From an uncultured Cohaesibacter sp. (lineage in GTDB: Bacteria > Pseudomonadota > Alphaproteobacteria > Rhizobiales > Cohaesibacteraceae), in NCBI RefSeq assembly GCF_963682185.1, contig NZ_OY821667.1:1800001-1864000 (forward strand): 64,000 bases of DNA. Direction: 5' to 3'. Positions 1 to 64,000 of this stretch are shown here, piece by piece. The notes below the pieces were generated by a model that saw only the letters and a program-made list of their open reading frames with translations, did not search any database and was not told the origin of the DNA. The translations under genes and the position numbers were made by a program. The stretch's first letter is position 1. The number at the start of each line of letters is the position of its first letter.

Positions 1-189
1 AATACATTTTTATGACATATATCCCCACACATCGGGATAAATCAAAAAATACAAACAAATTCAACACTCTAATAGAAAAGAGAATTCGGGACAGTCATTT
101 TCGGAAAGAAAATCAGCCTTTGAAACAAGATTTAAAAAGGCCGCCTGTTTTTGCCTGCAGAAAGGCGCTCATTACGCTCTCAATATAGC

Positions 190-227
190 AACAAGGCGCC
201 GCGATTTTTATCTCGTAGCGCCTTGTT
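190..227. terminator. hairpin downstream of chemoreceptor gene
   Basis: A 10-bp perfect stem (AACAAGGCGC at 190-199, GCGCCTTGTT at 218-227) with a partly paired interior lies 20 bases past the stop of the minus-strand chemoreceptor gene. No clear U-run follows on the minus strand, so it may be a 3' stabilising hairpin rather than a strong intrinsic terminator. The rest of 1-247 shows no gene. Confidence 0.4.
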
Positions 228-247
228 TGTAAAAACCACAGAGAGGA

Positions 248-2575
248 TCAAGCTGTTTTCAACCAATCAGCCAGAGCATACCCGCGAATAAATTGTAGAG
301 AGACGACCTTTTCTTCCCGACCACCAATGCGAGCCTCAACGCGCTCGCCATCAGCAAACTCAAGGTCCACAGCCTGTCCATCAGCCCAGACTGCCATTGT
401 CTCAATACGGCAGCCATCTTCATTCAACGTCATGATCTTTCCAGTCGCCCTATGCCCATCGGCATCGACCAAGGTGACCTGCATCATCTTGGCCTTCAAA
501 TCCGCGCGTCTTTCTTCAACGTCTCGCGCCACACTTTCAAGGAAGCTCTCAACTTCCTGCCCCAATTGCGCTGCGGCATTGGTCAACAGATCTGCGGCTT
601 GCTCAACCGTCCCCGCCTCGCCAGCAGTTTCCCCGATCACATCAGAGGCCCCTTGCGCATTCTTCTTGGCTGCGTCCACTTCTGATGAAGCCTTCTGAAT
701 AGAGCCAGCTATTTTCTGCGTCGATTGCTCTTGCTCTTCCACAGCGGAAGTGATGGATTCCGTAATCATGCTGATCTCACCGACGGTTTCAGAGATCCGC
801 GCAATTGATTGAACTGCATTCTCGGTCAACTGCTGCACACCACTGATCTGGCTTCCGATCTCTTCGGTTGCCTTGGAGGTCTGACTGGCCAATTCCTTGA
901 CTTCGGCGGCAACCACCGCAAAGCCCTTGCCCATCTCTCCAGCTCGCGCAGCCTCGATGGTCGCATTCAAAGCCAACAGGTTGGTCTGATCGGCAATATC
1001 GCGAATAAGACCGACGACAGTGCCAATGCGCTCGGCCGCTTCGGCCAAAGACCCCACCTCCTGATTGGTAGTCGTTGCAATTTCCGTTGCCTTGCTGACC
1101 ATCTGGTTGGCATTCGACGCGCGGCCAGCCACATCACGCACGCTGGACACCATATGATCGGTAGCCCCGGCGATGGATTGCACATTGCAAGAGGCTTCTT
1201 CAGAGGCACGCTCGGCCATGTTGGCTTCGTTGGACGCTTGATTGGCCACGCTGGATAGTTTCCGAGCAGAGCCCTTCATCGAGTCAGCCTGTCCATCGAC
1301 GGCCTTGAGGGTTTGATCGATTACATTCTTGAAGTTGCCCACCAGCGTTTCCAACTCTCGCTGCCGACTACGCTCTCTCGCCCGCTCGTTTTGTTGTGCC
1401 CGCTCCAGACGCAAGCGCTCGACAGCATTATCCCGGAAAATCGCAACCGCCCGCGCCATACTGCCAATCTCGTCTTTTCTCTCCTGCCCATTGATACGCA
1501 CATCCGTGTCATTTTGCGCCAAATACGTCATATTCTCAGCCAGACAATAGAGCGGCTTTGTGATTGAACGACCTAAAATGACCGACAAACCGATCACAAC
1601 AGAGGTCAAGAGAGTAAGAAGCGCAAAGATGATCCAAAAATCGCGTTTCGCAGCATTGGCGATATCTGTTGTGATTGAAACAATACCTTCGGCAATGCGG
1701 TCTTCGATAATTTTCATCTGATCGATGCGGCGCGTACTAGCCTCGAACCACTGCGGCCCGCTTATCTCGGCCACATCCCCGCCAAAGGGTGCCTTGTTGG
1801 CGACAGCTCTCATGTGATCGACAACGGCCTGCTCTTCGCCCTTCAACATGGAGCGCCAAGCCTCTTTGGCTTGCGCATGCCCGAAGCGATCAAATATGGA
1901 CATGAATGAGCGTTGCATCGCTTCCAGGCCGACAAATTTCCGATAGACCGGTTCAGCGAATTGCCCTGCACCAAACCCCGTCGCGCCCATGGCGCGCTCA
2001 ATCCCAGCCCGTTCCTTGGCTTGTAGAAAAGCGATATAAGAGACCATATGACGAACCACCCGCCCGTCATCACTGGTCAACGCGACACTTTCCACCATAT
2101 TCAGCAATTCTGCGATCAGGGGCGTATAGTAGTCCGCCATTTTGGGAACATTGATTGAAAAGCTATCCACATTCGCCCGAACGCTTGCCAGTTTATCCAG
2201 CTCAGAGATGGCTTTTTCAAACGGCCCCTTGAAGCCAGAGAAATCAAGACGTCCGGTCGCCTCGGGAATACTGGCCCGGAAAGCCTTGAGCGCCTGATCT
2301 GTATCTGACCGTCTTTGACCAATGGAATCTGCAAACTTTGCGCCCTTCGAACCGATAAAGCCAGCAGAAGTGCCACGCTCTTTCTGCAGCTCATGTACGA
2401 GTCCAGAAACAACCGGTGCCAGAGCCACAACATCGGCAACTGATTGGGCTTCCGCCGCCTTTTTTCGTTCTTTAAGCAAATCGGAAATACCTACCCCGAC
2501 AACAGCAAGAAGAGGAATCAAAGCAAGAACAGCGATGCGCGCGGAAAGCGAAAGATTATTGAACAACGATAGCAT
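248..2575 (-). CDS. methyl-accepting chemotaxis protein, NIT sensor with C-terminal PilZ-like domain
   Basis: Transmembrane chemoreceptor of 775 residues. An N-terminal membrane segment (about 12-34) is followed by a periplasmic region with the NIT (nitrate/nitrite-sensing) hallmark [16 protein letters not shown], a second membrane segment (about 313-335), a HAMP linker and a coiled-coil signalling domain whose tip ([21 protein letters not shown]) lies near residues 525-550. The last ~95 residues, after a short linker, resemble a PilZ fold, but the c-di-GMP motifs are poor: no clean RxxxR, and NEDGCRIE where D/NxSxxG is expected. The NIT family is known to respond to nitrate/nitrite; that ligand is inferred here. 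The gene stands alone, with no che operon in the window. Confidence 0.93.
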
Positions 2576-2749
2576 AATATATCCCCGATCTATTCTCGAA
2601 AAATATTACGCCATGCATAAGTTAATAATTATAATAAACAATATTACCCAAAAAACGCCATATATATTTGATAAAGTAAATATACATAAAATAGATACAA
2701 ATAAATACTTCTTAATAAGAAAGAACAGTATTGAATTCAGAAACCGGCT

Positions 2750-4264
2750 TCAGAGAGTGCCGCCACCGCGGGCAAATTTGCCAAGAATATAACCGTTCAG
2801 CCCCATGATCAGTCCAAGCGAAAGCGGAGAAAAAAGAGCTTCTTCCTGAAAAATACCATTCACAACGACGGTAACCGTAATGAAGCAGGCCACCGAGTGG
2901 AGATTGACCCGACTGATAAAGGAGACTTTATAGACTTGCAGAGCAATCCAGAAATAAACTGCCAGCAGCCCGAATGTGGCAAAGCCCATTTGATGCAACA
3001 AAACCCCCACAGCGCTTTCCATGGCCACAGGAGTTCGCCCTGCATGCTGAAAAGCGGACCAATCGAGTTTATCGAAGTTGGTCAACAGATTGCCTGCGTC
3101 TCCGATTCCATTGCCAAATGGATAGTCTATGAAATTATAGACACCCCCCATGAAACCAAGCACATGGAAATCGCCAATCTTGAGCCCCGTCACGATACCC
3201 AGCAGAACATAGACCATCAGCACGGCCACCAGCGATCCGATGGCGAACATGGCGCCGAAGAGTTTACGGGCAACCAGCGCGCAGAATGCCAGAAAGCCCA
3301 TGATAATGGCTCCCTTGGCACTGGCCATCAGCACCAGAGGTGCCATTAAAACAGCAAGGTACCAGCGCTTGTTGGTCAACATCAGGATGCACAGAAACAT
3401 CAGTGCATAGGAATAGCTGATTGCATGCCCGTTGGGTCCATTCATCCGCAAGATGATCAAGCGGAAATCCCCCAGCAGCGGGGTGTTGAACAGCTGCACC
3501 TTCATCAGGTCCAGGATACCGGTAATATATTGACCGGTGGTCCGCGCCGATTTGTCAGCAACCAGATTGAGCATGGCATCTCGGTTGGAAAATTCCCAAA
3601 GCGTCCAGCCGTTGGTCAAGTCCAGCCACAGTCTCCGATCAATCATTTCGATATAGCCCATGACAATCACGATCACTGTCAGGATCGTAAAAAAGGGCAC
3701 CATGGGAATCTGGCGCTTTAACGTGGCCAGAAAGAAGATCTGTAAAACCAGCAAGGGCGTGATGATGTTGCGCAAATAGACAATCGCGCCTGACGGGCTC
3801 TTGGTTAGCCCGAGCAGGAAATAGACGCCGATCAGAGCAAAGCCAACCAGACAAACCACCATGAGCTTGTTGGTCATGCGGCTGAAGGAACGCCAGTTCA
3901 GGGCATAATGACCAAACAGCCATAACCAGAAGACAACGGTGGTGAAGAAATTATACCCACGCACGACATTATAGTCATCCTTTGTAACCAGAAAACCAGA
4001 CATCATTGAGACAAATAAATTCTGGAACAGCAAGGCAAAGACAACGACAAGCGGCGCATAAGGAGTAAAGAAAAGCACCACGCATGACGCAAGAACAAAC
4101 TGGGCGGCAACCGCCAAAAGCGGATTGACGAAATGCAGGACCAACGGCACCACCGTCAGCGTCAGACATAACAGAAAAACCAGCAGATGCTCAAACGCCC
4201 CCAGAGCGGTTTCATCTCGGGAGGCTTGCTCACTATTTTCATGATAGTCCGGGGAACCCGGCAT
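2750..4264 (-). CDS. polytopic membrane protein, O-antigen ligase/polymerase-like
   Basis: About 504 residues with roughly eleven or twelve hydrophobic segments and one larger non-hydrophobic loop before the last segments, the layout of Wzy polymerases and WaaL-type ligases that act on lipid-linked glycans at the inner membrane. Family motifs in this group are weak, so the assignment rests on topology and the loop (around FMGGVYNFIDYPFGNGIGDA), which resembles exopolysaccharide-polymerase homologues. A TTG lies one codon upstream of the ATG chosen; neither has a strong Shine-Dalgarno sequence. No glycosyltransferase or polysaccharide operon adjoins, so the substrate cannot be named. Confidence 0.6.
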   Translation of the reverse strand: MPGSPDYHENSEQASRDETALGAFEHLLVFLLCLTLTVVPLVLHFVNPLLAVAAQFVLASCVVLFFTPYAPLVVVFALLFQNLFVSMMSGFLVTKDDYNVVRGYNFFTTVVFWLWLFGHYALNWRSFSRMTNKLMVVCLVGFALIGVYFLLGLTKSPSGAIVYLRNIITPLLVLQIFFLATLKRQIPMVPFFTILTVIVIVMGYIEMIDRRLWLDLTNGWTLWEFSNRDAMLNLVADKSARTTGQYITGILDLMKVQLFNTPLLGDFRLIILRMNGPNGHAISYSYALMFLCILMLTNKRWYLAVLMAPLVLMASAKGAIIMGFLAFCALVARKLFGAMFAIGSLVAVLMVYVLLGIVTGLKIGDFHVLGFMGGVYNFIDYPFGNGIGDAGNLLTNFDKLDWSAFQHAGRTPVAMESAVGVLLHQMGFATFGLLAVYFWIALQVYKVSFISRVNLHSVACFITVTVVVNGIFQEEALFSPLSLGLIMGLNGYILGKFARGGGTL

Positions 4265-4662
4265 CAAGGATGCCGGAGCGACAAATGATCGAATGTCCGC
4301 CTCCCCTTATTCTAGACCTGTCGTGCCTTTTAAGGGCTTCTGCGCCCATCACTTAATGCTGCAATGAAGAATACAAAGCTTCTGTTAGGAAAGATTTAAG
4401 CCTCAATGAGCGATCGCGGGCCAGAATATCTCCTCACACACTCTGCAAGAGCGTCTTCTTCACAAGCTCAAAAACAATCATGGATTAACATTGAGAATAT
4501 TTGCAATCGCATTTATAAGCGGAATTCTACCTAGTCCCTTAGAAAGATATCCTTTTGCCGGTTCCTGATCTAGATCTAGGCCCTCAAAAGAAAAACTTGC
4601 TAAGCAAGATGTAAAAGTTTCACAAACACAAAGACCGGAAGGTAATTGGGCCTCGTTTTAGC
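4265..4662. other. divergent intergenic region
   Basis: 398 bases between the divergent membrane-protein and response-regulator genes. It must hold both promoters but no convincing -35/-10 pair was picked. It contains CTAGATCTAG at 4570-4579 and a 13-base perfect palindrome, CTTGCT-A-AGCAAG, at 4596-4608, about 55 bases before the regulator start. No small gene seen. Confidence 0.5.
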
Positions 4663-5460
4663 ATGCAGATCAGATGTTTAATCGTTGATGATGAGAAGCC
4701 TGCAAGAGATGAGTTGAGTTATTTACTCTCCCGTCAGAGTGATATCGAGATTCTTGCGCAAGCCCCCTCTGCCGAGGAAGCAATAGACCTCAGTCTGGAT
4801 CTACAACCCGATCTGATCTTCCTCGATATTCAGATGGCGGGCAAAAATGGCTTTGATGTTATTCGCAATCTGGTTGGGCGCACCGATCATCCCCCGATTT
4901 TCGTCTTTGTAACAGCCTACGATTCCTATGCCGTCGAGGCCTTCGAAGCCAGCGCCATGGACTATATTCTCAAGCCGGTCTCCGAGCAGCGCCTCACCAC
5001 AACGCTGGATCGGGTGCGCAAAATGTCTGGCGAAACGCAAGACCCTCTGAAACAGAAGCTTGAAACCTTGCTCTCTGAAGTGGCAAGGCAGAATGAAGCC
5101 TCCAGCAAGCCGGCACAAACCCACACGAAGATATCGGTGTTGATCAATGGCCGCATTCGGCTGATGGATCCGGATGACATCATCTATTGCGAGTGTGAGG
5201 ATAACAGGGTTTTCGCTCACACCTTTGATGGCACCCTGCCCGTTTATGGCATCGCCAGCATGGATCGGATGGAAGAGCATCTGGCCAATACCGGCTTTTT
5301 CCGCGCCCACCGTTCCACATTGGTCAATCTGGATGCAATTTCGGAATTCAGTCCGTGGTTCAATGGCAAATACAGCCTGACCATGAATGACCAGAAGAAA
5401 AGCGAGCTGACGGTCAGCCGGTCTCGCGTCAAGGATTTCAAGCTGCGTCTCGGTCTGTAG
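4663..5460 (+). CDS. LytTR-family response regulator (BtsR-like)
   Basis: Response regulator of 265 residues. The N-terminal receiver begins MQIRCLIVDDEKPAR, with acidic pocket D9-D10 and phospho-acceptor Asp about residue 55 (IFLDIQ). Residues about 160-262 form a LytTR DNA-binding domain (FRAHRSTLVNLDAI, SRSRVKDFK). It is followed after 59 bases by a LytS-type kinase and then a CstA-family transporter, the arrangement of E. coli BtsR/BtsS with its target BtsT (pyruvate uptake). That it activates the downstream transporter gene is inferred from context and from repeats at 7371-7421. Confidence 0.9.
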   Translation: MQIRCLIVDDEKPARDELSYLLSRQSDIEILAQAPSAEEAIDLSLDLQPDLIFLDIQMAGKNGFDVIRNLVGRTDHPPIFVFVTAYDSYAVEAFEASAMDYILKPVSEQRLTTTLDRVRKMSGETQDPLKQKLETLLSEVARQNEASSKPAQTHTKISVLINGRIRLMDPDDIIYCECEDNRVFAHTFDGTLPVYGIASMDRMEEHLANTGFFRAHRSTLVNLDAISEFSPWFNGKYSLTMNDQKKSELTVSRSRVKDFKLRLGL

Positions 5461-5519
5461 CCAGCCAAGGCAAACCGCGTTTGGATACATGACTTTACTT
5501 TGAGGGGAGTTGAAGTCTC

Positions 5520-7238
5520 ATGTCGATTGTCGCTCTGATGGCCTTCCTGCTCAAGCAGGTCGCCCTGCTCGTGGCCGGAGCTTTTGTCTTGCTCACGGTA
5601 TCACCGGTACAGGAAATCAACTTTCGGCAGGATTCGATTTTCAATCGTCTGTTTCTGATTCTCTTCTTCGGCTTTCTGGGCATTCTGGGCACCTATGGCG
5701 GCAACGAGATTTTCAACTCATTTGCCAATCTGCGGGCCATGGCCGTCATCACGGCTGGCCTGTTTGGCGGCCCTGTTGTTGGCCTGGGTGCGGGCCTCGT
5801 GGCCGGTGGACATCGCTTTTTGATCGACCCTTGGGGCTTTTCCGCTTTGGGTTGCGCTCTGGCCACGATAACGGAAGGCTTTCTGGCGGGCTGGCTACAA
5901 CGCCATCTCAAAGACAGGGCAATGGATTGGAGCGTGGCCTTCTTCCTGACCATCATCGGAGAAACCATGCATATGGGCATGGTGCTGTTGCTCTCCCGCC
6001 CCTTTGATGATGCACTGGCGCTTGTGCGCGTCATCATGCTGCCGATGCTGATCGGCAACTCTCTGGGCACCGTGCTATTCGTGCACATCCTCAACTCAAT
6101 CAAGGGTCTGCGCGAACGCAAGGCGTCCGACCATACACAAAAGATTTTCGAAATCGCCAACAGCACCGTGTCGCACTTGCGCTCCGGCCTTAATGGCGAT
6201 AGCGCGCAGGCGTTGGCGCGCATCATTCTGGGGAAACTGCCGGTGGCTGCGGTGTCCGTCACCAATACCAATATCGTCATCGGTCACGCGGGCGAAGGGT
6301 CTGACCATCACCTGCCCGGAGAGCCGTTTGTGACCAAAGCGACCTTCCGCGTCATCAAGACCGGAGAGCCCATTTTCCTCAAGGATGCACACCTGATTGG
6401 CTGCAGCGATCCTCATTGCCCCTTCACATCGGCCATCATAGTACCGCTCAAGAAGAATGACACGATCGTCGGCACCCTCAAATTCTACGGCTCGGCCCAT
6501 CTTGAGCTCAATTCGGTGTTGTTCGAACTCGCCAAAGGGCTAACGGACCTCTTCTCCATTCAGCTTGAACTGCAGGATATTCAGGTCAAGGACCGCCTGC
6601 TTGCCCACGCAGAAATCCGCCATCTTCAGGCACAGATCAACCCGCATTTCCTGTTCAATTCGCTCAACACCATCGCGTCTTTCTGCCGCACGGCCCCAGA
6701 CAGGGCCCGCGACCTAATTCTAGATCTCTCGCTCTATATGCGCAAGAATCTGGATTCCAGCCGCGGCTTCATTCGCCTGTCGGACGAACTGGACCAGATC
6801 AGTTCCTATCTGGCCATCGAAAAGGCGCGCTTTGGCGAACGCATTCAGGTCGAGCTCGATATAGAAGAAGGCTGCGAAGAATGGCCCATTCCCTCGCTAA
6901 TCATCCAGCCGCTGGTGGAAAATGCCGTCAAGCACGGCCTCAAGGAACGCGCGGGCGTTGGTATAGTCGGCCTCAAGATATTCAAAAGCCAGAACCAGCT
7001 TCACATCACGGTCTATGATGACGGCGTTGGCATTCCGGACAATATCCTCGTCTCGCTTCTGGAAAAGCGCCAGATTGAATCGCACCATGAAGGGATTGGC
7101 CTGCGCAACTCCAATCTCCGCCTTGAGCATATCTATGGGCCAGAGCATGGCATGCAGATTTCAACCACCCCGAACAAGGGCACCCATATCAGCTTCTCGA
7201 TTCCCAACAGGCAAGAGCTGCTCCCCAAGGCATCCTGA
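5520..7238 (+). CDS. LytS/BtsS-type sensor histidine kinase
   Basis: Membrane histidine kinase of 572 residues. Residues 1-195 form a six-segment 5TMR-LYT-type sensor, residues about 205-350 a GAF domain, then the His_kinase box AQINPHFLFNSLNTI with phospho-accepting His about 376, and a HATPase with N-box PLVENAVKHG and G-box DDGVGIPDN. BtsS of E. coli has the same order and senses extracellular pyruvate; that ligand is inference here. A GAGGGGAG Shine-Dalgarno sequence at 5502-5509 supports the start. It is co-directional with the response regulator, probably one operon. Confidence 0.92.
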   Translation: MSIVALMAFLLKQVALLVAGAFVLLTVSPVQEINFRQDSIFNRLFLILFFGFLGILGTYGGNEIFNSFANLRAMAVITAGLFGGPVVGLGAGLVAGGHRFLIDPWGFSALGCALATITEGFLAGWLQRHLKDRAMDWSVAFFLTIIGETMHMGMVLLLSRPFDDALALVRVIMLPMLIGNSLGTVLFVHILNSIKGLRERKASDHTQKIFEIANSTVSHLRSGLNGDSAQALARIILGKLPVAAVSVTNTNIVIGHAGEGSDHHLPGEPFVTKATFRVIKTGEPIFLKDAHLIGCSDPHCPFTSAIIVPLKKNDTIVGTLKFYGSAHLELNSVLFELAKGLTDLFSIQLELQDIQVKDRLLAHAEIRHLQAQINPHFLFNSLNTIASFCRTAPDRARDLILDLSLYMRKNLDSSRGFIRLSDELDQISSYLAIEKARFGERIQVELDIEEGCEEWPIPSLIIQPLVENAVKHGLKERAGVGIVGLKIFKSQNQLHITVYDDGVGIPDNILVSLLEKRQIESHHEGIGLRNSNLRLEHIYGPEHGMQISTTPNKGTHISFSIPNRQELLPKAS

Positions 7239-7370
7239 CCCTTCTCATCTCAGACATGCATTCTGGATCTAAAAAGCGCCCTCCCTCCTCAAAGCTAGAG
7301 CAGCGGGCGGAAGAGCTGCGAAATGCGCCTTGCCATTCAACCTTGCGATTCGCACGTTCGCCACGAGCAG

Positions 7371-7421
7371 AGATGCATTCCAGCCCGGCATAGATGCATT
7401 TCACGCCAGCAAAGATGTCTT
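7371..7421 (+). promoter_or_regulatory. three 21-bp-spaced direct repeats, putative LytTR operator
   Basis: AGATGCATT at 7371-7379, AGATGCATT at 7392-7400 and AGATGTCTT at 7413-7421, each followed by a similar C-rich half (CCAGCC, TCACGCC, CCACGC). The start-to-start distance is exactly 21 bases, two helical turns, which is how tandem LytTR-protein sites are arranged. The repeats lie 105-155 bases before the CstA-family transporter start and after the kinase gene. Control by the upstream regulator is inferred. Confidence 0.5.
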
Positions 7422-7525
7422 CCACGCGCTTTCCTTTGGCTCTTCAGACTTTATTAACTAGCCTCTCAGGCTGAGGAAGCATTTGTAGTTTCGCGTTGGA
7501 ACTACCCCGGTTAAGGAGGAACGGT

Positions 7526-8956
7526 ATGCTTTATTTCTTGTTATGCGTCGGGATTCTAGTCCTGGGCTATTTTACCTACGGCGTCTTTGTTGAGAAGATT
7601 TTCGGCATCCAGCCAGATAGAAAAACACCCTGCTGGACCAAGGAAGACGGTGTTGACTATATCAACATGCCAACCTGGAAGGTCTTCTTCATCCAGCTGC
7701 TCGATATTGCAGGTCTGGGCCCGATCTTTGGCCCCATTCTGGGCGCTCTTTATGGCCCGCAGGCCTTGCTCTGGATCGTGATCGGCTCCATTTTTGCCGG
7801 TGGCGTCCATGACTATTTCTCGGGCATGCTTTCGGTTCGCAGTGGCGGCAAGTCTATTCCGGAAGTGGTAGGCGACGAGATGGGCCAGTTTGCCCGTCAA
7901 ACCCTGCGCGTCTTCTCGGTCATATTGCTTCTGCTGGTTGGTGTGGTCTTCATTCTTGGCCCGGCAAAACTGCTCAGCAGCATGACCGGCTTCAATGTCC
8001 AGCTTCTGGTCGCATTGATCTTTGTCTATTATTTCGTCGCGACGATCCTGCCAATCGACAAGATCATCGGTCGCCTTTATCCGATCTTCGGCGCTCTGTT
8101 GCTCTTCATGACCATCGGCATCACCTTCGGCCTGATCTATCATGGCTATGAGTTCCTGCCGAACATGGACATCTCGACCAATGTGCATCCGGGCGATCTG
8201 CCACTCTTCCCGCTGCTCTTCATCACCTTGAGCTGTGGCGCTCTGAGTGGCTTCCATTCAACCCAGTCGCCTTTGATGGCTCGCTGCATGCGCAACGAGA
8301 AAAACGGCCGTGTCGTTTTCTATGGTGCCATGATCGCAGAAGGCATCATCGGTCTGGTATGGGCCACCGCAGGCATGTCCTTCTATGACAGCCCCGAAGC
8401 CCTGAATGCCGTGATTGCCGCCCAGTCTCCGGCCGGTGTCGTCAATCAGGTATCCACCGAGCTTCTCGGCGTCTTTGGCGGGTTCCTTGCTGTTCTCGGC
8501 GTGGTCATTCTGCCAATCACCAGCGGCGACACGGCCTTCCGTTCGACCCGCCTCATTCTGGCTGAAACCCTGAGACTGGACCAGACCAAGATCAACAAAC
8601 GCCTTGTAATCGCCATTCCACTCTTCGTCGTGGCTTTTGCAATCAGCCTTGTCGATTTCAATATCATCTGGCGCTATTTCGGCTGGTCTAACCAGACACT
8701 CTCCATGCTCGTGCTTTGGAGCGCAGCCATCTGGCTTGGCCGCAAGGGCAAACTGCATTGGATCGCCACGGTGCCTGCCGTGTTCATGACTGCCGTGGAT
8801 ACCGCTTTCATCTTGCAAGCCAAAATCGGCTTCAACCTGCCAGCGGATATTTCCAATATCGTGGCCGTCATTGTCGCAGCGATCTCGCTGATCGCCTTCC
8901 TCATTCTGGTGCGCCCGACAGGGGACGTCAGTGAAGAGGCAGAACCGGCTGAATGA
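7526..8956 (+). CDS. CstA-family carbon-starvation / pyruvate transporter
   Basis: Inner-membrane transporter with about 14 hydrophobic segments and CstA-family motifs (ARQTLRVFSV, SGFHSTQSPLMARCM, LPITSGDTAFRSTRLI). The ATG at 7526 is chosen over an upstream TTG at 7496 because AAGGAGGAA ends five bases before it, giving 476 residues. This is the short form; E. coli CstA and BtsT are about 700 residues. CstA and BtsT import pyruvate (CstA also peptides) with protons. Position after a BtsSR-like pair suggests pyruvate uptake, but substrate is inferred. Confidence 0.9.
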   Translation: MLYFLLCVGILVLGYFTYGVFVEKIFGIQPDRKTPCWTKEDGVDYINMPTWKVFFIQLLDIAGLGPIFGPILGALYGPQALLWIVIGSIFAGGVHDYFSGMLSVRSGGKSIPEVVGDEMGQFARQTLRVFSVILLLLVGVVFILGPAKLLSSMTGFNVQLLVALIFVYYFVATILPIDKIIGRLYPIFGALLLFMTIGITFGLIYHGYEFLPNMDISTNVHPGDLPLFPLLFITLSCGALSGFHSTQSPLMARCMRNEKNGRVVFYGAMIAEGIIGLVWATAGMSFYDSPEALNAVIAAQSPAGVVNQVSTELLGVFGGFLAVLGVVILPITSGDTAFRSTRLILAETLRLDQTKINKRLVIAIPLFVVAFAISLVDFNIIWRYFGWSNQTLSMLVLWSAAIWLGRKGKLHWIATVPAVFMTAVDTAFILQAKIGFNLPADISNIVAVIVAAISLIAFLILVRPTGDVSEEAEPAE

Positions 8957-8974
8957 TCAGGTTTGACAACAGGT

Positions 8975-9000
8975 CTTGTGGCTGCCCGCACAGCCACAAG
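8975..9000 (+). other. perfect 10-bp hairpin after transporter gene
   Basis: CTTGTGGCTG (8975-8984) and CAGCCACAAG (8991-9000) form a perfect stem with a six-base loop, directly before the intrinsic terminator at 9008. A 3' mRNA stabilising hairpin is the simplest reading. Confidence 0.5.
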
Positions 9001-9007
9001 GCAATTG

Positions 9008-9040
9008 GCCGCGTTGATCTCTGATCAACGTGGCTTTTTT
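9008..9040 (+). terminator. intrinsic terminator of cstA-like gene
   Basis: GCCGCGTTGATC (9008-9019) pairs with GATCAACGTGGC (9023-9034) across a 3-base loop, followed by TTTTTT. Confidence 0.85.
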
Positions 9041-9086
9041 GTTTGTGCCAGATCGCAAGAGGGCCTACGTAGCCCGGGTCAGATGC

Positions 9087-10484
9087 CTACACGATAAGAT
9101 AGGCATAGATGAGGATCCACACCGCCAATAAGCTGACAGCAACGAGAAAATAGGAGCGGTTCCACACCCGCCCGACATCAACAGTCGGGATGCCTCCAAA
9201 ACGACCAATCATCATATTGGTTGCTGTGAAAGGAGATGTCAGCCCCGTAAGCGCCCAACCAGCCAGCATGGCAACGGCAAAAGTCGTAGGGTCCAGATCG
9301 AACAATGCCGCATCCGGCAAAAGCGGAGCAACCAGAGACAGTGTCAGAATCGGGTTTCCGCCCAGCTGCCCCAGCACAGGCATGATCCACAGAAGGGCGA
9401 TCAACAGCAGCCAGGGCGGCAAGACCGTAAGATCGATCCCTGCGCGCGCCATCAGCGGCACCAGCACGGAAGATCCGACCACGCCGATATAGCCGGCGCT
9501 CATCAGCAAAAGCAGGTCCCCACGAAAGGCTGGCAGCTCCTTATGCACATAATTGACCATCCGCGCACGCACGACCGCTGCATCGCGAAACTGGATATAG
9601 AGCCAGCCCACAGAGAGCAAGGGTACGACCACCAACACAACCCCTACCACGCGAATACCCAGAAGGATTTCAAGCGCCAGCACCGGCAACAATATAACCA
9701 CCAGCAACACTGCGAGCGGTAAAAGAACGGTCCAGTGCAAATCACTTTTCACACGCTTGGGAGTGGCAGCATTGGGAGAAAGCTTCGGCTTGAAAAGTGT
9801 GTCCAACGCCCAACCAGTCCCCAGCAGGATCGCAGCGGTCACAAGTCCCGGCAGAGCAATGCTCAGCCAGGTGATCCCCGGAATAGTAGCCACGGCCATG
9901 GCTGTCGAAAAGGCCATCGGTGACCATGGCAAAGCTGAAATGAAACCGCGCTGAATAGCCAGCAACATCCGTCTCGTGCGGATTTGCCGTATCTCCTCGT
10001 CAGGCTCATCCTTGCTACTGGCCAGCGCAAGCGTTCCCAACAGCTGGATCGAGCCGAAATTAAGCAAGAGCGCATAGATCTGTGTGCCGAAGGACAAAGA
10101 AATGTAACGGCGACCAGGAGGCTGCGCGGCAAGAAAGCCCCCTGCTTTCCCCATGGCAGGAGAAGCCGATGCCGCCTCACGCAATACGGCAAGCGCACTG
10201 AAGAATGAGGCCAGAAAGCCAGTTTTGACGATCGCCGTCTGCAGCGCGGACTGCCAATCATCATTCACAATCACCATTGCCAGCGTAAGACCGGCACAAA
10301 CCAATAGAAAGATCCGCCCACCGCGCTTTGCGCTGGTGGCCATCATCCCCACCATCAGAATGAGAGCGACCATCAAAGGCCATTGCACCCACTCCACTCC
10401 GGTCCACTCCAACAGAGCCTGCATCACGATGACGAAGACAACAACCCAGCCGAAGAAGGGATCAACCAAACGCGAAAAATTCAT
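9087..10484 (-). CDS. multi-pass permease, ion-transporter-superfamily-like
   Basis: 465 residues with about eleven or twelve hydrophobic segments. Two internally similar stretches, each with a helix-break region (GSIQLLGTLALASS, LGQLGGNPILTLSLVAPLLP) and a late SPFTATNMMIGRFGG motif, recall the duplicated hairpins of the ArsB/NhaD/DASS ion-transporter superfamily, and homologues are usually annotated only as hypothetical permeases. Substrate unknown. It is convergent with the CstA-like gene and flanked upstream by tRNA-Arg. Confidence 0.6.
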   Translation of the reverse strand: MNFSRLVDPFFGWVVVFVIVMQALLEWTGVEWVQWPLMVALILMVGMMATSAKRGGRIFLLVCAGLTLAMVIVNDDWQSALQTAIVKTGFLASFFSALAVLREAASASPAMGKAGGFLAAQPPGRRYISLSFGTQIYALLLNFGSIQLLGTLALASSKDEPDEEIRQIRTRRMLLAIQRGFISALPWSPMAFSTAMAVATIPGITWLSIALPGLVTAAILLGTGWALDTLFKPKLSPNAATPKRVKSDLHWTVLLPLAVLLVVILLPVLALEILLGIRVVGVVLVVVPLLSVGWLYIQFRDAAVVRARMVNYVHKELPAFRGDLLLLMSAGYIGVVGSSVLVPLMARAGIDLTVLPPWLLLIALLWIMPVLGQLGGNPILTLSLVAPLLPDAALFDLDPTTFAVAMLAGWALTGLTSPFTATNMMIGRFGGIPTVDVGRVWNRSYFLVAVSLLAVWILIYAYLIV

Positions 10485-10714
10485 ATAAGCCTGCTTTCAT
10501 CGGGAGGAAACGTGACGAGATGAACGACGGAACAATACTGGCCTGCCGAACATTATAGCTGATAAATAGGACGGAACCCCAAGCCAAACACCGGTTTCAG
10601 CACGCACCTTGGGCACAGACATGGACCATTCTGCCTAAAACGCATAAACCGAAACCTTAAAATGGATCAAGTCTAACATTGCAGAAATATGACCGTCAGA
10701 AGAAAAAGAGGGAA

Positions 10715-10791
10715 TGGTGACCCCGGCGCGATTCGAACGCACGACCTACCGCTTAGGAGGCGGTTGCTCTATCCAGCTGAGCTACGGGGCC
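10715..10791 (-). tRNA. tRNA-Arg (anticodon CCU)
   Basis: Read on the minus strand, a 77-base cloverleaf begins GGCCCCGTAGCTCAG and ends CGGGGTCACCA, with encoded CCA. The acceptor stem GGCCCCG/CGGGGTC pairs fully with one G-U. The anticodon arm ACCGC-CTCCTAA-GCGGT gives CCU, reading AGG. The T-arm carries GTTCGAATC. Confidence 0.97.
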
Positions 10792-11041
10792 TCGTTTTCT
10801 TTCGCCAATCAACCAAAAGATGCAACATCAACAGACCCACAGCAAAAGTTTACTTTGGGTTCGCCAAGGCTTATCCATGCTTGAAAAATTTGCTAAACTT
10901 CAGCTCAGCAACACCAAGCGCGGATCGGCATTTCAAAAACGCTGACGCTCTGTATCATTTCAACAATCCCAGATCAACCAGCCACACTCGCAATTCAGCA
11001 TAACCCTTTCGATTTATTCAATTTCATGGTGCAACAGCCTC

Positions 11042-11875
11042 GTGCATAAATCTTCGTCCGCCCTAGCCATAAGCCTTTTTCTGCTGACCAGTCACGCCTA
11101 TGCAGAAGAAAAGCATGCCACGGCTTCTGTCTGTACTGAATCCGCAAGAGCTGTCGCGTTAGGCGGCCCTGTGTCCTATACACCCCCATTGACCATCAAG
11201 CAGCTTGAGCAAGGCGGTTTTACCCTCAAGGGACTAGTGCCGGACTATTTTCCCACCCCCGAGCTTAAGAGACAAAAGCAAAAGGAAATCAGTCGCTTTG
11301 TATCCAAGGCGCCATTAAAGGCCTATGTCATTGGCCATAGAAAGCCGGATCGCTACGCACGGCATGACGCTTTTCTAGCCCGCTCCGAAAATGGCAAAGA
11401 AATTCTGCTTCAAGATATTCTTGTCTCAAAGGGGCTGGCGCGGGTCTTGACTGACGGTCTGCAGAATGACTGCGTGCAACATCTTCTTTCTCTGGAAACG
11501 ACCGCTCGAAAAGCGCAGACAGGCTTGTGGAAAGAGACTGTCTATAGTGTAAAAAATACAGATGATCTCCACCTTTCTGCCATTGTGTCCACCTACCAGA
11601 TTGTTTCTGGCATCGTCTCCTCCGTTCATCGCAAAATAGATGGGACAAGCTATTTGAACTTTGGGGACAATTGGTATGAAGATTTCACCATATCGCTGAG
11701 CAAGAAGCAGCTTCAGAACTGGGAAGCCCGAAATAAATTTTTGGATGATTTACAAAACAAGCCCATATATGTTCGAGGCTGGGTAGAAGACAGTGGGGGG
11801 CCATTGATAGAGCTTCATGAAGCCAGCCAATTGATAGAGGCAGACAATAACGAAAGTTATAGCAACGCTCATTAG
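11042..11875 (+). CDS. exported protein with degenerate staphylococcal-nuclease-like fold
   Basis: 277 residues from a GTG. A signal peptide (HKSSSALAISLFLLTSHAYA) is followed by a region resembling the SNase OB-fold: DRYARHDAFL and LLQDILVSKGLARV match the YGR-x-LA and N-x-x-L-V-x-x-G-x-A-x-V motifs. The catalytic elements expected before it (DGDT, and the Arg and Glu of RLxGIDAPE) are not recognisable; LKGLVPDYF occupies the latter place. The C-terminal part may be a second OB-like domain. A periplasmic binding or scaffold role is more likely than nuclease activity. It ends four bases before an open frame leading into the M48 protease gene. Confidence 0.65.
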   Translation: MHKSSSALAISLFLLTSHAYAEEKHATASVCTESARAVALGGPVSYTPPLTIKQLEQGGFTLKGLVPDYFPTPELKRQKQKEISRFVSKAPLKAYVIGHRKPDRYARHDAFLARSENGKEILLQDILVSKGLARVLTDGLQNDCVQHLLSLETTARKAQTGLWKETVYSVKNTDDLHLSAIVSTYQIVSGIVSSVHRKIDGTSYLNFGDNWYEDFTISLSKKQLQNWEARNKFLDDLQNKPIYVRGWVEDSGGPLIELHEASQLIEADNNESYSNAH

Positions 11876-11969
11876 GCAAGTGTCGATCATCCCCAATCAG
11901 AAGCATGACAAGATTATCCGCTTTGCGAAAAAGTCCGACAGACAGGCAAGCGAGCATGGGAAAAATGAA

Positions 11970-13445
11970 GTGAGCAAGAAACGCATCGAAAAGTTAAAGA
12001 TGGCAGGTGCCCTTTGCCTCTCGCTCATGCTTCTTGCTGGCTGCAAAAGCCTGATGACCGGCTCGTTAGAACCCACCATTTCCGGCGTAGCGCCTGCTGG
12101 CCTTTCTTCCAATGATAGCGTTGAACAGGCCATCGGAGCGAAAGAGCATCCCAAAATCGTCAAGGCCTATGGCGGCGCTTATGAGAATCGCAAGCTGGAG
12201 CAAATGGTCTCCAAGCTGGTTGGTCGCCTTGTAGCCTCTTCCAGCGAGCCAAGTCGACCCTACCGTGTGACTATCCTGAATTCACCAACAGTCAATGCCT
12301 TCGCCTTGCCGGGCGGCTATCTTTATGTCACACGCGGCCTCATAGCGCTGGCCAACGACAAGGCTGAACTGGCAGCTGTGCTGGCTCACGAAATGGCCCA
12401 TGTCACATCTCGCCATGCCATAGCAAGAGCCGCGGCGAAACAGAATTCCGAGCTTGTCTCAAAGGTGATGGACAAAATGGTCAGCGAGCGCACAAAAGGC
12501 GCAACCATCAAGGCGCGCCATCTGGTTACGCTGGCCAGCTTCAGTCAGGTGCAGGAACTGGAAGCCGACAAGATCGGCATAGAAACCGCTTATCTTTCCG
12601 GATTGGACCCCTTCGCCGCAAGCCGTTTCCTTGAAACAATGGGCGACTATGCAACCTATTTGACGGGCCGAACCGAGCAAAGCAACAAGCCCAATTTCCT
12701 TTCCAGCCATCCGGCAACACCGGAGCGGATAAAAGCTGCGATATTTGCAGCCCGCCGCTATGGCGGCCCCGATGTTGGCACACGGGAAAGAGACGACTAT
12801 CTGGACGCGATCGACGGTATTCTTTTTGGAGATACACCGGATGAGGGCTTTGTGCGCGGCCATTCCTATATTCACCCCGCTTTGCGCATTCGCTTCAGTC
12901 CGCCGGAAGGCTATCGACTGGAAAATACGTCCAAAGCCGTACTGGCGGTGGCTCCAGATGGATCGGCCATGCGGTTTGATGGAGTCAATGTGAGCCCGGA
13001 TGTACCCCTGACCAATTATCTCACCTCCGGCTGGGTAAGCGGTCTGATCACCGGATCGATACGCGAGCAGGTGATCAATGGCCACCCCGCAGTTCTGGCT
13101 GCTGCAGAAGCCAGAGGGTGGACATTCCGCATTGCCCTTATCCGCGTGAAGTCGGCCACTTATCGGTTTGTTTTTGCGACCACCAAACCCAATGCCAGCT
13201 TTGAAAGCGCCATCGCGGAAACCGTCAATAGTTTTCAGACATTGACCCGAGATCAGGCCGCCGCGTTCAAACCGTTACAAATTTCGATCGTAACAGCGGG
13301 ATACGGCGACACTGTTCAAAAATTGGCAGCCCGCATGGCAGGTACAGACAACAGCGAAACGCTCTTTCGCATTCTCAATGACATCAAGACAGGCGAGCAT
13401 CTCAAGCGGGGGCAGAAGCTGAAACTCGTCACGGCCATGCGATAG
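11970..13445 (+). CDS. M48-family metalloprotease, lipoprotein
   Basis: Periplasmic zinc protease related to BepA/YfgC and LoiP. The GTG at 11970 is chosen rather than the longer frame from 11880 because it gives a classical lipoprotein signal (KKRIEKLK, then LCLSLMLLAGC; lipid Cys about residue 25), 491 residues in all. The HEMAH motif (about 140-144) and Glu of ELEAD (about 196) supply the zinc site. The C-terminus (GDTVQKLAARMAG ... GQKLKLV) resembles the LysM-like tail common in alphaproteobacterial homologues. The family degrades or assembles misfolded outer-membrane proteins; the actual substrate is unknown. Confidence 0.88.
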   Translation: MSKKRIEKLKMAGALCLSLMLLAGCKSLMTGSLEPTISGVAPAGLSSNDSVEQAIGAKEHPKIVKAYGGAYENRKLEQMVSKLVGRLVASSSEPSRPYRVTILNSPTVNAFALPGGYLYVTRGLIALANDKAELAAVLAHEMAHVTSRHAIARAAAKQNSELVSKVMDKMVSERTKGATIKARHLVTLASFSQVQELEADKIGIETAYLSGLDPFAASRFLETMGDYATYLTGRTEQSNKPNFLSSHPATPERIKAAIFAARRYGGPDVGTRERDDYLDAIDGILFGDTPDEGFVRGHSYIHPALRIRFSPPEGYRLENTSKAVLAVAPDGSAMRFDGVNVSPDVPLTNYLTSGWVSGLITGSIREQVINGHPAVLAAAEARGWTFRIALIRVKSATYRFVFATTKPNASFESAIAETVNSFQTLTRDQAAAFKPLQISIVTAGYGDTVQKLAARMAGTDNSETLFRILNDIKTGEHLKRGQKLKLVTAMR

Positions 13446-13479
13446 GACAAAGCCGGCTGATGCCGGCAGCAGATAAAAG

Positions 13480-13510
13480 AAAATCCCGGAAGCAAGCTTC
13501 CGGGATTTTT
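13480..13510. terminator. bidirectional intrinsic terminator
   Basis: AAAATCCCGGAAGC (13480-13493) and GCTTCCGGGATTTTT (13496-13510) form a 14-bp stem with A/T tails on both sides, between the convergent M48 and carD genes. Confidence 0.9.
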
Positions 13511-13556
13511 CAAACAATAGCTGCCATTGCAGAAAACAATGCCTGAAGCGGCATCC

Positions 13557-14111
13557 TTAGGCTGCAACTTCCTCTTCGCTCTTACCAGCACCACGACGCG
13601 GGCTTTTCGAGAGGCTTTTCTCGATCAGATGCACAGCTTCCGTGGTGGACAATTTGCGAATAGCAGCCACTTCACGTGCCATTCGATCAATAGCAGCTTC
13701 ATAAAGCTGACGTTCAGAATATGACTGCTCCGGCTGGGTGTCGGAGCGATAAAGATCGCGAACGACTTCTGCAATAGAATGCAGATCACCGGAGTTGATC
13801 TTTGCTTCATATTCCTGCGCGCGGCGACTCCACATGGTGCGCTTGATACGAGCGCGCCCTGTAACCGTCGTCAATGCTTTCTCAACAGACTCTTCATCCG
13901 ACAGTTTACGCATACCAACCGAAGCAATTTTGCCCGTTGGAACACGCAAGGTCATTTTGTCTTGCTCAAAATTGATAACGAACAATTCAAGAGCGAGGCC
14001 AGCAACTTCCTGTTCCTCGATATTGACAATTTGACCCACACCATGAGCCGGATAGACAATAAATTCGTTGATTTTAAAGCCCTGACGTTGGGTGGCTTTT
14101 TTGATTGCCAT
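13557..14111 (-). CDS. carD: CarD/CdnL-family RNA polymerase-binding regulator
   Basis: 184 residues. The N-terminal RNAP-interaction domain (INEFIVYPAHGVGQIVNIEEQEVAG) and C-terminal helical DNA-contacting part (MWSRRAQEYEAKINSGD, AVVRDLYR) match CdnL of Caulobacter and CarD of actinobacteria, which stabilise open promoter complexes and support rRNA and growth-gene transcription. The last ~20 residues are basic/acidic and probably disordered. Helicase / S4 / fdxA / carD is a conserved order in Alphaproteobacteria. An intrinsic terminator on the same strand lies only ~60 bases before its start, so it needs a close promoter or read-through. Confidence 0.95.
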   Translation of the reverse strand: MAIKKATQRQGFKINEFIVYPAHGVGQIVNIEEQEVAGLALELFVINFEQDKMTLRVPTGKIASVGMRKLSDEESVEKALTTVTGRARIKRTMWSRRAQEYEAKINSGDLHSIAEVVRDLYRSDTQPEQSYSERQLYEAAIDRMAREVAAIRKLSTTEAVHLIEKSLSKSPRRGAGKSEEEVAA

Positions 14112-14170
14112 ACGCTTGAAACTCCCGCGTCACATAATTTCCAAGCGGACACATTGCCCGCCTGATCTTC

Positions 14171-14198
14171 AAAAAACAAAAGAGGGAACTCCCTCTTT
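14171..14198 (-). terminator. intrinsic terminator upstream of carD
   Basis: On the minus strand AAAGAGGGA and TCCCTCTTT (14198-14190 and 14187-14179) pair tightly and are followed by TGTTTTTT. It closes the small transcript proposed at 14243-14446 and separates it from carD. Confidence 0.8.
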
Positions 14199-14242
14199 GT
14201 CGGCATTCTTGCTAGGTAAAACCAATTTCCAATCCACCTGCA

Positions 14243-14344
14243 TTAGTTCAGGCTGGTTGTGGTTTTACATTTCGCTTCAAAATCAGATAGGCACACGTAT
14301 GTGGATTGCGTACTTTCACATTGCATCTTGCTCGAAATACGCAT
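14243..14344 (-). CDS. candidate 33-residue small protein under FNR-type promoter
   Basis: An ATG at 14344 is preceded by AGGAG with a seven-T spacer, an ideal Shine-Dalgarno distance. The frame encodes 33 residues, starting MRISSKMQC and ending TTTSLN, Ser/Thr rich and with Cys at 9, 18 and 26, no membrane segment. An FNR palindrome with an extended -10 lies upstream and an intrinsic terminator follows 45 bases after the stop, so all parts of a small gene are present. The AGGAG is also the right arm of a hairpin (see 14345-14367), which may hide the start or end transcription. I recognise no family. It could instead be a non-coding RNA. Confidence 0.4.
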   Translation of the reverse strand: MRISSKMQCESTQSTYVCLSDFEAKCKTTTSLN

Positions 14345-14367
14345 AAAAAAACTCCTGAAGTAGGAGT
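14345..14367 (-). terminator. hairpin with T7 tail that contains the Shine-Dalgarno sequence
   Basis: On the minus strand ACTCCT-ACTTC-AGGAGT is followed by a run of seven T and then ATG. It reads equally well as an intrinsic terminator giving a ~50-base RNA from the FNR promoter, or as a stem that sequesters AGGAG of the 33-codon ORF. Confidence 0.55.
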
Positions 14368-14400
14368 CGTGTGAACCTTCCTTTATCAGCTGATTGAGGG

Positions 14401-14446
14401 AGAATATCACATTTTTGCATATTTTCCAAACTTTGATTGTGATCAA
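14401..14446 (-). promoter_or_regulatory. FNR/Anr-type promoter
   Basis: TTGAT-N4-ATCAA is perfect at 14433-14446. About 27 bases further on the minus strand is TGA-TATTCT, an extended -10 (14401-14409). The palindrome centre would sit at about -41 to -45 from the inferred start near 14396, the class II activator position. Nothing oriented the other way has a matching -10. FNR activation under low oxygen is the known behaviour of such sites; use here is inferred. Confidence 0.6.
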
Positions 14447-14551
14447 ACTTGCACCCTGCTTATTCTCTGGCTCAAAAACCAATCACATTACGCAATAGAA
14501 CGCAGATTTCTGCCAATTTCGACAGATTGAACGGCGCATTTTTGTGCAAAT

Positions 14552-14585
14552 AAAAAGCCGGTCGCTTAAAAAATAGCGCCCGGCT
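14552..14585 (-). terminator. intrinsic terminator of fdxA
   Basis: Minus strand: AGCCGG (14585-14580) and CCGGCT (14561-14556) close a structured loop containing GCGCTATTTTTTAAGCG, followed by TTTTATTT, 32 bases after the fdxA stop. Confidence 0.75.
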
Positions 14586-14616
14586 CCGTTATACTAAAAT
14601 TGCATAACTCCCATTC

Positions 14617-14952
14617 TTAATCCCCGTCTCCAGGGTTAGCTGAGAGATATTGCAGTTTATTTTCAACGCCATCCCACTTTTTGGCCTCAGCCATGGGTTC
14701 TTTCTGAACCGTGATATTAGGCCAGACTTCGCAATATTTCGCGTTGATTTCGAGCCATTCCTCAAGCCCGGGCTCTGTATCCGGCTTGATCGCTTCTGCC
14801 GGGCATTCCGGCTCACACACACCACAGTCGATGCATTCATCCGGATTGATTACCAGAAAGTTTTCGCCCTCGTAGAAACAGTCAACCGGGCAAACTTCCA
14901 CACAATCGGTGTATTTGCATTTGACGCAATTATCGGTCACGACGTAAGTCAT
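14617..14952 (-). CDS. fdxA: seven-iron ferredoxin FdxA
   Basis: 111 residues from ATG 14952 (GGAG six bases upstream; a GTG one codon earlier is less likely). Cys 9, 17 and 50 are placed to hold a [3Fe-4S] cluster and Cys 21, 40, 43 and 46 a [4Fe-4S] cluster, the Azotobacter FdI pattern, followed by the usual C-terminal extension. A soluble low-potential electron carrier; partners are not defined by the sequence. Co-directional with and downstream of the S4-protein gene. Confidence 0.96.
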
Positions 14953-15378
14953 CACAAACTCCGCATACGATGCAGTTTGGTCTCTGCACTCGCAAAATTG
15001 GTCTATTACGGGAGCAACACAGGCTCACATTCCGCTCCTTGCCGATCAAATCTTTCATTGATCAAAGGCTCGGAACGGCAAACGAAATGTGACTGTATTA
15101 AGACCACTCCCATTCGAGTTATCTTCTAGCTATCGCTTTTGAGCCCGGCGTTCAAGCAATATCAAATCACTTTGGTTCCAGAGCGGAGCTCTCTCAAGCC
15201 CGACACCTGAAACCTCTGGAGAATCCGGATCAGGGCACTCAGTAAACCTGAGCCTCAAACCGCGCCCACTTTTACAAATGAAAGATGCATTCACAAGTCC
15301 ACATTTAGGAAAAGTGTGAATTCCAACCGGAATCAAGAAGCATAAAAAGTCTAAAGGCGCCGCAGTTTCCTTCGAACC
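14953..15378. other. intergenic region between S4-protein gene and fdxA
   Basis: About 425 bases that probably hold the fdxA promoter. A 68-codon minus-strand frame at 15130-15336 starts with TTG, has no Shine-Dalgarno sequence and no recognisable motif, so it is not called. An inverted GATCAA ... TTGATC at 15038-15058 has the wrong half-site spacing for FNR. Confidence 0.4.
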
Positions 15379-15768
15379 TCATTCAAAAGGCCCTTGCTTC
15401 AGCCGCATCAGCTGGCGACGATCCCTTTTGGTAGGGCGCCCGGTGTGCGCCTCATGAGCAATACCGGTGCTGGTTTCATCCTGCTTCTTTTCAGGAGCTG
15501 GCGAATGATCGTTATAAAGAAGCTGGGCCTCCGGTGCTGGCCCTCTGCGTGTGCCGAGAGCCACAACTTCCAGAATGCGGATATGGCCAGCCCTGGCAAT
15601 CGTCAGCACGTCGCCGGGCTTGATCTGGCGACTGGCAGCAGACACCTTCTCTTTGTTCACACGCACATTGCCAGCCGTGACAAGTTTGGCCGCCAGGCTT
15701 CTGGTCTTGGCGACTCGGGCAAACCAGAGCCACTTGTCTATGCGCAGTTTGGCACTTTCTTCGCTCAT
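15379..15768 (-). CDS. RNA-binding S4-domain protein, Hsp15-like
   Basis: 129 residues. The N-terminal S4 domain (LRIDKWLWFARVAKTRSLAAKLVTAGNVRVN) is close to HslR/Hsp15, which binds free 50S subunits carrying nascent chains. The tail (HTGRPTKRDRRQLMRLK) is basic as in the family. An ATG one codon after a GTG is taken as start. It lies 99 bases after the helicase gene on the same strand, and the two are neighbours across Alphaproteobacteria, suggesting a link to RNA metabolism. Confidence 0.9.
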   Translation of the reverse strand: MSEESAKLRIDKWLWFARVAKTRSLAAKLVTAGNVRVNKEKVSAASRQIKPGDVLTIARAGHIRILEVVALGTRRGPAPEAQLLYNDHSPAPEKKQDETSTGIAHEAHTGRPTKRDRRQLMRLKQGPFE

Positions 15769-15867
15769 CACTCACCCAATAAAAAGGCACGCCGGAAAGC
15801 CGCCCTGTAATGCGACCTTGCGGCATGCCGATTGGTTGATCCAGAACCGGTTCCCGTGGGAACAGGC

Positions 15868-18800
15868 TTATTTCTTGTTGTCCAGATTGGCCTTCAAGGC
15901 AGCCAATGCTGCAAATGGGGAATCAGGATCTGCAACCTTCTCTGGCTTGCGAGAGGACTGATCACGCGGCTTGCCACGGCCCTTTTCGCCACCACCAGAG
16001 CGATTGCCGCCCTTGAAGCCGCCTTCGGAGCGAGGGCCATTGCGCTTCCCACCTTTGCGGAAATCCTTCTGACCATCTTTCTGTCCGTCGCGCCCACCGG
16101 CACGTGCACCGGACTTCTGACGCTGACCGGACCGATTCGGACGGCGATCACCACGACCACCCGGACGCCAGATTTCAAGCCACTGCTCTTCTTCCTCTGC
16201 GGTCTCGGCCGCAGCATCTGAAGGGGTAGCTTCTGCGTCTGATGAGCCATCAGCTACAGGTGTACTATCCTGTGGAGAACTTACCTCTGCAGCCGCTTCA
16301 GCCGGAGTTTCATCCGTTGAAGGAGCAGATTCGGCAGTCTTTTCAGCGGCCGCATCCCCATTGGAATCATCTTTGGCAGCATCCGCGTCAGCCGGTTTTG
16401 GCTCGATCTTGCGGCGCTCAACGCGATAACCCAACGACTTCAGGATGGTGGAGAAATCTTCCCCGGCACAGCCCAGAAGAGACGTCATGGCAACCGTAAC
16501 GGTGAAACCACGATCCATAACCCCTTCAGGAGGCTCGGGTGATTCTTCAGTCGGACGCCAGCTCAGGAGCGGACGAATAAGGTCTGCCAGACGCTCGAGA
16601 ATATCGATGCGAACAGCGCGCTTGCCATAGACTCCAAAGCCCACGGTCTTGTAGAGCGCCGGAGAAACAGCCTCGTTGACCGGGATCGACGTACGACCCG
16701 AAGCGGACAAGGATGGAACCTCGACAACGCCTTCCTGATCAATCCCGCCATTATGCAGAGCCCACATCATCACCAGCAAGGTGCTGGGAGCCGGCTTCAG
16801 CAGCGCCGGAATATAGATATGGTAGGCACCAAATCGAACACCGAACTTGCGCAGGGAAGCACGGGCATCCTGATCCAGAGAACGCACGTCCTCCGCAACC
16901 GTCCTACGGTCCAGAATCCCAAGGTTTTCAACCAGTTGGAAAGCCAAACCTTTGGCAATTCCATCCAATTCTTCCGTGCTGGACAGTTCAACCAGAGGCT
17001 GCAGCAGGAGATTGATATGGTTATTCAGCCAGAGGTTGATACGCGATTGGACATTTTCGAGTGCCACACCGCTTAGACCTTCATCTGCCAAGATGGTCAG
17101 ACGCGGTTTCAAAACCGTATCGCCAGCCACCATTTTGGCAATCGGGGCTCCCTGCCAACGCAGCATGCCGTCACCAGACAGCAAGAACTGATCATTGGCC
17201 GCTCCGGCTATTTTTTCCGATCTGTTTTCGAATTCGACAGACAGGACCTTCTGCGCAGCGGCATGAATGGCTTTGGCATCGTTGCCTTCGGCACTCACAT
17301 CGGGCGCAAAGCGAAATCCATGCAATTGACCAACATGCTGGCCTTCTACCAGCACGTCACCGGCAGGAGTAATTTCCGCTTCGAGCATTGCTTTTTCTCT
17401 CAGACGTTTCATCAATACACTAGTGCGCCTATCTAGGAAGCGCTTGGTAAGTCGCTCATGCAGGGCGTCGGACAGACGATCCTCCACAGCTCTGGTCTTC
17501 TCTTGCCACAAAACGGGATCATCTAGCCACCCCTTTTTGTTAGCAACAAAGGTCCAAGTGCGGATATGTGCAATTCTATTGGCGAGTGTGTCAATATCGC
17601 CATCAATTCTATCCGCATATGAAATTTGTGCAGCAAGCCATTCCTGAGACAAAGTGCCCCGGTCTTCAAGCTGCTGGAACAGCATACCAATCAATTCGGC
17701 ATGATTGGTAGGCGCAATCTTGCGATAATCGGGAACTTGACACACATCCCACAGCAATTTGAGTTGTTCGGGCTCATGAACCCGCTGTCGGATATCCCTG
17801 TTCTTGTATAAAAGCTCCAAAGCCTGCACATCGCTCGCAGGCAGCGATCGTGTCAGACCCGGACGCCCCGGCGCCACTTCAAGCGACGCAATCAGATCGG
17901 TATAGCTGGCAAAGTCCAGCAACCGGTTACGCCATTGCAGCATCTTGATGGGTTGGAAGACATGCATCTCCAGCTGCTCGACCAGATCATCCTCAAATGG
18001 CGCCACCCGGCCTGTCACCCCAAAGGTGCCATCGCGTGTGTGCCGCCCGGCACGGCCCGCGATCTGAGCCAGCTCCGGCGCGGTCAGGCGTCGATGTTGG
18101 AAACCGTCAAACTTCTTCTCTGCCGCAAAGGCAATGTGATCAAGATCCAAATTGAGCCCCATACCAATCGCATCGGTTGCAATCAGATGCTCAACGTCTC
18201 CGTTCTGAAAAAGTTCCACCTGCGCGTTCCGCGTGCGCGGGCTAAGACTGCCCATAACAACCGCCGCCCCACCCCGCTGACGCCGGACAAGCTCCGCGAT
18301 GGCATAGACATCATTGACTGAGAAGGTGACAACCGCAGAGCGTCTTGGCAGGCGAGACAGCTTTTTCTGCCCGATATAGGAAAGCCGTGAGAGCCTGGGA
18401 CGGGAAATGATCGTCGCATGAGGTAGAAGCATTTCGATCATCGGCTTCATGTTCTCTGCGCCAAGCAGGAGCGTTTCTTCCCGTCCCCGCAAATGCAGCA
18501 GCCGATCGGTAAAGACATGCCCGCGTTCGAAGTCAGACGCCAATTGCACCTCGTCAATCGCCACGAAGGCGACATCGGCCTCGCCGGGCATCGCTTCGAC
18601 CGTGCAGACATGATAGCGCGCCCCATCGGGAACGATTCGCTCTTCACCGGTGTGCAAGGCAACGAGTTCCTTCCCCACCTTGGCAACCAGCTTGCCATAG
18701 ACTTCGCGGGCCAGAAGACGCAAGGGCAGCCCGATGATTCCCGAGGAATGCGCCACCATGCGTTCGATGGCCATATAGGTCTTGCCGGTGTTGGTCGGCC

Positions 18801-19362
18801 CCAAAACAGCCGTTACGCGCCCCTGCGCCCCTGGATTGGAAGCCTTGCCCCCGAATTCATCGGCCCAGCCGGGCGCCCTGATGCCGAGCATCTCAGCCTG
18901 ATTGGTCTTGTTCCGTGCAGAAGGGGCTGGCGCAGGCCGCACCACAGGCCTTGCAGGCTTGGCGGGTCGCTCACCCTCAAGATCTTTCGCAAATGCATCG
19001 GCAAAGGAAGACGACCCCGCAGCATCAGACGTCGATGCCCTGGCCGTGTTTGCCTTCTTGGCGGCACTGGCCTTGGCACGAACATTGGCCTTGGCCTTCT
19101 CTTCCATCTTGCGAAAGTCAACAGCATCGGGATCTTCGCTCTGCCTCTTGGCCACTTGAGCGCCCTGCGAACGGGCGTGGCGCATAAGCTCCGCTTCGAT
19201 GCCGGAAAATCCGCCAGCCGGGTCGGCTTTCAATGCACGCTTCTTTTCCGCTGCCCGGCGGGCCTTGTCGGCCTCGGCCTTCCTGTCGAGTTCGGTTTTC
19301 AGGGATTGTCCGAATTCAGCCAGCGAAGCAAAGGGAGAATCGCTATCGTGTTTTTTGCTCAT
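15868..19362 (-). CDS. SUV3-like ATP-dependent RNA helicase with long charged tails
   Basis: 1164 residues. After a ~165-residue charged N-terminal extension comes a superfamily 2 core: motif I GPTNTGKT (188-195), motif II DEVQ (270-273), and motif VI-type QIAGRAGRHTRDG. The middle part resembles the SUV3 C-terminal helical region. The last ~170 residues are low complexity: Ala/Glu/Asp-rich, then Gly/Arg/Lys-rich (RSGGGEKGRGKPRDQSSRK), typical of an RNA-binding disordered tail. SUV3 works in the mitochondrial RNA degradosome; a bacterial RNA-decay role is inferred. First gene of the helicase / S4 / fdxA set. Confidence 0.88.
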   Translation of the reverse strand: MSKKHDSDSPFASLAEFGQSLKTELDRKAEADKARRAAEKKRALKADPAGGFSGIEAELMRHARSQGAQVAKRQSEDPDAVDFRKMEEKAKANVRAKASAAKKANTARASTSDAAGSSSFADAFAKDLEGERPAKPARPVVRPAPAPSARNKTNQAEMLGIRAPGWADEFGGKASNPGAQGRVTAVLGPTNTGKTYMAIERMVAHSSGIIGLPLRLLAREVYGKLVAKVGKELVALHTGEERIVPDGARYHVCTVEAMPGEADVAFVAIDEVQLASDFERGHVFTDRLLHLRGREETLLLGAENMKPMIEMLLPHATIISRPRLSRLSYIGQKKLSRLPRRSAVVTFSVNDVYAIAELVRRQRGGAAVVMGSLSPRTRNAQVELFQNGDVEHLIATDAIGMGLNLDLDHIAFAAEKKFDGFQHRRLTAPELAQIAGRAGRHTRDGTFGVTGRVAPFEDDLVEQLEMHVFQPIKMLQWRNRLLDFASYTDLIASLEVAPGRPGLTRSLPASDVQALELLYKNRDIRQRVHEPEQLKLLWDVCQVPDYRKIAPTNHAELIGMLFQQLEDRGTLSQEWLAAQISYADRIDGDIDTLANRIAHIRTWTFVANKKGWLDDPVLWQEKTRAVEDRLSDALHERLTKRFLDRRTSVLMKRLREKAMLEAEITPAGDVLVEGQHVGQLHGFRFAPDVSAEGNDAKAIHAAAQKVLSVEFENRSEKIAGAANDQFLLSGDGMLRWQGAPIAKMVAGDTVLKPRLTILADEGLSGVALENVQSRINLWLNNHINLLLQPLVELSSTEELDGIAKGLAFQLVENLGILDRRTVAEDVRSLDQDARASLRKFGVRFGAYHIYIPALLKPAPSTLLVMMWALHNGGIDQEGVVEVPSLSASGRTSIPVNEAVSPALYKTVGFGVYGKRAVRIDILERLADLIRPLLSWRPTEESPEPPEGVMDRGFTVTVAMTSLLGCAGEDFSTILKSLGYRVERRKIEPKPADADAAKDDSNGDAAAEKTAESAPSTDETPAEAAAEVSSPQDSTPVADGSSDAEATPSDAAAETAEEEEQWLEIWRPGGRGDRRPNRSGQRQKSGARAGGRDGQKDGQKDFRKGGKRNGPRSEGGFKGGNRSGGGEKGRGKPRDQSSRKPEKVADPDSPFAALAALKANLDNKK

Positions 19363-20183
19363 GGGCCTGGCAATAGCCTATCTCTGAGCCAATCATCGGT
19401 AAATGTCGGCTCAGTCATTGTCTTAATCCAAGCGAGGTGGCAACCGCTTAAAGCATCGCCAACCCATTTCACGTCAGATAGTGGCCCAAACGCCTAAACG
19501 CAACAACAAAGCGCCAAGTCATATCTGCTTGACCAATATCATGACAACAATTCACCCCATCCGCAACGGTCACGCGCATCAGCAGGCTTGACGAAGCCCT
19601 ATTGGTAAAAACAATTACCCGCCGAGGCAAATTAATAATTAGAACGAGTCTGGAACGAATCATGGCCGAATCGGCGACTCCCGCAGATTCCTATTTTGTT
19701 CTCAACAGATCTGGATGACATTATTACGTCAGCCACTAAATCTGGTGCCGCCCAAATTTCAGATGCGAACAGGGCTTGAAATTCCTTAACCCGAACCTTC
19801 GGAATTTTTAATCAAGACGCTCCAATATGAAACAAGCCCGCTTTTTCAATCCATTAAACAGACAGGCCCGCCTCCATGTCTGCCGTTAACCATTTGAACG
19901 CAGCCTGAACAAAATCAGCACGAATCGGCTATGTACGCATGTTTTTGATTTGTTCTCACCAAATATACACAGAAAGAGAGATTGGTTACCATATCTAGTG
20001 ATGCCCCCACAGCATCAACACCATGAGATATGGGCCTGCCGCAGCTTCGTTAATACATTTTCCCGGAATGAGACACTTATGCAGGATTCCGTCCAAAGTC
20101 GGTTCGCAAATTGCAAACGGACGGCTCCAGCCTTGTTGGCCACCATCTGCTTTAGCATTGATCTTAGGCTTTGAACTCAGGCA
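19363..20183. other. long intergenic region without recognisable gene
   Basis: About 820 bases. Short frames occur on both strands (for example 19950-20174 plus) but none has a Shine-Dalgarno sequence, composition or motif that supports a gene. It must contain the helicase promoter near its left edge. A structured RNA cannot be excluded by reading alone. Confidence 0.4.
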
Positions 20184-20210
20184 ATAAAAAAGGGGCCCCA
20201 AGGCCCCTTG
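20184..20210 (-). terminator. intrinsic terminator of DUF3108 gene
   Basis: Minus strand: AAGGGGCCT-TGGGGCCCCTT folds on itself and is followed by TTTTATTG, 25 bases after the stop of the DUF3108 gene. Confidence 0.8.
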
Positions 20211-20234
20211 CTCTCAATTCATATTGAAGACCAT

Positions 20235-21101
20235 TTATTTGATGGTCAACTCTCGCGCTGACAGCACCATGCGTCCAACCATCGTGCCGATTTGCAGCCT
20301 GTAGACGGCCACCACGGGTTCATCCCCAACAGGAACGAACCAGGCTTCCAGATCCTTGTTCTCTTCCATATATTTGGTGCTCTTCTTGTTCGGTCGATGC
20401 CCAGCCACAAACCGGATACGGGCACCACAGACCGTTGCCGGGCCGGAATAGGCATTCTTGCGCGACGAGCGGATCTCTTTGGTTTCCTTGTAGAACAGCT
20501 CGATATTATAGCGCCAGCGGCCATCGAACATGCGTACCGTGCGATCGCAGACAGACTTACCGACCCTGTGTTTGTTGGAGCGCACAGACATCAACAGACC
20601 ACTCAGCGGATCGACAATACCGCGCGTATGCACACGCCGCAGCGGAATACGGTCCGAATGTTTAGAGAGCGGTGGAGAGGCAGAGAAATCACTCACATTG
20701 CCCGACCGCATCGCGATCTGAACAATATTGTGAATCTTGTCTTCCTTGGAATTGAGGGCATACATGGAGGGCAACATGCGATCGCCACGGAAAGAGCCCT
20801 CACTGACAGCCCGCCCCTTGCTATCGATAAACAGGCGCGAGATACCGGACGTCTTGGCAAAAGCGTCGATGGAATAGCGGTGCCCTTTAACCGAGGCCTC
20901 CACCGAGCCGCTTCCCACAGGGATGCCCGCAATGGAAATGGCAAATTTCGCATCGATGTCCGTGGCTTGGGCCTGAGGCGCAAAGGCAGCAAAGCCCAGC
21001 GCAACACCGGCAATAGCCACGGCGCGCAAGGGCACCGTCCATTTTGCGGCCCCAGCTGGATAATTTTTGCCAAGTGAGGTCATGCGTTTTCGTTCAAGCA
21101 T
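20235..21101 (-). CDS. exported DUF3108 protein
   Basis: 288 residues from ATG 21101 (GGGG nearby; a TTG lies four codons earlier). A signal peptide (TVPLRAVAIAGVALGFAAFAPQAQA) precedes a DUF3108 domain: an initial beta-rich stretch ending in SVEASVKGHRYSIDAFAKTSG, and DPLSGLLMSVRS in the middle. The family is a periplasmic or envelope beta-sheet protein of unknown role, common in Proteobacteria. In Hyphomicrobiales it usually lies beside rpmB, as here, divergently. Confidence 0.85.
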   Translation of the reverse strand: MLERKRMTSLGKNYPAGAAKWTVPLRAVAIAGVALGFAAFAPQAQATDIDAKFAISIAGIPVGSGSVEASVKGHRYSIDAFAKTSGISRLFIDSKGRAVSEGSFRGDRMLPSMYALNSKEDKIHNIVQIAMRSGNVSDFSASPPLSKHSDRIPLRRVHTRGIVDPLSGLLMSVRSNKHRVGKSVCDRTVRMFDGRWRYNIELFYKETKEIRSSRKNAYSGPATVCGARIRFVAGHRPNKKSTKYMEENKDLEAWFVPVGDEPVVAVYRLQIGTMVGRMVLSARELTIK

Positions 21102-21489
21102 GGTTTTCCCCAAACACCCTAAAATCTACAGCCCGGTTGTCTTATTGAACAATTCGGCTTTGTTGACCAATTGGATTTGATGACAATCTGTCCCCAGCCC
21201 TGAGAAACAAAGCGGTGCCAATAGACCAATCACCAGATATCTCTGTCCCACTCTCACTGAATATGGTTAACAAATTACAATCACGCGTCCTACGCAAAGT
21301 TCTGTATAAGAAAAGTGACCGGGAACTGCGCTACTTATGCAACGCAACACACAAGACTGCAGCGCATCCGCTCAACAAGAACGTGCATAATGAAGCGCAA
21401 TCGCCTATTGAAAACCAACAATGGCGCAGGGGTTATTCGCAAAATAAGTCAGAATCTTGAAAAGAACACGCGAAACCACCCAGAAATGC
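21102..21489. other. divergent region before rpmB
   Basis: About 390 bases separating the DUF3108 and rpmB promoters. Frames at 21215-21460 and 21315-21548 overlap each other and lack ribosome sites or motifs. No structured element recognised. Confidence 0.4.
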
Positions 21490-21518
21490 TTGACGAGCGG
21501 CGCAAGGATCACTATACC
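21490..21518 (+). promoter_or_regulatory. sigma-70-type promoter of rpmB
   Basis: TTGACG (21490-21495), 17-base spacer, TATACC (21513-21518), placing a start near 21525 and a ~95-base leader. The leader includes GGGCGCC-ATT-GGCGTCC (about 21580-21596), a small hairpin near the ribosome site. Confidence 0.5.
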
Positions 21519-21620
21519 GAGGCAACTTTCCGCCGTCGAGCATCCTAGCAAAACGGCAGAACACAGAACAGAAAATGAGCGGGCGCCATTGGCGTCCTAC
21601 TAATTTGTGAGGGATTTTCC

Positions 21621-21911
21621 ATGGCACGTCGCTGTGAACTGACCGGCAAAGGCGTTCAGTCCGGTAACAATGTCAGCCACGCAAAAAACAGAACCCGCCG
21701 TCGCTTTCTGCCAAATCTGGTGAATGTGACTCTGCTGAGCGATACACTCGGCACAGGTTTCAAGATGCGCGTCAGCGCTCACGCTTTGCGTTCTGTTGAA
21801 CATCGTGGCGGCCTTGACGCTTTTCTGGCCAAAGCCAAGGAAGCAGATCTGTCAGCCAATGCGCAGCTGATCAAAAAGAAAATTGAAAAAGCACAGGTTG
21901 CTGCATCTTAA
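21621..21911 (+). CDS. rpmB: 50S ribosomal protein L28
   Basis: 96 residues, beginning [21 protein letters not shown], the invariant L28 start, and the family's basic [12 protein letters not shown]. Length is that of the alphaproteobacterial form, with a longer C-terminal helix. GAGGGA lies about nine bases before the ATG. It has its own promoter and terminator, so it is monocistronic. Confidence 0.98.
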
Positions 21912-21957
21912 TGCGGTTTCGGATTAGTCCGAAAATCTGGCTTGATCGTTAAGAAGC

Positions 21958-21980
21958 AGCGCCTCTTTTGGCGCTGTTTT
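21958..21980 (+). terminator. intrinsic terminator of rpmB
   Basis: AGCGCC (21958-21963) pairs with GGCGCT (21969-21974), followed by GTTTTC. Confidence 0.65.
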
Positions 21981-22041
21981 CATATCCAACGCTGCTTTGG
22001 GCTATTCTCCCATTCGCGGCCAACATCAAGGAGGGTGACAT

Positions 22042-22677
22042 ATGGTTGCTACTCGTAAAACCCTTGGCCTTTCCGTTCTGGCCATGGTGGGCGTCGTTGC
22101 TGCGTCCAACTATCTCGTTCAATTCCCGTTCAAACCGTTTGGCCTGCAGGATCTGTTGACCTGGGGCGCCTTCACCTATCCGATGGCGTTTCTGGTAACC
22201 GACCTGACCAACCGCAAATGCGGCTCCAGGAATGCCCGCATCGTGGTCGCCGCCGGTTTTGCCATCGCGGTTCTGATTTCCATCTGGCTCGCCACCCCGC
22301 GCATTGCCATCGCATCCGGCTCAGCCTTTCTGGTCGCCCAGTTGCTTGATATCACCGTATTCAACCGCCTGCGCCGCAACAGCTGGTGGAAAGCTCCGCT
22401 GGCCTCTTCCTTCTTCGGTTCGGTTCTCGACACGGTAATCTTCTTCGGCTTCAGCTTTGCTGCGTCCTTTGCTTTTCTTGATACAAGCTTTGGCATGACA
22501 CCGGATGTCTTCCCGACAGAAGCCTCTTCTCTGCTGAGCCTTGGCCTGATTGATGCGCCGCGCTGGGTCAGCTGGGCAATCGTCGATTATTCCTGCAAGA
22601 TGTTTGTCGCGCTCCTGATGCTGGCGCCTTACAGATTGCTGCTCAGCCGACAGGATGCTCTGCCAGCAACCGCTTGA
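22042..22677 (+). CDS. queuosine-precursor transporter (YhhQ/VUT family)
   Basis: 211 residues, about six or seven membrane segments, with the family stretches WGAFTYPMAFLVTDLTNRKCG and FGSVLDTVIFFGFSF. YhhQ/QPTR proteins import preQ0/preQ1 or queuine for tRNA queuosine modification. AAGGAGG lies eight bases before the ATG. I saw no preQ1 riboswitch in the 130-base leader. Confidence 0.9.
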   Translation: MVATRKTLGLSVLAMVGVVAASNYLVQFPFKPFGLQDLLTWGAFTYPMAFLVTDLTNRKCGSRNARIVVAAGFAIAVLISIWLATPRIAIASGSAFLVAQLLDITVFNRLRRNSWWKAPLASSFFGSVLDTVIFFGFSFAASFAFLDTSFGMTPDVFPTEASSLLSLGLIDAPRWVSWAIVDYSCKMFVALLMLAPYRLLLSRQDALPATA

Positions 22678-22712
22678 AAGAAGCGGGAGCAAGAATAGAA
22701 GCCCATTCATGC

Positions 22713-22743
22713 AAAAAGCCGGTCAATTCCAGACCGGCTTTTT
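22713..22743. terminator. bidirectional intrinsic terminator
   Basis: AAAAAGCCGGTC (22713-22724) and GACCGGCTTTTT (22732-22743) form a perfect 12-bp inverted repeat between the convergent transporter and esterase genes. Confidence 0.9.
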
Positions 22744-22799
22744 CTATAACCGTTACCGTCATTGTCACCCGTTGTCAGCCATGTTTGCTTTCATTCGGG

Positions 22800-23864
22800 T
22801 TAGCGATTCGCAGGCAGACGAAACTGCAGCAATAGCGTGCTCTGTAGAAAATTGAAATTATCATCGGACATGAGCGTAATCAGATTGTCTCCCGCCCCGC
22901 CCATGGGCTGAATATCCAACGCTTCCATATTATCCATACCATCGCCCAGACTGGCGCGAAACAGCAAGTCGGTGTGAGCGATCGATCCGGCCCGGAAGTC
23001 CTCTGCCCGCACCCGCCGCATTTGCACGACGAGCCCACCCAGAATGGAAAAATTCCGCTCAAGAATGACGAGGTCACCCTCTTGGGTGAAATCCGCATCC
23101 GCAGCCAGCAATTCCCCGGACTGAGGCAGTGAGAAAGCCAGCGGAACCCCTGCACCAACAATCCAGCCCAAGATGCGTCCATTCTTCGGCTTCTCGGAAA
23201 GAACCACAAAACCTCCGGCAAAAGGGAGTCCGTCGGGAATGGTCGCGATGGACTCCAGCCCCCTGTTGGCCTGATTGGCTTCGTCGATCTCGCGCGACAA
23301 GGGAAGACGTCCCTCAAGCCGAAACAATTCGTTACCCTTGAGGCTATAGCGTGTCACCCGCGTCTCGCCCTCAAAGCTCACGAAGGCCTCACCGCCCTTG
23401 ATCGCAAGTCCCTCAGAATCCCTGCGCCATCTTGGCAGCTCCACGCCGATACCGGGCAAGGGACGCATGAACGTATCCGCAAGCGCAGTGGGGCGCGCGC
23501 CCTCTCGAACAAGACGAGCCGACAGAACGCTGCCCCTGTCACTGATCGCCAGAAAATGCTCCGTATCCACAAAGGCAAGACCGGAAAAACCACCAAAGGT
23601 CGGCTCATCGCTTGAAAGCGTAAGGCCGCCAAGCCATTCCAACTGACCATAGGTTGTCCGCCCCGAGAAAAACCGCCCGAGACGGTCGATAATCTGGGCA
23701 GAAACATCGATGGCAATGCTGCTCGGCGCAGCCTTGGGCAACGCCTCCATAGGGGCCGTGTGCCCTTGCACAGAAAGGCCGGTCGCAATGGCCACCAAAA
23801 CAGAAAAGCAGACTGACAATCGCAGTCTGCTTTTACTGAATAAGCCGGTCTTGCTGGATTGCAT
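22800..23864 (-). CDS. exported esterase-like phytase-family protein
   Basis: 354 residues from ATG 23864. This start is preferred because it gives a clean signal peptide (SRLRLSVCFSVLVAIATGLSVQGHTA) and follows the cobT stop by four bases with GGCGGTAGGGGC before it. The mature part has the beta-propeller features of the phytase esterase-like family: GFSGLAFVDTEHFLAISDRGS, RDSEGLAI, NRGLESIATIPDG and MDNMEALDI. Homologues are annotated by fold only; substrate unknown. It is translationally coupled to cobT, as in other Hyphomicrobiales. Confidence 0.85.
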   Translation of the reverse strand: MQSSKTGLFSKSRLRLSVCFSVLVAIATGLSVQGHTAPMEALPKAAPSSIAIDVSAQIIDRLGRFFSGRTTYGQLEWLGGLTLSSDEPTFGGFSGLAFVDTEHFLAISDRGSVLSARLVREGARPTALADTFMRPLPGIGVELPRWRRDSEGLAIKGGEAFVSFEGETRVTRYSLKGNELFRLEGRLPLSREIDEANQANRGLESIATIPDGLPFAGGFVVLSEKPKNGRILGWIVGAGVPLAFSLPQSGELLAADADFTQEGDLVILERNFSILGGLVVQMRRVRAEDFRAGSIAHTDLLFRASLGDGMDNMEALDIQPMGGAGDNLITLMSDDNFNFLQSTLLLQFRLPANR

Positions 23865-23868
23865 GCCC

Positions 23869-25764
23869 CTACCGCCTCCTGAGGCGACGCGACGGTGCAT
23901 GGGGTTCCTGAGACACATTCTCGTCGAACAGCTCCGCCAGCTTCTCGGTCATGGCGCCGCCAAGCTCTTCGGCATCGATGATCGTCAACGCACGCTTGTA
24001 ATAGCGCGTCACATCATGGCCGATACCAATCGCCAACAGATTGACCGGAGAACGTGTTTCGATCTCTTCGATCACTTCGCGCAGGTGCTTTTCAAGATAG
24101 GTGCCCGCATTGACGGACAGGGTGGAATCATCGACCGGCGCCCCGTCCGAGATCATCATCAGAATCTTGCGCTGTTCAGGCCGCATCAGCAAACGCTTGT
24201 GCGCCCAATCCAGAGCCTCCCCGTCGATATTTTCCTTGAGCAGACCTTCACGCATCATAAGGCCCAGATTGCGCCGCGACCGGCGCCATGGACTATCGGC
24301 AGACTTATAGATGATGTGGCGCAAATCATTCAGACGCCCCGGATTGGCAGGCTTGTCAGCCTTCAGCCATGCCTCGCGGGATTGACCGCCCTTCCAGGCC
24401 TTGGTCGTAAAGCCAAGGATCTCGACCTTCACATTGCACCGTTCCAGCGTTCGGGCCAGAATATCGGCACAGACAGCAGCAATGGAGATCGGACGCCCGC
24501 GCATAGAGCCGGAATTATCCAGCAGCAAGGTCACAACCGTGTCGCGGAATTCGGTCTCCTGCTCCCATTTGAAAGAGAGCGGCCGCATGGGATCGGTGAC
24601 GACGCGGGTCAGCCTTGCGGTATCCAGCAAGCCTTCTTCCAGATCGAAATCCCAGCCGCGATTCTGCTGAGCCAAAAGCCGGCGCTGCAAACGGTTGGCC
24701 AGACGGGCAACAACCTGATGCATATTCTGCAATTGCTTGTCCAGATGCCCGCGCAAGCGATCCAGCTCGGCCTGCTCGCACAATTCCTCGGCATGAATGA
24801 CCTCATCAAAGGCACGAGTGAACACCTTGTAGCCCTTGTCCGGTTCATTCTTGCCATAGTCCGGTGGCATGACGGATTCGCCGGTATCATCGCCATCCAG
24901 CTCATCAAAGTCATCCATGTCCTGACTGAGCTGCTCGTCAGCCTCGGACTGGCCGCCTTCAAGATCGTCGGCACCGGCTTCTGCCTGTTGCTGTTCTTCC
25001 TGCTCACCGCCTTCGGCATCTTCGGAATTGTTGCTGCTATCGGCGTTTTCTTCCGCGCCATTGTCGGTGTCGTCGGCATTCTCTTCGCTGTCTTCAGCCT
25101 CACCGCCAAGATCATCGGCCACATCGAGATCCGCCAGAACCCGCCGCAGATGCCGGGCAAATTTGGTCTGGTCGAGCATATCCTCGCCGATAGTGTCCAG
25201 ACTGTCGCCGGCGGTCTCTTCCACCCAGCCGCGCCATTGCTCCACCAGATGATGGGCAGAATCAGGAATTGGCGCGCCGGTCAACTTCTCGCGCACCAAG
25301 AGGGACAACACATGATCAAGCGGCGCTTCTTCCACACGGGTGGAATCGCCACTGACAAAACGGCTGTAGCGGTCTTCGAGCATGGCAGAAACATTCTGCG
25401 CCAGCCCGGCCATCTGCTGGGAGCCGATGGCTTCCACGCGCGCTTGCTCAACGGCGTCGAAGACACCGCGTGCCCTTGCCCCGTCCGGAGCGAGTTTGGC
25501 ATGCACCCGCGGATCATGGCAGGCCACACGCATGGCCAGACTATCCGCCTGACCACGCAGAATTGCCGCCTTTTCCTTGGTCAGCGCGCGCGGCGGTTCA
25601 GGCAGGCGAGCCTGCCCGTTGATCAGCATCGGGCGGTCCGCCGAAAAATGCACATCCAACTCGACGGGCCCGGCAATCGCCTTGAGCGTACCGCTCACCG
25701 ATTGCTTGAACCGTTCGTTTGGATCAACAGATCCGCCCAGTTTGGATGAAGACTTGCTCGACAT
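23869..25764 (-). CDS. cobT: cobaltochelatase subunit CobT
   Basis: 631 residues. The N-terminal half is helical and carries a long acidic low-complexity region (about 220-300, rich in Glu/Asp/Asn). The C-terminal half is a von Willebrand A domain with the MIDAS motif [11 protein letters not shown] (DxSxS). With CobS and CobN it inserts cobalt into hydrogenobyrinate diamide in aerobic cobalamin synthesis. CobN is not in the window. The gene follows cobS by 51 bases. Confidence 0.97.
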
Positions 25765-25815
25765 GCCTTGTTATTCCTGCCTGTTCCCTCTTGATCGATG
25801 CAGTGACGACAAGCC

Positions 25816-26802
25816 TTAGCTTACGGCCACATTCAGGGATGATTCTGGCAATTCCTCACCAAAACACCGCTGATAGAATTCAGCCACCAGAGGCTGCTCA
25901 AGCTCATCGCACTTATTCAGGAACGTAACCCGGAAGGCAAAGCCGAGATCGCCGAAGATATCGGCATTTTCAGCCCATGTGATCACTGAACGCGGGCTCA
26001 TGACCGTCGACAGATCGCCATTCATGAAGGCATTACGGGTCAAATCGGCAACACGCACCATTTTGTTGGCGGTATCCTTGCCATCGTCACCGACAAGGGA
26101 TTTGACCTTGGCCAGCACGATATTCACTTCATTGTCATGCGGCAGATAGTTAAGCGTGGTCACGATAGACCAACGGTCCATCTGGCCCTGGTTGATCTGC
26201 TGCGTACCATGATACAGTCCCGACGTATCCCCAAGGCCAACCGTGTTGGCCGTTGCGAACAGGCGGAAAGCCGGATGCGGGCGAATGACGCGGTTCTGGT
26301 CGAGCAGGGTCAGGCGACCGGCCACCTCCAGCACGCGCTGAATAACAAACATCACGTCCGGACGACCGGCATCATATTCGTCGAACACCAGCGCTACATT
26401 ATTCTGCAGCGCCCATGGCAGAATACCATCGCGGAATTCGGTGATCTGCTTGCCATCCTTCAGGACAATCGCATCCTTGCCGATCAGATCGATACGGGAA
26501 ATGTGGCTGTCGAGGTTGACGCGCACGCAAGGCCAGTTGAGGCGCGCTGCGACCTGTTCGATATGAGAGGACTTACCCGTGCCGTGATAACCGGAAATCA
26601 TCACGCGGCGGTTGTGGGCAAAACCCGCAAGGATCGCCAGCGTGGTCTCCCTGTCAAACAGATAATCAGGATCAAAATCAGGCACATGATCGCTTTTTTC
26701 ACTGAAGGCAGGAACCATCAGATCGATATCAAGGCCGAATACATCGCGCACAGACACCTCGGTATCCGGCAAATTGGAAATCTCGTTGCTCATATCATTC
26801 AT
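25816..26802 (-). CDS. cobS: cobaltochelatase subunit CobS
   Basis: 328 residues from ATG 26802; the frame extends 15 codons upstream to a GTG, but family members start near the [15 protein letters not shown] stretch. An AAA+ MoxR-type ATPase with Walker [10 protein letters not shown], Walker [12 protein letters not shown] and sensor [14 protein letters not shown]. It forms the hexameric AAA+ ring with CobT that drives CobN. Same strand and order (cobS, cobT) as in other Hyphomicrobiales. Confidence 0.97.
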
Positions 26803-27035
26803 AACACTGCTCTGGATGAGGCCGCTCTCGTCTCGCATATACGTCACTGGAAAGGGTTGTGATCAACACCTGAAGATGGCCTTCTGGAAAAGCTTAGCCG
26901 TTCAGATGGGCAACTTAAAGCAAACGCGACCGAAAAGGAAAGGAAAGATTATGTCTTTCTGCCTACAACGCCAAAAAGGACACAAGGCGTGCGGCAGATT
27001 GGAACCGTAAAAAGGCACCAGCTGGGCCTCGGGCG

Positions 27036-27057
27036 GTCTGGCCAATGAAGGCCAGAC
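27036..27057 (-). terminator. hairpin after J-protein gene
   Basis: GTCTGGCC (27036-27043) and GGCCAGAC (27050-27057) form a perfect 8-bp stem inside a wider GC-rich fold. The T-run (minus strand CCTTTTT) is about 20 bases further on, so intrinsic termination is only possible. Confidence 0.4.
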
Positions 27058-27068
27058 ACCGGGCTCGA

Positions 27069-27701
27069 CTATCCAACATAGCCGCCTGCACGCAGGGTAT
27101 TATAGGCCGCGATCACGTCTTGCAGACGTTCTTCGCAAGCCCGATCCCCCTTGTTGAGATCCGGATGGTTCTCTTTAAGTAGGCGCTTATAGGCACGCTT
27201 CACGTCATCAGCAGTCGCAGGCAGCTTCAAGCCGAGCGTTTCAAAAGCCTTTGCCTCCAATGGACGCAACTTGCGGGTTTGGTCCTTGTGGCGAGAGCGA
27301 CGCTTCATGCGTTCTGCAGCACGCTGGGCTCGGCCATTGGAAAAGCCGGTGGTTTCCCAGCTCTTGCCCATGGTTTCACCCGCTTTGTCAGTCGCATTGC
27401 CCCACGCGTTAACACCCATTTTCCAGGTTGGACGTTCGCCGGTCGCCGTGCTCGCCTTGGCGGTATCTGCGGTGTCATCATCCATGCCGGAAAAATAATT
27501 GTAGTTCTTGTTGAACTCACGGGCATGGGTTGCACAGAAATTGTGAAACTCGCGACCACCCGAGCCACGTTTGGGGGCCTTGCAGCCGCCCTTCTTGTCA
27601 CACCCAGGCCACTCGCACGTTTCTTCTTGCTGTTTCTTTTTACGACGATCCGTATCAGGCTTGATACGGATAGAGTCGAACAGTTTCGAGTCGAGGTTCA
27701 T
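27069..27701 (-). CDS. J-domain (DnaJ-like) protein
   Basis: 210 residues. The J domain is C-terminal (about 145-205) with the HPD motif in LLKENHPDLNKGD, which stimulates Hsp70 ATPase. The N-terminal part contains CEWPGCDKKGGCKAP and HNFCATHAREFNKNYNYF, a Cys/His set that may bind a metal. The domain order, with J at the end, is the alphaproteobacterial type found between cobS and bolA. Client proteins unknown. Confidence 0.9.
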   Translation of the reverse strand: MNLDSKLFDSIRIKPDTDRRKKKQQEETCEWPGCDKKGGCKAPKRGSGGREFHNFCATHAREFNKNYNYFSGMDDDTADTAKASTATGERPTWKMGVNAWGNATDKAGETMGKSWETTGFSNGRAQRAAERMKRRSRHKDQTRKLRPLEAKAFETLGLKLPATADDVKRAYKRLLKENHPDLNKGDRACEERLQDVIAAYNTLRAGGYVG

Positions 27702-28016
27702 GAATCTAGTCTTGTCTCCGGACGCCGGTTGTCTTTCGTGTCGGTTTCTCTAGTGTATTGTCATGGAGGCAAACTGCGCCGGACAACCAGCGCTGAAACA
27801 CTCCAAGTTGCTCTTTTGGCAGCCATCTGTGCAAGAAAAGCCATACAAGGCTCTTCCAAGATGCCGCCAAGGATGACAGGATCGCAAATTGCAAATCTAC
27901 AATTTGAATTTGAACTCTATTGCAAAACAGGAAAATCGTTCCCATTTGCGTAAAGATAACAAAGAGACCCAAATCACCCCAAAATCAGGAAGTGCGACAG
28001 TTCACCATTCCCAGCC
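27702..28016. other. divergent region between J-protein and bolA genes
   Basis: 315 bases with no gene or repeat that I can support; expected to hold both promoters. Confidence 0.4.
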
Positions 28017-28277
28017 ATGACCGTCAAGCAGAACATCGAGAAAAAATTGAACAATCAACTTCAGCCCACAATGTTAGAGGTGATTGATGAATCAGACCTT
28101 CACATAGGTCACGAGCACGCGCGCCCCGAAGGGGAATCCCACTTCAGAGTCCGCATAGCAAGCCCTCACTTTGCAAACCTCTCTCTGGTCCAGGCCCACA
28201 GAATGGTGCATGATATTATCAAAGAAGAGCTAAAAGGTCCAATCCATGCGCTCGCGCTGGAAACCATAAAGCCCTGA
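28017..28277 (+). CDS. bolA: BolA-family protein
   Basis: 86 residues with the BolA signature: LHIGHEHARPEGESHFRVRI and LVQAHRMVHDIIKEEL. BolA proteins partner with monothiol glutaredoxins in Fe-S and iron regulation, and E. coli BolA also acts in stress morphology. Divergent from the J-protein gene and convergent with the CorC-like gene; the trio is conserved in Hyphomicrobiales. Confidence 0.95.
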   Translation: MTVKQNIEKKLNNQLQPTMLEVIDESDLHIGHEHARPEGESHFRVRIASPHFANLSLVQAHRMVHDIIKEELKGPIHALALETIKP

Positions 28278-28305
28278 AAGATGCCCAGCGGTCAAAGCCG
28301 CCCTC

Positions 28306-29577
28306 CTATTGCACCGGCTGCACCGGCGTGATCCGCAAGGATGTGATCCTGTTTCTTTCCTTGCGCAGCACACGGAAACGGAAATTATAGAAGGTGAAGC
28401 CCTGACCCGGTTCGGGAATCTGGCGGGCTTCATGAATGACAAGCCCGGCAATCGTCGTGGCTTCTTCATCGGGCAATTCCCAATCGAGCGCCCGGTTGAG
28501 GTCGCGTATGGGAACCGATCCATCGACCAGTATCGATCCGTCAGGCTCCTTGCGCACGCCCTTGACGTCGATATCATGCTCGTCGGCAATATCCCCCACG
28601 ATTTCCTCGATGATATCTTCCAGCGTCACCAGCCCCATCACCTCTCCATATTCGTCAACAACCAGCGCGAAGTGGCTCTTGCGCTTCAGGAAGGCATTGA
28701 GCTGTGCCTTGAGGCTCGTCGTATCTGGCACATACCAAGGCTCAGATGCCACCGCGACCATATCCAGATCCTTGGCTTCGCCCTTTACTTCGGAAAGCGC
28801 CCGCAACACGTCCTTGGCGTGCAGAATGCCAATAAAATTGTCTTGCTCACCTTGCCAAAGAGGAATGCGGGTATATTGGCTCTTGAGCACCTGCTCAACG
28901 ATTGATTCCGGACCGTCATCCAAGTTGATGGATTTTACACCCGTGCGATGCACCATCACGTCGGACACATCCAGCTCGGCCAGATCGAGAAGACCGCCAA
29001 AGCGGTCCCTATCCGCCTTTACAACACTTCCTTCCATATGCAGGAGGTCGACCGCACCGCGCAACTCATCTTGACCGGACTGGGCAGCATTCTCTTTTGC
29101 CTCAATGCCAAGACCTGCAATAATCCGGTTGACCACCCATTCCACCGCAGCCATCGCCGGGCCGAAAATCCTGGTGATAAAACGGACATATGGACCAACC
29201 TTCAGGGCAAAATTATCTGGATCGGATATCGCCCACGTTTTTGGCAACACTTCGGCGAAGACCAGAACCACAACAGTCATCACCAGCGTGGCATAGACGA
29301 CGCCGGTTTGCCCGAAGAGATGAATAAACAGGCTGGTAGCAAGCGCAGAGGCCAGAATATTGACAAGATTGTTACCCAGCAACAGAGACCCGATCATCCG
29401 CTCCTTGATCTGCAAAAGCTGATTCACAGCTTCGGCCCCCGGCTCGCCATTTTTCTCCTTCTGATGCATACGCGCACGCGACGCCGCTGTCAGCGCCGTT
29501 TCAGAGCCGGAAAAAAAGCCCGACATCACAATCAAGATCAGTATAGCCAGAGCAATCAGCCAAAGCCCGGTAGCCAT
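28306..29577 (-). CDS. HlyC/CorC-family protein (DUF21-CBS-CBS-CorC)
   Basis: 423 residues: a DUF21 membrane domain with FSGSETALTAAS near the start, two CBS domains (about 205-330) and a C-terminal CorC/HlyC domain (ALDWELPDEEATTIAGLVIHEARQIPEPG). The family is implicated in Mg2+/Co2+ efflux or homeostasis; the older haemolysin name is not functional evidence. Its ATG overlaps the aroB stop (TGATG), so it is coupled to aroB. Confidence 0.92.
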   Translation of the reverse strand: MATGLWLIALAILILIVMSGFFSGSETALTAASRARMHQKEKNGEPGAEAVNQLLQIKERMIGSLLLGNNLVNILASALATSLFIHLFGQTGVVYATLVMTVVVLVFAEVLPKTWAISDPDNFALKVGPYVRFITRIFGPAMAAVEWVVNRIIAGLGIEAKENAAQSGQDELRGAVDLLHMEGSVVKADRDRFGGLLDLAELDVSDVMVHRTGVKSINLDDGPESIVEQVLKSQYTRIPLWQGEQDNFIGILHAKDVLRALSEVKGEAKDLDMVAVASEPWYVPDTTSLKAQLNAFLKRKSHFALVVDEYGEVMGLVTLEDIIEEIVGDIADEHDIDVKGVRKEPDGSILVDGSVPIRDLNRALDWELPDEEATTIAGLVIHEARQIPEPGQGFTFYNFRFRVLRKERNRITSLRITPVQPVQ

Positions 29578-30695
29578 CAGTTCAGTTTCTCCTCAAGGAA
29601 AGCACGCACCGCAGCCGGCTCAACACCCTTCTCCATGAAGGATTGGCCAAGGCCACGCGTCAGAATGAAATTCAGATTACCCCGGGACACTTTCTTGTCC
29701 TGAGCGATATAGTCCATCAAAAGGTCCACTTTCGGCAACTGTCCCGGAATGTCTCTTATATGGGTAGGCAACCCCACGGCTTGCAAGTGGGCAACCACAC
29801 GATCTGTCACCGCCCCATCGCAGAGCCCTAGTCGGGCTGAGAATTCATGGGCCAGAACCATGCCGATGGCCACGCCTTCTCCATGCACAATGCGCTCGGC
29901 ATCATATTCCGCCATGCCTTCCAAGGCATGCCCGAATGTGTGCCCCAGATTCAAGAGCGCACGCTGGTTGGCCTCTTTTTCGTCGGCGGCCACAACATCC
30001 GCCTTGGCCTGACAGGAACGCGCAATCGCCTCTTCCCGTTCAGGGCCTCCATCAAAAATGCCCTGCCAGTTCGCTTCCAGCCACTCAAAGAAATCAGGAT
30101 CATTGATGAGGCCATATTTGGCCACTTCCGCATATCCGGCTTTGAAATCGCGCGGCGTCAAGGTATCCAGAACGGCCGTATCAGCCAGCACCAGATGTGG
30201 CTGATTAAAGAGCCCGATCAGGTTTTTACCATGGCTGGTATTGATGCCCGTCTTGCCCCCGACCGAAGAATCCACTTGCGACAGCAGTGTTGTCGGCACC
30301 TGAATGAAGCGCATGCCACGGCGAATGATACCCGCCACAAAACCGGCCAGATCACCAACAACCCCGCCCCCAAGCGCAATGACGATATCGCCTCGCTCCA
30401 GCTTGCTGTCCAGCACCGCATCGGCGGCCTTCATCAGGCCCTTGTAGCTCTTGCTCTTCTCCCCCGGCTCCATGACGATGACATAAGGCTCGACACCAAC
30501 TTCCCGCAAAGAGGCCTCGGCGGTATCCAGATGCAATCCGGCCACATTGGAATCGGTAATGATGACGGCTTTGGATGAGGGGAACAGCGTCTTGAATGCC
30601 TCCCCGAGGCCAGAAAGGATCGACCGCCCGATCAGGATGTCATAGCTGCGATCACCAAGATCAACCCGCACCGTTTGCTTCACACCATCTATCAT
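29577..30695 (-). CDS. aroB: 3-dehydroquinate synthase
   Basis: 372 residues. NAD-dependent cyclisation of DAHP to 3-dehydroquinate in the shikimate pathway. Signatures: ALGGGVVGDLAGFVAGI, PTTLLSQVDSSVGGKTGIN, and the metal-ligand HTFGHALE. Downstream of aroK on the same strand after ~160 bases, forming aroK-aroB with the CorC-like gene as third member. Confidence 0.97.
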   Translation of the reverse strand: MIDGVKQTVRVDLGDRSYDILIGRSILSGLGEAFKTLFPSSKAVIITDSNVAGLHLDTAEASLREVGVEPYVIVMEPGEKSKSYKGLMKAADAVLDSKLERGDIVIALGGGVVGDLAGFVAGIIRRGMRFIQVPTTLLSQVDSSVGGKTGINTSHGKNLIGLFNQPHLVLADTAVLDTLTPRDFKAGYAEVAKYGLINDPDFFEWLEANWQGIFDGGPEREEAIARSCQAKADVVAADEKEANQRALLNLGHTFGHALEGMAEYDAERIVHGEGVAIGMVLAHEFSARLGLCDGAVTDRVVAHLQAVGLPTHIRDIPGQLPKVDLLMDYIAQDKKVSRGNLNFILTRGLGQSFMEKGVEPAAVRAFLEEKLN

Positions 30696-30853
30696 TTTAT
30701 TTCCTCAATCCTAAAAACAGCCCCTTAAAAGCGACCTCACAAACCAACCGACGGCCCGATAAGACTGTCACGACAGGGCTGCTCCAGATAGGCGCTTGCG
30801 CTGCGATCGCCAAAGATCTTTCATTCAGGCGCGATGCCTAACATACGCTCCGG

Positions 30854-31444
30854 TCAGGCCTTGTTGGCCGTTCCGGTGTGGCTCTCCAGAGCCTCGATGA
30901 CGGATGTTACAATACGATCATGAGGGGCTTCTTTCGAAATCACCATAACATCGGCCGTTGCATAGACTGGGTAGCGCTCATCCATCAGACGGCGCATGAC
31001 CCCTTCGGGATCGGGATCTTTGAGTAATGGACGATGGGATCTGCGCCGGACGCGCTCCATCAGCACATCGAACTCAGCCTTCAGCCAGACGGAAATGCCG
31101 CGTTCGGCAACAAGTGCCCGTGTCTCGTCATTCATCCAGGCACCACCGCCTGTGGCAATCACCTGATCGCCTTCATCAAGCAGGCGCGCAATCACGCGCT
31201 TTTCGCCATCACGGAAATGAGCTTCCCCATGCTGCGCAAAAATCTCGGCAATGGTCATATTGGCAGCAGCTTCGATCTCATGGTCGGCATCACGAAAGGG
31301 GATGGACAACCGCTTGGCAAGGCGACGTCCAATGGTTGTCTTGCCAGCACCCATAAGCCCGACAAGCACAATAGGGCGCCCACCGAGGGCTGCCACAACA
31401 CGCGCTTCCCGTTCCTTGTTACCAGCTGTCTTCGTATCCGCCAT
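30854..31444 (-). CDS. aroK: shikimate kinase
   Basis: 196 residues from ATG 31444, chosen over a start 35 codons upstream because AGGGA lies six bases before it. Walker A GLMGAGKT (29-36), shikimate-binding FRDADHEIE and GGGAWMN, and the lid KAEFDVLMERVRRRSHRPLL are present. Phosphorylates shikimate with ATP. First gene of the aroK-aroB-CorC unit. Confidence 0.96.
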   Translation of the reverse strand: MADTKTAGNKEREARVVAALGGRPIVLVGLMGAGKTTIGRRLAKRLSIPFRDADHEIEAAANMTIAEIFAQHGEAHFRDGEKRVIARLLDEGDQVIATGGGAWMNDETRALVAERGISVWLKAEFDVLMERVRRRSHRPLLKDPDPEGVMRRLMDERYPVYATADVMVISKEAPHDRIVTSVIEALESHTGTANKA

Positions 31445-31672
31445 ATGCGTCCCTGAGGCCCGTTCACCCTGTCCCGTTAACGATCGGCCCAGATTTGCGC
31501 CGGAAAGGTCAAATCTGTCAAGCAACCATTTCAAATTCAACGCTTTCAAAGCGCTCCCGTCCCCAATTCAACCAAAATGGATTGGAAAGAAACGCCAAAC
31601 AAATGACATTAACAATCTATTGATGCTAGGTTGGCATCATATTGTCGCAAAACCAAAATCAAGGATTGTTCA

Positions 31673-31813
31673 ATGCCTAGTCTGATCAAAGCGCTTGTGT
31701 TTCTCCTCGTTCTGGGCGGACTGGTCGCGGGAGGCATTTTTGCGCTGGCCAATTTTGTGGAGCCAACACAGCGCGAAATGGTCGTCCGCATTCCATCCCG
31801 AACGATCAACTAG
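31673..31813 (+). CDS. small single-pass membrane protein upstream of xerD
   Basis: 46 residues from ATG 31673 (AAGGA nine bases upstream). One membrane helix (IKALVFLLVLGGLVAGGIFALA) is followed by a short polar tail, EPTQREMVVRIPSRTIN. A tiny protein of this design lies between aroK and xerD in many Hyphomicrobiales, usually hypothetical. Divergent from aroK and 62 bases before xerD, probably co-transcribed with it. Function unknown. Confidence 0.7.
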   Translation: MPSLIKALVFLLVLGGLVAGGIFALANFVEPTQREMVVRIPSRTIN

Positions 31814-31875
31814 TCCCAGACAATTCTTCACTTGGCAATTCTTGAACTTGACGCCCCTTTAGCCGAGATACCGTC

Positions 31876-32838
31876 GTGACCCTGGCAAACCATCAGGCCA
31901 TTCATCTCTTTCTGGATTCCATGAGCGCGGAAAAAGGCGCCTCGGGCAACACGCTCGATGCCTACCAGCGCGATCTGGATGATCTGGACAGCACACTTTC
32001 AGCCAAGAGCATTAAATTTGAAAGCTGCGGTAGTGAGCATCTGCGTGACTATCTGGCGGATTTGGCCGATCGTGATCTGGCCGCCTCCAGCGTGGCGCGC
32101 AAGATCTCGTCCATTCGACAGCTCTTCCGCTTTCTTTATCGCGACGGTTTCCGCTCTGATGATCCCTCCACTATGCTCAAGGCCCCCAAACGGTCGCGGC
32201 CATTGCCGAAAATCCTGACTGTGCAGGAAGTGGACCGCCTGATTGAAGCGGCCCGTTTCAATGCATCGCTGGAAGGCCCTACCCCGAAACGGCAAATTCG
32301 CGCCATGCGGCTTTATGTGCTGCTGGAGTTGCTCTATGCCACGGGCTTGCGCGTCTCCGAACTGGTAACGCTTCCCAGCTCTGCGGCCCATATGGACGGG
32401 CAGTTTCTCTCCATTGTCGGCAAGGGCAACAAGGAACGTCTGGTGCCTTTGTCTGAGCGGGCAAAAGAAGCCATGCGCGATTACCGTGCCATGCTCAAGG
32501 AAACTGGTGCCCCCCAAAGCGCCAGCGCCCAGCCATGGCTTTTTCCCTCATCCGGCAAGGAAGGGCACTATACCCGGCAAGCCTTCGCCCGCGAGCTGAA
32601 GGCCTTGGCAGGCGATGTTGGCCTTGATGCGGGCTCCGTTTCTCCCCATGTTCTGCGCCATGCCTTTGCCAGCCATCTGCTGCAAAATGGAGCCAACCTG
32701 CGCGCTGTGCAAAAATTATTGGGCCACAGCGATATTTCAACAACCCAAATCTATACCCATATTCTGGATGAAAGACTGATCGAGCTGGTGGAGCATCACC
32801 ACCCGCTGTCTGATCACTTCGAACCGAAAGCAGAATAA
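31876..32838 (+). CDS. xerD: tyrosine recombinase XerD
   Basis: 320 residues from GTG 31876. An N-terminal SAM-like core-binding domain (1-100) is followed by the catalytic domain with Arg in ATGLRVSEL, His-x-x-Arg in SPHVLRHAFASHLL, the second His in LLGHSDIS and Tyr in TTQIYTH. With XerC it resolves chromosome dimers at dif. No dif site, integrase neighbours or att duplication was seen, and the position before accA is a chromosomal constant, so this is the housekeeping enzyme. Confidence 0.93.
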   Translation: MTLANHQAIHLFLDSMSAEKGASGNTLDAYQRDLDDLDSTLSAKSIKFESCGSEHLRDYLADLADRDLAASSVARKISSIRQLFRFLYRDGFRSDDPSTMLKAPKRSRPLPKILTVQEVDRLIEAARFNASLEGPTPKRQIRAMRLYVLLELLYATGLRVSELVTLPSSAAHMDGQFLSIVGKGNKERLVPLSERAKEAMRDYRAMLKETGAPQSASAQPWLFPSSGKEGHYTRQAFARELKALAGDVGLDAGSVSPHVLRHAFASHLLQNGANLRAVQKLLGHSDISTTQIYTHILDERLIELVEHHHPLSDHFEPKAE

Positions 32839-33115
32839 ATCCGGCGCGACCTATTTCCGCCATTGTCTTAATCATAGTTGTTGTTAATGGCTCAAAGCTG
32901 AGACCGAACCATGTCTGTTGCTTGACAGCCGGACCGAAAAAAGGCCAACGTGGCCGCGACATTTTATTCATGCCTCCTGATGGATCAGGACGGGCAAGAA
33001 AATGGCCCCGCTCTGCCGTTCAGAGTCTCGTCCAATGCGCATCTGCGCTGGGCAAGACAGCCAGAGCGCAAGGTGCCTTGGATACCAATAGGAAAGAAGT
33101 TGGATCAAACCCGCT

Positions 33116-34069
33116 ATGCATAGTTATCTGGAATTCGAGAAACCCGTCGCTGATCTTGAAGGCAAAGTACAAGAGCTGCTTGTCTTGCAGGAAACCGGGG
33201 AAGCCGTAGATGTGGGCGACGAAATCAAACGTTTGCAAACCAAAGCGGACAATGCCCTCAAGGATCTCTATGCCAATCTGACCCCCTGGCACAAAACCCA
33301 GATCGCCCGCCACCCGGACCGTCCGCATTTCAATGACTATGTGTCCGGCCTGATTGAAGAGTTCACCCCATTGGCCGGTGACCGCAAATTTGCCGAAGAC
33401 GAGGCCATTCAGGCCGGTTTTGGCCGCTTTCGCGGACGTCCTGTTGCCGTGATCGGGCAGGAAAAGGGCAGCGACACCGAAAGCCGCCTGCGCCATAATT
33501 TCGGCATGGCCCGCCCTGAAGGCTATCGCAAGGCGGTGCGCATCATGGAACTGGCGAACCGCTTCAACATGCCCCTCATCACCTTCGTGGATACCGCGGG
33601 GGCTTATCCCGGCATTGGCGCAGAAGAGCGTGGCCAGTCCGAAGCCATCGCCCGCTCCACTGATGCCTGTCTTGCCCTTGGCACGCCAAGCGTTGCCACC
33701 ATTATAGGCGAAGGCGGTTCCGGCGGCGCCATCGCCATCGCCACGGCCAACCGTGTTTTGATGCTGGAGCATTCCATATACAGCGTCATTTCACCAGAAG
33801 GGGCGGCGTCCATTCTATGGCGTGATTCCACCCGCGCCGAAGATGCAGCCACCAATATGAAGATCACCGCGCAGGACCTGATGGACTTCAAGATCATCGA
33901 CCGGATCATTTCCGAGCCTGTTGGCGGTGCTCATCGCGACAAGGAAAAGGTCATCAAGCGCGCAGGCAACATGATCGCTGATTGCCTTGCCGAATTTGAC
34001 GGCTTGAGCTCAGACGACATCCGCAAACAGCGCCGCGAGAAGTTTCTGACCATCGGCACAAAGCTGTAA
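33116..34069 (+). CDS. accA: acetyl-CoA carboxylase carboxyltransferase subunit alpha
   Basis: 317 residues, full length. The start LEFEKPVADLEGKVQEL, the oxyanion-hole glycines (TAGAYPGIGAEERGQ, GEGGSGGAIAIA) and YSVISPEGAASILW are those of AccA. With AccD it moves carboxyl from biotin to acetyl-CoA in the first step of fatty-acid synthesis. It ends in a strong terminator. Confidence 0.97.
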   Translation: MHSYLEFEKPVADLEGKVQELLVLQETGEAVDVGDEIKRLQTKADNALKDLYANLTPWHKTQIARHPDRPHFNDYVSGLIEEFTPLAGDRKFAEDEAIQAGFGRFRGRPVAVIGQEKGSDTESRLRHNFGMARPEGYRKAVRIMELANRFNMPLITFVDTAGAYPGIGAEERGQSEAIARSTDACLALGTPSVATIIGEGGSGGAIAIATANRVLMLEHSIYSVISPEGAASILWRDSTRAEDAATNMKITAQDLMDFKIIDRIISEPVGGAHRDKEKVIKRAGNMIADCLAEFDGLSSDDIRKQRREKFLTIGTKL

Positions 34070-34099
34070 GCGAGACGAACCAATAGCAGGCATTCACAA

Positions 34100-34131
34100 G
34101 GCGGCAGATCCCATCTGCCGCCTTTTCTTTT
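34100..34131 (+). terminator. intrinsic terminator of accA
   Basis: GGCGGCAGAT (34100-34109) and ATCTGCCGCC (34113-34122) with a 3-base loop, followed by TTTTCTTTT. Confidence 0.92.
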
Positions 34132-34133
34132 GC

Positions 34134-34221
34134 GATCTGCACCAGATTTGTACCGGATCTGAGCCAGACCAGCCCTGTCCTGCGTCCGACCTGGGCCAAA
34201 CCTGCGCCTGACCTCCGCATC
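34134..34221 (+). repeat. eight degenerate 11-bp tandem units
   Basis: Read in steps of eleven the sequence is GATCTGCACCA, GATTTGTACCG, GATCTGAGCCA, GACCAGCCCTG, TCCTGCGTCCG, ACCTGGGCCAA, ACCTGCGCCTG, ACCTCCGCATC. The first three and the fifth to seventh are most alike. Eleven bases is near one helical turn and is not a codon multiple, so it is non-coding. The rest of 34222-34472 shows nothing besides the leader of the next gene. Confidence 0.45.
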
Positions 34222-34472
34222 TTCGGTTTCACGAACTTACGATCAAACCCGCCACACTCTGGCCCGATTGCCCTTGCAAGAGTCGGTAACCATCTATCAA
34301 TCTGTTTTGGTTAACGTTTGGTCAAAGACTATTGCCCGGAGAATGGCTCTTTGCCAGCCTTGAGCCATCGGAACTGCTCCCGATTATGTGACCGGCTTCT
34401 CCTTGAATGAAACCGGACAGCATGGCAGAAGGGGAATAGTTGGAGCAAACAAACGTGAGTCAGGATTACTGC

Positions 34473-35717
34473 GTGAAAAAGCACCACCGGCATTGGGTCC
34501 GCAATATCGCTCTAGTGACAACGCTGATGGGCAGCCTTGCCTTGAGCGCTTGCAACCCTGAACTGATCGAAGATGGCAAGGCTTCGCAGCCACTGCCGAT
34601 CAAGCTCAAACACGAAATCCAGAAAATCGGGTCCACCGAGGGCGCGCCGCTCTATATTCGCATCTTCAAGGAAGAAGAGGTGTTGGAGGCTTGGAAGCAG
34701 ACCAAGGACGGCACCTATGCGCTTCTGAAAAGCTATCCGATCTGCGCCTATTCCGGGAAAATCGGCCCCAAGAAGAAAGAGGGAGACCGGCAGGCTCCTG
34801 AGGGATTCTACACCATCACACCGGGACAGATGAATCCGCATTCCAGCTATTATCTTTCCTTCAATATCGGCTACCCGAACAAGTTCGACCGTTCCTACGG
34901 GCGCACCGGCAAGCACCTCATGGTGCATGGCTCCTGTTCTTCGCGCGGTTGCTACGCCATGGAAGATGATCAGATTGCGGAAATCTATGCACTGGGGCGC
35001 GAAGCCTTCGAGGGCGGACAACGCTCCTTTGCCGTGCATGCCTTTCCCTTCCGCATGACGCCGGAAAATATGGCGCGCGTGCGCAACAGCGATAACTTCG
35101 CCTTCTGGCAGAATCTGAAAAATGGCTATGACCATTTCCAGATCACCCACGTGCCGCCCAAGGTGGAAGTCTGCAATCGCACCTATGTCTTCGACCCGCA
35201 AGGAGCAAAGCATTTCAACGCCTCCGCGCCTTGCCCTGATTACACGCTGGAGCCAACCCTTCTTGCCTCTTTGCAAAAACTGCGCTCGCAAGAAAATGTC
35301 CGCTTCAGCCAGGCCGTGCAGAAATTGGAAGCAGCAGACCAGAAGGCTGAAGCCAAAGCGAACAACCAAATGCTTGAAGCACAGTTGGAGGTTTTGCAGC
35401 GTAAGGAACGCATTGCCGAAGGGAAAAATCCCGATGGCTTTCTGGCAGGCCTGCTAAAAGGCAATCCGTCCTCCAGCGCCACAGCCTCTCAACCAGCTGC
35501 AACGCAGCCTCAGGAGCAGGTTGCGGCATCCAGCCAGACAGCCCAAGCCACAGCAAGCACCCCTGCGCCGACCAATGCGGGTGCTCCGACGTCTAACAGC
35601 TTCTTCGCCAAGCTCGGCTCTGCGATAAGCTCCCCGTTCAAACCCCTGACAGAGGGCGACAGCGAAAGCACGGATGAAGAGACCACCACCCTGACAACGC
35701 TGCCACAGGCACGCTGA
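34473..35717 (+). CDS. L,D-transpeptidase (YkuD-type) lipoprotein
   Basis: 414 residues from GTG 34473, which has AGGA seven bases upstream and gives a standard lipoprotein signal (KKHHRHWVRN, LMGSLALSAC). A TTG at 34440 with GAAGGGG five bases before it is an alternative. The murein-peptide transferase centre is His about 152 (MVHGSCSSRGC) and Cys about 160. The last ~130 residues are Ala/Thr/Ser/Gln-rich and likely disordered. The family cross-links peptidoglycan or anchors proteins to it. Confidence 0.9.
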   Translation: MKKHHRHWVRNIALVTTLMGSLALSACNPELIEDGKASQPLPIKLKHEIQKIGSTEGAPLYIRIFKEEEVLEAWKQTKDGTYALLKSYPICAYSGKIGPKKKEGDRQAPEGFYTITPGQMNPHSSYYLSFNIGYPNKFDRSYGRTGKHLMVHGSCSSRGCYAMEDDQIAEIYALGREAFEGGQRSFAVHAFPFRMTPENMARVRNSDNFAFWQNLKNGYDHFQITHVPPKVEVCNRTYVFDPQGAKHFNASAPCPDYTLEPTLLASLQKLRSQENVRFSQAVQKLEAADQKAEAKANNQMLEAQLEVLQRKERIAEGKNPDGFLAGLLKGNPSSSATASQPAATQPQEQVAASSQTAQATASTPAPTNAGAPTSNSFFAKLGSAISSPFKPLTEGDSESTDEETTTLTTLPQAR

Positions 35718-35778
35718 TAGACAGGGTCATGTCACATCAGCCCTTCTTTTCAAACAGGGGCTTTAAATCCGAGAATGC

Positions 35779-35814
35779 ATACAAATAGGGGGGCTTTGCG
35801 CCCCCTATTTGTAT
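35779..35814. terminator. bidirectional intrinsic terminator
   Basis: ATACAAATAGGGGG (35779-35792) and CCCCCTATTTGTAT (35801-35814), a 14-bp perfect stem, lie between the convergent transpeptidase and chemoreceptor genes. Confidence 0.85.
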
Positions 35815-35829
35815 CACATGGTACGTTGA

Positions 35830-37335
35830 TCAGGTCACCCTGTATCCCATACGCAACCCGCCCCAATGACGCCCCTGCACATAAATCGGAGCGGAAACAT
35901 CCTTCATCAGAACATAATTGCCGCCGCCCATATCCCGGCGATAGGTTTGCAGCAGGAAGGGCTCGGTATTCTTCCCGGCGGCCAGCCCAACCCGGTCATC
36001 AAAGATGCGACGGTTGCGGCAATTGGCGGCATTCCAGACAGGATCATCGCCTTGCGGCTTGGAAAAGGCCTTGTTGTGGGTTGGCAGGTAGCCGTTTTTA
36101 TCGACGGCCGCCACAAAGACCACATTGTCATTCTCAGCCACAATCGGCTCCTGAAACTGTGGCATGACGCGATCGGTCATTTCGGTGAAAGGCGTCATCA
36201 CCTGCTCGGGTTTGGTTCCCGGAATCGGCGTGTAGGAGGAGTCAAACAGATCAGCAAGGGAAATGCGCCCTGCTTTGACCTCTTCTTCAAAGGCCTGCCC
36301 GATCTCTCCGGCCAAACGCTGAATAGATTGGATACAGAAGGTATTTTCCGTCTCCACCCCGTCAAGGGAGGTTTCCGCGATCATCTTGTCGGACTTGGCC
36401 ACAGACTGCAAAAGCCGCTTGCTGGCCTTGTTGAGACCGGAATGGGTAAGATCAAAGGCCTTGTGCACCGCATCCACATCCCCCACAAGGCTCCCAAGTG
36501 AGCTGTTATTCTCGGAGACCTGCGTTTCGATGGAAGCCGACGCCTCACGGATTGTCGAGAAGGCCTGATCCAGATCCTGTATGACGTCTTGCATCGAGGC
36601 AGTGCTGCTTTCCACCTCTCCCATGAAGCTGGTCGCTTCATCGCTGAGAGATATGAGCGCCTGTGCCTCGCTATCGAGATCGCTCAGGGTCGCCCCAATC
36701 GTCTCGGTCGCCTTGCTGGTCTGGCTGGCCAGCGCTTTCACTTCGGTTGCCACCACGGCAAACCCCTTGCCAGCCTCGCCAGCTCGGGCAGCTTCGATGG
36801 TGGCATTAAGCGCCAGAAGGTTGGTCTGTCGCGCGATTGCATCGATCACACCGGCCACATCCCGCACGGACGAAAAGGCGGTCTGCAACCCCTGCAACTG
36901 CTCGCTGATGCCGGTGATCGCCTGCATCAGTTCACCCACCTTTTCAAGCGTCGTCTCAGACATCTGGCGACTACGCCCGACATCACTGGAGGTCTGTTCG
37001 GCAATGGCAAAGGACCGGCTTGCGGAATCCAGAATCTGATCGTTGGTCTTCTGCACTTCGCTCGAAGCTGAGACCAGTTGCGACAGGGATTGGAAACAGG
37101 CTTCTGTTTCCATATTGATCATTTCGACTTCCCCGGCCACATCGGCCATATCCTGCCCCAAACCATTGAGGTCTCCCATCAGCCTGACAAGGCCAGCATT
37201 GTCTTTTGAAGATGTGTCCATCGCCTTTTCCAAGGCGTCGGCATCACCATATTGGTCTACAGAAGCATTATTCGCGCGCGTCACCATATTTTGGTTGTCT
37301 TTTGTGACCATGTTGTTTTTAGCGAAATTGAACAA
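35830..37335 (-). CDS. soluble methyl-accepting chemotaxis protein with C-terminal sensor
   Basis: 501 residues with no membrane segment. The coiled-coil signalling domain comes first, with its tip ([21 protein letters not shown]) near residues 165-185. The last ~120 residues ([21 protein letters not shown] ... [20 protein letters not shown]) resemble a Cache/PAS-type sensor with the C-terminal module known from some alphaproteobacterial receptors. The reversed order and lack of a membrane anchor mean a cytoplasmic signal. Ligand unknown. It stands alone, divergent from znuA. Confidence 0.88.
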
Positions 37336-37577
37336 TTCCCGCTCCTCCCGGTGCGCTCTTGACGTTTCACATTTTATTCAAATTGCGAAATCTCAATCCG
37401 AGGTAAACAATGCTGGTTAATAAAAAAATTTACTTCTGAAAATTTACCCATATTAACATAAGGAAAAATGAATCTATATTATCTCTTCTTGCCTAAAACA
37501 AAATAGAAACCAAAAGAATGCTTCACACACCCAAGAAACAACATTTAAGAACTACTCTAGACCGAATAAAATGGCGC

Positions 37578-37624
37578 TTGACAGGCTTTATACGACACTA
37601 TAATTGATACGTTATAACATATCA
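37578..37624 (+). promoter_or_regulatory. znuA promoter with overlapping Zur box
   Basis: TTGACA (37578-37583), a 15-base spacer and TATAAT (37599-37604) are followed at once by TGATACGTTATAACATATCA (37605-37624), a 20-base palindrome with one mismatched pair. The palindrome has the GTTATAAC core of proteobacterial Zur sites and would cover the transcription start, so zinc-loaded Zur should repress. The next gene is a zinc-binding protein, which supports the reading. Confidence 0.75.
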
Positions 37625-37675
37625 GTTACATCAAATCATACCGTTCAAGACTCCTGAAGGGCATCGCATCAGACC

Positions 37676-38650
37676 ATGAAAAACAGAACCAAACGAACCA
37701 TGCTCGCTGCCGTATCGGCTTTGTTTCTCTCGACAACCGCCTATCATGCCGCTAACGCAGCCCCAAAGGTCGCCACATCTATTGCGCCAGTCTATTCAAT
37801 CACGGCAGCAATCATGAAAGATATCGGCACTCCAAGCCTGCTGATTGATCAGGCCACGTCTCCGCATTCCGCGAAACTTCGTCCTTCGGACGCCAAGGCT
37901 TTGCAAGAAGCAGACCTCGTTATTTGGATTGGTGAAAACCTGACACCAAGCCTGGAAAAACCTGTCGAAACCCTTCCTGCGAAGGCGCAGATCCTCACAT
38001 TGGGCGAGCTGGATGGCCTGATCGAACTAGAGGTTAGAACCGGCGGCAATTGGGAAAAGCATGTTCACGCCCACGGAGATCACCACGATCATGAGGGACA
38101 CGATCACGACCATGAGGAACACGATCATGACCACGGTGGACATGACCCTCATGTGTGGTTGGATCCGCAGAATGGCCTGACAATGGCCAAGGCCATTACA
38201 GCTGCACTCAGCAAGCTTGATGCTGAAAACGCAGACAAATATGCCGCCAACGAAAAGGCGTTTGAAGAAAAGCTGACCAGCGAGATCTCTGGCATCAAAG
38301 CAGAACTGGCCGCGATCAAGGGCAAGCCCTATATCGTGTTCCATGACGCCTATCAATATTACGAAAACCGCTTTGGCATTTCAGCCGTTGGTTCTGTGAT
38401 GCTTCAGCCCGGCGTTGCTCCCGGAGCTGCGCGGGTCAAAGAAATTCGTGCAAAACTCAAGGATCTCAATGTGGTTTGCATCATGGCCGAACCGCAATTT
38501 TCCGACAAAATCCTCACCACTCTGATTGAGGGCACTGACACGAAGATCGGTCAGCTTGATCCGGTTGGCACAAATCTCGATCTTGGCCCCGATCTCTATA
38601 CCAATCTGATGCGTTATAACGCTGACAAGCTAACCGAATGCTTGAAATAA
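37676..38650 (+). CDS. znuA: zinc ABC transporter substrate-binding protein ZnuA
   Basis: 324 residues. A signal peptide (about 1-28) is followed by the cluster A-I metal-binding fold with ligand regions SPHSAKLRP, GGHDPHVWLDP and VFHDAYQYYE. A His/Asp-rich loop at about 131-160 (HGDHHDHEGHDHDHEEH) is typical of ZnuA and absent from manganese-binding relatives. It delivers Zn2+ to ZnuBC. No znuB or znuC lies in the window: the next gene is convergent ppk2, so this znuA is separated from its permease genes. ZnuB and ZnuC must be elsewhere. Confidence 0.94.
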   Translation: MKNRTKRTMLAAVSALFLSTTAYHAANAAPKVATSIAPVYSITAAIMKDIGTPSLLIDQATSPHSAKLRPSDAKALQEADLVIWIGENLTPSLEKPVETLPAKAQILTLGELDGLIELEVRTGGNWEKHVHAHGDHHDHEGHDHDHEEHDHDHGGHDPHVWLDPQNGLTMAKAITAALSKLDAENADKYAANEKAFEEKLTSEISGIKAELAAIKGKPYIVFHDAYQYYENRFGISAVGSVMLQPGVAPGAARVKEIRAKLKDLNVVCIMAEPQFSDKILTTLIEGTDTKIGQLDPVGTNLDLGPDLYTNLMRYNADKLTECLK

Positions 38651-38736
38651 GATATCCGGCAGCAATCCCGATTAAACTGATGGATATCGCCGCTATTTCC
38701 CGCTAAAGACCCTGCGGCAGCAAAGATTCGGAAAGA

Positions 38737-38764
38737 GAAAAGCGGGTATAAAGACCCGCTTTTC
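38737..38764. terminator. bidirectional intrinsic terminator
   Basis: GAAAAGCGGGT (38737-38747) and ACCCGCTTTTC (38754-38764) with a six-base loop, between convergent znuA and ppk2. Confidence 0.9.
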
Positions 38765-38792
38765 TTATATACAACCCAACGCGGCAAGCCCC

Positions 38793-39635
38793 TCAATCCC
38801 CATCTTTGAGGAAGTCATAGCCAAACCCGAGAATCTTGGGATCAATCGGCTCAAGCAAGGATTGGTCTTTCTTCGGATAAGGCAGCTCGTTGAGCAAATA
38901 GCGCAACATATTAAGCCGGGCGCGACGCTTGTCATTGGCGCGAATGACGATCCATGGTGAATGATCCTTGTGCGTCTCCTTGAGCATACGATTGCGGGCT
39001 TCTGTATAGTCGTCCCATTTTTCCAAAGCCTCCAGATCAATCGGCGAAAGCTTCCAATGCTTCAGCGGACTATGGCGGCGATCATGGAACCGTTTCCACT
39101 GCATTTCCCGGCCAATATTGAGCCAAAACTTAAACAGCCGCGTCCCACTGTCGCGCACCATCTTCTCAAAGCGCGGCGCATCCACAAGAAATTTCTCCGT
39201 CTGCTCAGGCGTACTGAATCCCATCACCGGCTCAACACCTGCACGGTTATACCAGGAGCGATCGAACAAAACGATTTCGCCACGCGTGGGCAGTTGCGCC
39301 GCATAGCGCTGAAAATACCATTGCCCGCGCTCGACATCGCTGGGCTTGGAAAGCGCTACAGAGCGCACATTTCTTGGGTTGGTATATTGGGTCAGCACCT
39401 TGATGCAGCCTCCCTTGCCCGCAGCATCGCGCCCTTCGAACACGCAGACAACGCGCTCACCGGTTTCTTTCACCCACTCCTGCGCCTTCACCAGCTCGAT
39501 TTGCAGAGCCTCCAGTTCCTTTTCATATTTCTTGCGCTTGAGTTTGCTCTTATAGGGATACCCCCCGCTTTGCATAATTTCTTTTTCAATTTTTTCGGGA
39601 AATACCGGATCGTCCAGATCAAATGATAACGTCAT
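38793..39635 (-). CDS. ppk2: polyphosphate kinase 2
   Basis: 280 residues of the single-domain PPK2 type. Walker [13 protein letters not shown] (about 64-75), the [21 protein letters not shown] segment, the lid [17 protein letters not shown] and [12 protein letters not shown] are present. PPK2 enzymes transfer phosphate between polyphosphate and nucleotides; which nucleotide cannot be read off. Monocistronic, convergent with znuA. Confidence 0.95.
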
Positions 39636-39860
39636 CTTTTTGTCTCAACCTCTTAAATCAAGCATTTTGAATTGAAGCCTACTGCTGGGACAACCATGAC
39701 ACCAGTAGGGAAGTTCCAAAAAGACATATTTCCTTCATATTTGGCGTATGATTTGATTGACCAATCGAAGCAATTGAGTTCACCTTCGATTTCCATTAGA
39801 CAAAAAATACACTTTGCTCAGCGGGCTCTGCCTGTTTCGTTTTTGCAAGAGGATCACTGC

Positions 39861-42539
39861 GTGGCACATTTCAACCCTGTTCATCGCTTCCTGATCATCG
39901 CCAATCTGACGATCTGCCTGCTCCTTGCGGCTCTCTCTGTTGCCGGTGCACAGACAACACCGACCTCTACATCCAATGGCACAGAATCTCTTATTGCCCG
40001 ACTGGATCAGATTGAAGCCACTCTGTCACAGACATCTTTATCCGATAAGACCTATGCCGAACTCAGGACAGAGCTGAGCGCCATCAAAACCGAAGCAACA
40101 GCCCAGAAAGACCGTCTGGAACCCCAACTGCAGGAAGCCCAGGCCCGTTTTGATGCTCTCAAGCCAGCCACGGCTGAACAAGACAGCGAAGCGAAAACTG
40201 ATTCACAATCAACGACCCTCACAGATTCCTTGCAATTGCAGCAGTCTGCAGACAATGAACAGGACGCCTCAGAAACGCCCTCTGCTGAAGCTGCCGCAGC
40301 CCCCCCGGCCATCGCTGGCACGAACAGCGAAACCGAAGAGCTAGCCAAACGACGCACCGAGCTGGAAACGCATATCTCCGAGTTGGATGCCCAGTTGAAG
40401 CTGGTCACATCAACCCTTGTGCGCGCCGAACAGCTGAGCAACCGCATAACTCTTGCCAGACAACAGCGCTTCACGAACCAGTTGCTTGAACGCAGCAACT
40501 CGATCCTCGACCCGACCCTCTGGGTAAAGGGATTGACAGGCCTTGCAACAACATGGCGCGTCACTGTTACCCTGATGTCGGATTGGGGCAGTTACCTTTC
40601 CACCAAGGGCTCCGAGCAGATCTGGCAGATACTCGCAACACTGACCTTCGTCTTCCTGCTCATTTTCGGCCCCTTGCGTATCCTGCTCTTCACCGGACTG
40701 TCGCGCCTTGCAAGCCTTGAATCGCCAACAGCCTTGCAGCGCAGCTATTTTGCCAGCTGGGCTGTGCTGGTCTATACGATTTTCCCCATTTCCATCTTTT
40801 GGGCGCTTACGCTCATTCTGAGCAACGCAAACCTGCTGCCCGGCCGCATTGAGATATTGTTCCAGCATCTGTCCTTCGTGGTCTTTGCCGGGTCTCTATC
40901 CTATGGCCTTGCGCGGGTACTGCTGGCACCGGGCCGACCAAGCTATCGCCCTCTCAATCTGGAAACAGGCGATGCGACTCGCCTCTTCAGCATTGCGCTG
41001 GCCCTGACCATCACCTTTATGGTGGAAACCCTGTTTGATGAAGTGGACGAACTGCTCTTCGCTCCGCTGGAAACCACGATATTCGTCAATGGAGTGGCAT
41101 CATTCCTGGTTGCCATATTGGTTTCCCTTGGTTTGCGCATGCTGATCGCCGCACAGCCTGAGAATGATGGCACAACAGTCCTAGAAGAAGAGAAGCAGGG
41201 TGGCTTTTCCCTACCCCGCTTCATTCGTTTTCTTCAGCCTCTGATCTGGCTTATCTGCCTGATCACGGCTGCAGCGCCTATTCTGGGCTATGTCTCGCTG
41301 GGTGCCTTTGTGGCCGAACAGTTGGGGCGCTTGTTCGTTATTCTTGGCCTACTGGGTATCTTCTCGGCCCTCATAGACAATTTCCTACTGGAGCATCTTA
41401 ACTCGGCGGAAGGCCCCAAGAAACGCATATCGAAGGCCATCGGCGTTTCCACCAGTGCAGTCAACCAACTCGGTGTTCTGCTGAACGGCATCGTCCGAAT
41501 TTTCCTTTATATCACTGCGGCCCTACTGATCTTCACCCCGTGGGGCGTTGAATCAACCGACTTCATAACCTCGCTGCAAAATGCCATTTTCAGCGTCAAA
41601 CTGGGCGATCTGACCATCTCGCCAATCAATATCGTTGGCGCACTGGTGGTCTTCATCATTGCCATCGTACTGCTCAAGAGTGTCGAACGCTGGATAGAAC
41701 AGCGCTGGTTGCCTGCCACCAATCTCGATTCAGGGCTCAAAAGCTCAATCCAGACCAGCCTTGGCTATCTGGGCGTCATCATCGCTGCGATGATCTCTTT
41801 CTCCTATGTGGGGCTTGATCTTTCCAACATTGCATTGGTAGCCGGTGCCCTTTCCGTTGGTATCGGTTTTGGCTTGCAGAGCATCGTCAACAACTTCGTC
41901 TCCGGCCTTATCCTGTTGGTGGAACGTCCCATCAAGACCGGTGATTGGGTCGTCGTTGGCGCCGATCAGGGCTACATCAAGAAAATTTCCGTGCGCGCCA
42001 CCAAGATCGAAACCTTCGACCGAGCCACGGTTGTTGTACCTAACTCGGAGCTGATCTCCAACCGGGTCATGAACTGGATGCATAATGGCTCCATGGGCCG
42101 CATCATCGTGCCCGTTGGCGTTTCCTATGATGCGGATCCGGACCGCGTACGCGAAATTCTGCTCGCGGTGGCCGATGCCAATGACTATGTCACCAGCTAT
42201 CCGGCCCCTGTCGTCTACTTCATGGACTTCGGTGCATCCTCTCTCGATTTTGATTTGCGTTGCTATGTGCAAGACGTCAACAACTCCCTGACCGCAAAAA
42301 GCGATTTGCGTTTTGAGATTTTCCGGGCTCTGAAAGAGGCCAATATCGAAATTCCATTCCCGCAGCGCGATGTTCATGTGCGCTCGGTCACCCTTCCTGA
42401 AGAATTGAAAGCCGCCGCATCACAGCAGGCAAAAAAGCCGCGTAAAAGACGCGCGCGCCCTAAAGCCGACGAAATTGATATCGATGATGCGCAAACCATA
42501 GACACAGCAGAAGGTGACGCCGATGCGGCCGATGACTAA
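39861..42539 (+). CDS. large MscS-family mechanosensitive channel
   Basis: 892 residues from GTG 39861: AAGAGGA lies seven bases before it and a signal peptide (HRFLIIANLTICLLLAALSVAGA) follows, whereas the frame from TTG 39672 adds 63 residues with no such features. A periplasmic coiled coil (about 40-190, Gln/Ala/Glu-rich) precedes about ten or eleven membrane segments and the MscS pore and beta domain (VGIGFGLQSIVNNFVSGLILL, ERPIKTGDWV, VVVPNSELISNRVMNW). The C-terminus is basic and acidic low complexity. MscK-like in layout; releases solutes at hypo-osmotic shock. Confidence 0.9.
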   Translation: MAHFNPVHRFLIIANLTICLLLAALSVAGAQTTPTSTSNGTESLIARLDQIEATLSQTSLSDKTYAELRTELSAIKTEATAQKDRLEPQLQEAQARFDALKPATAEQDSEAKTDSQSTTLTDSLQLQQSADNEQDASETPSAEAAAAPPAIAGTNSETEELAKRRTELETHISELDAQLKLVTSTLVRAEQLSNRITLARQQRFTNQLLERSNSILDPTLWVKGLTGLATTWRVTVTLMSDWGSYLSTKGSEQIWQILATLTFVFLLIFGPLRILLFTGLSRLASLESPTALQRSYFASWAVLVYTIFPISIFWALTLILSNANLLPGRIEILFQHLSFVVFAGSLSYGLARVLLAPGRPSYRPLNLETGDATRLFSIALALTITFMVETLFDEVDELLFAPLETTIFVNGVASFLVAILVSLGLRMLIAAQPENDGTTVLEEEKQGGFSLPRFIRFLQPLIWLICLITAAAPILGYVSLGAFVAEQLGRLFVILGLLGIFSALIDNFLLEHLNSAEGPKKRISKAIGVSTSAVNQLGVLLNGIVRIFLYITAALLIFTPWGVESTDFITSLQNAIFSVKLGDLTISPINIVGALVVFIIAIVLLKSVERWIEQRWLPATNLDSGLKSSIQTSLGYLGVIIAAMISFSYVGLDLSNIALVAGALSVGIGFGLQSIVNNFVSGLILLVERPIKTGDWVVVGADQGYIKKISVRATKIETFDRATVVVPNSELISNRVMNWMHNGSMGRIIVPVGVSYDADPDRVREILLAVADANDYVTSYPAPVVYFMDFGASSLDFDLRCYVQDVNNSLTAKSDLRFEIFRALKEANIEIPFPQRDVHVRSVTLPEELKAAASQQAKKPRKRRARPKADEIDIDDAQTIDTAEGDADAADD

Positions 42540-43098
42540 GACCAGAATGATGGCCGCAGCAGTGGCGACATTGCTTGTTGCAAGCTGCTCGGGCGGACCG
42601 GGGCCAAGCTCTCCGGCCATGTATGACAATCTTGGTCGAGGCGATGTCAGCGTCAACCCGCAGGAGGCGCTGAACATGATCAACGCCTACCGCAAGCGCC
42701 ATGGCCTCTCCACCCTCACGTTGAGTGAAAAGCTCAACGCTGCGGCTCAGGAAGAGGCAGACGCCATGGCCAAGGCAGTCAAGGTCAGCCACGCTCTCAC
42801 GCCGGATCTAACCCTCATCAAGCGCCTCAAACGAGCCAACTATGATCCGGTTCTGGCAACCGAAAATATAGGGGCAGGATATTGGACGCTCGCGGAAGCC
42901 TTTTCAGGATGGCGGGATTCTCGTCGCCATAACAAGAATATGCTCAAGGAAGGCGTGACCGAAATGGGCATAGCAACCCAGTTCAGAGGGGACGCAAAAT
43001 ACAAGGTCTTCTGGTCGCTCATTCTGGCCAAGCCGGATGATGGCATCAACCGCCAGCCGCTCAGTCAAACGCGCCCCAATAGCCTCTTTGCCCAATAA
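42523..43098 (+). CDS. CAP-domain lipoprotein
   Basis: 191 residues from ATG 42523 (AAGGTGA five bases upstream; another ATG three codons on is also possible). A lipoprotein signal ends at LLVASC, followed by a CAP/SCP domain: MINAYRKRHGLSTL, AAQEEADAMAKAVKVSHAL, ATENIGAGYWTLAEAFSGWRDS. Its start lies inside the last codons of the channel gene, so the two are coupled. Its 3' end overlaps the convergent GNAT gene by 34 bases. Role of bacterial CAP lipoproteins is mostly unknown. Confidence 0.85.
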   Translation: MRPMTKTRMMAAAVATLLVASCSGGPGPSSPAMYDNLGRGDVSVNPQEALNMINAYRKRHGLSTLTLSEKLNAAAQEEADAMAKAVKVSHALTPDLTLIKRLKRANYDPVLATENIGAGYWTLAEAFSGWRDSRRHNKNMLKEGVTEMGIATQFRGDAKYKVFWSLILAKPDDGINRQPLSQTRPNSLFAQ

Positions 43099-44171
43099 CG
43101 GGCATTATCGTGGTTGGCATAAGCTGTGCGCAAAACGCCAGCCGCAAGTCTGCCACGCTTGTTGAGCGGAATGAATAGGAGGGCCATGGCTCTTCTCCCA
43201 TCCCAAATATGCTCAGCAATCGGATGCCCACTGTCAGCAAGGCTATCAATATAATCGATCCCCGGATCGGCGATAGCCTGTCGACTTACCTCCAGAAGAA
43301 TCTGAGTACCGGGGGAATAGCGCTTATAGACATCGTCCATTCCGGTCTTCCAAGTAAAAAGCCCGCGCCCAGCCCGGAAACAGAGCAGTGCGCCGATACA
43401 GCGCCGGTCAAGCGACAGCAGGTCAATCCGCACCCGATCTTCGGCGATCATCTGAGGCAAGACGGTATGAACAAAGGCATTCAACTGTGCATCAACAGCC
43501 AGCGCCGTGCGCCTGGTGGCCTTCCAACCCGAAGCTTCAACGTGCAGGAAGGTTTCTATGGCCTCATCATGATTCAGCCCATCTTGCGTCGACAGAACCT
43601 CAAGCTTGCCAAGCTCGGATAGCCTGCGCCATTGGCGTCCTGTCGTCTTGCGTCTGTTTCGGCTTAGATGCAGTCCACTATCATCTGCCGAAACAGAATC
43701 CGAAATGCAATTGAGATAAGCGCGCCGATGTTGCCGCGCCATAGGAATAGAACGAGATGCTTCGGAAAAACCTGATTGATGTACCAGCCAATTTTGTAGC
43801 CAGCCATACTCACGCGCTTCCAGCGGGAAATAGGGCCAAAGCAAAATATCAACCTTTGCTTCAGCTGCGAAACGATCCAGAGCGGCATGAAAATCCGCTT
43901 CCCCTCGCTCATACCTACCTTCTGGATTAAAGAAAGCGCCTCCAAGAGGACTGCTGCCATGAGCAAGAAACTGCGCAACAGGCATCCCGAGCGAGCCAGC
44001 ATTGCGCATGCGTTGGAACGGCAGACGATATCCCCCCGATTGCACACAAGAGAGCTCACCATCAGTGAAGACCCCTTCACTGCCACGCAAAAAGACATCA
44101 TCGATAAATGGATTATCAAACTGATCGATCAAGCTGGCAGTTTCTTGCGTGAGCGTCATGTGCTGGAGCAT
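43065..44171 (-). CDS. GNAT-fold acyltransferase of the CelD/BcsL group
   Basis: 368 residues. The middle and C-terminal part (SRNRRKTTGRQWRRLSELGK, FLHVEASGWKATRRTAL, FTWKTGMDDVYKRYSPGTQIL) matches the PF13480 acetyltransferase-like domain of proteins linked to cellulose or exopolysaccharide modification. No cellulose operon is near, so acyl donor and acceptor are unknown. The 3' end overlaps the CAP-protein gene. Confidence 0.78.
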   Translation of the reverse strand: MLQHMTLTQETASLIDQFDNPFIDDVFLRGSEGVFTDGELSCVQSGGYRLPFQRMRNAGSLGMPVAQFLAHGSSPLGGAFFNPEGRYERGEADFHAALDRFAAEAKVDILLWPYFPLEAREYGWLQNWLVHQSGFSEASRSIPMARQHRRAYLNCISDSVSADDSGLHLSRNRRKTTGRQWRRLSELGKLEVLSTQDGLNHDEAIETFLHVEASGWKATRRTALAVDAQLNAFVHTVLPQMIAEDRVRIDLLSLDRRCIGALLCFRAGRGLFTWKTGMDDVYKRYSPGTQILLEVSRQAIADPGIDYIDSLADSGHPIAEHIWDGRRAMALLFIPLNKRGRLAAGVLRTAYANHDNARYWAKRLLGRV

Positions 44172-44415
44172 AGTCTCAAATTTCCCACAAAACTGCGGCC
44201 GTTCTGTTGGTTGGCAATCTATTGGAAATAGTCATTCTTTCAAAAATCCGTTTCTAAATAGCAAAAATTAGAAAACTTCTGACCAAATTTGAAGGCAGGC
44301 TCCTCTTCAACCATATCTCTGTCTTGCTGTATTTAGTTTATACGCAAAAACCCTAATGCAAAACACAATCCCTAAAATTTGGTTAACTGCAAACAGATCG
44401 AAAATGCGCTCTATT

Positions 44416-44955
44416 CTAACCAGAAAAGCCGCCGCCTGCGAGGAAAGCGCGTTCAGCTTCTGTTGTCTCCCGCCCCAATATCGCATTGCGGTGCGGAAAG
44501 CGTCCAAACTGCGCGATAATATCATAATGCTCCTGTGCGGCACTGATCGCTCCCCCGACGCCAATCCGCTTCATCCATGCCAGACAATTTTTCTGATCCT
44601 CAAGCGCCTCCGAATGCATCATCGGCATAACCGCAAACTGCTGCTCGGCTGCATCGAGATCATCCCACTTGGGCATATCAACCATCTCATAGGCCAGCCT
44701 CAGGGCGACATCATCATGAGAGAATGCCTCGGGAAGCCCACGGAAAAGGTTCCGTGAAAATTGATCAAGCAGAATGATCAGCGCCTGCTTGCCCCGAAGA
44801 TCCTCTTCCCAATGCTGAAGACGCCCCGCGCGGGCATCGTCCAAAGCCAATCCGAACGCCACGCGGATGCGCATGTCAAAGGCCGCATTCTTGCTGAACC
44901 AGAGCTTCGGATCAGCAGAAAACCAGAAATTCAATACATCATGTGGTTCGGTCAT
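44416..44955 (-). CDS. DUF924 family protein
   Basis: 179 residues, full length. The family stretches VLNFWFSADPKLWF, LIILLDQFSRNLFRG and FPHRNAILGRETTEAERAFL are present; the fold is TPR-like and helical. Biochemical role unknown; annotations as transmembrane protein are not supported by this hydrophilic sequence. Monocistronic as far as can be seen. Confidence 0.88.
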   Translation of the reverse strand: MTEPHDVLNFWFSADPKLWFSKNAAFDMRIRVAFGLALDDARAGRLQHWEEDLRGKQALIILLDQFSRNLFRGLPEAFSHDDVALRLAYEMVDMPKWDDLDAAEQQFAVMPMMHSEALEDQKNCLAWMKRIGVGGAISAAQEHYDIIAQFGRFPHRNAILGRETTEAERAFLAGGGFSG

Positions 44956-45110
44956 ATCTTGTCTCGCAAATTTATGTAAAAACGCATATAGATCTCTTGC
45001 AGAGTTGAATGAAACAGTGAAGACAAAGCAAGAGCTTTCAAAGACCGTGCCCGAGTGTGTCTTCGTGCCCTATCCCGGGCAGCCCCGCGCAAGAGGAACA
45101 GGAGCCGCAG

Positions 45111-45347
45111 ATGAAAGATCTGGATCTTACAGGCCTCAAATGCCCCTTGCCTGTTCTGCATACTCAGAAAGCCCTCGGACAAATGCCTGCAGGCGCTCGG
45201 CTGCGCGTTGTCGCAACCGACCCCATGGCAGCGATCGATCTGCCTCATTTCTGCAATCAGAAAGGCCACAAACTGCTGGAAAGCAGCAAGGAGAGCAACG
45301 CCCTGACCTTTATCATTGAAAAGGGATCACAGGCGACAGAAAGCTGA
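45111..45347 (+). CDS. TusA/SirA-like sulfur carrier
   Basis: 78 residues from ATG 45111, with AGGAG six bases before it. It begins KDLDLTGLKCPLPVLHTQKAL; the CPxP Cys (about residue 11) carries persulfide in TusA. The C-terminus (PHFCNQKGHKLLESSKE) fits the family, with a second Cys common in the alphaproteobacterial branch. Sulfur relay is a family inference; the partner is not adjacent. Convergent with the carboxypeptidase gene. Confidence 0.9.
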   Translation: MKDLDLTGLKCPLPVLHTQKALGQMPAGARLRVVATDPMAAIDLPHFCNQKGHKLLESSKESNALTFIIEKGSQATES

Positions 45348-45360
45348 GCTCAAGAAAAAA

Positions 45361-46584
45361 TCATGGCTTGGCGCGCGGCAGCTGAGCCAGCTTGATCTGC
45401 GAACCCTTCTGCTGCTTGAGCGGCAGCACAGACTTGTCCCTCGGAGCATACAAAGGCAACTGAGCCAGATTTTGCGGCAGGATCACCGGCCGTTCCACCG
45501 ACCGCGCCCCCGCATAGACCCGCACAGGCTCCATGAGCTTGAAGCGCGGCGAGAGATAGCTGGAGCTATATTTCACGGTCGGATTCCATTTCACCTGCCC
45601 ATTGGGACAGACCTCAGAGCGCATATTGCCAGCCGAGGCGATAGGGCCGAAAGCGGCCTCCTGCGTAATCGGAACACCAGCGCCGCTGCGCATATCCTGC
45701 CGCCGGAAGCCTTCGCTTAGCAGAAAAGCGGCTGTTTCCGCGCGGATTTGTGAATTGGGAGCCCCCATGACCACCGCCAGCAACTGCCGCCCGCCACGGG
45801 TGGCCGAGGCAACGATATTATACCCCGACGCACAGACAAAGCCTGTCTTCATGCCGTTGGCACCACGGAAATGTTCCAGCAGGGTATTGTAGGAGCGCAG
45901 CACCTTCTTGCCATGCCGGATGGCCGGTATCTGGAACAGGGTGCGATATTGTGGAAACTCGACGAGAATCTGCCGCGCCACCAACGCCATATCCCGCGCC
46001 GAAGACACATGCCCCGAAGCATAAAGCCCGTTGGCATTGACGAAATGGGATGCATGCATACCAAGCCGCTGCGCCTCGGCATTCATACGCTTGGCAAAGG
46101 CAGGCTCGCTGCCAGCGACCCGCTCGGCGAGAGCGGCAGCAATATCATTAGCCGACTTGACGAGCATCATGCGCAGCGCATTGCCGACAGTGAGCTTTGT
46201 GCCCACCGGGAAACCCATTTTGGAAGGCGGATAGGAGAGCGCATGCTTTGAAACGGTCAACACACTGTCTTCAGAAATTTCACCCGCCTCGATGGCTTTA
46301 AAAATGACATAGGCCGACATCAACTTGGTCAGAGAGGCAGGATACCATTTCTTGTTGGCATCACGCTGATAAAGCACATTGCCCGTGGCCACATCCATCA
46401 GCAGCAGCGGATTGGGAGAGATCTCCAGATCCGGCAAAGTCCCCTGTCCATTGGCGGCAGCATTGGCCAGCGCGAGATGGGCATGAAAGATGCCAGCCAG
46501 CATGAGAAAGGCCAGAACAACGGGACGGCAGACCGCCCGTTTGATGGACAGACGCGGGCATCTGATGACAGAAAGGTCGATCAT
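45361..46584 (-). CDS. D-alanyl-D-alanine carboxypeptidase (DacA/PBP5-type)
   Basis: 407 residues. A signal sequence (VVLAFLMLAGIFHAHLALA) precedes a serine-type penicillin-binding domain: SxxK at Ser84-Lys87 (SLTK), SxN at Ser144-Asn146 (SAND), KTG at 246-248. The C-terminal ~130 residues are Arg/Pro-rich and not the usual beta domain with amphipathic anchor. It removes the terminal D-Ala of peptidoglycan stems in the periplasm. Confidence 0.93.
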   Translation of the reverse strand: MIDLSVIRCPRLSIKRAVCRPVVLAFLMLAGIFHAHLALANAAANGQGTLPDLEISPNPLLLMDVATGNVLYQRDANKKWYPASLTKLMSAYVIFKAIEAGEISEDSVLTVSKHALSYPPSKMGFPVGTKLTVGNALRMMLVKSANDIAAALAERVAGSEPAFAKRMNAEAQRLGMHASHFVNANGLYASGHVSSARDMALVARQILVEFPQYRTLFQIPAIRHGKKVLRSYNTLLEHFRGANGMKTGFVCASGYNIVASATRGGRQLLAVVMGAPNSQIRAETAAFLLSEGFRRQDMRSGAGVPITQEAAFGPIASAGNMRSEVCPNGQVKWNPTVKYSSSYLSPRFKLMEPVRVYAGARSVERPVILPQNLAQLPLYAPRDKSVLPLKQQKGSQIKLAQLPRAKP

Positions 46585-46900
46585 GAAGAAAGAGAACTCC
46601 CAAAAGCAGCGGGCAATGGCTTGGCAAATTATCCTGTCCCTTCTCTAACCCAAGATCATGGCACGAACAAGAGAGCAGCGCGCCAAAGATCCATTCTTTG
46701 GCCTCATATGACGGAGGCAAGAAAGGGTGCGAAGAAGGTTCGATTTTACAACAAAAGCGCTTGCCCCCTCCTAGCCATATGACTAATCTGCTCTCAAATG
46801 CATGGCAAACCTCATCACCATGCAGTCTTATCCAGACATAAAAATCGCCGTAAATTGACGACGTGCGAGAAGCCTCCCGGAAAAGCAAAAGGTCACTTCA
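46585..46900. other. divergent region between carboxypeptidase and M20 genes
   Basis: 316 bases, no gene, repeat or strong hairpin that I can support; should carry the two promoters. Confidence 0.4.
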
Positions 46901-48067
46901 ATGCCTATCATCAACCGAATTGCCGAGTTTCAGAATCAGATCAAGAAAGTACGTCAGGACCTTCACGAATATCCGGAACTGCAATATGACGTCCACAAGA
47001 CAACAACCCGCGTCATCGCCGAGTTGAAATCCTATGGCATTACCAACATCACCTCCGGCGTTGGCCAGTCCGGTGTTGTTGCCGTCATTCAGGGCAAGAG
47101 CAACAAGTCCGGCCGCACCATCGGCCTGCGCGCTGATATGGACGCCCTGCCGCTGCATGAGGCGACCGGCAAACCTTACGCCTCCAAGGTTGAAGGCAAA
47201 ATGCATGCCTGTGGCCATGATGGACACACCTCCATGCTGCTGGCGGCTGCCAAATATCTGCAGGAAACCCGCAACTTTGATGGCGAAGTGGTGCTCATCT
47301 TCCAGCCTGCCGAAGAAGGGGGCGGCGGCGCCCGTGCCATGGTGGAAGACGGTTTGATGGACCGCTGGAACATCGAACAGGTCTATGGCATGCACAACTG
47401 GCCCGGCGTGCCTGCCGGTACGTTCCAGATTCGTCCCGGCTCACTGATGGCATCGGCCGACCGCATTTATATCAATGTTGAAGGCAGTGGCGGGCATGCA
47501 GCCAAGCCGCATGAATGCATCGACACGGTGGTGGTCATTTCCGCCATCATTCAGGCCATTCAGACCATCGCCAGCCGCAATGTCGACCCGCAAGATTCCA
47601 TCGTCATTTCCCTTTGCCATGTCGAAGCAGGTTTTACCGACAACGTCATCCCGCAAACCGGCCTGATTGAGGGGACCGTCCGCACGCTAAATCCTGAAAC
47701 TCGCGCCTTGGCTGAAAAGCGCCTGAAGGAAATAGTCGAAGGCACTGCGGCTATTTATGGCGCCAAGGCGAGCCTCAATTACAAGCGCGATTATCCAGTG
47801 ACCGTCAACCATGCGGCCCAGACAGAAACTGCCGTCAAGGTCGCCAAGTCCATCGCGGGAGCGGACAAGGTGGTTGATGACGTGGTTGCCACCATGGGCG
47901 CTGAAGATTTCTCCTTCATGCTGCAAGAACGCCCCGGAGCCTTCATCTTTATCGGCAACGGCGACTCTGCTCCGCTTCATCACCCCAACTATGATTTCAA
48001 TGATGAAGTCATTCCGGTTGGCGCTTCCTACTGGGCCAAACTGGTCGAAGAGCTGCTGCCAGCTTAA
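46901..48067 (+). CDS. M20-family amidohydrolase (aminoacylase/hippurate hydrolase-like)
   Basis: 388 residues. The dinuclear-metal motifs are GLRADMDALPLHE, HACGHDGHTSML and FQPAEEGGGGARAM; His near the end lies in APLHHPNYDFND. The layout is that of bacterial M20D N-acyl-amino-acid or hippurate hydrolases, cytoplasmic and without a signal peptide. Exact substrate unknown. Ends in a terminator. Confidence 0.92.
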   Translation: MPIINRIAEFQNQIKKVRQDLHEYPELQYDVHKTTTRVIAELKSYGITNITSGVGQSGVVAVIQGKSNKSGRTIGLRADMDALPLHEATGKPYASKVEGKMHACGHDGHTSMLLAAAKYLQETRNFDGEVVLIFQPAEEGGGGARAMVEDGLMDRWNIEQVYGMHNWPGVPAGTFQIRPGSLMASADRIYINVEGSGGHAAKPHECIDTVVVISAIIQAIQTIASRNVDPQDSIVISLCHVEAGFTDNVIPQTGLIEGTVRTLNPETRALAEKRLKEIVEGTAAIYGAKASLNYKRDYPVTVNHAAQTETAVKVAKSIAGADKVVDDVVATMGAEDFSFMLQERPGAFIFIGNGDSAPLHHPNYDFNDEVIPVGASYWAKLVEELLPA

Positions 48068-48080
48068 AGCAAGTCATTTG

Positions 48081-48113
48081 AAAGAGCCGGTGCCTTACGC
48101 CCGGCTCTTTTTT
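48081..48113 (+). terminator. intrinsic terminator of M20 gene
   Basis: AAAGAGCCGG (48081-48090) and CCGGCTCTTT (48101-48110) with a ten-base loop, then TTT. Confidence 0.85.
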
Positions 48114-48160
48114 CAACGCAGTACACCCCAAAATACCCAACGCAAAAGAGACAATCGCCT

Positions 48161-48928
48161 TTGCTGGAAACCTTGCCCCTTTTTGCCCATACCCAGCTTA
48201 CAGAGGTGACGCTCTGGGGGCTCATCATTGCGAGCTTCTTCACATCTGCCTTCACGGCCGCCTTTGGCATTGGCGGCGGCGTGACCCTTCTGGCGATTTT
48301 AGGCATGGTCATTCCTGTAACCACGCTCATTCCCGTGCATGGCACAGTGCAGATGGGGTCCAACGCCGGGCGTGCATGGCATCTGCGAAACCATATCCAT
48401 TGGCGTCTGATTGGGCTTATTGCGCTGGGCGCTATTGTCGGCACCCTTCTTGGGTCTCAGATCGTCATCGCCCTACCCGATGCCCTTCTCAAGATCATTC
48501 TTGCCCTGTTCGTTCTGGCTATCACCTGGCTGCCCACACCAAGGCGGGTGAAAAGCGGAGATCGCACTGTTGGAGTTGGTGCTTTTATCGCTTCTCTGGC
48601 AGGCATGTTTGTGGGCGCCACCGGGCCACTGCTTGCTGCCCTCATTTCCGGCAGGATCGCCAACCGGCAAGGGGTCGTTGCCACTCATGCCGCAGCCATG
48701 ACACTCTCCCACGCCTTGAAGATCATCGCCTTCGGTTTTATCGGCTTTGCCTATACCAATTGGTTGGGCCTTATCGGCGCCATGATCCTGTCTGGATATC
48801 TGGGCACCCGCACCGGCAGCAAACTTCTCCATGTCATGGATGAGGCGCTGTTTCGCAAGATTTTCAGAGTGATCATCACGGCGCTGGCGCTGCTCATGCT
48901 TTTGGGCGCAGCCCGAAGCGTGCTGTGA
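48161..48928 (+). CDS. TauE/SafE-family sulfite exporter-like membrane protein
   Basis: 255 residues from TTG 48161, with eight hydrophobic segments and two TauE repeats (FGIGGGVTLLAILGMVIPV, GATGPLLAALISG). Family members move sulfite, sulfoacetate or other anions, so substrate is open. The stop overlaps the convergent ABC ATPase gene by 35 bases. Confidence 0.88.
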   Translation: MLETLPLFAHTQLTEVTLWGLIIASFFTSAFTAAFGIGGGVTLLAILGMVIPVTTLIPVHGTVQMGSNAGRAWHLRNHIHWRLIGLIALGAIVGTLLGSQIVIALPDALLKIILALFVLAITWLPTPRRVKSGDRTVGVGAFIASLAGMFVGATGPLLAALISGRIANRQGVVATHAAAMTLSHALKIIAFGFIGFAYTNWLGLIGAMILSGYLGTRTGSKLLHVMDEALFRKIFRVIITALALLMLLGAARSVL

Positions 48929-49637
48929 CATCCCCCATCAGAGCGTGTTCAATCTCATCGGCCAGCGCCAATTCCTGTTGCCGATTGCCCCGACCATAAT
49001 TCTCAAAACGGGTCACGATGCGACCCGGCGCGGATGTCAGCAACAAGATTTCATCGGCCAGCGCCACAGCATGGCGGGCATCATGGGTCACCATCAACAG
49101 GCCCATTCCGAGTGCATCAACATGATGACACAACAGCGCCTGCATCTGCTGGACCAAACTGAAATCAAGCCCGTGGAATGGCTCGTCCAACAGCAGCATA
49201 TCCGGTTCGACAACGAGCGCCCGCGCCAGCGAAACCCGTTGACGCATACCGCCCGAAAGCTGATGGGGAAATTGCCGATAATGCTCCTCAGGCAACTCCA
49301 CGGCCTTCAGCATAGCCGCCGCCTTTTCCTCCCGCTCACGACGAGCAGCAACCTGCCCCTTCAAGGCAAAAGCCACATTGTCGATGGCCGTCCGCCATGG
49401 CAACAACAAGGGCTCTTGAAACATCACTGAAAGACGCTGCTCGGCGCAGACAATCCGGCCAGCATCGGGCTTCAAAAGTCCAAGCATCAGAGACAACAAA
49501 GTTGTCTTGCCACATCCAGAAGGCCCCATAAGCGCCACCACTCCCTGTGCTGAGCAGGTCAGCGATATATCCGCCAGCACCGGTTGGGAGCCATAGGCAA
49601 AATGGACATTCTCGATAGAGAGCAGATTATCCCCCAT
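48894..49637 (-). CDS. ABC transporter ATP-binding protein (NitT/TauT type)
   Basis: 247 residues from ATG 49637, which overlaps the permease stop by 11 bases and has AGGAAGAAGGGGG upstream; the frame continues 26 codons further. Walker A GPSGCGKTT, signature LSGGMRQR, Walker B MLLLDEPFHGLD and His of VTHDARHA are intact. Third gene of a substrate-binding / permease / ATPase operon. Confidence 0.93.
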   Translation of the reverse strand: MGDNLLSIENVHFAYGSQPVLADISLTCSAQGVVALMGPSGCGKTTLLSLMLGLLKPDAGRIVCAEQRLSVMFQEPLLLPWRTAIDNVAFALKGQVAARREREEKAAAMLKAVELPEEHYRQFPHQLSGGMRQRVSLARALVVEPDMLLLDEPFHGLDFSLVQQMQALLCHHVDALGMGLLMVTHDARHAVALADEILLLTSAPGRIVTRFENYGRGNRQQELALADEIEHALMGDVTARFGLRPKA

Positions 49638-50424
49638 GCCTGCCCCCTTCTTCCTGCCTGCGCCAGACATGCATGCGCTCGCGCACGAGGCGCAGCAGCA
49701 GATGGTCAAGCACAATCAGGATAAAGACGACAACAACCACCCACGCCAGCAATTGGGCCGTATCCACCCGCGCCCGCGCCGCTGCGATGCCATCGCCGAT
49801 GCCACCCGAGCCAGAGAGCAACTCGGCCATAATGGAAACTTTCCATGACATGGCCAGCGTTGTGGCCAGCGCCGGATAGAGATAGGCCAGCATATGAGGC
49901 CCATAGACATCGCTTACCATCGCCCGTGGTGGCGTATGGAAGGCGCGAGCCATCCGCGCCAGATCCCCATCAAGGCTACGCACAGCTTGCAAGGCGGCAG
50001 CGAAGATCATCGGCGCGGTCGCCACGGCAACCGTAAAGACCACCGCCCACCGGCCACCAAACCACAGGAGCGCCAACACGATCCACGCGATCGCCGGAAT
50101 GCCGAGAAGGATGATGGACACCGGCTGCAAAACAAAACGCACATCCTTGAAGCGACCGGCCATGCCTCCTGCCATCACACCCATCACGACACTGATGCAC
50201 CAGCCTGCAAGCGCATTGAAGGCCGTGGCCTGAACTGCGGCCACTACCTCCCCTGCCCTGATCATCTGGCCAAGCATAACAAAGGTTTCGCCGACGCCGG
50301 GCAGCACGAGCGAGCCATAGGCAACATGGCCCACCTGCCATAGCGTCAGCATTCCCCCGACGCCGACAGCAAACAGCAGGCCCCGCCTCAAATATCCGGA
50401 ACTTTGTCGATCACGCTTGGCCAC
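49627..50424 (-). CDS. ABC transporter permease (NitT/TauT type)
   Basis: 265 residues, six predicted membrane segments, with the EAA-type loop AARMARAFHTPPRAMVSDVYGP ahead of the last pair. It follows the binding-protein gene by three bases and overlaps the ATPase gene. Substrate not determined by sequence. Confidence 0.92.
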   Translation of the reverse strand: MAKRDRQSSGYLRRGLLFAVGVGGMLTLWQVGHVAYGSLVLPGVGETFVMLGQMIRAGEVVAAVQATAFNALAGWCISVVMGVMAGGMAGRFKDVRFVLQPVSIILLGIPAIAWIVLALLWFGGRWAVVFTVAVATAPMIFAAALQAVRSLDGDLARMARAFHTPPRAMVSDVYGPHMLAYLYPALATTLAMSWKVSIMAELLSGSGGIGDGIAAARARVDTAQLLAWVVVVVFILIVLDHLLLRLVRERMHVWRRQEEGGRHGG

Positions 50425-50427
50425 CCG

Positions 50428-51444
50428 TTACCCCCAGTAAAAATCCGGCGTCGGCTTCCTACCACCAACGATGCCCGGATCAAGGCTCATCAGATGCTCA
50501 AAATAAAGCTCGATATCCGCGCGCGCCTCTTTGGCTGACTGCACATCCAGATGCACATAGGGCAGAGACTGGGCGATCACCGGCGCAGGCAGGGGAAGAG
50601 ATTGCGCAGCCAGCTTACCTGCAGCATCCCAGTTGGCCTTTATCCACTCGCCCGCCTCGACGCAGGCCTGATGCACGGCGGCAACGACCTCCGGCTTCTC
50701 TTCAAGAAAGGCAGGGTTGACCGCCAACCCCACCTGCGGAATGCGCGGCCCTCGCCCCGTGTGAGCGCCGTAAACCTTAGTGATATCAATGGCTCGATAA
50801 AGAGGCAGCCCGGCTTTTTTGGCCCGAAACAGCGCCGCAGTCGATGCGGGTTCATGCAACACGGCCACATCGCCGCGCCCTGAGAGATAAAGCGGCACCG
50901 CTTCCCCCGGCGAGCCGACATAATCCAGCGTCACATCCTTGTTCGGGTCCAGTCCAGCCCACATAAGCACAAGACGAAACAACAAATCGGGCGCTTCATT
51001 CTTGTTGGACAGCAAAACCCGCTTGCCCGCCAGATCCTCAATTCTGGTTATGCCCTCGTCGCGGGCCATCACATAGAGCACACCCCATGTCACCACATTG
51101 AGCATCACCGTGCCTGCGCCGCGATTGAAGAAATTGGCAGCAGCATAGGTGGAGGTCGCAAACAGCTTGAAGTCGCCAGAGGCAATGCCCGCCCGCATCT
51201 GGTCGGTGCTTTTCCAAACATCAAACCGCAAATCCGGCGCAATCCCCTCCAAAGCACCAGAGGCCACTGCACGGGCGAAGACGGCAGAAGGAGAGGCAGG
51301 AATGCCCCACAAGGTTAGACTGCCACCAGAAGCCGCATTGGCCGACAGGCCGCCCAGAGAGAAAGGCGCCCCGGCAACAGCCAAGCCAGCCGCCCATTTG
51401 AGCAAAGAACGCCGATCAACTTGCATGTCCGACGGTAAAAACAT
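50428..51444 (-). CDS. ABC transporter substrate-binding protein (NMT1/SsuA-like)
   Basis: 338 residues from ATG 51444 (GGGAGA about seven bases upstream; the frame extends 20 codons further). The leader has a twin-Arg-like stretch, DRRSLLKWAAGLAVAG. The mature protein has NMT1-type features: KRVLLSNKNEAPDLLFRLVL, LDYVGSPGEAVPLYLSGRGDVAVLHEP. Relatives bind sulfonates, nitrate, thiamine precursors or similar small molecules. Divergent from the hydrogenase genes across ~550 bases; whether linked functionally is unknown. Confidence 0.88.
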   Translation of the reverse strand: MFLPSDMQVDRRSLLKWAAGLAVAGAPFSLGGLSANAASGGSLTLWGIPASPSAVFARAVASGALEGIAPDLRFDVWKSTDQMRAGIASGDFKLFATSTYAAANFFNRGAGTVMLNVVTWGVLYVMARDEGITRIEDLAGKRVLLSNKNEAPDLLFRLVLMWAGLDPNKDVTLDYVGSPGEAVPLYLSGRGDVAVLHEPASTAALFRAKKAGLPLYRAIDITKVYGAHTGRGPRIPQVGLAVNPAFLEEKPEVVAAVHQACVEAGEWIKANWDAAGKLAAQSLPLPAPVIAQSLPYVHLDVQSAKEARADIELYFEHLMSLDPGIVGGRKPTPDFYWG

Positions 51445-51844
51445 CTCTATTCTCCCTTTTTCCTCAAGCTGCTCCACACCGACTAGAACACCACTAAAAT
51501 CCAAAGAGAAGAACAGAATTCAAAGCAAAATTTCGCCAACTGATCCCAAAGGATCATATTCAACAAGTCTTTTTTGTTTACAGAACTAAAGTATAAAATA
51601 TATACAACAAGGTCAAAATGCATCAATTCTCGGTATTAGTACCGCGACAAAACAACATATTAGAAATGATTTACAATTTTCCGTAAAGCACTCAATCTAA
51701 TCGCCTTTTCAAACAAATTGGATTTTATAAAAAGAATTGCCAAATATTTCACGCATTGAATTAAACATATCCAACCCAAAATCACATTCGTTGCTTTGTA
51801 GCAGTTTGACTTACCGCAAGATTTTTACCCTTTTCTGACCGAAC

Positions 51845-51943
51845 ATGGGCCAAAACAAGAAAACGGCTTTGTCCAAAGGGTGGATCTACGACGAAGGCGC
51901 CAAATCAGCTGCGGAAGAGTTTGCTGTCATACTCCGCAACTGA
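51845..51943 (+). CDS. possible 32-residue leader ORF before hydrogenase genes
   Basis: ATG 51845 to TGA 51941-51943 encodes MGQNKKTALSKGWIYDEGA, then an Ala/Glu-rich helix ending AVILRN. It is in the same frame as the following oxidoreductase, from which the TGA and 51 bases separate it. No Shine-Dalgarno sequence precedes it. It could be a leader peptide, the relic of a longer N-terminus, or chance. The rest of 51445-51994 is AT-rich, with no confirmed promoter. Confidence 0.25.
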   Translation: MGQNKKTALSKGWIYDEGAKSAAEEFAVILRN

Positions 51944-51994
51944 GCCTGGATGCCTTCCTGTTTACGTTGGTTATTCTACGCGACGGGGGTCACT

Positions 51995-53992
51995 GTGGCA
52001 CAAGTGGTGTATGGCGTTTGGGATGGGGTTGTTCATGATGCACGGCGCGATTTGCCCGGCAAGGACACGCCACTCGCAGCCTTGCGAAATTTCGACGAAT
52101 TTGACGAGGGAAATGCAGTCCGTGCCTTTTTTGCGGACAGGGGCTTTTTCGTCTTTGATGAGAGCGTCAGTCTGGTCGACGGGCTTTTTCATTATATCAA
52201 CAAGGCTGCAGAACAATCCTGCGGTGCCTGCACGCCCTGCCGCATGGGCACAGTGCTGATACGGGACGCGCTGGACAAGATGCGCCGCGGGCTGGATTCC
52301 CCGCTCGATTTCGATGATATCGAAATGCTGGCTGACCAAATGAAGGAAACCTCCCTCTGTGGTCTGGGACAGACCTGCTGCATCGCCCTGTTGGAGGTCA
52401 TCCATCACTTCCGCGAGCAAATCGAGAAGGAAGTGGCCAATCATATGCCCATCCGCGCTCAGCATGGCATGGCCTATATGACAGCTCCCTGCATCGAGGC
52501 TTGCCCCTCCAAGGTCAATGTGCCGCGCTATATCGACTATATCCGCGATGGCAAACCGGAAAACTCACTGGGTGTGTTGCTACAGAAATACCCCATGGCA
52601 GCCACCTGTGGCCGTGTCTGTGTGCGCTATTGCGAGCAGGCCTGCCGACGCAAATTCGTGGACGAGGCAGTGGGCATCAAAACCCTCAAGCGCTTTGTTG
52701 CGGACCAGCAGAAAGGGCCGCATGCCCTCAAATTCACCCGGGAAATGATCCAGAAGCCCCTCGCCGATGGCATGAAGGTCGCCGTCATTGGTGCCGGACC
52801 GGCAGGCATTTCCTGTGCCTATCATCTGCTGCTGCATGGCTATCATGTGGATGTGTTTGAAAAGCAGGATAAAGCCGGCGGCATGGCCCAGATCGGCATT
52901 CCCAACTATCGCCTGCCCAAAGATACCCTCGCCATGGAAACCGACATCATCGTTGATCTGGGGGGACGTTTCCTGTTTGGCCAGCAATTGGGAGCCGACT
53001 TCACCATCGACGATCTGTTCCAGCGCGGTTACAAGGCGGTCTTCCTTGGCCTTGGCTGTCAGGAAGGCACCATGTTGGGCCTCAAGAATGAAGAACAGGT
53101 GCGCGAAGGCTATTTCACCGGCATCGATTTCCTGCTCAAAGTACATGACCATGTGGATGGCATTAACACCTTCCAGCTCAAGGGCGATGTGGTGGTCGTC
53201 GGTGGCGGCAACGTTGCCATGGACTGCGTCCGCTCGGCGGTCCGCCTTGGTGCCGACAATGCTCACCTCATCTATCGCCGCACCCGCGATGCCATGCCTG
53301 CCGACACTGAAGAGGTGGAAGAAGCAGAGAAGGAAGATATCGACTTCCACACCCTTTGCACACCGACCCGCATTATCAGCGAGAATGGCAAGATTATCGG
53401 CATTGAACTGGTTGAGATGGAAGAAACCGAGCCGGACGAAAGCGGTCGCCGAAACGTGCGCCCCATCCCCGGCACGGAACATGTCATGGCCTGCTCAACG
53501 GTCATTGCCGCCATCGGCCAGCAGGTGGAAAGTCAGGAACGCATTGCCGAGGAAGGCATCGACTTCAACCATTGGAAATGCGTGGAAGCGGACAAGTCCC
53601 TGACCACCTCCCGACCTGGCGTCTTTGCCGGAGGGGACTGCGTTACCGGCCCCTCCACCCTCATCTACGCCATGTCGGCAGGGTTGAAGGCCGCACGCAG
53701 CATCGACGACTGGATCCAGTTCGGCACGCCGCGCTTCTTCAAGCGCTCTCGGATGCGCGAGCTGATCAACGAGAATGCCTTCCTCGCCAATGACGCCGTA
53801 GAAACGCCGGTGCGCAATGGCTATCGCGTGCATAATCCGGCGCTTGATCCGGATTTGCGCAAGAAAATGTTCGGCGAGGTGGAACAGACCATCAGTCTGG
53901 AAGACGCCTATACCGAGGCGCAACGCTGCATGCGCTGCTATCGCCTCTATTCCGTCATCACCAAGCATTCCATCCCCGAAGGAGCGGCCTGA
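51995..53992 (+). CDS. hydrogenase-linked NAD(P)/FAD oxidoreductase, NuoF C-terminus fused to GltD-like module
   Basis: 665 residues from GTG 51995, with GGGGG five bases before it; an ATG at 51950 in the same frame has no ribosome site. In order: a NuoF-type [4Fe-4S] end (SCGACTPCRMG and SLCGLGQTC; Cys about 76, 79, 82, 122) without the NuoF FMN/NADH domain; an Fe-S domain like GltD/DPD (Cys about 166, 170, 205, 209, 213, 217); FAD site GAGPAG (about 266); NAD(P) site GGGNVAMD (about 403); and CMRC near the C-terminus. It most likely passes electrons between NAD(P)H and the [FeFe]-hydrogenase encoded three bases downstream. Direction of flow is not shown by sequence. Confidence 0.85.
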   Translation: MAQVVYGVWDGVVHDARRDLPGKDTPLAALRNFDEFDEGNAVRAFFADRGFFVFDESVSLVDGLFHYINKAAEQSCGACTPCRMGTVLIRDALDKMRRGLDSPLDFDDIEMLADQMKETSLCGLGQTCCIALLEVIHHFREQIEKEVANHMPIRAQHGMAYMTAPCIEACPSKVNVPRYIDYIRDGKPENSLGVLLQKYPMAATCGRVCVRYCEQACRRKFVDEAVGIKTLKRFVADQQKGPHALKFTREMIQKPLADGMKVAVIGAGPAGISCAYHLLLHGYHVDVFEKQDKAGGMAQIGIPNYRLPKDTLAMETDIIVDLGGRFLFGQQLGADFTIDDLFQRGYKAVFLGLGCQEGTMLGLKNEEQVREGYFTGIDFLLKVHDHVDGINTFQLKGDVVVVGGGNVAMDCVRSAVRLGADNAHLIYRRTRDAMPADTEEVEEAEKEDIDFHTLCTPTRIISENGKIIGIELVEMEETEPDESGRRNVRPIPGTEHVMACSTVIAAIGQQVESQERIAEEGIDFNHWKCVEADKSLTTSRPGVFAGGDCVTGPSTLIYAMSAGLKAARSIDDWIQFGTPRFFKRSRMRELINENAFLANDAVETPVRNGYRVHNPALDPDLRKKMFGEVEQTISLEDAYTEAQRCMRCYRLYSVITKHSIPEGAA

Positions 53993-53995
53993 GCC

Positions 53996-55855
53996 ATGTG
54001 CACCACTGAGCCCATCAGCTATGCCGGACGCGATCCTGCCGAGGCAACCATCAAGCTTCAGATCAACAACAAACAATGCATGGCCTTTCCCAACGAGACC
54101 ATCCTGTCCTGTGCGCGACGCCACGATATCTACATCCCAACCCTGTGCGAGCTGGATGATATCGATCACACGCCGGGCACATGCCGCGTCTGCGTCGTGG
54201 AAATCACCCATTCAAAACACAATGGCGCGCAGATCGTCACCTCTTGCAACACTCCGGTGCGCGAAGGGATGACCGTCCAGACACGCTCCAAAAAAGCGCG
54301 CGACATGCAGAAGCTGCAGGTCGAGCTGCTAATGGCAGACCATCTGCAGGACTGCGCCACCTGTATCCGTCATGGTGATTGCGAGTTGCAGGACGTGGCC
54401 CAATATGTGGGCCTGACGGAAAACCGCTTCTTTGACCGGCTTCTGGCAGAGAGCCGCCCGGTGGACGAAGCCTCCACATCCATGATCCGCGACATGCGTC
54501 GCTGTATCCGCTGTCAACGCTGCGTTGCCATTTGTCGCGATCATCAGGGCATTGATGCCCTCGTCATGGAAGGCACCGGCAATGACCGCGTCGTTGCCCT
54601 GCGCGATGGCACCGATCCTCTGAGCAATATCTGCGTCTCCTGCGGACAATGCGTTCTGGTCTGCCCCACCGGGGCGCTGGGCGAGAGAGACGAAATCGAC
54701 AAGGCACTTGATTATATCTGTGATCCGGACATCACAACGGTGGTCCAGTTTGCGCCAGCCGTGCGCGTTGCCTTTGGCGAAGAATTCGGCATGCCAGCGG
54801 GCACCAATGTGGAAGGTCAGGTGATTGCCGCCTGCCGCAAGATCGGCGTCGATATCGTGCTCGACACAAATTTCGCCGCTGACGTCGTCATCATGGAAGA
54901 AGGCACCGAGCTGCTCGGCCGCCTCAAGGAGGGCCGCAAGCCAACCTTTACCTCTTGCTGCCCGGCATGGATCAATTTTGCCGAAACCCACTATCCCGAT
55001 ATCCTGCCCCTGCTGTCGTCAACCAAATCACCCCAACAGGTGCTTTCGACCATTGCCAAGGCTTACCTACCGGAAAAACAGGATATTGCCGCCGACAAGA
55101 TCCGTGTCATCTCCATCATGCCCTGCATCGCCAAAAAAGACGAAGCAGCCCGCCCGCAATTGGGTGAAGCAGGCAAGCAGGATACCGACGTCGTGCTGAC
55201 CACCCGAGAATTCGCTCGCCTTTTGCGCCGCGAAGGGATCGACCTCAAGACCATCAAGCCTTCCAGCTTCGACAACCCGTATATGAGCGAATATTCTGGC
55301 GCTGCCGCCATCTTCGGCACCACGGGCGGCGTCATGGAAGCAGCCGTGCGCACCATCTATTCTGTCGTCAACGGCAAGGAGCTCGACAAAGTGGAGCTTA
55401 CCCAGCTGCGTGGCTTTGAAGGAGTGCGCGAAGCAACAGTCAATCTGGGAGGCCCAATCGGCGAGGTCAAGGTGGCCATGGTCCATGGGCTGGGTGACAC
55501 GCGCAAGCTGGTGGAAATGGTCCGCTCTGGTGAAGCCGATTATGACTTTATCGAGGTCATGGCCTGTCCGGGGGGCTGCGTCGATGGCGGCGGCTCCCTG
55601 CGCTCCAAGAAAGCCTATCTGCCGCTGGCCATGGCGCGGCGGGAAACCATCTATAATGTCGACCGGAAAACCAACGTGCGCCAGTCGCACAAGAATATGC
55701 AGGTGCAGGCCCTTTACAGGGATTTTCTGCAAGCGCCAAACTCGGAAAAAGCCCATCACCTGCTGCATACGCACTATGAGGATCGCCGCAAGGACCTTCA
55801 GCATACGGTGAAGGAAATCTGGGACAATCTGTCCATGAGCTCGGTTCTCTATTAG
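53996..55855 (+). CDS. [FeFe]-hydrogenase, M3-type
   Basis: 619 residues with every cofactor motif of the Clostridium pasteurianum CpI layout: [2Fe-2S] Cys 51, 63, 66, 84; His116-Cys120-Cys123-Cys129 [4Fe-4S]; two further [4Fe-4S] (Cys 170, 173, 176, 180 and 213, 216, 219, 223). H-cluster ligands are Cys322 (TSCCPAW, with proton-relay Cys321), Cys377 (MPCIAKKDE), and Cys524 and Cys528 (MACPGGCVDGGG). It should catalyse reversible H2 formation and be oxygen sensitive. Linked with a GltD-like flavoprotein, it fits the HydDB group A2 idea (glutamate-synthase-linked). No HydE, HydF or HydG in the window. No signal peptide, so cytoplasmic. Confidence 0.96.
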   Translation: MCTTEPISYAGRDPAEATIKLQINNKQCMAFPNETILSCARRHDIYIPTLCELDDIDHTPGTCRVCVVEITHSKHNGAQIVTSCNTPVREGMTVQTRSKKARDMQKLQVELLMADHLQDCATCIRHGDCELQDVAQYVGLTENRFFDRLLAESRPVDEASTSMIRDMRRCIRCQRCVAICRDHQGIDALVMEGTGNDRVVALRDGTDPLSNICVSCGQCVLVCPTGALGERDEIDKALDYICDPDITTVVQFAPAVRVAFGEEFGMPAGTNVEGQVIAACRKIGVDIVLDTNFAADVVIMEEGTELLGRLKEGRKPTFTSCCPAWINFAETHYPDILPLLSSTKSPQQVLSTIAKAYLPEKQDIAADKIRVISIMPCIAKKDEAARPQLGEAGKQDTDVVLTTREFARLLRREGIDLKTIKPSSFDNPYMSEYSGAAAIFGTTGGVMEAAVRTIYSVVNGKELDKVELTQLRGFEGVREATVNLGGPIGEVKVAMVHGLGDTRKLVEMVRSGEADYDFIEVMACPGGCVDGGGSLRSKKAYLPLAMARRETIYNVDRKTNVRQSHKNMQVQALYRDFLQAPNSEKAHHLLHTHYEDRRKDLQHTVKEIWDNLSMSSVLY

Positions 55856-56272
55856 AGGGCAGAACTAGAACATCAAAACGGGTCGGGTCTGCGCATCAGG
55901 GCAGGTCCGATCCCCGCTCCTGCAAGAGATCGACATTGAGCGGAATCCGACAGCTGATTTCAAGATTGCGGTTCGCGTGGACAACCGTCCAATCTCCCCC
56001 CCAAAAAATCTGCAGTATACACCACCGTCCTCATCGGTCATCACAATAGCCCTCGATACCGTGAAAAATCAGCACCAAACAACCTTAAGATGTATAGACA
56101 TATTTAACTATGGTTAATTTGGTGTTAATCTCTCCTCTAAGTTTCGGATATGTCTAGATAAAACTGATCCTTTATATTGATTATAAAAGTCATCGATCAA
56201 TGGTCATCAGCCGAGCGCAGGGCGACCTTGCATCGAGAACCGTGTTTTTCATTCCTTGGGGGAGGATTGATC
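55856..56272. other. intergenic region after hydrogenase
   Basis: About 417 bases. GGGTCGG-GTCTGC ... GGCAGGTCCGATCCC near 55881-55916 could form an imperfect hairpin after the hydrogenase gene, without a T-run. The right half is AT-rich and probably carries the promoter of the CheB-CheR gene. No gene. Confidence 0.35.
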
Positions 56273-59200
56273 ATGAGTAAAGATACTGATTCCGAACAGC
56301 TTTCGGCGACACCGGACCAAGAAGCGCTCGAACAGAAAGAGCAGGACGGGGCAGCCCCTTCGGAAAGCACCAAAGCAGATGCATCTGAACAAATATCGCA
56401 TGCGCCCGCAGAAGAAACAGTTCCGGACGATCCGCAAACAGAGCCCCGTCAAACAGACAATCCGATTCGCATCGTTGCGATCGGCGCGTCAGCAGGTGGG
56501 TTGGAGCCGATCGAGCAGTTTTTTGATGCCTTACCCACAGACCCCAATGTGGCATTTGTCATCATTCAACACCTCTCTCCCAACTTCCAGTCGATGATGG
56601 ATCAGTTGATCGCCCGCCACACGCATATGCGCATCGTCCATGCGGAAGATCAGATGGCAATCGAACCCAACGTCATTTATCTCAATCCGCCCCGAACCGA
56701 ACTCCTGATAAAGAATGGCAAACTCTCGGCAACCGCCTATCCCGACAATGATATGCTGAGCCTACCCATCGATGCCTTTTTCACCTCTCTGGCCAAGGAA
56801 GAGGGCGAGCATGCCATCGGGATTGTCCTGTCGGGAACAGGATCGGACAGTACCAGAGGCAGCTTGCAGATCGTACAACATGGGGGCGTTGTCATCGCGC
56901 AAGAACCCTCCACGGCCAAGTTCGACTCCATGCCCCGCAAGGTCATCGACACCATCAACACGGCTTATGTTGCAGATGTGAAGGACATGCCGGAAATCCT
57001 TCGAGCGGTGATCAGTGGCTCAGAGGTTCCCCGCCCGGAACCGGAAGCCATAGATGCGAACAATCCTGAATCCCGCATTCTGGCCATCCTGCAAAAATCC
57101 TACGGCACGGATTTCACCTTCTACAAGAACGCCACCATCCATCGCAGAATTCAGCGCCGCGCTTTGCTCAAGCGAGAGGCCAGCCTCGACAAATATTGCG
57201 AGAGCCTGCTATTCGACAAAGAAGAGATGGACATCCTTTATTGTGACCTGCTGATTGGGGTCACCGAATTTTTCCGCGACAAGGAAGCCTTCGAGGCACT
57301 CAAGTCCAAGGTTCTGCCCGAACTTGTTGCAACGATGACTGCGGAGAGACAAATCCGGATCTGGGTTCCCGGCTGTGCAACCGGTGAGGAAGCCTATTCC
57401 ATCGCCATACTGGTGAGCGAAATCGCCAAGCGCAACGGCATCACGCCCAACCTCAAAATATTTGCAACCGACATCCATTTCAGATCCCTCGAAATCGCGG
57501 CAGAAGGAAGCTACAACGCCGAGAGCGTTGCTCATATTCCAGAGACATTGCTCAAGACCTATTTTGATTTTGTCGACAACCGCTATCAGGTGAAGAAAAG
57601 CCTCCGGCGCAAGGTCGTCTTCTCGACGCAAAATCTGCTCAAAGACCCGCCCTTTACCAAGATAGATCTGGTTACCTGTCGAAATTTATTGATTTATTTC
57701 AATGAATTGGCCCAGCGCAAGGTGTTGTCACTGTTCCATTTTGCCCTCAAGGAGAAAGGACACCTTTTTCTGGGGTCAAGCGAAACCGTGGGCCATCTGG
57801 ATGAAGAATTTGCCTCCATCGACAAGAGATGGCGCATCTTCCAGAAAAAACGCAACAGCCAGATCCGTGATGCGGCCTTCTTGATGCCCGCCTCGTCACG
57901 CTCAAAAGAGGGCACGGAAAATGGCCTTTCCCTAAGAGAAACGCGCTCTCACAATCTGGCGGCTGCCAAAAAGGAAAGTCTCACCCGCCAAGCCCTCTAT
58001 GGCGCCTATGACAGGTTGCTAGAGCGGTATGCGCCGACAGGGTTCCTGATCAATGACCTTGGCGAATTGATGCATATCTTTGGCAATGCGGACAAATTCC
58101 TGCAGGTCCGCAAGGGGTTGTTCAGCAATCGCATCACGGAACTGGTACAGTCGGATCTCAAACTCGCGATCACGTCTGGCATCGAACGCGCCATGACGAT
58201 CAACCACGAACCAGACTTCGAGCGCTCCGTCCAGATCAAGGATTCCGAAGACAATCTGACCCGTCTGACCATCCGGGTTACCAAGATCCTGAATGTGGAA
58301 AGCCACAGTGTTTTCCTGCTGATCACACTGGAAGAGAGGAAATCAACGCTTTCCGAGCGAACAATCAAAGACAGCAACGCCCCCATATTGGAACATGAAG
58401 AGATCTATCTCAGCCGCATTGCCGAACTGGAAAATGAACTTCGCTCGACGGGTGAAAGCCTTCAGACCACCATCGAAGAGCTGGAAACGAGCAACGAGGA
58501 ACTGCAAGCGACAAACGAAGAACTGACCGCCTCCAACGAGGAACTGCAAAGCACCAACGAAGAACTGCATTCGGTCAACGAAGAGCTCTATACAGTCAGC
58601 GCCGAGCATCAACGCAAGATTGTTGAACTGACAGAAATGACGGATGACATGGAGAATCTGCTGCGCAGCACGCAGATCGGGACCATCTTTCTTGATGAAG
58701 AGGCAAAAATCCGTCGCTTCACACCAGCCTCGACAAAAGCCTTCAACCTGATGCCCCATGACGTGGGCCGCCCCATCGGCCATGTCACTTGCCGTTTTGA
58801 CAGCACCGATTTGCTGGCCCACACGCTGGAAACCATCACCAGAGGCACCGAACATTCAAGAGAAGTCGAGTGCGATGGCGTAAGCTACATGTTGAATATT
58901 TTGCCCTACAAGACCGAACTGGAAACCATCACCGGCGCCGTCATTACCGTGTTTGAAATCGATGAATTGAAGCGCGCGCAGGAGCGCGTGAAACAAGAAC
59001 GCGAATTCTACAAAACCGTCGTCGATCTACAGAGCGACCTCATCTGCCGCTTCAAGCCGGACACGACCATAACATACGCCAACAGTGCCTTTCATGCCTT
59101 CTTCAACATCGATCCGGACGCCATAAAGGGCACCCTTTTCAAAAATCTTTTGAAAACCCCGCAAAAGGAAGATCTGGTCAACGCGATTGAAAATCTGGAG

Positions 59201-60943
59201 CAGGATGTCTCCATTGAATGGGAGTTCAAACAGGCAGACAAGTCCAGCAAATGGCTGCAATGCCGCTTCAACATCCTGCGAGACGAGCATGGAGCGATTT
59301 TCGAGATACAGGCGGTCTTGCACAATGTGACGGAGATTGTCGAACGGGAAAATCTGATCAGCGAGTTCAACCGCATAGCGGCGAGCACCAATCTTGACCT
59401 CAACGACAAGATCGAGCGCATTCTGACCCGCGTATCCGAGGTTTCAAGGCTACCTGCTGCGCTGAAAATAAGTTTCGAAAATCAGCAGATCGAAGTCGAC
59501 ACCATTATCGGGATGAAAAAGGGCAAGCTCTCGGTTGGGCAGACCTTCTCAACCCCGTGCGCTTCTTGCCAGCATGCTCTGACCTCTGATGAGGACATAC
59601 CCTATAGGGATTATTTCATCGCCTGCATTGTCCGAACCACAGACATATTCCATTCCAAAGGCTATCAAACGGTCATTGGCGCACCGACCATGAGCAATGG
59701 CGAGGCCAACGGAGCCATACTATTTGCCTCGAAATTCCCCATCAGCAAAAGCTATCTTGAGAATTACCAGCCGATAGTCGACCGCATCGCCGACTGGATT
59801 GGCTATGAGTTGTTTCGCAGGGACCAGCAAGAGAAGCTGGAAATGCTCAACAACATGTTCATGGAAGAAGAGGAACGCTTCCGCAAGCTCTATATGGAAA
59901 CTCCGGTCATCATGCATTCCCTCGACAAGGATGGCATTATTGTTGAGGCCAATGAAGAATGGCTCACAACGCTGGGCTATGAACGCGAGGAAGTCATTGG
60001 CCACCATTGGGAAGAATTCATGACGGAGGCCTCAACGCAATATGCCTATGAGGTGGTATTGCCTCAGACCACCCAAATTAAGCAGGCCGACAATATTCCT
60101 TTCCAGATGGTCAAAAAGGACGGAGACATCATAGATGTAGAAATGTCGACCATCATCGTCGCAGACGGCAAAGGCGTTGAACAGACGCGCACCGTGCTGG
60201 CCGATGTGTCCGACAGGGTGCGAGCGGAAAAGGAACTCGAAGCGCACAATCAGGAACTCAAGCTGATCAACGAGAATCTCAATCAGTTCACCCATATCAT
60301 CAGTCACGATTTGGCAGGGCCGCTTCGCGCCATCCAGCACACCGCCACATGGATCGAGGAAGATCTCGACGAAAATACCCAAAACGAGATCCAGGAGCAT
60401 ATCGACCGGCTGAAGGACCAGATTTCGCATCTGGGCAGCCTGATCGCAGATCTTTCAGATTACTCCAAAGCCGGTTCGAATGTTCAGGAGGCTGAAGAAA
60501 TCAATCTGACCATCAATCTGCAAAGCATCTTCGATATCGTGGACCGCAGCGACGCCATCCGCTTTGAAACCAGCCTGCCACAGGAGAGCATTCACACCTA
60601 CCGTGCGCCCCTGTTGCTCGTGCTGCGCAACCTGATTGAAAACGCCATCAAATATCACGACAAGGACAATGGCGTGGTGAAGGTTTGGCAGGAAGATCTG
60701 GGCGATGCATGGGCCTTTGCTGTCTCCGATGATGGACCGGGCATCGACCCCAAGCATCACGGCAAGATCCTGCTCCCCTTCAGGAAGCTGGAACGCAAGG
60801 ACAAGGTTCCCGGAAACGGCATGGGACTGGCATTGGTCAAGAAAGCCATTGAGTCCGTAGGCGGAACGCTGACAATCCTCTCGGATCCTTCCATGGAGCC
60901 GGGCACGACATTTCGTTTCACCTGGCCCAAACAAGGAAAATAG
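56273..60943 (+). CDS. CheB-CheR-PAS-GAF-PAS histidine kinase fusion
   Basis: 1556 residues from ATG 56273, with GGAGGA six bases upstream; 32 further codons upstream are disregarded. Order: ~60-residue charged leader; CheB methylesterase with Ser73 (GASAGG), His100 (QHLSPNF), Asp192 (GTGSDSTRG); CheR methyltransferase (about 265-540; [21 protein letters not shown]); coiled coil of NEEL repeats (about 730-790); PAS domains; a GAF-like region; a further PAS; HisKA with His about 1345 ([12 protein letters not shown]) and HATPase ([25 protein letters not shown]). It is cytoplasmic. Partner regulators are likely the two convergent genes. Confidence 0.93.
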
Positions 60944-60961
60944 CCTCCCCGCCAGCAACAT

Positions 60962-61426
60962 TCAGGATGGCAAGCGGATGATTTCGCAAAAATCGAACAG
61001 CAACTGCATGGAGCGCGCCATCTTGGCGGGCTCCATTTCCTTGACGATATAGCCGGACGCGAAATGCTGATAGGCAAGATTGACATCTTCTGCCAGATTT
61101 GAGCTGGAAATGACAAAGATGATGCTGTCTCTCAAAGCGGCATCTTCCCTGATTTCATCAAGAAATTCATAGCCCGACATGCCCGGCATGTTGAGATCGG
61201 ACAAGATGACGAACGGTCGCTCAATCTCTCCGCCACGCAACATCTCCAGCGCCTCCGCCCCGTCACGGGCATTGACAAGCGCGATGTTGCCACCATGCTT
61301 TGCCAGCGCACGCGTGACCAGAAAAACATCCGCCTGATCGTCTTCAATCAGAAACAGGGTCGCCTTGCTGTCATCTTGTGAAGCCAATGGCCGGGGTTCT
61401 TTCACGCTTGATCTTGGGACAGACAC
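60962..61426 (-). CDS. single-domain response regulator (Rcp1-like)
   Basis: 154 residues: a receiver with acidic pair (LIEDDQAD), phospho-acceptor Asp about 77 (ILSDLNMPGMSG), Ser of VISSSN and Lys of YIVKEME. No output domain. Rcp1-type regulators pair with phytochrome-like or hybrid kinases. Its start overlaps the hybrid-kinase 3' end by 25 bases, so both are coupled, and it converges on the CheB-CheR kinase with 18 bases between. Confidence 0.93.
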   Translation of the reverse strand: MSVPRSSVKEPRPLASQDDSKATLFLIEDDQADVFLVTRALAKHGGNIALVNARDGAEALEMLRGGEIERPFVILSDLNMPGMSGYEFLDEIREDAALRDSIIFVISSSNLAEDVNLAYQHFASGYIVKEMEPAKMARSMQLLFDFCEIIRLPS

Positions 61427-62622
61427 AGGGAAACACAGGTTCCCTCACCCGGCATACTCTCTATGAGAACCTTTCCACCATGCCCATCCATGATTTTCTC
61501 AACAATCGGCAGCCCGAGCCCCGTTCCCTCCTGAGCCAACTCGGCAGAGGGTTGCACGCGTCCGTAAGGTTTGCGTGCCAATGCGATCTCTTCAGCGCTC
61601 ATTCCCGGTCCGTTATCCCTGACCGTAATCTCACAGCCACGCGATGTCGTAGCCAGCGCCACATCGATCCGGCCATGCGCCGGGGTATATTTGATCGCAT
61701 TGGACAGAATATTCACCAGCGCCTGGGTCATCAAAGATCGATGGCAGCGCGCTCGGAGTCTTTCTTCAGGCACATGCACACCGAGCTCCATCCCCTTGTC
61801 TGAAGCAAAGAATTGAACCAGTTCAACAGCTCTTGCGATCACTTCATCGAGATAGACGTCTTCAAGCTGCTGTTTGACCGTTTCAAGCGCATTGCCATTC
61901 TGCAGCATCAGATTGTTGATGACTTCGAGCAGATGCAAACCGCCGGTATGGATTTTGGTGGCAAATTTTTGATATTCATCAGGCACTTGCAGATTGAGAC
62001 TGTTGCCCAAAATCATTTCCGAATAACCCAGTATGGCATTCAGAGGCGTACGCAAATCATGCCCCATGGTGGCATAAAAGCGATCCTTGGCTTCATTGGC
62101 CTTCTTGAGATTGTCTATGGTTTGCTGCAGCTGCTGTTCCAATCGATGGGTATGGCGTGCGCTGCGAATGGTCGCCTCCAGCAACACAGGCGTCAGCTGG
62201 TTTTTGTTGATACAGTGCCGGGCCCCTGCCTTGAGCGCGATTTTCTGCACGTCTTCTCCGGGCATCCCGGTCAGCAAAATGACAACCGAATTGGAATTGA
62301 TGTCCCCGAAGGCATTGATCGCAGCCACCCCCGTTTCCACGCCAATCCAGAAATCCACCAGCACGACGTCATAATGCGTCTTTCTAGCGGCAATCACCGC
62401 ATCGGACACAGACGTCACCCAGTCCAGATCCACCCTGTAGGAATCCAGATAGAGAAGCGCCTTCTTGGTGATCAGGAAGTCGGTCTCGTCATCTTCCAGC
62501 ACCAACACACGAAGCGTCTTTTCAATCGGAAGCTGCTCCTCCGAGAACATATCGACAGAAGCAGCCTCACTTAACGCCTCACTCGATGGTACGCCCCCAA
62601 GATCCCATTCCTCCAAGTGCAT
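61402..62622 (-). CDS. receiver-histidine kinase hybrid
   Basis: 406 residues: an N-terminal receiver (VLEDDETDF, Asp about 90 in VVLVDFWIG), a short coiled coil, HisKA with His about 188 (MGHDLRTPLNAILGYSE) and HATPase (NILSNAIKYTP, RDNGPGMS, GTGLGLPI). No membrane segment, so cytoplasmic; the receiver replaces a sensor and suggests input from another kinase, plausibly the CheB-CheR fusion opposite. First gene of a two-gene unit with the response regulator. Confidence 0.93.
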   Translation of the reverse strand: MHLEEWDLGGVPSSEALSEAASVDMFSEEQLPIEKTLRVLVLEDDETDFLITKKALLYLDSYRVDLDWVTSVSDAVIAARKTHYDVVLVDFWIGVETGVAAINAFGDINSNSVVILLTGMPGEDVQKIALKAGARHCINKNQLTPVLLEATIRSARHTHRLEQQLQQTIDNLKKANEAKDRFYATMGHDLRTPLNAILGYSEMILGNSLNLQVPDEYQKFATKIHTGGLHLLEVINNLMLQNGNALETVKQQLEDVYLDEVIARAVELVQFFASDKGMELGVHVPEERLRARCHRSLMTQALVNILSNAIKYTPAHGRIDVALATTSRGCEITVRDNGPGMSAEEIALARKPYGRVQPSAELAQEGTGLGLPIVEKIMDGHGGKVLIESMPGEGTCVSLCLSQDQA

Positions 62623-62952
62623 GGCTAACCCCCTGTCAGCAACACTGCCTTATCACCGGAAACTACAAATAAAGACAAGTTTAGAATCAATTCAGTTATT
62701 AACAAATAATTAACATGAATATATTTTTAAATCAAACAACTATTGTATTTCAAAAAATCCATTGCCCAAATCATTAAACAGCACTGAACAAAAACGCTGA
62801 TTTACAAATAAAAGAACAGAAAAAGCGCCAGATAGTCAAAATCTATTTACCTATACTTGAACATCAACAGCCGCCCCAGAACTCATCTCATTAGCACTTG
62901 AATTGTGGTAGCTATTCCCCTTTCCTTTCCGACAAAGCGCATACACAAACGC
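62623..62952. other. AT-rich region upstream of hybrid kinase
   Basis: About 330 bases, strongly AT-rich from 62660 to 62830, presumably with the kinase promoter. No gene, repeat or clear operator. Confidence 0.4.
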
Positions 62953-62989
62953 AAAAAACCACCCGACCATTAAAGGTCTGAGTGGTTTT
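62953..62989 (-). terminator. intrinsic terminator of tRNA-Leu
   Basis: Minus strand: AAAACCAC-TCA-GACC and GGTC-GG-GTGGTTTT pair with a small internal bulge, followed by further T, 19 bases beyond the tRNA 3' end. Confidence 0.8.
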
Positions 62990-63007
62990 GATAGTCCATA
63001 AACTATA

Positions 63008-63094
63008 TGGTGCCCCTGGCCCGACTCGAACGGGCACTCCGGTGAAGGAAACGGATTTTGAATCCGTCGCGTCTACCAGTTCCGCCACAGGGGC
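63008..63094 (-). tRNA. tRNA-Leu (anticodon CAA)
   Basis: 87-base class II tRNA on the minus strand. It begins GCCCCTGTGGCGGAACTGG and ends CAGGGGCACCA, with encoded CCA and a perfect seven-pair acceptor. Anticodon arm ACGGA-TTCAAAA-TCCGT gives CAA, reading UUG. The long variable arm (TTCCTTCACCGGAG) and T-arm GTTCGAGTC are present. Confidence 0.97.
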
Positions 63095-63107
63095 TATTTG
63101 AGGGCCG

Positions 63108-63135
63108 AATATAGAAGCAAAATCTGTCCCGTCAA
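63108..63135 (-). promoter_or_regulatory. promoter of tRNA-Leu
   Basis: Minus strand: TTGACG (63135-63130), 16-base spacer, TATATT (63113-63108), about 14 bases before the mature 5' end. Confidence 0.65.
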
Positions 63136-63172
63136 CTCATAACCGTCATAAATTTCTCATAGTCAACACGAA

Positions 63173-63202
63173 TTGACACTTGTTTTCCCCTTCCGATATG
63201 AA
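63173..63202 (+). promoter_or_regulatory. promoter of the YqaA/DedA-like gene
   Basis: TTGACA (63173-63178), 18-base spacer, TATGAA (63197-63202), divergent from the tRNA promoter. The leader would be about 130 bases. Confidence 0.4.
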
Positions 63203-63339
63203 CGCGACTGGTATAAGCACGTGCGAGCACTTACTTTTAGGCTTCGACTTATCAAGAGAATGAGGGCGCCAACCTTCTTCGACACAGTGCCTCCTTCTAA
63301 AAGCAGAGGGTGCGCTAGGCAAAAGAGAAAGCAACGGCC

Positions 63340-63921
63340 ATGCTTCGCAAACTATATGATTGGACGATGGGGCTGGCCAGCAGCCGACGCGCCACTTGGG
63401 CACTGGCAGGCGTTTCTTTCGTTGAAAGCTCCGTCTTCCCCATACCTCCCGACGCGCTGCTCGTGCCCATGGTCATCGCCAAGAAAGAAAAGGCATGGTT
63501 TTACGGCACGATATGCACCGTTGCTTCGGTGATTGGTGGCCTGTTGGGCTACACCATCGGGGCGTTGCTCTTCACACAGGTGGCCGAGCCTATTCTCGCC
63601 TTTTATGGATATGCCGACAAATTCGCTTCATTTACGGAACGCTATAATGACTGGGGCGTCTGGATCGTATTGATCGCAGGGCTCACGCCATTTCCTTACA
63701 AGGTGATCACCATCGCCTCCGGCGCGACTGGCCTGTCACTACCCGTTTTCATGGCCGCCTCTATCGTGGCGCGTGGTTTGCGTTTTTTCGTTCTGGCCGC
63801 CCTGCTCTTCTGGCTAGGCCCTCCAATCCGCGATTTCATAGAAAAGCGCCTCGGCCTTGTCTTCACCATTCTCATGCTTCTGCTCGTGGGCGGTTTCGCT
63901 GCCGTCAAATATCTGTTGTGA
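63340..63921 (+). CDS. YqaA/DedA-family (VTT-domain) membrane protein
   Basis: 193 residues, about five hydrophobic segments. FVESSVFPIPPDALLVPMVIA and GLTPFPYKVITIASGATGL carry the family's paired re-entrant motifs. DedA/VTT proteins are implicated in lipid-carrier or lipid scrambling and membrane homeostasis; the YqaA branch is uncharacterised. Follows its own promoter; nothing is called in the remaining 79 bases to the window end. Confidence 0.88.
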   Translation: MLRKLYDWTMGLASSRRATWALAGVSFVESSVFPIPPDALLVPMVIAKKEKAWFYGTICTVASVIGGLLGYTIGALLFTQVAEPILAFYGYADKFASFTERYNDWGVWIVLIAGLTPFPYKVITIASGATGLSLPVFMAASIVARGLRFFVLAALLFWLGPPIRDFIEKRLGLVFTILMLLLVGGFAAVKYLL

Positions 63922-64000
63922 CCTAAGCCCGGCCTTGAGACGAATTGCAGCAGCCACGGCCATTGACAAAATTTGGACATGGTTGCTCTTTAGCGACATA

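Follow-up and report, generated by a model that had tools for sequence, protein, structure and literature searches.

The window, by which we mean the whole 64,000-nucleotide stretch of Cohaesibacter DNA that was analysed, carries adjacent genes for a flavoprotein and an [FeFe]-hydrogenase catalytic subunit (HydA), in a genus whose HydA-carrying members yielded no HydE, HydF or HydG at the family cut-offs. At the level of sequence, the analysis shows how the pair is built, that no maturases were found, that selection is purifying and that a transporter recurs beside the pair. We tentatively propose, with a probability a little short of an even chance, that the pair is a two-subunit, NAD(P)H-linked member of the [FeFe]-hydrogenase family, the hydrogenase domain of which would work without the [2Fe] subcluster made by HydEFG. 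We infer the regulation, the electron route, the preference for NADPH and any acceptor that belong to this proposal. The features of the locus are collected in Table 1.

Table 1. Features of the flavoprotein-HydA locus, in coordinates of the window
Feature	Position	Strand	Remarks and basis
ABC ATPase of NMT1/SsuA-like transporter	48894..49715	-	Pfam, locus comparison
ABC permease of NMT1/SsuA-like transporter	49627..50424	-	Pfam, locus comparison
NMT1/SsuA-like substrate-binding protein	50428..51504	-	divergent from the pair, recurrent neighbour; Pfam
Putative TTG-N8-CAA (Fnr/Crp-like) box TTGACTTACCGCAA	51806..51819	+	intergenic comparison
Flavoprotein gene, 665 aa	51995..53992	+	NuoF C-terminal [4Fe-4S] segment, Fer4_20 and GltD-like FAD/NAD(P)H module; ORF list, Pfam, alignment
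NuoF-type [4Fe-4S] segment, PF10589	52193..52429	+	cysteines C76, C79, C82 and C122 of the 665-aa protein; Pfam, alignment
Fer4_20, with two [4Fe-4S] clusters by homology, plus the GltD-like part that binds FAD/NAD(P)	52454..53719	+	Pfam, structure matches
HydA gene, 619 aa	53996..55855	+	catalytic subunit of a group A [FeFe]-hydrogenase; Fe-S domains of NuoG type at the N-terminus
H-cluster domain, PF02906	54737..55591	+	motifs TSCCPAW, MPCIAKKDE and MACPGGCVDGGG intact

As listed, the flavoprotein reading frame opens at ATG 51950. The GTG at 51995 aligns with the ATG of relatives, and loci L179, L187 and L189 have in-frame stops just upstream of the matching point. The flavoprotein stop ends at 53992 and the hydA ATG at 53996 follows 3 bases on, both on the + strand. 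The first-pass annotation had given the extent 51995-55855 and this 3-base spacing, and both stand, with GTG 51995 taken as the start that corresponds to the relatives' ATG. Chance reading frames are ruled out for both genes by strong Pfam and NCBIfam matches.

By its sequence HydA is a group A [FeFe]-hydrogenase, since it passes TIGR02512 (521 bits vs a cut-off of 405.95) with its H-cluster motifs intact; it falls below NF040763 (A6; 722 bits vs a cut-off of 765). The Pfam matches are PF02906 (E = 9e-90) and PF02256 (3e-21), in addition to the NuoG-type N-terminal Fe-S domains. We take 21 positions of CpI to be those that matter for the H-cluster and the proton path. With the alignment mapped onto PDB 7qhf, the CpI residue is kept at 20 of these positions, and the sole departure is Ala for CpI Ser232, an Ala common to 85 of 100 aligned HydA rows. 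In the flavoprotein, all four NuoF-type cluster cysteines and six Fer4_20 cysteines are invariant among 20 aligned sequences, so the earlier description of the H-cluster and Fe-S ligands as intact holds for both proteins.

The flavoprotein matches PF10589 (6e-22), PF14691 (6e-22) and PF07992 (1e-29). Its NuoF family matches in NCBIfam are confined to the last 100-120 residues of the models, and neither Pfam nor NCBIfam finds the FMN/NADH domain of NuoF. GltD-family NCBIfam matches all stay below the models' own cut-offs, the GltD-like part being matched by the two Pfam families PF14691 and PF07992. The first reading of the partner as a GltD-type protein lacking the NuoF FMN/NADH domain is thus confirmed on both counts, in the adjoining upstream protein. 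A YRR motif in the GltD-like part aligns with NADPH-binding StnC and NfnB-type chains, and the flavoprotein may prefer NADPH. The top three matches by sequence and fold are StnC and two NfnABC large chains (PDB 9n5u_A and 9bov_A); the latter are the best matches, yet they are titled as parts of electron-bifurcating transhydrogenases, not as hydrogenase partners. The predicted model (mean pLDDT 76, pTM 0.67) suffices for a fold match and is too coarse for fine geometry.

This anatomy suggests an electron route. In the GltD-like part NAD(P)H would pass hydride to FAD, and electrons would exit singly through the two [4Fe-4S] clusters of that part and then the NuoF-type [4Fe-4S], to reach the NuoG-like clusters of HydA and next the hydrogenase domain. 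The same path from FAD through Fe-S to HydA had been proposed at first pass, and likeness to the solved Stn domain supports it, StnC (PDB 8oh5) having a GltD-like FAD/NADPH domain that feeds an Fe-S chain. The StnC path is described as linear, from FAD-NADPH to Fe-S and with no bifurcation at that FAD, in PMC10482914. StnC as presented there feeds a bifurcating FMN module (StnAB), whereas the flavoprotein here would feed HydA, with no FMN module seen alongside. Membership in the Stn transhydrogenases is rejected: Stn holds the NuoG and GltD parts in one chain, here they lie in separate chains, and no StnA/StnB-like protein is among the six window proteins scanned. No FMN domain and no second nicotinamide site is matched in either protein of the pair, and bifurcation of the HydBC type is therefore not expected. 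The catalytic chain of HydABC (A3) is likewise group A, but a HydB-type FMN/NADH domain is unmatched in the partner, which removes HydABC membership and agrees with the earlier view that this is not that bifurcating complex.

HydDB group A2, the glutamate synthase-linked [FeFe]-hydrogenase, is a described class whose role is given as undetermined in the relevant part of PMC5037454. In that account, as here, a GltD-type protein is encoded alongside a group A catalytic subunit, and this adjacent domain upholds the likeness to the glutamate-synthase-linked class noted earlier. The A2 partner lies downstream there; ours lies upstream, carries the NuoF C-terminal Fe-S segment, and occurs in a genus without maturases found. 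With respect to the A2 criterion 'no NuoF domain', the flavoprotein has the C-terminal NuoF Fe-S segment only, as judged by Pfam and NCBIfam rather than by the CDD rule of HydDB. Among the matches listed, longer fusions of ~1000-1030 aa adjoin HydA in Moorella, Syntrophorhabdales, Halanaerobium and others (L095, L100, L113, L118, L125, L164). They have the NuoF C-terminal segment followed by GltD, as here, and ~370-430 extra N-terminal residues, which are probably the rest of NuoF.

HydEFG is regarded as indispensable for [FeFe]-hydrogenase. In profile searches, HydF (TIGR03918, E 0.001) was above cut-off in none of the 18 genus genomes, and neither HydG (TIGR03955) nor HydE (TIGR03956) in any of the 13 that carry HydA; in each maturase search 1 of 14 control genomes was above cut-off (T. 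maritima for HydF). Without HydE, HydF or HydG at family cut-off, the genome does not predict an H2-active enzyme of the conventional kind. The first-pass reading of a two-subunit enzyme therefore fits the anatomy but overlooks maturation. It is very unlikely, in our estimation, that maturases exist and are too divergent for family models or are missing from the assemblies. The searches were by profile alone, and a loose first look could overlook a strongly diverged protein; six of the 13 HydA-carrying genomes, however, are single-contig, and the same absence is found in all six. The top HydF match in the genus reaches 81 bits and is limited to the GTPase part of the model, against 423-609 bits for the best matches in relatives having HydF (sought, as in other alphaproteobacteria, at E 1e-40); across two of the three sets of relatives searched, HydF scores 480-609 bits. 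The radical-SAM matches examined point to other enzymes: the window's genome has CofG/CofH, which are F420 enzymes, as its HydG match and its two top HydE matches, and the best HydE match in the genus (in G007) is the biotin enzyme BioB. Apart from the matches examined, the window's genome has one more HydE match, weak at 26 bits. HydF was also not seen, at E 1e-40, in 9 of 23 other PF02906-bearing alphaproteobacterial genomes. Seven of these nine are rated 96-100% complete (G129 78% and G226 80%), so the absence of HydF is not special to this pair.

[FeFe]-hydrogenases had been called rare in this class. They are uncommon but not exceptional, with PF02906 in 24 of 385 genomes sampled across Alphaproteobacteria and, for the order, in 34 of 397 sampled genomes. 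Among the matches listed, the flavoprotein-HydA pair recurs in several families of this order and also outside it. Outside the genus, the pair locus was inspected in 15 of 21 HydA-bearing genomes of the order, and 14 of the 15 show HydA together with the flavoprotein, whole or in part (contig ends cut G744 and G787); in G724 HydA stands alone, at a contig end. For G629, G664, G694, G720, G732 and G777 the HydABC-like copy alone was read. Carriage of the pair on plasmids is rejected, as the 15 plasmid records that reach E 1e-60 or better stay below 60% identity.

Loci L246 and L243 of relatives have the operon flavoprotein-HydA-HydG-AspA-HydF, and by this comparison of sequences the pair descends from a conventionally matured hydrogenase. 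In the HydA tree, which includes 10 of the 13 genus sequences, the members without HydF fall at two separate places; a single-clade tree is rejected by the AU test (p-AU 0.004), for a group that was chosen after a first tree had been inspected. The 29-row group includes L094, where the contig ends and no flavoprotein was seen. The genus as one clade is neither shown nor rejected (p-AU 0.33), so HydA may have been transferred between g1 and g15.

HydA is found in 13 of 18 genus genomes, and the five without it include one, G004, that is 64% complete. This missing fraction and the lack of maturases are what would be seen if the pair were a non-functional leftover of a hydrogenase operon in the course of being lost. 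Selection argues strongly against such decay, which we hold to be most improbable. The hydA frame is open without internal stops in all 13 carriers, HydA is kept together with its partner, and dN/dS in the genus main clade is 0.046 (mean dS 0.89) for HydA and 0.036 for the flavoprotein; pseudogene status is ruled out by the open frames and the HydA value. Control genes in the same clade gave 0.048 (neighbouring M20 peptidase) and 0.111 (substrate-binding protein, without rows L187 and L188, which have a stop inside the cut stretch). Pairs with dS <=0.3 were dropped, which kept 31 of 36 for HydA and the flavoprotein and 30 for the peptidase. Genus HydA is thus under strong purifying selection with no sign of relaxation.

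The hydrogenase domain was also compared with the N-terminal domain, with borders taken from the first row of each group. The H-domain/N-domain dN ratio is 0.61 in the genus (5 rows) vs 0.57 in a HydF-bearing group (4 rows), and 0.78 in clade B (3 rows). By plain distances it is 0.68 in A, 0.76 in B, 0.59 in g371/g372 and 0.88 in outer HydF-bearing rows. At otherwise invariant sites, genus HydA has one private change (I555V), and no fixed change is common to both HydF-less clades. Clade B is less clean than the genus: besides its higher ratio, the T of TSCCP is S in all three rows, and Astr-EGSB, alone among 100 HydA rows, carries His where CpI has R286.

The genus active site has neither drifted nor been remodelled, which counts against a change of job after cluster loss, and continued H2 chemistry fits at least as well. 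A working NAD(P)H-dependent hydrogenase, its H-cluster assembled without HydE, HydF and HydG, is possible, though on the unlikely side. It would agree with the cluster and proton-path residues shared with CpI (the remaining one being the common residue), with the unrelaxed H-domain of the genus, and with the survival of the pair in two HydF-less parts of the tree. HydA also occurs without the HydE, HydF and HydG maturases in Giardia and Entamoeba, and Giardia reportedly releases H2. Against it, no other maturation system was recognised among the annotated neighbours, and none of the 20 annotated neighbour proteins (one a 33-residue stub of L176) was recognised as a maturase. We know of no alternative [FeFe] maturation system, and no biochemically matured [FeFe]-hydrogenase is known to us that depends on neither HydEFG nor a synthetic [2Fe] mimic. 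That two alphaproteobacterial lineages build a functional H-cluster by an undescribed route without HydEFG, for a minimal NAD(P)H-linked hydrogenase of two subunits, we regard as unlikely.

Under the proposal that we prefer, the hydrogenase domain in the genus would work without a [2Fe] subcluster built by HydEFG, forming the end of an NAD(P)H oxidoreductase at which electrons leave, and the pair would be linked to whatever the divergent ABC transporter imports. All three transporter genes lie close to the pair in 16 of the 33 loci examined, and in 15 of these they adjoin it and diverge from it; in the other 17 loci, some on short contigs, not all three were seen. Against the proposal, the transporter is also found with the HydF-bearing relatives L244, L251, L254 and L258. 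The substrate-binding protein has a weak Tat-signal match, below the Pfam cut-off. The pair is probably controlled by a regulator of the Fnr/Crp type, a putative TTG-N8-CAA box being seen at much the same place, 184-202 bases upstream of the start, in 9 of the 14 intergenic regions compared (raw count). The consensus FNR palindrome, with <=2 mismatches, had no match starting at 51003-54155, and the intergenic region gave no Rfam match.

A maturase-less alphaproteobacterial HydA is already in print for Rhodospirillum rubrum, as class A2 is in HydDB. The passage of PMC4967309 that concerns it places the R. rubrum enzyme in a genome without maturases, as here, and calls it probably inactive or of a different role. 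Beyond what that passage covers, the present comparison adds genus-wide retention, another lineage that lacks HydF, and selection that is not relaxed within the genus. Class A2 gains a route for electrons read from the anatomy, and a transporter that recurs nearby. The genus is a natural test case, in which active-site residues are under strong selection without HydEFG: either the H-cluster is made another way, or the fold of the hydrogenase is selected for a task that depends on these residues but on no [2Fe] subcluster. Since the pair is small and close forms with and without maturases exist within one order, the two answers are distinguishable.

The two genes of the pair lie on the same strand and are separated by three bases. 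We placed the flavoprotein start at 51995 because this position coincides with the aligned ATG of relatives, and because three members of the genus carry in-frame stops just 5' of it. HydA was aligned with CpI, the reference [FeFe]-hydrogenase (PDB 7qhf), and compared at 21 positions which we take to serve the H-cluster and the proton path. The residue is the same at 20 of these, and the sole difference, Ala for Ser232, is the commoner residue at that position among 100 aligned rows.

Coordinates and composition of the pair in the window
Feature	Position	Strand	Start codon
Flavoprotein: NuoF C-terminal [4Fe-4S] segment with Fer4_20/GltD-like FAD and NAD(P) module	51995-53992	+	GTG
HydA: group A [FeFe]-hydrogenase with NuoG-type N-terminal clusters	53996-55855	+	

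The flavoprotein gave no match to the NuoF FMN/NADH domain. Among the matches listed, longer proteins of ∼1000-1030 aa adjoin HydA at 6 of 80 loci (L095, L100, L113, L118, L125, and L164); their later part matches the window flavoprotein, but they carry some 370-430 extra N-terminal residues. The short form found in the window is present, again among the matches listed, at loci L087-L093 (L088 ends with its contig), and may have been derived by losing the NuoF front half. One flavoprotein match, in genome G610 (L245, 9077-11083), has a stop inside it.

The genome containing the window is a single contig of 5.39 Mb. Full-length HydA was found in 13 of the 18 genus genomes, compared with none of 43 other genomes in the same search. 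PF02906 was detected in 24 of 385 genomes sampled across the class and in 34 of 397 sampled across the order, the latter comprising the 13 from the genus and 21 from four other families. Fifteen pair loci were read from these 21 genomes, and 14 encode HydA together with a complete or partial flavoprotein, at a hydrogenase identity of 56-79%. Among the matches listed, the pair is also present in an Ancalomicrobiaceae MAG, Rhodovulum sp. PH10, Xanthobacteraceae Astr-EGSB, a Mailhella MAG, and a Desulfobulbaceae MAG. Within the order sample, G001 is the only genus member with a second PF02906 protein, a distant one of 626 aa (24% identity to HydA over 335 columns; L259, G001:C1:3438000-3453000).

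Upstream of the pair in the window, and divergent from it, are genes for an ABC transporter (NMT1/SsuA-like binding protein, permease, and ATPase). All three occur near the pair at 16 of 33 loci examined, and at 15 of these they are adjacent and divergent as in the window, with aligned starts ∼410-610 bp apart. This layout was seen in members of three families, HydF-bearing and HydF-less alike. As a raw count, nine of 14 intergenic regions carry a putative Fnr/Crp-type box (TTG-N8-CAA) 184-202 bases 5' of the start, and no Rfam family matched the intergenic region of the window or those of eight related loci. A perfect FNR-type palindrome, TTGATTGTGATCAA, is located at 14433-14446, distant from the pair, and a CobT cobaltochelatase subunit at 23869-25764 on the minus strand (899 bits). 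The 3' side of the pair is occupied by a 1588-aa CheB-CheR-PAS-histidine kinase hybrid (56177-60943); of the eight other genus loci of the main clade, seven have a relative of it at the same place.

Profile searches for the maturases HydF (TIGR03918), HydG (TIGR03955), and HydE (TIGR03956) each included 14 control genomes, one of which scored above cut-off (T. maritima for HydF). No genus genome reached the HydF cut-off (0/18; best 81 bits, covering only the model's GTPase portion), and none of the 13 HydA carriers reached that for HydG (best 31 bits) or HydE (best 58 bits). In the window's genome, CofG and CofH, adjoining CofD, account for the HydG match and for the two top-scoring HydE matches; across the genus, the best HydE match, from G007, is BioB. 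The contiguous CofG, CofH, and CofD (L086, G000:C1:4961302-4965087) belong to coenzyme F420 biosynthesis.

HydF was above cut-off in 18 of 23 relatives (the 21 from the order, PH10, and Astr-EGSB) and was not found in G474, G509, G714, PH10, and Astr-EGSB; HydG had no match in PH10 or Astr-EGSB. In relatives G670 and G574, HydG, aspartate ammonia-lyase (AspA), and HydF are encoded after the pair, which is therefore part of a normal matured hydrogenase there. At E 1e-40, HydF had no match in 9 of 23 other PF02906-bearing alphaproteobacterial genomes (G098, G129, G149, G150, G226, G232, G243, G261, and G430), 7 of them rated 96-100% complete, and HydA without HydF is therefore not special to the pair. 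Both the class and the occurrence of HydA without maturases were known before. HydDB class A2 is defined by a GltD-type neighbor, with a role called undetermined in PMC5037454, the only paper returned by a full-text search on glutamate synthase-linked hydrogenase. According to Degli Esposti et al. 2016 (PMC4967309), R. rubrum-type hydrogenases were judged probably inactive or differently employed on account of the lacking maturases, and all maturases are present in other alphaproteobacteria, including Pleomorphomonas. Five GltD-related terms are all absent from the text of PMC9304861, on HydABC-like bifurcating enzymes.

A HydA tree was built from 43 sequences, 10 of them from among the 13 of the genus. 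The pair-bearing rows in it belong to a single group of 29 with strong support. HydF absence maps to two places: clade A (the genus and row g15; 12 rows, 100/100) and clade B (G714, PH10, and Astr-EGSB; 3 rows, 100/99). Forcing both into one group, named only after the tree was known, was rejected (p-AU 0.004). Across nine genus members, mean dN/dS was 0.046 for HydA (mean dS 0.89) and 0.036 for the flavoprotein; the comparison genes gave 0.048 (neighboring M20 peptidase) and 0.111 (binding protein). For clade A (5 rows), the H-domain of HydA had a dN 0.61 times that of the N-terminal Fe-S part; the ratio was 0.78 for B (3 rows) and 0.57 for four rows of a HydF-bearing group. Clades A and B share no fixed change that is absent elsewhere. 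Private changes at otherwise invariant sites number one in A and two in B, one of the latter being the T of TSCCP, and Astr-EGSB has a His at the CpI R286 position, unique among 100 rows. From these values and site changes we infer that the hydrogenase domain has been preserved as it was in the genus, and that in clade B it may have drifted somewhat. The passages and search listings consulted do not describe a second HydF-less lineage that retains the pair, unrelaxed selection, or the transporter linkage, although such accounts may exist.

In sequence and predicted fold, the GltD-like part of the flavoprotein resembles the large chains of NfnABC, StnC (the Stn transhydrogenase chain, PDB 8oh5), and NfnB-type chains. 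According to PMC10482914, the GltD-like domain of Stn oxidizes NADPH at a non-bifurcating FAD, feeding a linear Fe-S chain. All 20 flavoproteins compared have, without change, the YRR motif that aligns with these chains, which would make NADPH the likelier donor. The flavoprotein also has the Arg discussed for bifurcation in the same paper; as this residue is described there in bifurcating enzymes and StnC alike, it decides nothing on bifurcation. By analogy with Stn, NAD(P)H would be oxidized at the FAD of the GltD-like part, from which electrons would reach HydA by way of the NuoF-type cluster. That the [2Fe] subcluster is made by a maturation route not yet known is a serious alternative, given the unrelaxed active site of HydA. 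Because the known routes to this subcluster were not found, we lean toward a hydrogenase domain that would be used without a HydEFG-made [2Fe] subcluster.
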